A DNA stretch of 37,488 nucleotides from Methanobacteriota archaeon (GTDB lineage: Archaea; Thermoproteota; Thermoprotei_A; Sulfolobales; Sulfolobaceae): positions 1 to 37,488 of the forward strand of contig JAFMDM010000003.1 of assembly GCA_017857195.1 (NCBI GenBank), in the 5' to 3' direction. The notes under the pieces were generated by a model. The model made no database searches, was not told the DNA's origin, and saw only the letters and a list, made by a program, of their open reading frames with translations. A program made the translations under genes and the position numbers. Below are positions 1 to 37,488 of the stretch, one piece after another; position 1 is the first letter of the stretch; each line of letters opens with the position of its first letter.

Positions 1-1320
1 CTCTACATCCCTGAGTACAATATCACCTATTTCAAATATTTTAATTGGAAATCCGACGTTCTGATTCTTAGAAAGGAGCCTGAGGATCCCTGGTATCAAA
101 GAAGTCCTGACACTGTTTACCTCAGTGGTCACTGGATTTGTTAGCTTTAGGGCGTTTCCCTTGAAGTCCCTATGATCTGTCAGGACGAAGTTGAAGACCT
201 CTATAAAGCCCGCCCCAATAGCTAGATCCCTTAAGGCCCTGATAAACGAAGTATGAATAGACAACGAACCTGTGGTCGTAATTATATGAGGTGAAGGTGT
301 CAAGTTGGAATAACCCTCCATCATAAGCAGCTCCTCAACTACATCGGCCCTTCCCAATAGGTCAATCCTATAGGGCGGTGTGATCACTTGCAGTGTATCA
401 GAATCACAAATTGAGTCCAGTCTAGCTTTGGCTAGGAGGTTCCTTGCTTCTTCACATGTATAAGGATGTCCCGAAACCGATGATATATAATCTAGCTTGG
501 CGCTCACGCTTCCGTGATGAAGGATCGGGGTAGAGTTCCAGTTCCCCTTGATAACCTTTACTTGCTTTATCTTACCACCTCCCTCGGCAAGATTTGTGGA
601 AATTATATCCAATGTTTGGCCAACTGCCTCAGCAGAGGTCCCTGTGACATCTATGAATAGATCAGTGGTGTTTGAGGTTAGCCTAGTTTTCTCAGAATTT
701 ATGACGGGGGGAACACTGAGCACCTGATCGTCCTCCTGAAGTATTGCCGGTAATTTACCTTCAGCAAGGGATATTTGCCCATAGCTTAACCCCTGTTCCG
801 TCCCATAGAGGATCTCGCTCAAGGTCAGAGGTTTTTCACCTCCCAAAGGAACAAATTTATAATCTAAGGGAATAGTAGAATACTTTATAATTTTGGTATC
901 TATCTTGGTCAGATCATGGATCCCTATTGCCACCTTTCTCCTCCTTCTTCCTATGGTAACGTGAAGTTTCTCTTGGAACTGTATTAATTCACGTAGTCCC
1001 TCCTCTCCTAACTTGACTCCCTCTACTATGGCTGCTGCAACATATGGTCTCTGCACCACTCTCTCCACGATTATGGTATATCCAGAGTCTGTTGCCTCGT
1101 ATTTAGCCTCGCCCACGGCCTTTCCCGTGAGGCCTCTCACCGCCCTAGCAACTCCATCCGAGGAGAGAAGATCCGGCCTGTCTGCGTTAACTTCAACCTC
1201 TAACATACCTCCTTCTGATTTCATTTCAGACTTTAGATCAAAAAGCAGAGCCTCCAGATCATTTTCACTGACACCACATTTCCTGAGTAACCTTAACTTC
1301 TCGAAAACTACAGTTACCAT
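1..1320 (-). CDS. pheT: Phenylalanyl-tRNA synthetase beta subunit (partial, runs off the left edge)
   Basis: Open reverse-strand frame from ATG at 1320 (MVTVVFEKLRLLRKCGVSENDLEALLFDLKSEM...VNADRPDLLSSDGVARAVRG...) to the window edge, directly downstream of and overlapping pheS; absent from the ORF track because it has no stop in the window. Confidence 0.9.
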   Translation of the reverse strand, partial: MVTVVFEKLRLLRKCGVSENDLEALLFDLKSEMKSEGGMLEVEVNADRPDLLSSDGVARAVRGLTGKAVGEAKYEATDSGYTIIVERVVQRPYVAAAIVEGVKLGEEGLRELIQFQEKLHVTIGRRRRKVAIGIHDLTKIDTKIIKYSTIPLDYKFVPLGGEKPLTLSEILYGTEQGLSYGQISLAEGKLPAILQEDDQVLSVPPVINSEKTRLTSNTTDLFIDVTGTSAEAVGQTLDIISTNLAEGGGKIKQVKVIKGNWNSTPILHHGSVSAKLDYISSVSGHPYTCEEARNLLAKARLDSICDSDTLQVITPPYRIDLLGRADVVEELLMMEGYSNLTPSPHIITTTGSLSIHTSFIRALRDLAIGAGFIEVFNFVLTDHRDFKGNALKLTNPVTTEVNSVRTSLIPGILRLLSKNQNVGFPIKIFEIGDIVLRDVE

Positions 1321-2714
1321 CTCCACTCCACTCTCCTATTTCTTAACAACCTCAAGTCGTCAGAATAGAGGTCTCGTATATCCTTAAGTCCCAGGAAGGC
1401 CATTGCTAATCTGTCCAGTCCTATTCCCCAAGCTCCGGCTCTCCCCTCAATTCCAGCTGAATTAACTATCTCCTCTCTCAATAATCCAGCCCCACACATC
1501 TCTACCCAACCTAGACCCTCTAAATATCCATAGGCCTCCACGCTAGGTTCGGTGAAGGGGAAATAACCGGGCTTGAACTTCAACCTTTCCACCCCCAACC
1601 TCCTGAAGATCTCTTTTAGGGTACCTAACAGTTGATTAAAATTATAATCCTTCTCTACGACGAGACCGTCCAGTTGATGGAACTCCGGCAGATGAGTAGC
1701 GTCTATGGTATCGTATCTGAATACCTTTCCTACGGTGAAAGTCCTTATGGGGAGTTGAGGTCTTGAGGCCAAGGTTCTGGCAGTGGTGGCAGTGGTCTGA
1801 CTTCTAAGCATGACTCTAGTCGCTACTTTCTCGCTCCAGCTATATTTCCAATAGGTCTCATGCATTTTTCTGACTCTCTCCAACAATTCATCGTCCTCAA
1901 CTCTCCCTACTCCATCAAGAGAAAGGCTATCATGTATTTCCCTAGCAGGATGGTCCTGAGGTTGGAAAAGCATATCAAAGTTATAGAACTCCAACTCCAC
2001 ATAATCACTTCTAACTTCTGTGAATCCCATACTCACCATGACGTCCCTTATGTGCTCAAGGAATTGAACGAAGAAGTGTTTCCTTCCTATATAGGTTGGG
2101 GAGGGAATAGCCTCTACGTTATATGGTCTGAACTTAATTTCCCTCCACTTTCCCGTAGTGAGCATGTCTGGAGTTAGGAACGTGACTTCCTGACTCTCTT
2201 CATCGAACTTGATCGCTCTAGCTGTTACTATCTTCTCTTCCCTTTCCTTGACCAAATTTCTTCCCTTTAGGACAGCGGCCAAATTATCTTCCAATGCTCT
2301 AGGTAACGAGAGAAGAGTCTCTCTCTCCAATGAATTAAAACTAGAAGTCTTTGGATAAATGATCCCTCCCTTCACCTCCACTAAACCCTTTCTTCTGCTC
2401 CATCCTAAACCGAGCTCAAAATCTTGACCCAAGAAGTCCTTGGCCTCTGCTATGGACCTTGGGGTACCTGCTAGCCAATTGATTAACTTCTCCTCTGGCA
2501 ATCCTTCCTTGGCCCTACGCTTTCCCTCGTCGGTAGGTTCATATATCCTCCTCGTTTCCTCCTGCAATTCCACATACCCCTTGGCCTTTAGGGACTGAAG
2601 GACACTCATTAGAGTACTTCTGGGTAAAGAGAGACCCCGTTCAATTTCGGAGGCCTCTAAGGGACCCCTTTCCTTGAGATATCGAAGCACCTGAAGCTCC
2701 AATTCAGTTAACAT
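1314..2714 (-). CDS. pheS: Phenylalanyl-tRNA synthetase alpha subunit
   Basis: 466 aa; N-terminal winged-helix region followed by a class II aaRS core (FTVGKVFRYDTIDATHLPEFHQLDG...; GAWGIGLDRLAM). Confidence 0.93.
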   Translation of the reverse strand: MLTELELQVLRYLKERGPLEASEIERGLSLPRSTLMSVLQSLKAKGYVELQEETRRIYEPTDEGKRRAKEGLPEEKLINWLAGTPRSIAEAKDFLGQDFELGLGWSRRKGLVEVKGGIIYPKTSSFNSLERETLLSLPRALEDNLAAVLKGRNLVKEREEKIVTARAIKFDEESQEVTFLTPDMLTTGKWREIKFRPYNVEAIPSPTYIGRKHFFVQFLEHIRDVMVSMGFTEVRSDYVELEFYNFDMLFQPQDHPAREIHDSLSLDGVGRVEDDELLERVRKMHETYWKYSWSEKVATRVMLRSQTTATTARTLASRPQLPIRTFTVGKVFRYDTIDATHLPEFHQLDGLVVEKDYNFNQLLGTLKEIFRRLGVERLKFKPGYFPFTEPSVEAYGYLEGLGWVEMCGAGLLREEIVNSAGIEGRAGAWGIGLDRLAMAFLGLKDIRDLYSDDLRLLRNRRVEWRW

Positions 2715-2748
2715 CTCCTTCTGACCTCCTCACTCTACAACACGTGGG

Positions 2749-2804
2749 TTTCCGGTGAGGTCTAAAGCATTACCCTTCATCAATAACTATGAAGCCACCG
2801 GAAA
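2749..2804. repeat. Inverted repeat TTTCCGGTG / CACCGGAAA
   Basis: Perfect 9-bp arms at 2749-2757 and 2796-2804, just downstream (in minus-strand sense) of the putative transposase remnant. Confidence 0.6.
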
Positions 2805-2869
2805 TGAGGGAGTTTGATGAGCGTTAATGCTGGACATTAGTAATTTTCTCGTCATTATAGCCCAGCGAA

Positions 2870-3095
2870 TTACTCTATCCTTAATGATGAGACCTCCTCG
2901 CCATGGACACTTCCCTCTTCATTGCGCCCTCGGCTATGAGCAGAGGGTTCTATAGGCTCAACGGACCGTACCAGCCTTAAAGATCCTTAAAGATATGGAG
3001 GTGACTACGTTAGCCATATCGGCCATTGACGGGGATAGGTGTACTCCATGAACATTCGCTTTAACCTTGACAGCGCTTACCGTCAATGATTTTTA
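2870..3095 (-). pseudogene. Possible C-terminal remnant of a transposase (TnpB/OrfB-like), frameshifted
   Basis: Reverse-strand reading LTVSAVKVKANVHGVHLSPSMADMANVVTSISLRIFKAGTVR*, continuing in another frame as LVRSVEPIEPSAHSRGRNEEGSVHGEEVSSLRIE*. The sequence resembles TnpB C-terminal tails, by reading only. Confidence 0.3.
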
Positions 3096-3348
3096 TTAAT
3101 ATAAATAAAATTAGTAAAAAACTTTAGAGATTACCTATCCTTCACCTCACAGAAAAGCTATCTCGCCCAAAACTTTGGAATTATATAAGGTCTCCCAACA
3201 TATTGAATAGATCGAGTGGAACACCAAGCTCGTGCACTCTTCTCTCGTTTAGAAATACATCAATTGCGGTCTTCTACTCACAACAATCGGCTAAGCCATG
3301 AACTTTGTTGGGGGGCAATTTTATAGTCCGAGAAATTACTTAACTCTT

Positions 3349-3588
3349 ATGAAAATAACAAGTACAGATGCAAAATATGTCCTAGAACTTGGTGACTCTA
3401 AGATATTAATAGAGGATTTGAAAAATGAGAAGGGGGAGAGAATTCTCTCAATCTCAACGATCTCTACCTACTCTCTACCCAACGGAGAGCAGTGGTCTCC
3501 CAAGATTGAAGAGGCCAAGAACGTGAAGAGAGAGGAACTCCCACCCGAGATCAAGAAAGCATTGAGAAAGTTGCTAGCCCTTTCATAA
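3349..3588 (+). CDS. Small conserved-type hypothetical protein
   Basis: ORF 3298-3588; internal ATG at 3349 (MKITSTDAKYVLELGDSKILIEDL...) preferred because of a TATA-like ttttatag about 25-30 bp upstream. Confidence 0.6.
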   Translation: MKITSTDAKYVLELGDSKILIEDLKNEKGERILSISTISTYSLPNGEQWSPKIEEAKNVKREELPPEIKKALRKLLALS

Positions 3589-3630
3589 GTATTCTTTTTA
3601 TTTTGGTCCAAGATCATTGGTGGGAACGTC

Positions 3631-5139
3631 ATGGTATCCTTCGACTTCATAATTACCACGGACAGATGCTTGATGACCAATCACCACCACAAGGAATTTC
3701 TTGGATTCCTTGGGACCGGACCTGCCATTGGACTGCCGGAGAGGGTGTGGAAGTGGTTGGCGTGTCCTAAGATGGAGACAGACTCTCTAGGGAGGCCTAA
3801 GGAAGCCCCCTATGGCTTAAGGAAGATAGAAGCAAAACTAATAGATGAGGGTTTCAATGCCGCTATAATAGACCCCGACAGCATAGACAGACATCTTCCT
3901 AACGCGAAAGCTCTCATGTTATCTCACCACGATTACTTCGCCTTCGGTCCCCCGTCTTCTACATGGTGGGGAATAACCAAGAAAGAGCCCATAAATTACA
4001 AGAGCTTCCAGGCGCTTATAAATAGACCATCCATAGCTGAGGCAAAGTCCAAGGGAATGAAGATTGTGGTTGGGGGTCCCTCAACCTGGCAGTGGCTTTG
4101 GAGAGAAGACATGATAGAGAAATTGGGGGTTGATACACTGTTTGATGGGGAGGGAGAGAGGTTAGTAGTTAAACTGGCCCAGGCGATACTTGATGGAGAG
4201 CCATTGCCCAAATATATGTATGTGGACGCTGAGGACTCACCATCGTTAGAGGAAATTCCCGAGATAAAGGGAGCCAGTGTAAATGGTCTTATAGAGGTCA
4301 TGAGAGGATGCCCCAGATACTGTAGATTCTGCTCGGTTACCCTGAGACAAGTGAGATACTATCCTTTGGAGAAGATCGAGAAGGAACTCCAAGTTAACGT
4401 AAAGTCAGGGATAAGGGATGGCGTAATTCACAGTGATGATATGTTATTCTATGGAGCCGTTGGCATATTCCCCAGACCTGAGCCGCTCATAAAGCTACAT
4501 CAATTGGTCAAGAAGTACTACAGATCCATAGCCTGGAGTCATGCGAGTCTAGCGGCGATAAGATACTCTGAGGAAAAATATGGACTCATGAGCAAGTTGT
4601 CTGAAATAATAATGGACGAGAATCAGAGATACCTGGGAGTTGAAGTTGGAGTAGAAACAGGATCTCCTAGACTGGCCAAGGAGATCATGCCGGCCAAATC
4701 CTCTCCATACAAGCCCGAAGAATATCCAGAGACCGTCGAAGAGGCATTTAAGATAATGCATGAACATGCTGTGATTCCAGCTGGCACAATGATAATAGGA
4801 CTCCCAGAAGAAAAGGAGGAGGACGTCATAAAGACCATTGAGATGGTAGATAATCTAAGACCGTATAGGAGCATTCTAGTACCCATGTTCTTCGTCCCTA
4901 TGGGAATGTTCAAGAATAAGGACTGGTTCACCAGGATAAAACTAAATGACAGTCACATAGAGCTTTACAGAAAGGTGTTTTGGCATGATGTATATTGGGC
5001 AGAGGATATAATTGACAAATACTACATGAAGGGGCCATTATACTATCCAGTGAGGTTGGGACTTAAGTTATTCCTCAGGAACGCCAAATCAAGGATGAGG
5101 AGTATAGAGGCCTGGTTAGAGCAACAATTGAGAAAGTAG
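3631..5139 (+). CDS. B12-binding-type radical SAM protein
   Basis: 502 aa with radical SAM motif CPRYCRFC, an N-terminal region compatible with cobalamin binding, and late motif [16 protein letters not shown]. Confidence 0.85.
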
Positions 5140-5199
5140 GAACTGCAGAAAGGTTTTTATCTGTTTTAGCTATATGGTTAGGATACCACGGTGGAGTAG

Positions 5200-5505
5200 T
5201 TGAAGTTCTGTCCGAAATGTGGGGGAGCTATGGTTCCAGCCAAGAAGGATGGGAAGGAAGTCCTCAGATGTACAAAGTGTAAATATGAAGTGGAAATGAA
5301 GAAAGACTCCAAGAAGGAATACGTCGTGACTGAAACCAAAAGCAAGAGTGAGAAAGTCCTCACTACCTCTTTGGTGAGCGATAAGTCTGGGAGGAGGAGG
5401 GAGGAGGAGGAGTTAGAACAGGAGAGAGAGGAATATTATAAGGAGATAGGGTTAGATCTTCTTAGAGATGAATTGGAAGGGAACGAGGAGAACGAAGAGG
5501 ATTGA
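5200..5505 (+). CDS. RPB9/TFS-type N-terminal zinc-ribbon protein with an acidic tail
   Basis: TTG start; [30 protein letters not shown] zinc ribbon; no second zinc ribbon; C-terminus rich in E/D. Confidence 0.6.
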
Positions 5506-6236
5506 CGGATGAGCAAGAATCTAAGACCATCCAGTTACTGAAAATTCTACAATGTCCGAACGATGGAAGTCATTTAGATAGCTCGCTTAGGTGCCCTCAA
5601 GGGCATCAATTTCTGGACAATTCGGTTTTCATAGACTTCTTAGGAGAGTACAGGGAAACCAAGATGGGCCCCCTAGAGAGGTTGGGCTCTTTCTACGAAG
5701 ATGTTTGGGCCCCATTAGGATTTCTGTTAAGCTCTGGAAGAACATATAGTTGGATGCTAAGAAAGTCCAGCTTCTCTTCCGCTAACACTGTGTTGGACAT
5801 TGGTACAGGGACAGGGATAGCTTTCGACTTCCTAAAATGCGACCTATGTATAGGATTGGATCTTTCCAAAGAATTGCTTCAGATAGCTAAAAGAAGGAGG
5901 CCTGGCCTTAAATTGTTAAGGGCCGATGCTCAGAACATCCCATTAAATGACTCCACAGTTGAAGGAGTTGTTTTCAATCTGGCTCTGCATCTTGTCCCAA
6001 ACAAGGAAAAGGCGATATACGAGGTTCGGAGAATCCTAAGAGGAGGAGGGAAGTTCTCCCTAACCGTTCTAGTTGCTAATAAAGGGATAGGTAAGGTACT
6101 AGGTAAGGTCTTCAAGGTTACCCCTTTACCCTCAGAATATTATGTGGAACTTGTAAAGTCCAATGGTTTTCGTGTAGTAGAGAGAGACCTAAATGGGGGA
6201 TGGCTCACACTACTTAGCGTCAAAGATAATCAATAG
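5502..6236 (+). CDS. Class I SAM-dependent methyltransferase
   Basis: [15 protein letters not shown] motif I and [19 protein letters not shown]-terminal Trm112-like [20 protein letters not shown] segment; start overlaps the preceding stop by 4 bp. Confidence 0.82.
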
Positions 6237-6597
6237 CGAGAAAAATGAAACCTAGCATCTCCAACAAAGTAAGTGGCTGAAGTCCGCTCGTGGCGTTATA
6301 TATGGCTATATAAATTGCAGCTACCATAAATATGAGGAAAAGAGACATCCTGGCCTGAGCAGAGAAGGCCTCTGGACCCTGGAATATCTCGTTGAGGGAT
6401 TGTTTGTTTGTTATAAGATAAACGATTTTATATGCACCAAACACTAAACCTATAACGTAGAAGAAGTAAGGGCTAAATCCATAATATGCAAGAATGGTTG
6501 TACTCTGAATTCCTTGATTAACGTCAGTTACCACCAGTATAAGTGAAATAACTAGGAGAACCGCACCTCCAATTGCTCCCAGAAGCTTCTTTAGCAT
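6220..6597 (-). CDS. Hypothetical membrane protein
   Basis: 125 aa with several hydrophobic segments; convergent with the methyltransferase gene. Confidence 0.55.
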   Translation of the reverse strand: MLKKLLGAIGGAVLLVISLILVVTDVNQGIQSTTILAYYGFSPYFFYVIGLVFGAYKIVYLITNKQSLNEIFQGPEAFSAQARMSLFLIFMVAAIYIAIYNATSGLQPLTLLEMLGFIFLAIDYL

Positions 6598-6691
6598 ATA
6601 ATTTGTTAATACATCGCCCCTTTTTAAGGTATGAGAACGGATGTTTACAGAAGCGTCAAAATATTAAACCAGGACTGAAGCATTAGAGTGT

Positions 6692-6790
6692 GCGGGGGTG
6701 CCCGAGCCCGGTCAAAGGGGGCGGACTTAAGACCATACGTAAGAGATCCGCTGGCGTAGGCCTGCGTGGGTTCGAATCCCATCCCCCGCA
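6692..6790 (+). tRNA. tRNA-Leu(TAA) with a 14-nt intron (about 6732-6745)
   Basis: Acceptor GCGGGGG/CCCCCGC with discriminator A; anticodon arm GCGGA-CTTAAGA-TCCGC interrupted by accatacgtaagag at canonical position 37/38; T arm GTGGGTTCGAATCCCAT. Confidence 0.9.
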
Positions 6791-7330
6791 CTACGTTAAA
6801 CCTAACAGATACTTGGACAGAGCCGATGCAATAACATGCGCTGCCCTAATTGGCTCAGGCTTTCTATCGAAGACCTGATAAAAGTCCAACAGCTTCCTAA
6901 TTTCGGGAAGTGATATCCCAGGCGAGTAAACGAAGACGTCCCCCTGCCTAGTTGAGATCTTGGAGAGCGACCTCATTACTCCCAATATGACGTTAGCTCT
7001 CCGCCTATCGTTTGGAAAATGTTTCGATAATGCCCTCTCCACCTCCTGTACGTTTGGAGGAACGGAGTAGAATACAATTGACCTTGAGTCCGGCTCAATA
7101 TAATTGAACCCTCCATAAATGACGCCGTCAAGCAGTGCCACACCTTCGCCTCTCATCTTCAGAAATGTGTCGGAAGCGTCCTCACCGTCGACGGTTATCG
7201 TGGAGAAGTCAACCCTTCCAATCTCCAATCCTACAAATTCCACAATTGCCAATATGGTCTTACCTTTGCGACCCTTGAAGTGAGAAGGGAAATAGCCGTC
7301 ATCAACTCCATATACTAACCAATCGCTCAT
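6791..7330 (-). CDS. DUF99/UPF0215 family protein (endonuclease V-like fold)
   Basis: [17 protein letters not shown]...TILAIVEF...[13 protein letters not shown]...[17 protein letters not shown] extends to 7396, but the Met codons near 7324-7330 fit the family start better. Overlaps the 3' end of orc1/cdc6. Confidence 0.72.
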
Positions 7331-8489
7331 CCTCATTGAGAACCTCCATAATTGACCTACGATCGATGGAAAGTTTAATCTCCTTGGTTTTACCATATCT
7401 ACCCCTGTTTACAACAGAGGCCGTTATGACTCCCAACATGTCAAGCTCATTAAGTATATCGCTGACCCTCCTCTGAGTTACACTCTCCAGACCTAATTTC
7501 CTAGTAAGGGACCTATAGATCTCAAACACCTCCCCCGTGGTCAGGGGCCTTTCCCTCCTAGATCCGTCAACAATAGAGAGAAGAACCAATTTGGAGTGAA
7601 AAGGTAAAGTCTTGATCACATCATGCATCCTATCACGCTCAATTTCTGTCCTGGCTTCGTAGACCTGATCTGCGGTAACAATAGATTTCCCTTGTCTCTC
7701 GGCTATCTCTCCGGCCACCCTAAGCAGATCTAGAGCCCTACGGGCGTCTCCGTGCTCCCTTGCCGCCAAGGCCGCACATAGCCTTATTACATCTTCATTT
7801 ACTACCCCTGGCTTGAACGCCACAATAGCTCTTCTCTTGAGAATGTCCTCTAACTCAACTGCGTTATAAGGAGGAAATACCTGCTCAACTTCACCTAGAC
7901 TACTTTTCACCCTAGGATCCAACTCATCCACAAAGGTTACATCGTTGGTGATCCCCACAATAGAAACCTTACTTCCCGAAAGTTCTCCATTGATTCTGGT
8001 GAGACGATAGAGTAACTCATCCCCATGTCTCTTGATTAATGCGTCGACCTCATCCAAAACCAAAATGATCACCTTCCTTGCATCATTCAATGCTCTTTGG
8101 AGTCTTCTATGTAGCTCGGCGGTAGAAAGACCCGTGAATGGTACCTTACCTCCCAGGAACTCAATTACATCAGCCATTACTCTATAAGGTGTGTCCGTTT
8201 GTCTAACATTAACATAGGCAAAGGAAAATTTATCTGGAGCGCGTTTATGGAGGTTGGATAGGACAAACTTAGTTACAGCGGTCTTACCAGTACCAGTAAG
8301 ACCATAGATGAAGAGATTGTTGGGCACCTCACCTTTGACTGCATGAACCAGGACGTTGCCTAAGGCCTTGATTTGTTCTTCCCTATGCGGAAGTTCATCT
8401 GGGACGTACTCAGGTCTCATATAGTCCCTACTTCTAAAGATGGTTGACTCTTGCACTTTCGCAACTATTCCGTCTATGATATCACTCAT
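7302..8489 (-). CDS. cdc6: Orc1/Cdc6 replication initiator (Orc1-1/Cdc6-1 type)
   Basis: 395 aa; Walker [13 protein letters not shown], Walker [10 protein letters not shown]-terminal winged helix; ORB-like sites directly upstream; TATA-like tttataaa about 30 bp upstream. Confidence 0.93.
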
Positions 8490-8716
8490 TATACCTATCA
8501 GGTTAAGACATACACTTTATAAATGACGTGACAGCGAGGGGGAGTTAAGATGACGATAGTCAGTGACTAAGATGTTGAGATGCAATAATAATGAATCCCT
8601 TACACTCTCTGGAAACCTAGAATTCCTTTACTTTCATATATGAGGAGATTTAACCGGGGAGTTTAATCATTGATTCAATGTGTCCTATTAATAACTACTC
8701 TTAACTGGGGAGTAAA

Positions 8717-8739
8717 AGACCCCTCTGTTTCCACTGGAA
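8717..8739 (-). promoter_or_regulatory. Origin recognition box (ORB)-like element A
   Basis: Minus-strand TTCCAGTGGAAACAGAGGGGTCT: dyad TTCCAGTGGAAAC plus G-string GGGG. Confidence 0.82.
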
Positions 8740-8778
8740 ATCATCTCAGTTACATTTCATTATTTCATAACTACAGGG

Positions 8779-8801
8779 AGACCCCTCTGTTTCCACTGGA
8801 A
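8779..8801 (-). promoter_or_regulatory. ORB-like element B
   Basis: 23-bp sequence identical to element A, same orientation, 62 bp away start to start. Confidence 0.82.
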
Positions 8802-8914
8802 GGGCAGCTAGTGGAATAACGATATACTTAGCGGTTTGTATATTGGTTGTTAAGAACCTTTGAAATAACATCGGGATCTATTTTGAACGCATAGTTTCTT
8901 CACTCATCTGCAGT

Positions 8915-8937
8915 CTCCAGTAGAAACGGAGGGGTCC
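8915..8937 (+). promoter_or_regulatory. ORB-like element C (inverted)
   Basis: CTCCAGTAGAAACGGAGGGGTCC, 19 of 23 positions identical to A/B on the opposite strand. Confidence 0.78.
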
Positions 8938-8944
8938 GCCAGTC

Positions 8945-9508
8945 CTAATAAGGTATGGAAACCTTGATCTTTGCCCTATCATTTATCACTGTGGCCTCCA
9001 CCACTACACCATTGCAGTTTTTCCTCATTGTAATAGTATCTTGAGCTACCTTCACCTTGAGTGGTGGACATTCCATCACGGTCTTTATTTTGCTCTTATA
9101 GTATGGATTCCTTATTTTCCTTAGAGCTCTGTCTAAAGACATCTTAAAAAGCGCGTTCGGATCGAATGATTGATCAATGTTCTTCAGCCACATCCTTATT
9201 TCCAGTCTTTCCTCATCATATGAGACCTCGATTTTATTGTAGAAGTTTATGGTCAGATAGGAAACTATTAGAGGAGCGGCCAACGAGTAAGCCAGGATAC
9301 CATAAATGAATTTTTGCAGTAATGGAAATCCGAAATATAGAAACAATGTACCTAACGCTGAGAGGGGAAGTGAGATTAAGACATATTTAATTGTCTGTAA
9401 GAAGTCCGAACTCTGCCTCCCGATCAGAACTCCGCTCAGGGGAGGACCAACTATTGGTATCAACGACGTAAAACTTGCAAGCTTTAAAAATGTCCTCCCC
9501 TCCACCAT
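8945..9508 (-). CDS. Hypothetical membrane protein
   Basis: 187 aa with hydrophobic N-terminal half; stop codon lies 7 bp from ORB-like element C. Confidence 0.6.
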   Translation of the reverse strand: MVEGRTFLKLASFTSLIPIVGPPLSGVLIGRQSSDFLQTIKYVLISLPLSALGTLFLYFGFPLLQKFIYGILAYSLAAPLIVSYLTINFYNKIEVSYDEERLEIRMWLKNIDQSFDPNALFKMSLDRALRKIRNPYYKSKIKTVMECPPLKVKVAQDTITMRKNCNGVVVEATVINDRAKIKVSIPY

Positions 9509-9569
9509 GGGAAATACTTTGTGTTGAGCCTAATAAATAATTTTATCATATGTTCCGCCCTATCTACCC

Positions 9570-10343
9570 ATGGAAACAATTTCCTTGGAAAGAAAAGATG
9601 GTGTGGTTAAGTTAATCCTCAATAGACCTGACAAGCTAAACGCAATAAATCCTACTATGCTGCAGGAGCTTGGGGCAATCCTCTCTAATCTGATTGAGGA
9701 TGATAGCGTAAAAGTTCTGGTCGTTACAGGAGCAGGCAGAGCATTCTGCGCCGGAGCTGATGTCAATGAGTTCACTAAATTGACCCCCTCTTCTGCTCTA
9801 AAGTTCTCACGTAACGGAAAAGAAATAATGAGGTCTATAGAGAACTTTCCTGTCCCAACGGTCGCCGCCATAAACGGTTATGCCTTAGGAGGAGGATTGG
9901 AACTGGCCTTGAGTTGTGATATTAGAATAGCTTCATCTGCGGCACAGTTGGGTCTACCTGAGATTAATTTGGGTATATTTCCAGGTTTCGGAGGTACTGT
10001 AAGATTGCCTAGACTGATCGGAAAGGCCAAGGCCTTGGAACTGATGTATACAGGGGATAGAGTAAGCGCTGAGGAGGCCATGAGATTGGGACTTGTTAAC
10101 AGAATGGTTCAATCAGAGAAGTTCGAAGAGGAGGTTACTGCTTTTACATCGAAACTGGCCTCAAAATCTCCAGCGATCTTGAGACTTCTCAAGGCGTCAG
10201 TTAATGCCTCCTCAAATTCCTCGGAGGAGGTTGGCTCAGAGGTAGAGAGTTTAGCTTGGGCCTCAGCTTTTTCAACCGACGATCAGAAGGAGGGAGTTAA
10301 GGCCTTTCTGGAAAGGAGGGAACCAAAATTCTTGGGGAGGTAA
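9570..10343 (+). CDS. Enoyl-CoA hydratase/isomerase family protein
   Basis: 257 aa crotonase fold: ITGAGRAFCAGADVNEF-like motif (VVTGAGRAFCAGADVNEF), AINGYALGGGLELALSCDIRIAS. Confidence 0.92.
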   Translation: METISLERKDGVVKLILNRPDKLNAINPTMLQELGAILSNLIEDDSVKVLVVTGAGRAFCAGADVNEFTKLTPSSALKFSRNGKEIMRSIENFPVPTVAAINGYALGGGLELALSCDIRIASSAAQLGLPEINLGIFPGFGGTVRLPRLIGKAKALELMYTGDRVSAEEAMRLGLVNRMVQSEKFEEEVTAFTSKLASKSPAILRLLKASVNASSNSSEEVGSEVESLAWASAFSTDDQKEGVKAFLERREPKFLGR

Positions 10344-11585
10344 TTAATTTAAATACCCAAGCACCCGGCCTACGGCCTCCCATATTAGCTCCATATATGA
10401 TGGATGGGGAAAATGATACCTGAAGAGGTCTTCCATCCTGATTTTCCACTGTATAACAAGACCTATTATCGTGGCAATTTCCTCCGCTCTCTCTCCATAT
10501 ATGGCTCCGCCCACAATGTTTTCCCCCTCGTAGTAGATCTTTAAGAATCCCTCCGTCTCCCTGTCTGCCACTGCTCGAGGCAGGCTAGAGTAGCTCACCT
10601 TGACCGATTTACCCTCCAGCTTACCGATAGTGGCAATCTCTGGTTTACTATATATGATCTTAGGGACGATGGATCCATTGTACTCCCATTTTTCTCCAAC
10701 TGCATTAGCTCCAGCCACTATTCCTTGATGTATGGCTTCGTGGGCAGTGAAAGTCCCTGTCACATCACCGGCTCCATAGACGGCCTCTGAGCTCGTTTTC
10801 ATCCTACTGTCCACTCGTAGATATTTACCGTTTAGCTCCAATCCTAGACCATCTACATTAGGTCTTCTACCAAAGGTGAAGAGGGTTAGGTCCGACTCAA
10901 GAATCGAACCATCAGAGAGTTCAACCTTTCCTCCCTCTGTTTTAACGGCCTTCAGTCCTAAGTGTAGTTTTATTCCTTTCCTTATGAAGTTCGACTTAAC
11001 CGCGTTGGAGATGTCAAGATCGTTGCCTTGAAGTAATGAATTCGAGGATTCTACTACATGAACCTCCGCTCCCACTTGGGAAAGGAACCAGGCAAACTCG
11101 ATCCCTCCAGCACCTCCACCTATTACGATGACTCTCTTTCCCTTGAACTCGATATAGGGGAGTTCATCGGACGCCACTGTTCCTTGAACTTTGGGTTTAC
11201 TGGTCCCTGTGGCCACCACTACACTATCGTACGGGTAGCTCTGTGTTCCTACCCTCACTTCTCCATTTCCCAATTTAGCCACCCCAGAAATCACTTCAAT
11301 TCCATGACTCTCCAATAGATATTCAACCCCCTTAGAAACCCGGTTAGCGGCCTCTCTACCTATTTCTTGGAGTTCTGTTAGATCCACTTCTTTGGGCCTG
11401 AATTTTCCCAGAGATCCCATCAAGTTAACAGGATGGAACATGGCCTTGGATGGAATACACCCATAGAGGACACAGATTCCTCCCAACTTCTCATTTTCCT
11501 CTATTAGGGTAACTTTAGAGTGCCTTGAGGCAGTTAGAGAAGCATAGAGTCCCGCGGGTCCAGAACCAATAACGATCGCTCTCAT
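10344..11585 (-). CDS. Dihydrolipoamide dehydrogenase-like FAD disulfide oxidoreductase
   Basis: MRAIVIGSGPAGLYAS; active-site CVLYGCIPSK; NAD motif VIVIGGGAGGIE; C-terminal HPSYMELI. Likely start at 11585; ORF extends to 11618. Confidence 0.88.
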   Translation of the reverse strand: MRAIVIGSGPAGLYASLTASRHSKVTLIEENEKLGGICVLYGCIPSKAMFHPVNLMGSLGKFRPKEVDLTELQEIGREAANRVSKGVEYLLESHGIEVISGVAKLGNGEVRVGTQSYPYDSVVVATGTSKPKVQGTVASDELPYIEFKGKRVIVIGGGAGGIEFAWFLSQVGAEVHVVESSNSLLQGNDLDISNAVKSNFIRKGIKLHLGLKAVKTEGGKVELSDGSILESDLTLFTFGRRPNVDGLGLELNGKYLRVDSRMKTSSEAVYGAGDVTGTFTAHEAIHQGIVAGANAVGEKWEYNGSIVPKIIYSKPEIATIGKLEGKSVKVSYSSLPRAVADRETEGFLKIYYEGENIVGGAIYGERAEEIATIIGLVIQWKIRMEDLFRYHFPHPSYMELIWEAVGRVLGYLN

Positions 11586-11614
11586 GAGAACAGATTCACG
11601 TCCAGAACTAAAAA

Positions 11615-12040
11615 TCACTTAACTACCAATACGGGTATCTTAGCATCAGTTACGAGTCTTGTGGAGACGCTACCTAACATTATTCTCTTTAGGGTCGACA
11701 GTCCTCTACTTCCCGCCACTATGAGGTCCACTTTGTTCTTAGTGGAGTAATCCAGGATAGTACTTGCAGGATCTCCGTCAAGGGTAACAGCCTTGGCCTT
11801 TATTCCTTTGCCTGAAGCTACGGAGACAGCTTCCTCCACTATTGCTCTGGCCTTCTCATACATCGATCTCACAACCTCGTCTGGGATAGGGCTCACTCCA
11901 TTTGCAGCAAGGACAAGTGTATCCACCACATGTACAACATCAACTTCCGAGTTGAATTTGACAGCTAACTCCAAAGCCGCATTCAAAGCCCTCTTGGCAG
12001 GGTCAGAACCATCATAGGCCACAAGTATATGGGAGAACAT
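11615..12040 (-). CDS. Universal stress protein (UspA family)
   Basis: 141 aa; HILVAYDGSDPAKRAL and IVAGSRGLSTLKRIMLGSVSTRLV motifs. Confidence 0.92.
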   Translation of the reverse strand: MFSHILVAYDGSDPAKRALNAALELAVKFNSEVDVVHVVDTLVLAANGVSPIPDEVVRSMYEKARAIVEEAVSVASGKGIKAKAVTLDGDPASTILDYSTKNKVDLIVAGSRGLSTLKRIMLGSVSTRLVTDAKIPVLVVK

Positions 12041-12094
12041 ATAACATTTTATGATTTAGAGAAATTAAGCCTATCTCATTTCTGATCCGTCTTA

Positions 12095-13267
12095 TCAATA
12101 AAGTTTTACATCTAATGTTAAGGAGGGAGTTGTGACTCTTCCATACCTCATAGGTTTCATGGTTCCCCCCTTAGTCTGCTCCAGGAACGTGACCGGATCC
12201 AGTACAAACTTTGTATAGGTTAACCCAATTTCTCCGGTCCTCTTTCTTACGACTTGAATTGGAACAATAACCAGCGATCTGTCATATGACTCTATCTCCC
12301 CTATTTCCTCCACTATCACCCGGCCCTCCTCTTTGCTTTCGCTGGTAATCCTTAAGTTAGTTGGTCGGGCGGTAAGTCGACCTTCTCTAATCCAAGTGGC
12401 TGACCTAGTGTTTGGCCTTCCAAATCTCCTCGAGATCGTGGAGTTCGTGAGGAAATCTATTCTCCCCTTTATGGCTATTGGAGAAGTCCTTAATCCCTCA
12501 GCATCGAACGATCTGCTGTAAGGAGAAAACTGCATTCTGGGATCTTCCGTCATTCGAAGATTCATCCCGACAGTCCCTCTGGGACCTGATGTCTCCGGGA
12601 AGAACATGGGGAGGATAAGCTTTTCTATTAGCTTCGCTGACACTTTGGGGCTTAGCTCAACTGTAATTTCTCCCTTTAACTCTATTTCTCCCAAAGATTC
12701 TGAGGAGAATTCTATCACTCTTCTAAGCTCTGGATCTTCTAACCTAGTAGATGAGGAGAATTCTTGTAAGTTCAATCCCGCTTCAATTTTCCTAAGGTAA
12801 ATCAGAGTTACGGTCTCCTCTAATCCCTTTCCTTCAGTACTCTGCACAGATCTGTTAATTTTTCCAACCATAACCTCTCCAGTCCACCTGCCCGAGGGAT
12901 CCATAAGTCTCAATTCATCCACAAGTTCTCTCCAGGACTCTTCTGGATTCAGCTTAGGGTCTTCAAGGTAACTTTCATCCAGTGGTTCAGGTGATATGAT
13001 TTCATTGTTAGGATCTGGCTCACCTCTGGCCAGTAAATTCTCGAGTAGATCTAAGGTATCACTTAATTCATCTGTTAATAGTTCAACGGCCCTGTTTCCC
13101 CTAACCGCCCTCACGTATAGGTTTTTCTCGATTTGATGAACGGGAGTTAGGTGGGCCTTTTTACGCACTAGAACAGTGTCCCTCTCCTCGGCATATATGG
13201 TACAGGCAATTCCTCGCTCCTTGGCCTTTGTCAGAAAAAGATCTATGTCATTCAATTTATTCACCAA
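12095..13267 (-). CDS. PmbA/TldE-like protein of the TldD/PmbA family
   Basis: 390 aa; architecture and pairing with the upstream TldD-like gene; C-terminal GRVTTPSLTLDVKLY. Confidence 0.65.
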   Translation of the reverse strand: MVNKLNDIDLFLTKAKERGIACTIYAEERDTVLVRKKAHLTPVHQIEKNLYVRAVRGNRAVELLTDELSDTLDLLENLLARGEPDPNNEIISPEPLDESYLEDPKLNPEESWRELVDELRLMDPSGRWTGEVMVGKINRSVQSTEGKGLEETVTLIYLRKIEAGLNLQEFSSSTRLEDPELRRVIEFSSESLGEIELKGEITVELSPKVSAKLIEKLILPMFFPETSGPRGTVGMNLRMTEDPRMQFSPYSRSFDAEGLRTSPIAIKGRIDFLTNSTISRRFGRPNTRSATWIREGRLTARPTNLRITSESKEEGRVIVEEIGEIESYDRSLVIVPIQVVRKRTGEIGLTYTKFVLDPVTFLEQTKGGTMKPMRYGRVTTPSLTLDVKLY

Positions 13268-13271
13268 CTCA

Positions 13272-14480
13272 TCAACGAAGGAGTATGAAAGGCGTTGTCA
13301 CTTTAATTGGAATTCTCCCAATCCACTCGATTGAAGTATATAGATCCTTGGAGCATTCAATAATGTTTTGAAGGAAGTTCTTCAAGTTCAGCTCAAGTTT
13401 TGTTCTAACAACCTTGTCCACTTCTCCTATCTTTCCGTCTCCTATGAGCTCGATTTGGTTACCCATAAGGGAAACGTTCCTTAGACGAAGAAGAATCAAG
13501 TCCTGTTGGTTGAGCTCACCCTCTATTTGATCCAGTGTATCGCCTTCACATTGGAAAACGATATTTCTGGGTGTGGGGGATGGTACTCCGCCTATTGTGG
13601 AGGCTCTACCGTTACCAGTTGGTCTAAGACCATAGTAGGCAGAGGAGGATCTGTCCGTCATCACATTAATCAACACACCATTCGATATGAGTGTTAGTTC
13701 TCTCCCCTCCACTCCCTCATCATCTACGAAAAGATTAGATGCCGAACTTAATGGAGCAGGAAGGTCCTTAACTTGAACGTGTTCAACCCCTACCCTTTCA
13801 TCGATCTTCAATTGATCTGGAGGTTCTGGAGAGGCCGTCTTTATCCATAGAAGAAGTAGTTTGGAAACCAACCTTGGTGTTAATAATATTCTTTTGGGAT
13901 AATTATTAAACCAACTGGCCTTTCTTTCCATTGTCCTCATCTCTAGAGCCTCATCTACCAGTTTTTCAACTATCTCTGGTGAGGGTGGAACGAGTCCTCC
14001 AGTAACTCTCCATTCCTCTCCATCTCCTATCTTAATAAAGAAAAATTTCCATCTTTGCTCTATTTCTCTTTCATCTGTACTTAAATACTCTTTTTTCCAG
14101 TCCTCTTCTATTAATTCCACCTCTACATCTTTAATTTTGGGAAGATCTTGAAGCAAAGAATAGATGGATAGCCCCTCATCAATGGGGGAACTCAGTTCAA
14201 TCTTGGCTGGTTTCAGTCTAACTACTTTCCCCCTCTCGTCTCCAAATGAGAGTTTGGCCACCTCTCCTCCCTTGACATTATCTAATTGATTAGTAGAAAC
14301 TACTCCCCAATTTCCCCTAAACAATCCCCTTACAAGCAAACCCTTCTCGTTTCTCCGTCTAGGTATCCCTTCTCCTAACCTTATGATATTTGAATTAACA
14401 AATTCAGCCCTCAGGTCAGCGAACTCGGCGCCTGAAGAAGTTATCTCCTCTAAAATCTTCCTCCCTTGATCAAGGATCAA
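13272..14480 (-). CDS. TldD-like protein lacking the HExxxH zinc motif
   Basis: 402 aa; NLFVDDEGVEGRELTLISNGVLINVMTDRSSSAYYGLRPTGNGRAS matches the TldD C-terminal core, but the usual HEAxGH position reads LLLLWIKTASPEPPDQ. Confidence 0.75.
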   Translation of the reverse strand: MILDQGRKILEEITSSGAEFADLRAEFVNSNIIRLGEGIPRRRNEKGLLVRGLFRGNWGVVSTNQLDNVKGGEVAKLSFGDERGKVVRLKPAKIELSSPIDEGLSIYSLLQDLPKIKDVEVELIEEDWKKEYLSTDEREIEQRWKFFFIKIGDGEEWRVTGGLVPPSPEIVEKLVDEALEMRTMERKASWFNNYPKRILLTPRLVSKLLLLWIKTASPEPPDQLKIDERVGVEHVQVKDLPAPLSSASNLFVDDEGVEGRELTLISNGVLINVMTDRSSSAYYGLRPTGNGRASTIGGVPSPTPRNIVFQCEGDTLDQIEGELNQQDLILLRLRNVSLMGNQIELIGDGKIGEVDKVVRTKLELNLKNFLQNIIECSKDLYTSIEWIGRIPIKVTTPFILLR

Positions 14481-14486
14481 ATAATC

Positions 14487-15365
14487 TCACTGCCGTTGCT
14501 CTCTCTTGACCCTGTTTCTTAAGGTACCTATACCGTCTACGGTAACTTCTACCACATCTCCTTCCGCGAGATATCTATTTCCACTGAACTCAGCCACTCC
14601 TGAGGGAGTTCCAGTTGTAATTATATCACCTGGTTCAAGCGTAATTCCTCTGCTCACGTAACTTATGAGTTCTTCAGGGCCAAATATCATATCATCGGTG
14701 ATTCCTTCCTGTCTTATCTCGCCATTGACCTTGGTTATTATTTTCGCAGGCCACTTCACCTCTTCCTTAGTTGCGATCCAAGGGCCCATTGGCAACGCTG
14801 TATCTACTCCCTTTCCAAGGACCCAATTTAGACCATATGGATGTCTTTCCGGATACTGCATATCCCTTATACTGACATCATTGACTATTGTGTAGCCAAA
14901 CACATAATCCATAGCCCTTTCTCTTGGAATGTACTTCCCCTTTTTCCCTATGACTATCCCTATCTCTCCCTCATAATCCACTCGAGAGCTGCCCTGAGGC
15001 AAAATTATCTCTTCCTCTGGACCTATGATAGCATTAGGGAACTTGGTGAAGAAGTATGGTTCCTCTGGAGGCTTAGTGGAGCTCTCCTTCGAATGACTTC
15101 TGAAGTTTACCGCGGGAAGAAAGATCTTTCTTGGTGTTAAGGGAGCAAGAAGTTTCTCCACATTAACCTCTACCAGTGAGTCAAGTCTTAGAAGTTTGAA
15201 AGCCGCCAGGAAGTTTTTCATATCTGATAATACGGCCTCTATCCCATCCTGAGGTAGTGAGAGGAAAGAATGGTCCCTTACGATTACAACTCTCCTCTCA
15301 CTCCCCACTTTAGCCATGCCAAGTAGCATGCTCAAAAGGTTTATCGGTCGCATAAAAACTTTCAT
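14487..15365 (-). CDS. Fumarylacetoacetate hydrolase (FAH) family protein
   Basis: 292 aa; VDYEGEIGIVIGKKGKYI, VFGYTIVNDVSIRDMQ, ITTGTPSGVAEF. Confidence 0.9.
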   Translation of the reverse strand: MKVFMRPINLLSMLLGMAKVGSERRVVIVRDHSFLSLPQDGIEAVLSDMKNFLAAFKLLRLDSLVEVNVEKLLAPLTPRKIFLPAVNFRSHSKESSTKPPEEPYFFTKFPNAIIGPEEEIILPQGSSRVDYEGEIGIVIGKKGKYIPRERAMDYVFGYTIVNDVSIRDMQYPERHPYGLNWVLGKGVDTALPMGPWIATKEEVKWPAKIITKVNGEIRQEGITDDMIFGPEELISYVSRGITLEPGDIITTGTPSGVAEFSGNRYLAEGDVVEVTVDGIGTLRNRVKREQRQ

Positions 15366-15430
15366 AGCACGGACTATAGAGCAGCTTGAATTCCTTAATT
15401 TTTCAGGAGAAACGAACTGTCTACTAACAG

Positions 15431-16699
15431 TTAAATCGAATTATCAAGGATCTGCTCTATTTCCGCTAACTGAACCACCTTCTGAGTTCTGTCCTTTAGA
15501 TTTCTAACCGTTATGGCGGAGTATTCCATTTCCTTTTTCCCAACTATCAGGCCGTATTTGTACCCTAGTTCTCCATAATGTGACAGTAGTTTAGGAAGTG
15601 ATTCGTCTCTAAGGTTTACCCCAACATGTTTTCCAGCTCTCCTTAGCTTCCCTGCGACTTTTAGCCCATAATTAACTACCTCCTTAGAGCGGTCTAGAAG
15701 AATCAGTACACTTCTATCTTCGTTGTCATGATATTGTTCTTTTGTGGCCAAGAGCACCCTCTCTAGACCCACCGCGAATCCTACCGCCGGTGTCCTAGGT
15801 CCTCCATATAGCTCCACTAGCTTATCATATCTACCTCCTCCTGCTATACTGACCTTCACTCCCTCTGCAACGGCCTCAAATATTGGACCTGTATAATATG
15901 CCAACCCTCTTACAAATCCTGCCTTCAGGTTTATTCTTAACCCTAATTCCTTGAGATTATTGCCTAATTCCTCCAAATATTGTATGTGAGGATGGACGTA
16001 CTCCAGCTCTCTCCTATTTAGAACCTCCTTCACGTTGTCCTCTTCCGATATCAGAAGTTCTTTCACCGATTCCAGAATGTCTTGGTTTACGAAGGACCCC
16101 AGCACTTTAATCGCATCGTCAATGAGTTCCTTGTCTATGAGATGTAGGCATCTCTCTTGAACATCGTCAGGCATTCCAGCCCTTTCCATTATTTCCCTCA
16201 GTATACCGACGTTTCCAAGTTTGAAGCTAACCTTATCACCTATTCCTATCTCATCGAAGAACTCCTGAAGAAGGATCATGGGCTCAATATCTGCCAAAAG
16301 ACCACTGGCCCCAAATACTTCTACTCCCCCTTGCCTGAACTCTCTGTATCTGCCTAATTGAGGCTCATCGTATCTATAGACTGGACCTATGTAGAATATC
16401 TTGACAGGCTTTGGCAATGGAAGCATTTTGTTGATGTAGACCCTTACGGCACTAGGTGTTATTTCTGGCCGAAGTGCTACCTCTCTTCCCCCCTTATCCA
16501 TAAAGGTATACATGGTCTTTCTGAGTTCCTCACCACCCTTCTTGGCGAAGAGTTCAAAGTTCTCCACTAGGGGTGTTATTATCTCTTGAAAACCAGCTCG
16601 CCTAACTACCTTTCTGAAGGTGTCCTGAAGCCATACTAACCTATTGGCCTCTTCCCCAACATAGTCCCTCATTCCTCTTAAGGGTTCCAGTTCGTCCAC
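15431..16699 (-). CDS. hisS: Histidyl-tRNA synthetase
   Basis: 422 aa; LRGMRDY, ALRPEITPSAVR, GLAYYTGPIFEA, GGGRYDKL. Confidence 0.93.
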   Translation of the reverse strand: MDELEPLRGMRDYVGEEANRLVWLQDTFRKVVRRAGFQEIITPLVENFELFAKKGGEELRKTMYTFMDKGGREVALRPEITPSAVRVYINKMLPLPKPVKIFYIGPVYRYDEPQLGRYREFRQGGVEVFGASGLLADIEPMILLQEFFDEIGIGDKVSFKLGNVGILREIMERAGMPDDVQERCLHLIDKELIDDAIKVLGSFVNQDILESVKELLISEEDNVKEVLNRRELEYVHPHIQYLEELGNNLKELGLRINLKAGFVRGLAYYTGPIFEAVAEGVKVSIAGGGRYDKLVELYGGPRTPAVGFAVGLERVLLATKEQYHDNEDRSVLILLDRSKEVVNYGLKVAGKLRRAGKHVGVNLRDESLPKLLSHYGELGYKYGLIVGKKEMEYSAITVRNLKDRTQKVVQLAEIEQILDNSI

Positions 16700-16700
16700 T

Positions 16701-17258
16701 TCACTTCAGTTTATGAAGAGCGGAAAAGGAATAATAAGTGACGTCCCCATACATATCGACCACTGCCAATAGGGTCTCTAGACCCAATCTCCGCTTATTA
16801 TCTGACCAAGAAGCCAGTTCGGTTAGTTTTAGATCCTGGTTTTGACTAACTATGTATACCAAGGTATCATAGTCCTTGCTTCCCGTTTTAACTAACAGCG
16901 AGTTCTTATCTGGACCTCTTCTTACATTTCTGCCTCTATTCTTGAGATCCGCACATACGGTGGCCTTCTCCAAAAATAGGGAGTCAATCGAACTTAATCT
17001 CTCTATGAACCTTCCCAAATCAAGTTCCTCTCCCCCCCATCTAATATTCATCTTCCTTCCCTTTACCAAGGCCTCGCAGACTATTTCCAGCAAGATTGGA
17101 TCTTGTGGAGAAACTCGTAGGACTTCCTTAGAGGATTCCATTTCTATGACTAAAGTTTCGGCGTTCACACTCACAATATGATCTATTGAATCGAGGTTCT
17201 TATCTAAAACTGATTCCCTTAATTCGTCTAATGATATGTGAGGCCTGTGGATCCTCAA
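16701..17258 (-). CDS. Probable tRNA-splicing endonuclease structural (beta) subunit
   Basis: 185 aa; ATVCADLKNRGRNVRRGPDKNSLLVKTG...LVYIV...RRLGLETLLAVVDMYGDVTYY resembles the EndA C-terminal fold without the catalytic triad. Confidence 0.6.
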   Translation of the reverse strand: MRIHRPHISLDELRESVLDKNLDSIDHIVSVNAETLVIEMESSKEVLRVSPQDPILLEIVCEALVKGRKMNIRWGGEELDLGRFIERLSSIDSLFLEKATVCADLKNRGRNVRRGPDKNSLLVKTGSKDYDTLVYIVSQNQDLKLTELASWSDNKRRLGLETLLAVVDMYGDVTYYSFSALHKLK

Positions 17259-17815
17259 ACCTAATATGGGACAGTAGAGGGGAAGTCGTCTGTGGAGATT
17301 GTGGAGTAGTCAACGATAGAATCTATTTAACTGAGAACTTTCAGACCAGCCAGGAATCTGATCAAGTTACACTCAGGATCGGCGATCCATTAGACGGTAG
17401 AAGAATGGCGAGAATGAAGAGATATGAAGGTTATTTAAAGAAATTTGACAGAAAAAGATTTATTATAGTTAAATCCTCCCTATTTAATTACCTTAAGGGC
17501 AGTAAGAGAGTTAAGACAATGTTGAGGCGAGACTCTAGACAAGCTCTCGAACTGTTAAGGAAAGATCCCGACGCGACGAAAATTTATGAGAAGGTGATTG
17601 CCCATGACCTTTTCTTTAATGGAAGGACCGAGAAGACAAAGGTTGCCATGGCTTTTTATTTGAAGTACTCCCTTTATAGAAGGGAGAAGGAACTAACGCA
17701 GTTGCTGGTAGGGATAGGAATCCAGCCCTCTTATTTCAAGCAAATGATCTCCAAATTATCATTTTCACGGAGATGTGAACTTTTGGAGGAAAGCCATAAG
17801 ATCTTAAACCGTTAA
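17231..17815 (+). CDS. Short TFIIB-type zinc-ribbon protein (TFB paralogue-like)
   Basis: Probable start MICEACGSSNLIWDSRGEVVCGDCGVVNDRIY (TFIIB zinc ribbon); only about 150 aa follow, without two full cyclin repeats. ORF begins at 17186. Confidence 0.65.
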   Translation: MICEACGSSNLIWDSRGEVVCGDCGVVNDRIYLTENFQTSQESDQVTLRIGDPLDGRRMARMKRYEGYLKKFDRKRFIIVKSSLFNYLKGSKRVKTMLRRDSRQALELLRKDPDATKIYEKVIAHDLFFNGRTEKTKVAMAFYLKYSLYRREKELTQLLVGIGIQPSYFKQMISKLSFSRRCELLEESHKILNR

Positions 17816-18357
17816 ACACTTCTTCCAGTCTTCAAGGCCAAAAGTTGAGCGTAGGATCTTGTCTCAAATTCACCTTGCACCTTGAGTAACTTCATTAACT
17901 CTTTTGTTAGCGAAATAAGACCATCATCGTCCAGAGCATTGGCCTCTATCTCCATGAAATCTCCGAGCTCCTCCACCCTATCCAACGATATCACTGCGCC
18001 CCTATAGTCATAGTTCTTCCTTCTTTTTTTTACTATTAAAATAATGTTATAACCTAAGTTGAGGAGTATTTTCCTCATGCTCTCCGGGTCCTCCAACATT
18101 AATGATAGCTCGGCTCTGGCCTTAACCTTGTCGCTCAGCCTCGGCCCTTTATACGTTAGTTCCGATCTAGTGTCAGTCATCCTTAACCTCAGGGCCTTAT
18201 CTCCCTTGGTGAGCTCCATATTCTCTTTATCAAAGTAATAATCAGTCTGCTCTTCCGTCCCTAAGGTTTTGGCCAACCGATCGAGTTCTTCCTCAATTTT
18301 CTTGAGAGGGGGAGAAGCGATCCTTATTTTAATCTCCCTCTCCAAACCTGACTCCAT
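17812..18357 (-). CDS. CYTH domain protein (CyaB/thiamine triphosphatase-like)
   Basis: LEREIKIRI (ExExK signature), LRLRMTDTRSELTYKGPR, AVISLDRVEELGDFMEIE. Start is probably the internal Met near 18357; ORF extends to 18381. Confidence 0.82.
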   Translation of the reverse strand: MESGLEREIKIRIASPPLKKIEEELDRLAKTLGTEEQTDYYFDKENMELTKGDKALRLRMTDTRSELTYKGPRLSDKVKARAELSLMLEDPESMRKILLNLGYNIILIVKKRRKNYDYRGAVISLDRVEELGDFMEIEANALDDDGLISLTKELMKLLKVQGEFETRSYAQLLALKTGRSV

Positions 18358-18361
18358 CAGT

Positions 18362-19366
18362 ATGCCTACTGATGTCCACAATAAAAAGTACCTCAGCCTC
18401 TTTTACTCCGATAATCGGGGCGAGTGGAGAGGACTTGCGGAGAAGTTTGGGGTCTTAGACTACATGGTGGAAAGATATGTCCAAATGTTAGGTAGAGACG
18501 GTGCGGAGATGTTTCTTTCCAGCTGTCTAATTCCACCGAAGAAAAGTATAAGATGCAATGACCTTAAGATCGATTGTCAAAGGCTGCAGGAAGTCATGGA
18601 AGAGAAGGGTTTCAAATTATCTAGAATATCATGGATACCACACGGTTTATTAATTAACAATGCACCCTCCTCTCCATCCCTAGGAGCAACGCTAGAATAC
18701 CTTAAGGGTTATTACTATATTCAAGGTCTAGCCTCTATGCTTCCTCCCTATGCCCTTCATCCGTCACCCACCGACACGGTCCTCGACCTAGCGGCGGCCC
18801 CAGGTGGAAAGACCACCTATCTATCCCAGTTAATGCATAACAATGGTCTAGTTTTAGCCCTTGAGAAAAAGAGAAACAGAATGAGGGGGCTTCTCTCGAA
18901 CATTAATAGAATGGGAGCTACAAATGTAGTTCTTCTACGAGGGAATGCATCGATTGCTCCCAAACTTGGAATTAATTTTGATAAGATTCTTCTTGATGCG
19001 CCCTGCTCAGGAGAGGGTCTTTTAGGAAAGGATCCCTCGAGAAGGACTAAGACAACTTTAAGCAGGTTAAGGGAATTCCAAGAAGAACAAATGAAATTAA
19101 TTAAATATGCTGCGTTAAGTTTAAAGAAAGACGGATTAATGGTTTACTCTACCTGCAGTGTTGCCCCCGAGGAGGATGAGGCCGTAATAGATTTTGCGGT
19201 GGAACATATCGGTCTCCACGTAGTTGATCCAAAGGTGAAGGTAGGAGAACCAGGAATAACTGAATTCAAGGGCGTCTCATTCGACCCTTCAGTGAAAATG
19301 TGTAGGAGGCTCTATCCCCACCTTCATGGAACGGAGGGATTTTTCCTGTGCCTTCTCTCCAAGTGA
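18362..19366 (+). CDS. NSUN/Sun-family RNA (cytosine-5) methyltransferase
   Basis: VLDLAAAPGGKTTYLSQLM, LLDAPCSGEG, MVYSTCSVAPEEDE. ORF extends to 18269; ATG at 18362 preferred. Confidence 0.9.
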   Translation: MPTDVHNKKYLSLFYSDNRGEWRGLAEKFGVLDYMVERYVQMLGRDGAEMFLSSCLIPPKKSIRCNDLKIDCQRLQEVMEEKGFKLSRISWIPHGLLINNAPSSPSLGATLEYLKGYYYIQGLASMLPPYALHPSPTDTVLDLAAAPGGKTTYLSQLMHNNGLVLALEKKRNRMRGLLSNINRMGATNVVLLRGNASIAPKLGINFDKILLDAPCSGEGLLGKDPSRRTKTTLSRLREFQEEQMKLIKYAALSLKKDGLMVYSTCSVAPEEDEAVIDFAVEHIGLHVVDPKVKVGEPGITEFKGVSFDPSVKMCRRLYPHLHGTEGFFLCLLSK

Positions 19367-19851
19367 AAGAAGCTGCTCCTACGCTCGTGAAGAAGACATT
19401 GAACTCTTTGTCTGAAACTTATAGCTGTAGATTTGGGTTGATGTTTGAAGGCTTTTCCTTTTTCCTAACCATTTCCCGCTTCTCCCAACTCCTCATGTTC
19501 AAGGGCGATAAAGTACAAACAGTTCTATCTTCGTTGAAGAAGTTAGGGCTTCATCCGTATTCCTTAGGTATTCCGGTAGCTATTCTACAACCACACGTAG
19601 AACCCATGTTACCTTTCGGCAACTTCATGTCCCCGGTTTGCAGGAAACTATCACTAGAAGGGGAGCAGCTTTATACTTTTCTTTATGGGAGAAAAATAAA
19701 AATTGATTCAAATGAACCTATAGGAAACGTGGTTGTAACGGACGGATCTGATGAGTTCGTTGGGTATGGCCTTATCTTCCAGGATAAGAAAGGCGATAGG
19801 GGTTTGAAACCATTAAGAGATTTAGGTTGGTATTTGCGTCAGGGAGGATAA
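19348..19851 (+). CDS. PUA/Nip7-like RNA-binding domain protein
   Basis: 167 aa; C-terminal NEPIGNVVVTDGSDEFVGYGLIFQDKKGDRGLKPLRDLGWYLR is PUA-like; coupled to the RNA m5C methyltransferase. Confidence 0.55.
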   Translation: MPSLQVKEAAPTLVKKTLNSLSETYSCRFGLMFEGFSFFLTISRFSQLLMFKGDKVQTVLSSLKKLGLHPYSLGIPVAILQPHVEPMLPFGNFMSPVCRKLSLEGEQLYTFLYGRKIKIDSNEPIGNVVVTDGSDEFVGYGLIFQDKKGDRGLKPLRDLGWYLRQGG

Positions 19852-19913
19852 TCGGACTTTCTCTCTTGATTTGAAACAATGTTTATACCTAACCTCTATT
19901 AAGTTCACTTGCA

Positions 19914-20330
19914 TTGAGGATCTCCAGAAAGGAGTATGACTATATCCTAGAGATCAAAAGCGAGGCTTCCCATGGCAAGGGAGCTAGGCTCACAAAGGTG
20001 GCCAAGGGACTTAAGGTATCTCCAGCAAGTGCCTATGAGGAGATTTACCACCTGGTAACTAAGGGATTAGTTAAACGAGAAGGAGACTACATATATGTCA
20101 CGGAGGAGGGAAACAGGGAGTTACTCTACGCCCAGAAGGCCCATAGAGTAATAGAGACCTTCCTGGTTAAGACAGGGATGTCTCTGGAAGAGGCCTGCGC
20201 CCTCACAAATAGATTTGACCTGTTAGTTCCTGAGGAGGTCATAGAACACATATATCAATTCTTAGGGAAGCCCGACCGTTGTCCGCACAGTCATCAGATA
20301 CCCGATGTGGAGTCAGAGAGGAGAGAGTAG
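19914..20330 (+). CDS. DtxR/MntR-family metal-dependent regulator
   Basis: 138 aa; TTG start; HTH LTKVAKGLKVSPASAYEEIYHLVTKGLVKREGDYIYVTEEGNREL, then AHRVIETFLVKTGMSLEEACALTNRFD. Confidence 0.8.
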   Translation: MRISRKEYDYILEIKSEASHGKGARLTKVAKGLKVSPASAYEEIYHLVTKGLVKREGDYIYVTEEGNRELLYAQKAHRVIETFLVKTGMSLEEACALTNRFDLLVPEEVIEHIYQFLGKPDRCPHSHQIPDVESERRE

Positions 20331-20930
20331 TTGGGACTAATCTCTACCCTAGTTCAAGCTCTAGTGGGTAATTACTTTGGTATTTTTGCTCTAATGTTCT
20401 TAGAGGGAACATCACTTCCAATACCAAGCGAAGTCGTCATGCCTTTAGGTGGTGCTCTATCTAGAGATGGTTCTCTCACCATTTGGTTGGTGATTGTGGT
20501 GGGTACAATGGGCAGCCTTCTTGGATCCCTTGTTGATTACTATGTGGCCCTGTATGCTGGAGAGGCGGTTGTTAAGCGGTATGGTACCTATTTCCATATA
20601 ACAGAGAACAGATTAAATTCAGTACAAAAATGGTTTAGCAACTATGGAACTCTCGCAGTCTTCTCTATGCGTTTTGTTCCAGGATTTAGAGCGCTAATTT
20701 CTTTCCCTGCGGGATTCGGAAGAATGAAAATAGTAAAATTCATTGGTGCCACTTTTTTGGGACATCTTATTTGGGACACGATATTAGCCTATTTAGGGTA
20801 TACTTACAGTTCCTCGTGGAATACCCTTATCAGTGTCGTGGATCAATATTTGAATTACATAGCAGCAGTCCTAGCAGTAGTAATTATAGCATATTTAATT
20901 TTTCTTTTTATAAAAACAAGAACTAGGTAA
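20331..20930 (+). CDS. DedA family membrane protein
   Basis: 199 aa; MFLEGTSLPIPSEVVMPLGGAL, FSMRFVPGFRALISFPAGFGRM. Confidence 0.9.
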   Translation: MGLISTLVQALVGNYFGIFALMFLEGTSLPIPSEVVMPLGGALSRDGSLTIWLVIVVGTMGSLLGSLVDYYVALYAGEAVVKRYGTYFHITENRLNSVQKWFSNYGTLAVFSMRFVPGFRALISFPAGFGRMKIVKFIGATFLGHLIWDTILAYLGYTYSSSWNTLISVVDQYLNYIAAVLAVVIIAYLIFLFIKTRTR

Positions 20931-21102
20931 TTCCTAAAAGGGTTCCATTGTTTTTACCATTAGTACATGATTGACAGATCGAGCGTACCTTAGAGCGATC
21001 GGAGGAGAAGAATAAAGAGGTAAAAATACTTGATATCATTTCAAGACATCTAAGAAACAAATTTAAGTAAGGGTTTCATTTTCCTTATATTGGGTAAGAC
21101 TC

Positions 21103-21477
21103 ATGGCGGAAGATAAGAAGAAGTTTCTCATTGTCGTGACTCATGGTCCTGAAGACATAGATAGGACATATGCTCCTCTATTTATGGCTTCAATTGCAGC
21201 ATCCATGGAACTAGAGACCTCTGTTTTCTATATGATCAAGGGTCCTAAACTTCTCTCTAAGGCATGGCAAGAGGAAGCTAGGAAGAAAGGAGACAACCCG
21301 TTCATAAGGTTCTTCGACATGGCTAAAGAAAATGGAGTAAAGATGTATGTATGTGTACAGAGTCTTAAGGACATGTGTCATATGAATGAACAGGAGATAG
21401 TGGAGGGAGTAGAGATCGTTGGAGGCTCCACCCTCATAGATCTTACGATGGAGGCTGAAAGAAGTCTGTTCTTCTGA
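21103..21477 (+). CDS. DsrE family protein
   Basis: 124 aa; [41 protein letters not shown]. Confidence 0.75.
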
Positions 21478-21490
21478 AGGTAAGGAGTAA

Positions 21491-22813
21491 TTGACCAAAT
21501 ATGATGTCGTGATCATTGGAAGTGGCCCAGCAGGCTATATGGCAGCATCTCTTCTTGGCAGAAGAGGACAGTCCGTACTTGTTGTTGAAAAAGGCAATTT
21601 CGGAGGTACCTGTGTCAATTTCGGCTGTGTTCCAAGTATCTTCCTGCATGATCTCACCCTACTCTTAAGTAGGGGTAAAGAACAGGACCGTCATTTTGGT
21701 ATCGTAAGAGATCAGAAAACGGCAAATTATGTGGAAAGAGTAATGGAATTGAGAGGGAGACTTTCAGAGGCGGGCGAGGAGCTAGTGAGGTCATCTGGAG
21801 CTGATATAATGAAAGGGGAGGCCACAATTCAGAATGATTTTGTTGTTATAGGAGGCGTAAGAGTTGGATATGAAAGATTGATTCTTGCATCGGGCTCCAC
21901 CCCTGACTTATCTCTAAAGAAGGAGGAAGCGGTGTATAATGAAGATCAATTAGCCGAGTTGGACTCGGTTCCAGAAACTATGATAGTTGTAGGAGGAGGG
22001 TATGCGGGGGTGGAGATATCTCAGTTTTACGCTAAATTGGGATCTAGGGTCACGCTCCTTACAGAAGGCGAAGTGGTTGGTAATCTAGGCTCAAGACTTT
22101 CCCATCTAGTTCGGGAAGCGTTGAGTTGGGATGGAGTAGAGGTTAAAGAGCACGTTCATGTTAGCGCGGTTAAGGCCAAGGAGGTCCTCACCAACTTGGG
22201 CTCATTCAAAGCGCAGATTGTATTGTTGGCAGCAGGCAGGAAGCCCAATTTACCTTCCGGAATAAATGTCCTCGGAGTACAGTTAAGTCCAAAGGGGGTG
22301 ATTGTGGACAATCATATGAGGACCTCCAACCCCAGGGTGTGGGCTGCAGGGGATATTATATCAAAGGACTTCCATAGAAACGCTCACTCAGCAATGGCTG
22401 AAGCAATCGTTGCATCCAGTAATATAGTTGGCCGAGATCTAGCCGTATCCTATGACGCCATTCCTGATTTAATATACACGGATCCCGAAATTGGAGTGGT
22501 TGGAGATAGCAAAACTGTAGAAACTTGGGCAGAATTTCCCTTCAGGGCAAACACACGGGCCATAATTTCTGGTTTCACTGAAGGATATGTAAAGATCGGT
22601 TTTGATTCCTTTGGTAGAGTAGTTTATGGTGAGGCTGTGGGACAATGGATAGAAGAATTCCTAAATCTACTATCGATTCTAGTCAAATTTAGGGTTAAGA
22701 AAGAAGACCTTTCCAACTTGACCCTCCTTCATCCCTCGTTAGGAGAATCCATAATTAGTGCTGTGAGATCTCTAAGTAATGAAGATGTGGAGAGGCCCCT
22801 TAGGAGAATTTAG
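21491..22813 (+). CDS. Dihydrolipoamide dehydrogenase-like flavoprotein
   Basis: 440 aa; TTG start; VVIIGSGPAGYMAASLLGRRG; CVNFGCVPSIF; MIVVGGGYAGVE; C-terminal LLHPSLGESI. Confidence 0.88.
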   Translation: MTKYDVVIIGSGPAGYMAASLLGRRGQSVLVVEKGNFGGTCVNFGCVPSIFLHDLTLLLSRGKEQDRHFGIVRDQKTANYVERVMELRGRLSEAGEELVRSSGADIMKGEATIQNDFVVIGGVRVGYERLILASGSTPDLSLKKEEAVYNEDQLAELDSVPETMIVVGGGYAGVEISQFYAKLGSRVTLLTEGEVVGNLGSRLSHLVREALSWDGVEVKEHVHVSAVKAKEVLTNLGSFKAQIVLLAAGRKPNLPSGINVLGVQLSPKGVIVDNHMRTSNPRVWAAGDIISKDFHRNAHSAMAEAIVASSNIVGRDLAVSYDAIPDLIYTDPEIGVVGDSKTVETWAEFPFRANTRAIISGFTEGYVKIGFDSFGRVVYGEAVGQWIEEFLNLLSILVKFRVKKEDLSNLTLLHPSLGESIISAVRSLSNEDVERPLRRI

Positions 22814-23735
22814 GGAGGGAATCCTTCAATAGAACTAGATCAGAAAGTACTCCATAGGCTGCTCTACGTGGACCAGCTCCGGGTCCAGATATCAGAATAT
22901 CCTCTAGGTCAGTTCTCAGCAATAATCCATTATTAACACCGTCTATACCATATAGTGGATGGGAGCTGTCCAGAGGTACTACAGATACCTTCAGTTCCGA
23001 TCTTGATGCTGTTGCCACTAACTTAGGCTTCAATCCCTTTTCCCTACATTTCAGCAGATAATCTAACGACAGATCTTGAATGCCATCGAAGGTCACGTCC
23101 TTAATCGTAGCTCCCGAGTTCAAGTAGACGTTACTTAAGATCGTGATCTTTGCGGCCGCATCGAAACCATTCAAATCTAATTTGGGATCTGGTTCTGCAT
23201 ACCCTAATTCCTGGGCATCCCTTAAAGCGTCACGTAGGGAAATGCCTTGATACATCTTAGTGAGTATGTAATTTGATGTACCATTGAGAATTCCCTCTAC
23301 ACTTATGAAGTGTGAGGCAGGTAGTACTCTCTTCAGATTGATCGATGGAACTCCGCTCATTACTGTGGCTTGAAACATCAGCTTCACATTTCTTTTCAGG
23401 GACTCACCCATTAGATCAACGAAATGAAGTGCTAAAGGCGCCTTGTTTGCTGTGATTACATGAATACCTCTTTTGAAGGCCTCAAGGTAAGCAGAAGTCG
23501 ATGGTTCTCCGCTTTCATAATTTGGAGAACTAACGTCTATCAATACGTCTGGTAATAGTGAATCTAGGACTTCCTTCAGATCTCTGGGTTTAGGTGGGGA
23601 CTCTATTGGTGAGCTAAGTCCGTTCCTTCTCATTGCGCCCACAACTTGAAAATCTCCCACCTGATCCTTCCTATCCTGGAATAGTCGCAGGAGCTCTTTA
23701 CCCACATTTCCCAGGCCAAGTAAAAGTACTTTCAA
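22800..23735 (-). CDS. hom: Homoserine dehydrogenase
   Basis: LKVLLLGLGNVGKELLRLF, VITANKAPLALHF, ILNGTSNYILTKM, DPKLDLNGFDAAAKITIL. Probable TTG start at 23735, overlapping the upstream stop. Confidence 0.9.
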   Translation of the reverse strand: MKVLLLGLGNVGKELLRLFQDRKDQVGDFQVVGAMRRNGLSSPIESPPKPRDLKEVLDSLLPDVLIDVSSPNYESGEPSTSAYLEAFKRGIHVITANKAPLALHFVDLMGESLKRNVKLMFQATVMSGVPSINLKRVLPASHFISVEGILNGTSNYILTKMYQGISLRDALRDAQELGYAEPDPKLDLNGFDAAAKITILSNVYLNSGATIKDVTFDGIQDLSLDYLLKCREKGLKPKLVATASRSELKVSVVPLDSSHPLYGIDGVNNGLLLRTDLEDILISGPGAGPRRAAYGVLSDLVLLKDSLPKFS

Positions 23736-24379
23736 ATTATCTGAACCTCCGAGCTTAATCCTCCGCAATAGGTCTCTAAACAGTTAACCACAGATCTACA
23801 GGCCCTTTCTAAAACCTCTCTCCCGATTCCAGGCACGCCGGCAGCCACTACCAATACCTTTTCAGTGCTGGAGGAGATCGAACTAAATATTGAATCTCGA
23901 TGAGGGTAGAGATGTAGGACCTTCTCATCATCGATCATCACAGGGAGTCCAGGTCTTAACGTAATCTCTTCCTTCTCACCTATCGGTAAGAATTTCTCTT
24001 CTCCTTTCGTGAGTGTTATCCTCGGTTTCCCAACTATCTTAGCTAAGTCGTATAAACCTATGGGTACTAGAGTCTTTAAACTAATCAAGTTACCACAATC
24101 CACCACGTTATTGATGAAGGGAAAGGGTTTCCCATTGATTATCCTTCTTCTTAATGCCTCGCCACTAGGTCTAACCTTGGTCGGGTCTAGCCCAATCCTC
24201 CAATAGAAGTCCCTATACGCTCTTATTATCGGATCAGCGGTTAAATTTTGACTTAACTCCCTACTTTTTTCAACCTCTACTCTCAGTTCATATGGGGAGT
24301 CCCTCACTTTCACGTTTGATACAGTGGACGTGGCTATCGAAATGCCTAACGCCCTTGCATCAGCTTCAATGACTATCAA
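23732..24379 (-). CDS. Stand-alone B3/B4 domain protein (PheT-editing-like)
   Basis: 215 aa; RAYRDFYWRIGLDPTKVRPSGEALRRRIINGKPFPFINNVVDCGNLISLKTLVPIGLYDL is a typical B3/B4 core. Confidence 0.85.
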   Translation of the reverse strand: MIVIEADARALGISIATSTVSNVKVRDSPYELRVEVEKSRELSQNLTADPIIRAYRDFYWRIGLDPTKVRPSGEALRRRIINGKPFPFINNVVDCGNLISLKTLVPIGLYDLAKIVGKPRITLTKGEEKFLPIGEKEEITLRPGLPVMIDDEKVLHLYPHRDSIFSSISSSTEKVLVVAAGVPGIGREVLERACRSVVNCLETYCGGLSSEVQII

Positions 24380-24414
24380 TTTAAGAAAATGTTGAAGGGA
24401 GGAAAAGATTAAAG

Positions 24415-25221
24415 TTATTGTCGAAAGCTCTTCCCCAAGGCCTCCATAAAGGACAGCACAAGTCCCAGTGCGTACCCAACATCTGGGTTCCTCCCCGCAG
24501 TAAGTAGCCCAAACGTGCCAACCGGCTTGACCTTAGGAACATTGGCAGACCACTCTTTCAGTGCCTTGGATAACTTCTCCAACATTTGGCTGAGAGCTCC
24601 GGTGACCTCAGGGGTTCCCAGAACATCTATTAATTTCATAAGGTTATCCCACGATCCGTTGTTCTGCATTTCTACCAATTTTCCCATCAGCGAGAAAAGT
24701 GAATTCCAATTAACTTGATTAAGTGCTCTCATGGTCTCAGGGTCAGTAAATTTCTTGATAAGAGGAGCTACTCCTCCCAGTGCATCCATTAGACCAGCCC
24801 AATCTATTTCCTCCATCGACTTCATGACGTTCTTGTCACTGAATTTGTTGAGCAAGGGGGAGAGAGCAGCAATGCCCTGTAGGAGTCCTCCTAGATCCAT
24901 TTCCTGGAGAGCTGTAGTTGTTTTCTCATCTGTTAACTTCTCCAGTAGAGGATAGAAAGCTTGAAGCTTCCCTATCTGGTCTAAGCCGAAACTCACTAAT
25001 GTATTTATTAGGTCTGCCTTCTGTACCGCCTCATATAGGGACATTCCCTGTTCGAGTAGATTGGAAATCTGATCAAGGTATCCCTTCTTTTCCCACTCAC
25101 CTAGCCTCTGAAGCGTTTTGTCAAGTGTGGGCAAATAATCCATTAATTTGGTTATAGTCATTAGAGTGGACGGTTGTAAAATCTTCTCCAACGGATCCTC
25201 GGTCATTACTTCCTGGCTCAC
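24415..25221 (-). CDS. DUF1641-like helical repeat protein
   Basis: 268 aa with internal repeats ([60 protein letters not shown]). Confidence 0.65.
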
Positions 25222-25535
25222 TCTACTTCACATCCTATACCTTAATTTTAAACATTTAACTTTATGGTAGGTATTACGAGTGTATCCATACTGTCCACAC
25301 TGATTAGGTAAATTAACATATGCCCATCTATCGAGATCTGTTAACTCGCCACAATCCTCATATTCATGTCAGTCACACAATGTTCTGAAGGGAGAGATAA
25401 TTTATTGTAATAACTGATGACACTATGGTGACGGACTGGACTTCCACCTCCTTAGCCCCCAAGGAGTTAAAAGTAAATTACTAAAAAGGGTATGTATGAG
25501 CAAGATAGCCAGTTCTCACAGGGTGAGTACCTGAG

Positions 25536-25865
25536 ATGTCAGAATCTATTATCTGTAAAGTAGTAGTGTCTCCCTCAGCCTATGATCTCATACCTGGATT
25601 TCTTAATGAATGTAAATGCTCTCTTATAGTAACTACGTTAGGAGTGGCTGAAGCAATAAAAAAGGGACTGGACGTGGATGGAATATTGGAAAGTTGTTCC
25701 GTTATGGCATTCAGTCATAAGGTGCCAAAAAATGATGTACTTCCTCTCTCTGAGTGGGAGGCGCTACTCTTGGCTAAAGACTTAGGTCTTCCATTATTGG
25801 CTAAGGATCTCCACATAATTGAGGAGGCAAAGAGACTAGCTATCGAAGTTTGGAGTTCGTGTTAG
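25536..25865 (+). CDS. Small PIN-like hypothetical protein
   Basis: 109 aa; LSEWEALLLAKDLGLPLLAKDLHIIEEAKRLAIEV resembles a PIN-domain C-terminus. Confidence 0.45.
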   Translation: MSESIICKVVVSPSAYDLIPGFLNECKCSLIVTTLGVAEAIKKGLDVDGILESCSVMAFSHKVPKNDVLPLSEWEALLLAKDLGLPLLAKDLHIIEEAKRLAIEVWSSC

Positions 25866-25932
25866 AGGTTTAGTTCTACCTAATGATTTATTGAACCATA
25901 GTTTAAATGCCGGGGCTCTTTTTTTTACCTAG

Positions 25933-26796
25933 ATGATGATTAGCAGATCACGAGTACGAAGCTACGCTAAACTTAGTAAACCAAGGATTGTAGCCCTCTT
26001 GGATCTGGCTGCAGTTGCTGGAGCTCTTCTAGCTTACGAAAGAGGGGCCTTTCACCTAATAGCCTTTCTGTCCATGTTGGTAGGGGGGACGTTAGCCTCC
26101 ATGGGAGCCAGTATGGTAAATGAAGGATTGGAGGCTGATAGGGACCGGATGATGAAGAGAACCTCTTCCCGTCCCACGGCTTTGGGCATAGTATCCGCCA
26201 GGGAAATATTAATGATGGGTTCCATATTAGTTTCTCTAGGTTCCATAATTGGAGTGATTGCTAACCTATTAACGGCCTTCTTTATCCTCATAGGAGCGTT
26301 GATCTATATATTTGTCTATACTATTTATTTGAAGCCCAAGACCTATTGGAACATAGTTATAGGAGGTTTTGCGGGAAGCGCAGCAGCTTGGGCCGGATAT
26401 GCCTCGCTTTCTGGCAAATTTGATCTTCCGTCCTTCCTATTGGGCTTCCTCATTTTCATGTGGACGCCAGGTCACTTCTGGTCCTTAGCCTTGAGGTATA
26501 AGGACGATTACGCTCGAGTTGGGGTTCCAATGCTCCCAGCAATAACTACAGAAAGAAATTCCGTATTGGCCATAGCAGCTTCAAACTTTCTGATGATTCC
26601 TTTTGCAATGCTGCTGTCAATCTATTTGGGCCTTGGATATCTGACGGTATCCCTAGTGGCAAGTCTAGTACTCTCCTATTTCACATTAAGGCTAGTTTCT
26701 AGACCAACCAGTGAGGAAGCCTGGCGTTCCTTTAAGTTCTCCTCCCCCTATCTAGCTATAATATTACTGGCAATTGTTATTATAAAGATAATTTAA
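25933..26796 (+). CDS. ctaB: Protoheme IX farnesyltransferase (heme O synthase)
   Basis: 287 aa UbiA-family; [64 protein letters not shown]. Confidence 0.93.
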
Positions 26797-26869
26797 TTAT
26801 AGTCAATTTTAGATAATTATATAATTCATCTTCCAGATGGTGTTCAGGGAAATATTGAGATAGCTGCCT

Positions 26870-27070
26870 AACGGCAGGAGGGCGACGACTACATTTACCT
26901 TTCCTTGAGGAACAGCACCGCTCATTAGCGAACTCCAACGAGTTCCACCCGTCACTGAGGGACAGGTTAGTCAGGTTCAAGAGGGCAACCAAGCGAACAG
27001 GTTGGAAATGGTCAAGTACTCTCTGGTGTTGGTCCTGTGGGAGAGAAAGCTAATACCGGAATTTACATAA
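26870..27070 (+). pseudogene. Possible decayed transposase C-terminus (frameshifted)
   Basis: RRLHLPFLEEQHRSLANSNEFHPSLRDRLVRFKRATK in one frame, then NRLEMVKYSLVLVLWERKLIPEFT* in another. Confidence 0.4.
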
Positions 27071-27361
27071 TAAGTGACTACACTCTCCTTAGTTCTAACA
27101 GTGTTTCATCAGCATGCTAATTGCAAATTCTGCGCATGAAATGTTTTTAGAAAAACAATTTTGGATCTATCAATAGGGGAGAGTCTTCCGCTCCAACCCT
27201 ACAGAATTAAACATGTCCGTTTGACATCATCTTAGACACTATCCATCTTGGTTATTTTCGCATAATTGCATTATTCCGCAGTCCTTTGTTTATACAACTA
27301 GTTTTTAAAAAGTTACAAAAACTTTTTAATCCCTGACTAGAATTCCGATTCAGGTGACTCC

Positions 27362-27520
27362 TTGGCCAGAATTGAGGAAAGCATAAAGGTCTCCCGAAAC
27401 TATCAAATCACTATTCCCTCAAAGATCAGGCAGAAATTCAAGATAAGTGAAGGAGAACTGGTTAGTGTAGTCTATGACGATAGGGAGAACGTGGTAAAGA
27501 TCGAACCGCTGAGAATTTGA
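27362..27520 (+). CDS. AbrB/SpoVT-type DNA-binding domain protein
   Basis: 52 aa, TTG start, below the ORF-track size cutoff: LARIEESIKVSRNYQITIPSKIRQKFKISEGELVSVVYDDRENVVKIEPLRI*. Confidence 0.8.
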   Translation: MARIEESIKVSRNYQITIPSKIRQKFKISEGELVSVVYDDRENVVKIEPLRI

Positions 27521-27530
27521 AGGAATAAGG

Positions 27531-27794
27531 CTAGCTTGCCTCCTCTCCAACATCGGTTGTAATAGTTATCTTGCCTCCCTTCTCCAGAGCCTCCAATATT
27601 TGTAAACCTTTATCGGTTAACTTGTACACTTTGTGGGACCCTTTAGAATAAATAGGTTTAATGGTCTGTAGCCCCTCTAGGACATGAAATATCGCGAGAA
27701 CCTCGTAACGAGGTAGGCCTGTTTTTACCACCACATCACCTGGATTTAGCGCTCCATCCTTTATTGCACTTAGGACCATCTTTATTTGCTCCAT
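27531..27794 (-). CDS. Small winged-HTH transcriptional regulator
   Basis: 87 aa; MEQIKMVLSAIKDGALNPGDVVVKTGLPRYEVLAIFHVLEGLQTIKPIYSKGSHKVYKLTDKG. Confidence 0.7.
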   Translation of the reverse strand: MEQIKMVLSAIKDGALNPGDVVVKTGLPRYEVLAIFHVLEGLQTIKPIYSKGSHKVYKLTDKGLQILEALEKGGKITITTDVGEEAS

Positions 27795-27917
27795 TTCGGT
27801 TGTGTGTTTTCATCTCTTCGCCTTTTAACCGGTTAGGCCCAGGTCAAACATGATCTTTAGGAGAAGCTCAAAGTCGATACTCTTATATTGATTAGACGAT
27901 GCTACACCTGAAGGACG

Positions 27918-28226
27918 ATGGCAGCTAAAAAGTTAATATTGGTCACATCTAATGGTCATCCGTTGGATAAGGTCTTTAGGGAGATAGTTGATGAAGTATC
28001 AAAGGAACTTCAATTGGAAAGTGAGGTGAAATTGGAGGACTATGCCTTTCTCTCCGATTATGGGGAGAAAGATGATTTAGGATTAGCTTGGTTGCCTCAA
28101 CTGTTAGCTCAAAAAACTGACGACCAAATTGTACCCATACTGACTCAAATTCCATTAGATGAGAAACTTAAACCGGACAAGGCCAAGGGTAAGGAAGAGA
28201 CTATAAGGAAGATTAAAAACCTCTAA
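27918..28226 (+). CDS. Hypothetical protein
   Basis: 102 aa; codirectional and just upstream of the aKMT gene. Confidence 0.6.
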   Translation: MAAKKLILVTSNGHPLDKVFREIVDEVSKELQLESEVKLEDYAFLSDYGEKDDLGLAWLPQLLAQKTDDQIVPILTQIPLDEKLKPDKAKGKEETIRKIKNL

Positions 28227-28252
28227 GCCTTGACTATGTTGAGGAAGTAGGT

Positions 28253-28738
28253 TTGAGTTACATTCCACATGTACCATATGTCCCAACCCCTGAACGTGTA
28301 GTGAAGCAGATGCTAGAGATTGCCAAGGTGGGTGAGGGCGATATAGTGTATGATTTAGGTTGCGGGGATGGGAGAGTTGTAGTCACCGCAGCTAAGGACT
28401 TCGGTGTTAAGAAGGCCGTCGGAGTTGAGATAAATGATGAGAGAATAAGAGAAGTACAGGATAACATAAAGAAAAATGGGGTTGAAGGGAGAGTCCAGGT
28501 AGTGAAGGGGAACTTCTTTGAGGTAGACATTTCCGAGGCAACGGTTGTTACAATGTTTCTCCTTACCAACGTTAATGAGATGCTTAGACCCAAGTTGGAA
28601 AAGGAACTCAAACCTGGAACTAGGGTAATCTCTCACGAGTTTGAAATGCGTGGATGGACTCCTAAGCAGGTGGTTCGAGTGGAAGATGGTAACATGACTC
28701 ATACGGTGTATCTATATATAATAGGTGAAAATAAGTGA
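28253..28738 (+). CDS. aKMT-type protein lysine methyltransferase
   Basis: 161 aa; MSYIPHVPYVPTPERVVKQMLEIAKVGEGDIVYDLGCGDGRVVVTAAKDFGVKKAVGVEINDERI matches my recollection of the crenarchaeal aKMT family. Confidence 0.85.
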   Translation: MSYIPHVPYVPTPERVVKQMLEIAKVGEGDIVYDLGCGDGRVVVTAAKDFGVKKAVGVEINDERIREVQDNIKKNGVEGRVQVVKGNFFEVDISEATVVTMFLLTNVNEMLRPKLEKELKPGTRVISHEFEMRGWTPKQVVRVEDGNMTHTVYLYIIGENK

Positions 28739-29148
28739 AGTTTTTAGTATTGAAAAGCGAAAGTGGAAAGGTAACGTGGGAACAATTAATTGACGGTGAT
28801 CTTAAATCCACAATTACCACAGTAGCTAGGAAGGCCCTAGATGAATGGGACGTAGACAAGTCAGATTTCATTATACTCAAGGACGTTCATGAGGTTAGGA
28901 AGAAGTTACCATTATCTCCCTCTGTATATGAAATGATAAGCAGATACTTAAAGGGAAAAGAAGGAGGGGAAGCTTTCGCTGAAGTGCCAGTCTATATCAT
29001 AAGTTTTGATAATCAGTGGGAGGAGGATGATTTCAAGGATAAGAGAATTTACGTACTCACCCCCTACCTTGACGATGAGTCAAAAAAGGAAATGGTTCAG
29101 TACGCCACTGAATTAACCAGTGAGGAAGTTAACGAGTCTGAGGAGTGA
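28735..29148 (+). CDS. Hypothetical protein (DUF2286-like)
   Basis: 137 aa with acidic C-terminal tail; overlaps aKMT by 4 bp at its start and polB1 by 20 bp at its end. Confidence 0.6.
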
Positions 29149-31801
29149 AGAAGGAATCTATCGATATCCTCGAAGTAATGTCGTCCCATGTCAGTCCGAA
29201 GGCCTTCAATACTTGTTCAAAGGTACTTCGTACCGCTTCAACATACTTTTCCACGTCCACTTCCTTGAGCTTAGCCAGTTGCACTGGTTTCACTCCATCC
29301 TTTCCCTTAACCTTGACGAACAGTATAATGTCCCTGGACGTAACGTTAATGCCTGTACTATTCTTTAGCTGGAGTGCCGCTTTGGCATGTTGCGGCATTG
29401 TCTTAGTATATTGGTCTATTGACTTTGATAGCATTACTTTGAATGCCAACTGATCAAGGTTGTATCCCTTCTCCTTGAGCCTTGTGTAAATTTCCTTTAT
29501 CTCCTGTGCCACCTTCTCCTTGGCTGCATTCACGTCAGCTTCAGATTGCATTGAAGCTATTATTGTCTTTACATCGTTGAAGGACGTCTTTAGAAATTCA
29601 GGAGTATTTCTTTTTTTCGCTAACATTCCCTTTATCTCTACCTTCCCGTCTTGAGAGACTCCCATATAGTTCTTCTTAAGCCCGGAGAAAAGCACGAGCT
29701 TATAGGTCTTGTCTACCTCAAAGTCCAAGTTGAATTGCTTCTTCACCCACTCAACTATTCCCTCCAACTCTTTCTTTGGAGGATTATGAAGGAACAGCGA
29801 GTCGGTGTCTCCATAAAGTACGCGTAGTCCTATCTCTCCCGCCTTTTTTAGTGTGCTGGTAATTACAAATCTACCCAACGCCGTTACACTTTCAGCCACG
29901 GCTGGAGCATAGAGCGGAAACTTGTCATCTCCAAATACTCCATATGTTGCATTTATGAACACCTTCATTGCACGTTGAACAACTTCATATAGGGCCTTCT
30001 GGGAAGGATCTATGTCCTTCTGTTTGGACTTCTTTTTGTATATCCTAACGCGGAAGTCCCTTAACAGTCCAGTGATAAGTGCCGTCAATCCTATTCTCTC
30101 CATGCAAACTTTATGAAGAACCTGACCACTCTCATCTATAACGTCCCTCTCCTTACTACACGTTTCAGCATCCACCGTCTCATAGCTTATGTTCCAGTTC
30201 TTTATGACGGATGGATACAGCGAGGCGAAGTCCAGAACTACAACGTTGAAGAAGACACCAGCAGGGGGGTCTATAACTATCGCACCTTTGTATCCCTTTC
30301 CTTTAATTACAGCAGATGTTCTAATCTTACCTCTTCTTGCTATCTCCTCTTTGGAGGGAATTAGTAATCCTCTCTGTCTATGTTCCCAATAATAGAGATT
30401 CTTGATCCATGTGGATACCTCCACCCTTGTCAATTCCTCTAGTCCTAACTTGGATATTCTAGCCAAGAGAATCATTAACTTCCAGACTAACTCATCATTG
30501 AATGTAGTCAGTCCTAGAGTTATTTCCGCATCTCTGTAATTGTATAAAATTAGAGTCTTTAAATCTACGAAACTAACGATCGTGTCGAGTTTTATTTTGC
30601 TTGCTCCCAGTATGCCCGAGGCAACTGCGTCAAGATTGTATTCACTATACTTCGCTTCGAACGCGTAGTTTCTCACAGCCTTATTAAAGAAGAACCTGAA
30701 CAGATCAATGTGCAAGCCTAGATTATACTTAGTGGCAGGCTTACCCTCTTGCTTTATTACGGTGAAGGGAGCCCAATCCCCTATCCCCAACTTGACAGCC
30801 CTATAGTATATATACGGAATGTCGAAGTCATCGCCGTTGAATGTGAGCACTACGGGATAGTTTGAGACCACCTCAAAGAACCTGTTCATTAAGGATCTCT
30901 CATTGTTAAAGAACTCCACATCTAAGCCGTCTAGGGTTCCCTCAAATCCTCCTACGTCATTCCTTCTCAGTACAAGTACCTTCTTCATACCATCACTTCC
31001 AGCCAGGGCTATACTTATTATTGGAAACTCGGCGTCCTTTGGATTTGGAACCCTTCCCTTTGTCGGTGTGTAAACCTCTATGTCAACTGCAACCCTTTTA
31101 ACTGTAGGTATAGGCGTCTCAAAGATTGGAAACCAATCTATTGCTGTCCTTATGGCGACTTCATCAACATATTCCAGGTTCTTGATTAAGGCCTCGCCCT
31201 CCTCTTTAGATGGGATCTTGCCTGTTAGAGTGAGGCGACCATCGCTAACCGTATAGGGCATTCCGGGAATGAGTCCGAGATCATAGATATAATTATTGAA
31301 ATATTTTATATGGGCTTCATAAGCAATAGGAACAGCATCCCTCATCCTACGGACAGCCAAGGGATCCTTAGTTACTATTTTGGTTAGCTTCACTTTCTTC
31401 CCGCTAAATGGATCTATTTTCTCGACTATTTCTATTTTGTCAAAAGAAGAATCTTTTACTATCTTGCTAATTTTTGATATTTTATCTGTAGGGACGTCAG
31501 TAAGGAAATATGGCATATGTTTCGTATTATCGTAGAGTATATGGACCTTACCCGATATGGGATCGTATAGCTTACAAAAGGCCTTTCCCTCCTTGCCATC
31601 GTAATCCACCTGAAGAAGAAGGTAATTCCTACCTTCCTCTGGGGGTGTCATTTCTACCTTTAACTTTCTCCCCTCTTGGTTAATTTCTGTCTTCCTAATG
31701 GTGCTTTGCTGGGCAGATTCGGCATGCTTACTCTGTACATCTTTCTTTACGGGGGTGGCTGACAGGAACTCATCAAGGGTCTGCTGTTTAGCCTTTGACA
31801 T
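29129..31801 (-). CDS. polB1: Family B DNA polymerase (PolB1/Dpo1)
   Basis: Probable start [20 protein letters not shown] at 31801; exonuclease DIEVYTP, polymerase motif [11 protein letters not shown], motif C YGDTDSLF. Confidence 0.93.
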
Positions 31802-31844
31802 TAAATATAATTTATGCCCACACACTATCTATAAACTTGCCTGC

Positions 31845-31919
31845 GGACCCGTAGCTCAGCCAGGATAGAGTGCTGGCCTTCGGAGCCAGTGGTCCCGGGT
31901 TCGAATCCCGGCGGGTCCG
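31845..31919 (+). tRNA. tRNA-Arg(TCG)
   Basis: Acceptor GGACCCG/CGGGTCC with discriminator G; anticodon arm CTGGC-CTTCGGA-GCCAG; T arm CCGGG-TTCGAAT-CCCGG. Confidence 0.93.
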
Positions 31920-32002
31920 CTACATGACATCCAAGCGTACATAACAACCTTCCATTATGACCTCAGATAGTCATATCTAGTGAACAGAGCATCACCTGGC
32001 AT

Positions 32003-32380
32003 ATGGTGGAGTACGTAAGAGATGAGGAGACAGAGAAAAAAGTCAAGGAGATAGTGACTAATTTGAACCTTACCTACATCGACGTTAGGAGACTGGCAGT
32101 AGTCAAGTCAAAGGGAAGTAAGAGCAAGGCAATAGCTAGAGTGTGGTCAATACCTAAGGCTATCTTAGTCGGCTTTGGCGTAGAACCACTTTATGTAATA
32201 GAATTGGTTCAAGAGCGTTACGATAAGCTCAGCGAAGATAACAAACTTCGAACGCTCCTGCATGAAATTCTTCACATACCACGCAGTTTCAAAGGTGGAC
32301 TTAGATCCCACGGAAAGTTCGTTAATGATAGAGAGGTAGAAAGATTGCTTAAACTTCTCAAGGACAGACCTATCCGTTAA
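32003..32380 (+). CDS. Putative small zinc metallopeptidase
   Basis: 125 aa with LLHEILHIPRSFKGGLRSHG (HExxH). Confidence 0.65.
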   Translation: MVEYVRDEETEKKVKEIVTNLNLTYIDVRRLAVVKSKGSKSKAIARVWSIPKAILVGFGVEPLYVIELVQERYDKLSEDNKLRTLLHEILHIPRSFKGGLRSHGKFVNDREVERLLKLLKDRPIR

Positions 32381-32402
32381 CCCAATCGAAAGATAGAAAA
32401 GC

Positions 32403-33224
32403 GTGGAAAAGGTCCTTCACTTGGACATCATGTTGGCTTTGGAGATCCTATCGACTCGAGGTATTGTTGCCGCTTCGAAGGCATTAAAGTTTGCCAACCA
32501 GAATGACCTAGTTCCCATGGTTTCTTTCTACTTAGAGGAAGATCTAATTGATCGAGTAATGAAAAAACACAGGGGTACATTGGAAAAGTTCTACAAAGAG
32601 TGGGGCTTTGAAAAAACCTTCTTCGTAAGGAAAACATTAGATGTATTAAAGCGGAAGGAAATCCCTTCCATGAGTTTCGCCTACTATGCTACCCCACTTA
32701 GCAATGCGGAAGTAATAGTGTATGAGAACAACCAGATTCCCACAAAGGTTATTCCATTAAATGGTAGATATAGACTAACCTTCATGTCCTACACGAGTCT
32801 TAACGAGTTAGAGAAGACGGTGAAAGAAGGAAATGAGGACGACGTAATAGCCGAGTTTCAACAGGGTAAGCTTACTAAACTCGAACGTCGAAGAGTGGTA
32901 TTTATGGAATTGAAGTCAATAGATCAGCTATCTAACTATACTGGAACCGTAGTCATAAACTTCGCTCCCACTTATCCAACCTTTTTGATCATGCCCCTGA
33001 TAGCTATGAATGTATATCCAGGTGAGAATAAAGTAGCCATCGATTTAGGGGGGGAGGACGAGATAACATATAGGATCCTAAATGGTAAAGCCCCCCAATC
33101 AGATGTCTTGGATGGTTCGACCCTTACTCCTAGAGGTTTAGCCGAGCTATATTATGACTGGAGGTCCAAAAAGATCAGCCGGGAGCTGGAAATTCAAGGT
33201 TTGACAGCTAGACTTCCCTCGTGA
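32403..33224 (+). CDS. Hypothetical protein
   Basis: 273 aa; GTG start; coherent coding frame; no family recognised. Confidence 0.6.
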   Translation: MEKVLHLDIMLALEILSTRGIVAASKALKFANQNDLVPMVSFYLEEDLIDRVMKKHRGTLEKFYKEWGFEKTFFVRKTLDVLKRKEIPSMSFAYYATPLSNAEVIVYENNQIPTKVIPLNGRYRLTFMSYTSLNELEKTVKEGNEDDVIAEFQQGKLTKLERRRVVFMELKSIDQLSNYTGTVVINFAPTYPTFLIMPLIAMNVYPGENKVAIDLGGEDEITYRILNGKAPQSDVLDGSTLTPRGLAELYYDWRSKKISRELEIQGLTARLPS

Positions 33225-33536
33225 GAGGGGCCACGAGGTAACCCAGCTTCTGTTTTGGTCGGCATTGGACTATGCGTACTTGGGGAGAGTCGGACCCCTC
33301 TCATTCTCTCCCTCACTTGCTACAGATAGGACGGTCTTTCAAGTGAAGGACGAGGTCTCTCGTTCACCAGTGAAGTTACCTTCCTGGGTCACGTTCATAT
33401 TCATTTCCTCGCCCCCCGCGGCTTTCTGTGCCGTTGCCGAGGCTCCTAACCTCACCCCTATTGGGGTTATCCTGGGGTCAGTAGGCTGGAGTTTCCTCAG
33501 GGCCTTGAGCCCCGTCAGCCGACTCCGTGGCCCCCC
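33225..33536 (-). ncRNA. rnpB: RNase P RNA
   Basis: GC-rich reverse-strand RNA: P1 pairing GGGGCCACGGAG with CUCGUGGCCCC; CR-I-like CUGAGGAAACUCC near the 5' end; GGCAACGGCACAGAAAGCCGC; CR-V-like ACAGAAGCUGGGUUAC near the 3' end. Confidence 0.87.
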
Positions 33537-34090
33537 TGTGATGTTATTTTGTAAAGTATAATATCGCTTCTGGTTATGATTCCCAACGGCTGTAGTTTTT
33601 CGTCTACTATTAGGACCGCTTGATGTTTATGAAGAAGTTTCATGGCCACGTCCAAAGAAGTTTTTAATGACAGAAGTGGTGGGACAGGGGCCATTACATC
33701 CTTGGCCTTTAGTTCCCTCGCGGGATTTTTGAGCAACCTTTTCAATATCATTGAATCGTAAATCATTCCCACAATCCTTCCATCCCCGTTCAATACTGGA
33801 AGCTGTGATATACTGTTACTTTCCATCTTGTGTATGATAGAGGATAGTGGTTCTCCTTCCTCAGCGCATATTACAGGATGTTTCATCACTTTCTCCACCG
33901 TTTCATGTGTATTGAGTACCGAATATATTTCATCCAGAATTCTCTTCACTAATGATACTTTAGGATCTATCCTTCCACTCTCTACTTTGGCAATCAATGA
34001 TTGTGATACTCCAACCCTTTTAGCTAGTTCCTTCTGTGTGAGTCCCGCCAGCTCTCTCAGTTGCCTTAGTTCACCCCTGGACGGAATCAT
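33515..34090 (-). CDS. HTH (XRE-type) + CBS-pair domain regulator
   Basis: 191 aa; LRELAGLTQKELAKRVGVSQSLIAKVESGRIDPKVSLVKRILD, then two CBS repeats. Confidence 0.88.
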   Translation of the reverse strand: MIPSRGELRQLRELAGLTQKELAKRVGVSQSLIAKVESGRIDPKVSLVKRILDEIYSVLNTHETVEKVMKHPVICAEEGEPLSSIIHKMESNSISQLPVLNGDGRIVGMIYDSMILKRLLKNPARELKAKDVMAPVPPLLSLKTSLDVAMKLLHKHQAVLIVDEKLQPLGIITRSDIILYKITSQGGHGVG

Positions 34091-34104
34091 CTGCAGCCTA
34101 CGCC

Positions 34105-34281
34105 TCAGGGCACTGGAAGCAATTTAGTTATAGCTATCACGGCCGCCACTAAAATTACACTACTAATAAGCAGAACTTTGGGAGATACTTTCACTACTTC
34201 TTTCTCTTCCTCGTAGTACCTTATTAATCCAGCCATACTACTCATGGGAACCGTATCCCTTCTCTTCTTCTTACTTGGCAT
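34105..34281 (-). CDS. Preprotein translocase subunit Sec61-beta
   Basis: 58 aa, below the ORF-track cutoff: MPSKKKRRDTVPMSSMAGLIRYYEEEKEVVKVSPKVLLISSVILVAAVIAITKLLPVP*. Confidence 0.9.
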   Translation of the reverse strand: MPSKKKRRDTVPMSSMAGLIRYYEEEKEVVKVSPKVLLISSVILVAAVIAITKLLPVP

Positions 34282-35041
34282 CCTTCCTCACCACCTTAAA
34301 CTGTGTCACGGCCTCTATAACTTTTATGGCCCTTTCTGGTTCTGTCTCCAAAAGAGTCCCTGTGACTATTATGTTGGCCCCAGCCTCACATAGTGCCTTA
34401 GCTGCCTCTGGGCTCCTAATTCCTCCTCCAACTATTACCTTTAGGTTAGTGGATTTGGATACATATTTAACCATGGTAGGGCTCACAGTTCTGGACGACC
34501 CTGAGCCAGCTTCAAGGTAAACATACTGCATCCCCAAAAATTGAGCGGCCATTGCATAGGCTGCGCCGAGTTCACTGTTCTCAAAGGGGATCTCCCTAAC
34601 CCGTCCCACGTGGCCTGCGGTTCCACCTTCACCTATTATTAAGTAAGCAGTGGGAAGTACTTCGAGCTCCATCTGCCTCACCAGTGGTGCACCGACCACC
34701 TGGGCACCCACTATGTAGTACATATCATCGGAGTTGAGTAGGGACATGAACAGTATCGCGTCAGCCATCGGAGAGAGGACATTAATATTGCTGGGGAATA
34801 TGATCTTTGGTATTTCGAAGTCTTCCATATATTCAAGAACTCCTTCCAATTTAGACTGTGTGACCCCTATTGTCCCTCCCACAAGGAAGGCAGAAGTCCC
34901 TGCTTTGTAAAGCTTCTCAAGCAGATTGGCGAAATTGCTGTTCAATCCCACCTTGTCTGGGTCTATCAAAGAAAAGTGTAATACCTTTCCCTTATCTATT
35001 AATTCCTCTATGTAACTATTCACTTTCCCCTTCATCCTCAA
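34271..35041 (-). CDS. Geranylgeranylglyceryl phosphate synthase
   Basis: 256 aa; VLHFSLIDPDK, AYLIIGEGGTAGHVGRVREIP, YVYLEAGSGSSRTVSPTMV, VIVGGGIRSPEAAK. Confidence 0.92.
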   Translation of the reverse strand: MRMKGKVNSYIEELIDKGKVLHFSLIDPDKVGLNSNFANLLEKLYKAGTSAFLVGGTIGVTQSKLEGVLEYMEDFEIPKIIFPSNINVLSPMADAILFMSLLNSDDMYYIVGAQVVGAPLVRQMELEVLPTAYLIIGEGGTAGHVGRVREIPFENSELGAAYAMAAQFLGMQYVYLEAGSGSSRTVSPTMVKYVSKSTNLKVIVGGGIRSPEAAKALCEAGANIIVTGTLLETEPERAIKVIEAVTQFKVVRKDAK

Positions 35042-35297
35042 TTTTTTCCCCTCCTGAAATCTCCACTTTGCCTTCTGTGTAGAGATCTATAAATCTCCCG
35101 TACACATCTACCTGTCCGAACACCGGCGGAACTTCTATTTCTGTGGAAAGTCCACAGCTTCCGCAGTTTACTTTCCCTATTCCATCTTTAATCTTTATGG
35201 CTATGGAAACCTTGCCACACCTGGGACATTCGAACGTTTTAGGTAGCTTAGGCTTTTGCCTTACTGGGACTAGCTTTCTTCTTTTTCTCCCTCCCAC
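35016..35297 (-). CDS. Elf1-like transcription elongation factor
   Basis: 93 aa; MGGRKRRKLVPVRQKPKLPKTFECPRCGKVSIAIKIKDGIGKVNCGSCG zinc ribbon. Confidence 0.82.
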   Translation of the reverse strand: MGGRKRRKLVPVRQKPKLPKTFECPRCGKVSIAIKIKDGIGKVNCGSCGLSTEIEVPPVFGQVDVYGRFIDLYTEGKVEISGGEKIEDEGESE

Positions 35298-35433
35298 CTT
35301 TTGTCTTACCTCCCTTCTTTTTTTGTGAGGGCCCCATTGGCAGTTCTGAAAGAGCTGCGTAAGCAGCAGCCAATCCGATCCCCGCTACGGAGACTAAGTA
35401 GACCAATAGGGGCAAGCTCATTGAAACTCTCAT
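35248..35433 (-). CDS. Small single-TM protein with a basic C-terminus
   Basis: MRVSMSLPLLVYLVSVAGIGLAAAYAALSELPMGPSQKKKGGKTKGGREKKKKASPSKAKA; TATA-like tttttata about 25 bp upstream; overlaps the elf1 start by about 50 bp. Confidence 0.5.
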   Translation of the reverse strand: MRVSMSLPLLVYLVSVAGIGLAAAYAALSELPMGPSQKKKGGKTKGGREKKKKASPSKAKA

Positions 35434-35540
35434 TATCACGACACGTATAAAAAGCTATTACTCTTTCTTCATATAGATAATGAGAATCGTATATGATATG
35501 TTAGCCGTAACTCTATTATCTAGATGTTCAAATCGAGGGC

Positions 35541-36128
35541 ATGCTTCAGGAAGAACTGAAGAAACATCTAGAGAACATAGAGGGAAGACTTAGTGATAGA
35601 TTTGAGGGGAGGGAGAGAGTTCTTCTGCTCTCAAGGGAAGTAATTAGACTCTGTGGGGAGGTAGTTTCTCTTTCTCATAGAAGGGAGAAGGAGAGGGCAG
35701 TTGAGAGATATGGTGTAGCACAGGGGAAGGTGGCAGAGCTTAAAACAATACTTAGGTCATTTCCAGAACTGTTGTACGGTGACGTGGGGACTGCTTTTCA
35801 GGAGATGGCTGAGGCCTCTGTCGTCTTGGCTCTCTATTTTGATGTGGCCTTAGCAGGGCCAGAAGAGCTCGGGATTCCAGAGATATATTATGTGACAGGT
35901 ATAGCTGACGCAGTAGGTGAGATGCGACGTACTGTACTGGAGTTTCTAAGGAAGGGGAAACTTAACGAGGCAGAACAGATTTATGATATAATGGAGGGTC
36001 TCTATGAGATGTTATGGAGGTTGGAGTACCCTAAATCCCTAGTCCCAGGATTGAGGCAGAAGATAGATGGGTTACGAAAGATATTGGAGGAGACTAACCA
36101 CGATCTATTCCTAGCTGGCGTGGGCTAG
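35541..36128 (+). CDS. Translin family protein
   Basis: 195 aa; helical, [20 protein letters not shown]...[43 protein letters not shown]. Confidence 0.82.
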
Positions 36129-36970
36129 CCGTACTTGTATTTCAAGTATTCCACGAATCTCTCCGCTACATTAATGTTGAGGGCTAACATGAAGCCCTTG
36201 AACTCGGGGACGTCATTTATTTCATTTACTAGGTATCCCCTTTTCTCATGTTCTAGAATATCAACTGACATGAACTCACCTCCTACAGTCTTTACCGATT
36301 TTAAGGCCAACTTCTCTAATTCTTGATCCGGCTCAATTTTAGAAGGCACCCCTCCAAGCGCTATGTTGGCCCTCCAATCATCCTTTGGTATGTTCCTAGC
36401 GTAACACCCTATTACTTCATCCCCCATTACTATGCATCTTATGTCCCTTGACTTAAAGTTCACATACTCCTGAACTATGTGCACTTTGAGTAGACTATTG
36501 TTCATCATTTCCCTATGCTCTATAATGGTTTTACCCTCTATTACATCCCTTACTAGCGAAACAAGCCTCCCCCAACTACCTATAGGTGGTTTGTCTATGA
36601 GTGGATAACCCCTCTTTTCGTAAGCTTTAAAAGTAGAGTCCGGTGAGAGGGCTATTTCTGAGTCAGGTATAGGTATCCCTTCCCTGTAAAGTAACGAATA
36701 TGTCAGTATTTTGTCTCCAGCTAGTACTATTCCCGTTGGAGAGTTCACGCAATGAACCCCTGCGGCATTGAAGACTGCAGCAGAATAAAGGGCTCTACTC
36801 ATGCTAACTGGTCTCACTACGGCTACATCATACCTACCCAATGACCTAGTGAAGGGCAATGACTCCTGTCCCACATTTAATACATCGTATTGGATTCCAC
36901 TATTGTTAAGTGCATTTATTAACAATTTTTCCTCCTGTCTTACAAGGTCAACTAGAAGAACAGCCCTCAA
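36125..36970 (-). CDS. ATP-grasp LysW-amino acid ligase (ArgX/LysX family)
   Basis: 281 aa RimK-like; [51 protein letters not shown] overlaps the upstream carB stop. Confidence 0.82.
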
Positions 36971-37488
36971 ATTCCACCACCGTAAGCTTTAGTTTCATAG
37001 AAGGTTAGTTCTGTGGTTAGAGACCTGGCCACCTCGTACCCTAACTTACCATTTAGAATTAGTGGGACGTTGAAGTCTGCCGCGGTCCTCCTTATTTGGT
37101 AGTCCTTATCTATTTCATATCCATCGGTTATTACCATATCTATTTTACCTCCCCTAAGTAAGTCCACTATCTTCGATTCATCCAACTTCTCCGCCCCTCT
37201 TACACTCATTCTATCGAGGGTTGCGACTTTCTGGCCGTTATCCAGTAGTTGGGCAACACTTCTCTCAATTGCAGTCAAGTTCTTCCTACCATATGCTAAG
37301 ATCAGTTTGTCTTTGGAGGGCAGCTTGTTAGGGGCAGCGGAAAGCCAACTTTTCAACAGTGCCTCATGGAAAGTGAGTCCAAAAGCGGCCGCCTCCCCAG
37401 TGCTTCTCATCTCTGGTCCCAGGAATGGATAGGACCCTCTTAGCTGAGCCCATGAGAACTGCGCCGTTTTCACTAGCCACGAGGTGGG
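36967..37488 (-). CDS. carB: Carbamoyl-phosphate synthase large subunit, C-terminal end (partial)
   Basis: [30 protein letters not shown] followed by an MGS-like domain; runs off the right edge. Confidence 0.9.

Follow-up and report, generated by a model that had tools for sequence, protein, structure and literature searches.

A predicted oriC1 with three ORB boxes in a second Sulfodiicoccus-type species and a palindromic element abutting its ORB1

The locus described here, part of a 37,488-nt stretch of DNA (the window), is very probably the Sulfolobales replication origin oriC1, and belongs to a second, uncultured Sulfodiicoccus-type species. Since the same order of elements recurs across the Sulfolobaceae and the origin of the sister genome has already been predicted, it is an ordinary oriC1, of an already-known type in a new species, and by analogy with relatives it would be expected to fire in the source organism. 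The origin call itself being ordinary, the part of the locus worth following is a 16-bp palindromic element next to ORB1, for which the chances of its being an origin-linked protein site are judged to be slightly better than even.

Architecture of the origin

In Sulfolobus, oriC1 contains three ORBs, of which ORB2 and ORB3 are inverted around a duplex-unwinding element (DUE) holding the 11-bp ucm, and firing in S. islandicus requires each of ORB2, ORB3 and ucm (PMC12141716). The ucm is a short motif common to all three origins, bound by a non-initiator protein, UBP, which was found via affinity purification with a ucm oligonucleotide (PMC12141716). The corresponding features of the window are collected in Table 1.

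Table 1. Features of the oriC1 locus (positions within the window)
Feature	Sequence	Position	Strand	Basis or remark
orc1-1/cdc6-1 initiator gene, 395 aa, intact		7302..8489	-	TIGR02928, 436 bits; NF001625, E=1.4e-149
Candidate orc1-1 TATA box	ATTTATAAAG (minus-strand reading)	8515..8524	-	Read from sequence
Second palindrome copy, 1 mismatch	TTAACCGGGGAGTTTA	8650..8665	+	Motif match
16-bp palindromic element	TTAACTGGGGAGTAAA	8701..8716	+	1 bp off outer end of ORB1
ORB1	TTTCCAGTGGAAACAGAGGGGTC	8718..8740	-	Sequence match
ORB2	CTTCCAGTGGAAACAGAGGGGTC	8780..8802	-	Sequence match
Candidate duplex-unwinding element, 111 bp, between ORB2 and ORB3		8803..8913		Role inferred from Sulfolobus oriC1 (PMC12141716)
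ucm-like motif	GTTTGTATATT	8834..8844	+	10/11 match to GTTTGTATAAT
ORB3	TCTCCAGTAGAAACGGAGGGGTC	8914..8936	+	Sequence match

The 23-mer AGACCCCTCTGTTTCCACTGGAA was found in two identical minus-strand copies (8717-8739 and 8779-8801), as a sequence-only reading of this DNA had claimed, and the plus-strand 19/23 match which that reading placed at 8915-8937 was reproduced, together with the polarity proposed for the boxes, with dyads facing inward and G-strings outward. ORB3 is the weakest of the three, and forms with ORB2 an inverted pair around the candidate unwinding region. The motif scan suggested at the same time was run over the whole assembly (1.78 Mb, 193 contigs, 87.7% complete) at ≤3 mismatches and with a reversed-motif control; it returned the three boxes of the window and one site on contig C92, while the control gave 0 matches. 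The C92 site was considered as a further origin box and discarded, as it sits within a transporter-like ORF, and the cluster in the window is the only one in the assembly.

The boxes had been described as flanking an AT-rich stretch. The interval between ORB2 and ORB3 is only mildly AT-rich, its GC content being 37.8% vs 43.9% for the whole window, with equally low values met in 12% of windows of the same size. This interval contains the sole ucm match of the 37 kb at ≤1 mismatch, the sequence GTTTGTATAAT being the reverse complement of the published ucm ATTATACAAAC; both this match and the two palindromes had been overlooked in the earlier reading. GC skew over the 37 kb was uninformative.

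The boxes had also been placed upstream of an orc1/cdc6 gene, and such a gene does adjoin them, identified by TIGR02928, NF001625 and its top PDB match, 2qby_A ('Cell division control protein 6 homolog 1', 516.6 bits). Its candidate TATA box is separated from the start codon by about 26 nt. On the other side, the end of a 187-aa ORF (8945-9508, minus strand) without NCBIfam match is 8 bp from ORB3; a 188-aa ORF in a similar placement (L127, 2799-3365) adjoins the origin of genome G043.

The oriC1-type assignment, advanced in the sequence-only reading, is borne out by the three ORBs with the right polarity, the ucm between ORB2 and ORB3, the adjacent orc1-1 and the conservation across the family, as well as by the origin already predicted for the sister species, in which the same parts occur (PMC6647314). 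As the ORBs sit upstream of orc1-1, they might instead be mainly operators through which Orc1-1 autoregulates its own promoter, the locus not being, or no longer being, an origin. This explanation is considered highly improbable, since the inverted ORB2/ORB3 pair with ucm in between is the arrangement that fires in S. islandicus (PMC12141716), the relatives G007, G043 and G045 keep their ORB cluster away from orc1-1, and the ORBs of the window stand about 200-450 bp off the orc1-1 promoter.

If the locus works as oriC1 does in its Sulfolobus relatives, Orc1-1 from the neighbouring gene would occupy the three ORBs in a fixed polarity, the melting region would lie between ORB2 and ORB3, ucm would be bound by a UBP-type protein, and MCM would be loaded at the melting region, from which forks would depart both ways. 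The palindrome abutting ORB1 would be a further, separate origin element.

Comparison with relatives and number of origins

The Sulfolobaceae loci examined have clustered ORBs and a ucm match, most of them showing the order ORB1-ORB2-ucm-ORB3. Within the genus, an oriC-1 with three ORBs and UCM has been predicted for Sulfodiicoccus acidiphilus HS-1 (PMC6647314), and the stretches of genome G001 matching the window, between 87,094 and 87,328, fit the position of that origin (87,046-87,335). Both species share nearly the same ORB sequence and spacing, the UCM, a single intact orc1/cdc6 and a palindrome abutting ORB1, whereas the window has a weaker ORB3 and about 150 bp more between ORB1 and the orc1-1 start, a stretch which contains the second palindrome. 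The oriC1 of Saccharolobus/Sulfolobus (S. islandicus, S. solfataricus) has in common with the window the ORB1-ORB2-ucm-ORB3 order, the inverted ORB2/ORB3 pair and the neighbouring orc1-1; its activity has been experimentally tested, while the origin in the window is known from sequence. In other families of the order, ORB-bearing origins away from orc1-1 were observed, as in G045 (L121) and G043 (L127).

HS-1 was reported to have one cdc6 and whiP (PMC6647314). The source assembly likewise contains one full orc1/cdc6, and its whiP, on contig C175, stands in the neighbourhood typical of oriC3, where a ucm match is also present. Neither the source assembly nor G001 yielded an orc1-3, this being weaker evidence for the former because that assembly is 88% complete; unlike Saccharolobus/Sulfolobus, the genus of the window seems to lack orc1-3/oriC2. 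With the origin described here, a genus apparently running two origins (oriC1 and oriC3) and not the usual three gains a second species. A second orc1-like gene of G001, probably orc1-2, is split by a frameshift (915,130-916,238; L105, 3969-5311) and was left uncounted in the HS-1 paper; the gene may be a pseudogene, or the frameshift an error in sequencing. In both genomes of the genus, the interval between NAD kinase and whiP encodes a protein containing two HTH stretches of AsnC type (L106, 7034-7804; L102, 6405-7172); this protein was not seen at the corresponding position of the other oriC3 loci compared.

A palindrome at the outer end of ORB1

In the family-wide comparison, conservation extends beyond ORB1 into TTAACTGGGGAGTAAA, an element built of 6-bp palindromic arms around GGGG. 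Two copies, 51 bp apart, are present at the oriC1 of the window, and one at that of the sister genome. In 30/30 Sulfolobaceae origins, a gap of 0-1 bp separates the palindrome from the outer end of ORB1, and none of the ORB2 and ORB3 boxes detected in these genomes carries it. Outside the family, it stands at two ORBs in two f4 genomes and at one in the f6 genome G045, an outer ORB being abutted in these relatives; it is absent from the ORBs of G041 (f2) and G033 (f4).

The fixed 1-bp junction would agree with the palindrome being part of an extended ORB1 which Orc1-1 itself contacts. Nevertheless, ORB2 and ORB3 are without it, and the palindrome is also present at the ORB-less oriC3 and on plasmids, which makes such an extension an unlikely explanation. 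It is also unlikely, though a little less so, that the palindrome acts as an operator in the transcription of orc1-1 and other genes and is not an origin element. About 85-110 bp separate it from the orc1-1 match in many genomes, and many distant copies are intergenic, as an operator might be; against this, it keeps a fixed spacing of 0-1 bp from ORB1, whereas the two congeners, with the ORB1 junction unchanged, differ by about 150 bp in how far it lies from the orc1-1 start. Moreover, a promoter operator does not fit the palindrome-bearing f4 and f6 genomes, because their orc1-1 is located away from the origin and the G043 origin lies between convergent genes, with no obvious promoter. Several genomes, finally, carry copies around oriC3 within the NAD-kinase and neighbouring coding genes.

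Palindrome copies at the other origins

The Sulfolobaceae genomes contain 4-50 copies each at ≤1 mismatch, the reversed control giving 0-2. Of 115 copies counted over 12 complete genomes, with positions transcribed from separate genome scans, 52 lie ≤4 kb from orc1-1, orc1-3 or whiP, where 1.18 would be expected; the corresponding binomial P (4e-71) overstates independence because the genomes are related. No copy of the 115 was found in the vicinity of orc1-2. Counted by genome, the palindrome occurs near whiP in 12/12, near orc1-1 in 11/12 and near orc1-3 in 8/11, and at oriC3 a pair typically brackets ucm, about 1 kb on each side. In the low-copy genomes G003, G013 and G001, the palindromes are mostly at origins.

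The palindrome is linked to origins by its position, while roles in protein binding, firing, segregation or regulation, as well as the reason for the plasmid copies, are conjectural. We infer that a symmetric dimer of a putative host protein binds the palindrome at oriC1 as well as at the other origins, and that related sites are present on pNOB8-type plasmids. More broadly, and with somewhat less than even confidence, the GGGG-core palindrome may be an unrecognised origin element shared by the Sulfolobaceae (at ORB1 in oriC1, near orc1-3 in oriC2, on both sides of oriC3), bound by a putative host protein that would coordinate or position the origins, with plasmids and some viruses carrying a related site. 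Where three origins with three different initiators fire almost together, the palindrome, common to all three besides ucm, would offer a concrete handle on this near-synchronous firing. In the literature search on the 16-mer and its variants, which covered few subscription papers, no origin or archaeal paper was found, and the palindrome at origins is apparently unstudied.

Several known sites and proteins were compared with it and rejected. SegB sites are likewise palindromic, several per chromosome and in part near origins, but their published TCTAGASTCTAGA-type motif is unrelated in sequence to the 16-mer, and they are centred on the segAB locus (PMC12284271). The ucm/UBP site (ATTATACAAAC, PMC12141716) is also a short motif at all three origins, though of unrelated sequence, and the palindrome lies outside ORB1 and not between ORB2 and ORB3. 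The AspA-ParBA centromere, a palindrome of 23 bp immediately preceding aspA, does not correspond either: the 16-mer is missing from the 22.7-40.0 kb portion of pNOB8, which includes aspA-parB-parA at 35.1-37.8 kb. As regards WhiP, copies flank whiP, but WhiP alone is insufficient as the binder, because the WhiP-bearing families f3 and f8 and genome G033 have none or one.

Mobile elements and inversion of the core

The plasmids pNOB8, pYN01 and pB12E5 carry 20, 16 and 17 copies, respectively, of the variant TAAACTGGGGAGTTTA (≤1 mismatch; L199, L200, L201). This repeat has the same GGGG core and inner arm letters as TTAACTGGGGAGTAAA, but its outer letters are TAAA/TTTA instead of the TTAA/TTAA of the chromosomal element, and its many copies are scattered. 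Early papers on pNOB8-type conjugative plasmids reportedly describe a 'recombination motif', and the plasmid side may for this reason be partly known.

The 16-20 copies per plasmid, this reported motif and a core which inverts while the arms stay could all be accommodated if the palindrome were a site of recombination, or a relic, that conjugative plasmids have spread and that has no role at origins. This explanation would, however, not predict the fixed junction with ORB1; the sequences flanking the pNOB8 copies are unrelated, and the low-copy genomes keep theirs mostly at origins, so that this possibility is rated low, marginally below that of an ORB1 extension. An origin-linked protein site is the reading preferred here. 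With ORB1 as the reference, the core is GGGG in genera g1, g3, g6, g7, g10 and g11, and CCCC in g4, g5, g8 and g9; on an Orc1-1 tree with simplified outgroup labels, this amounts to about three changes, at least two of which are forced by well-supported branches. A dimer reading the arms and tolerating either orientation of the core would fit these flips, whose source might be inverted-repeat-mediated microinversion.

The regions holding distant clusters of the palindrome encode HerA-type proteins in both G004 and G016, and in G004 TraG- and ParB-N-type proteins as well. The palindrome was also detected on 67 viral contigs, a number which is not counted as enrichment, as many may be chance matches; copies are held by contigs which we take to be STSV1, STSV2 and ATV.
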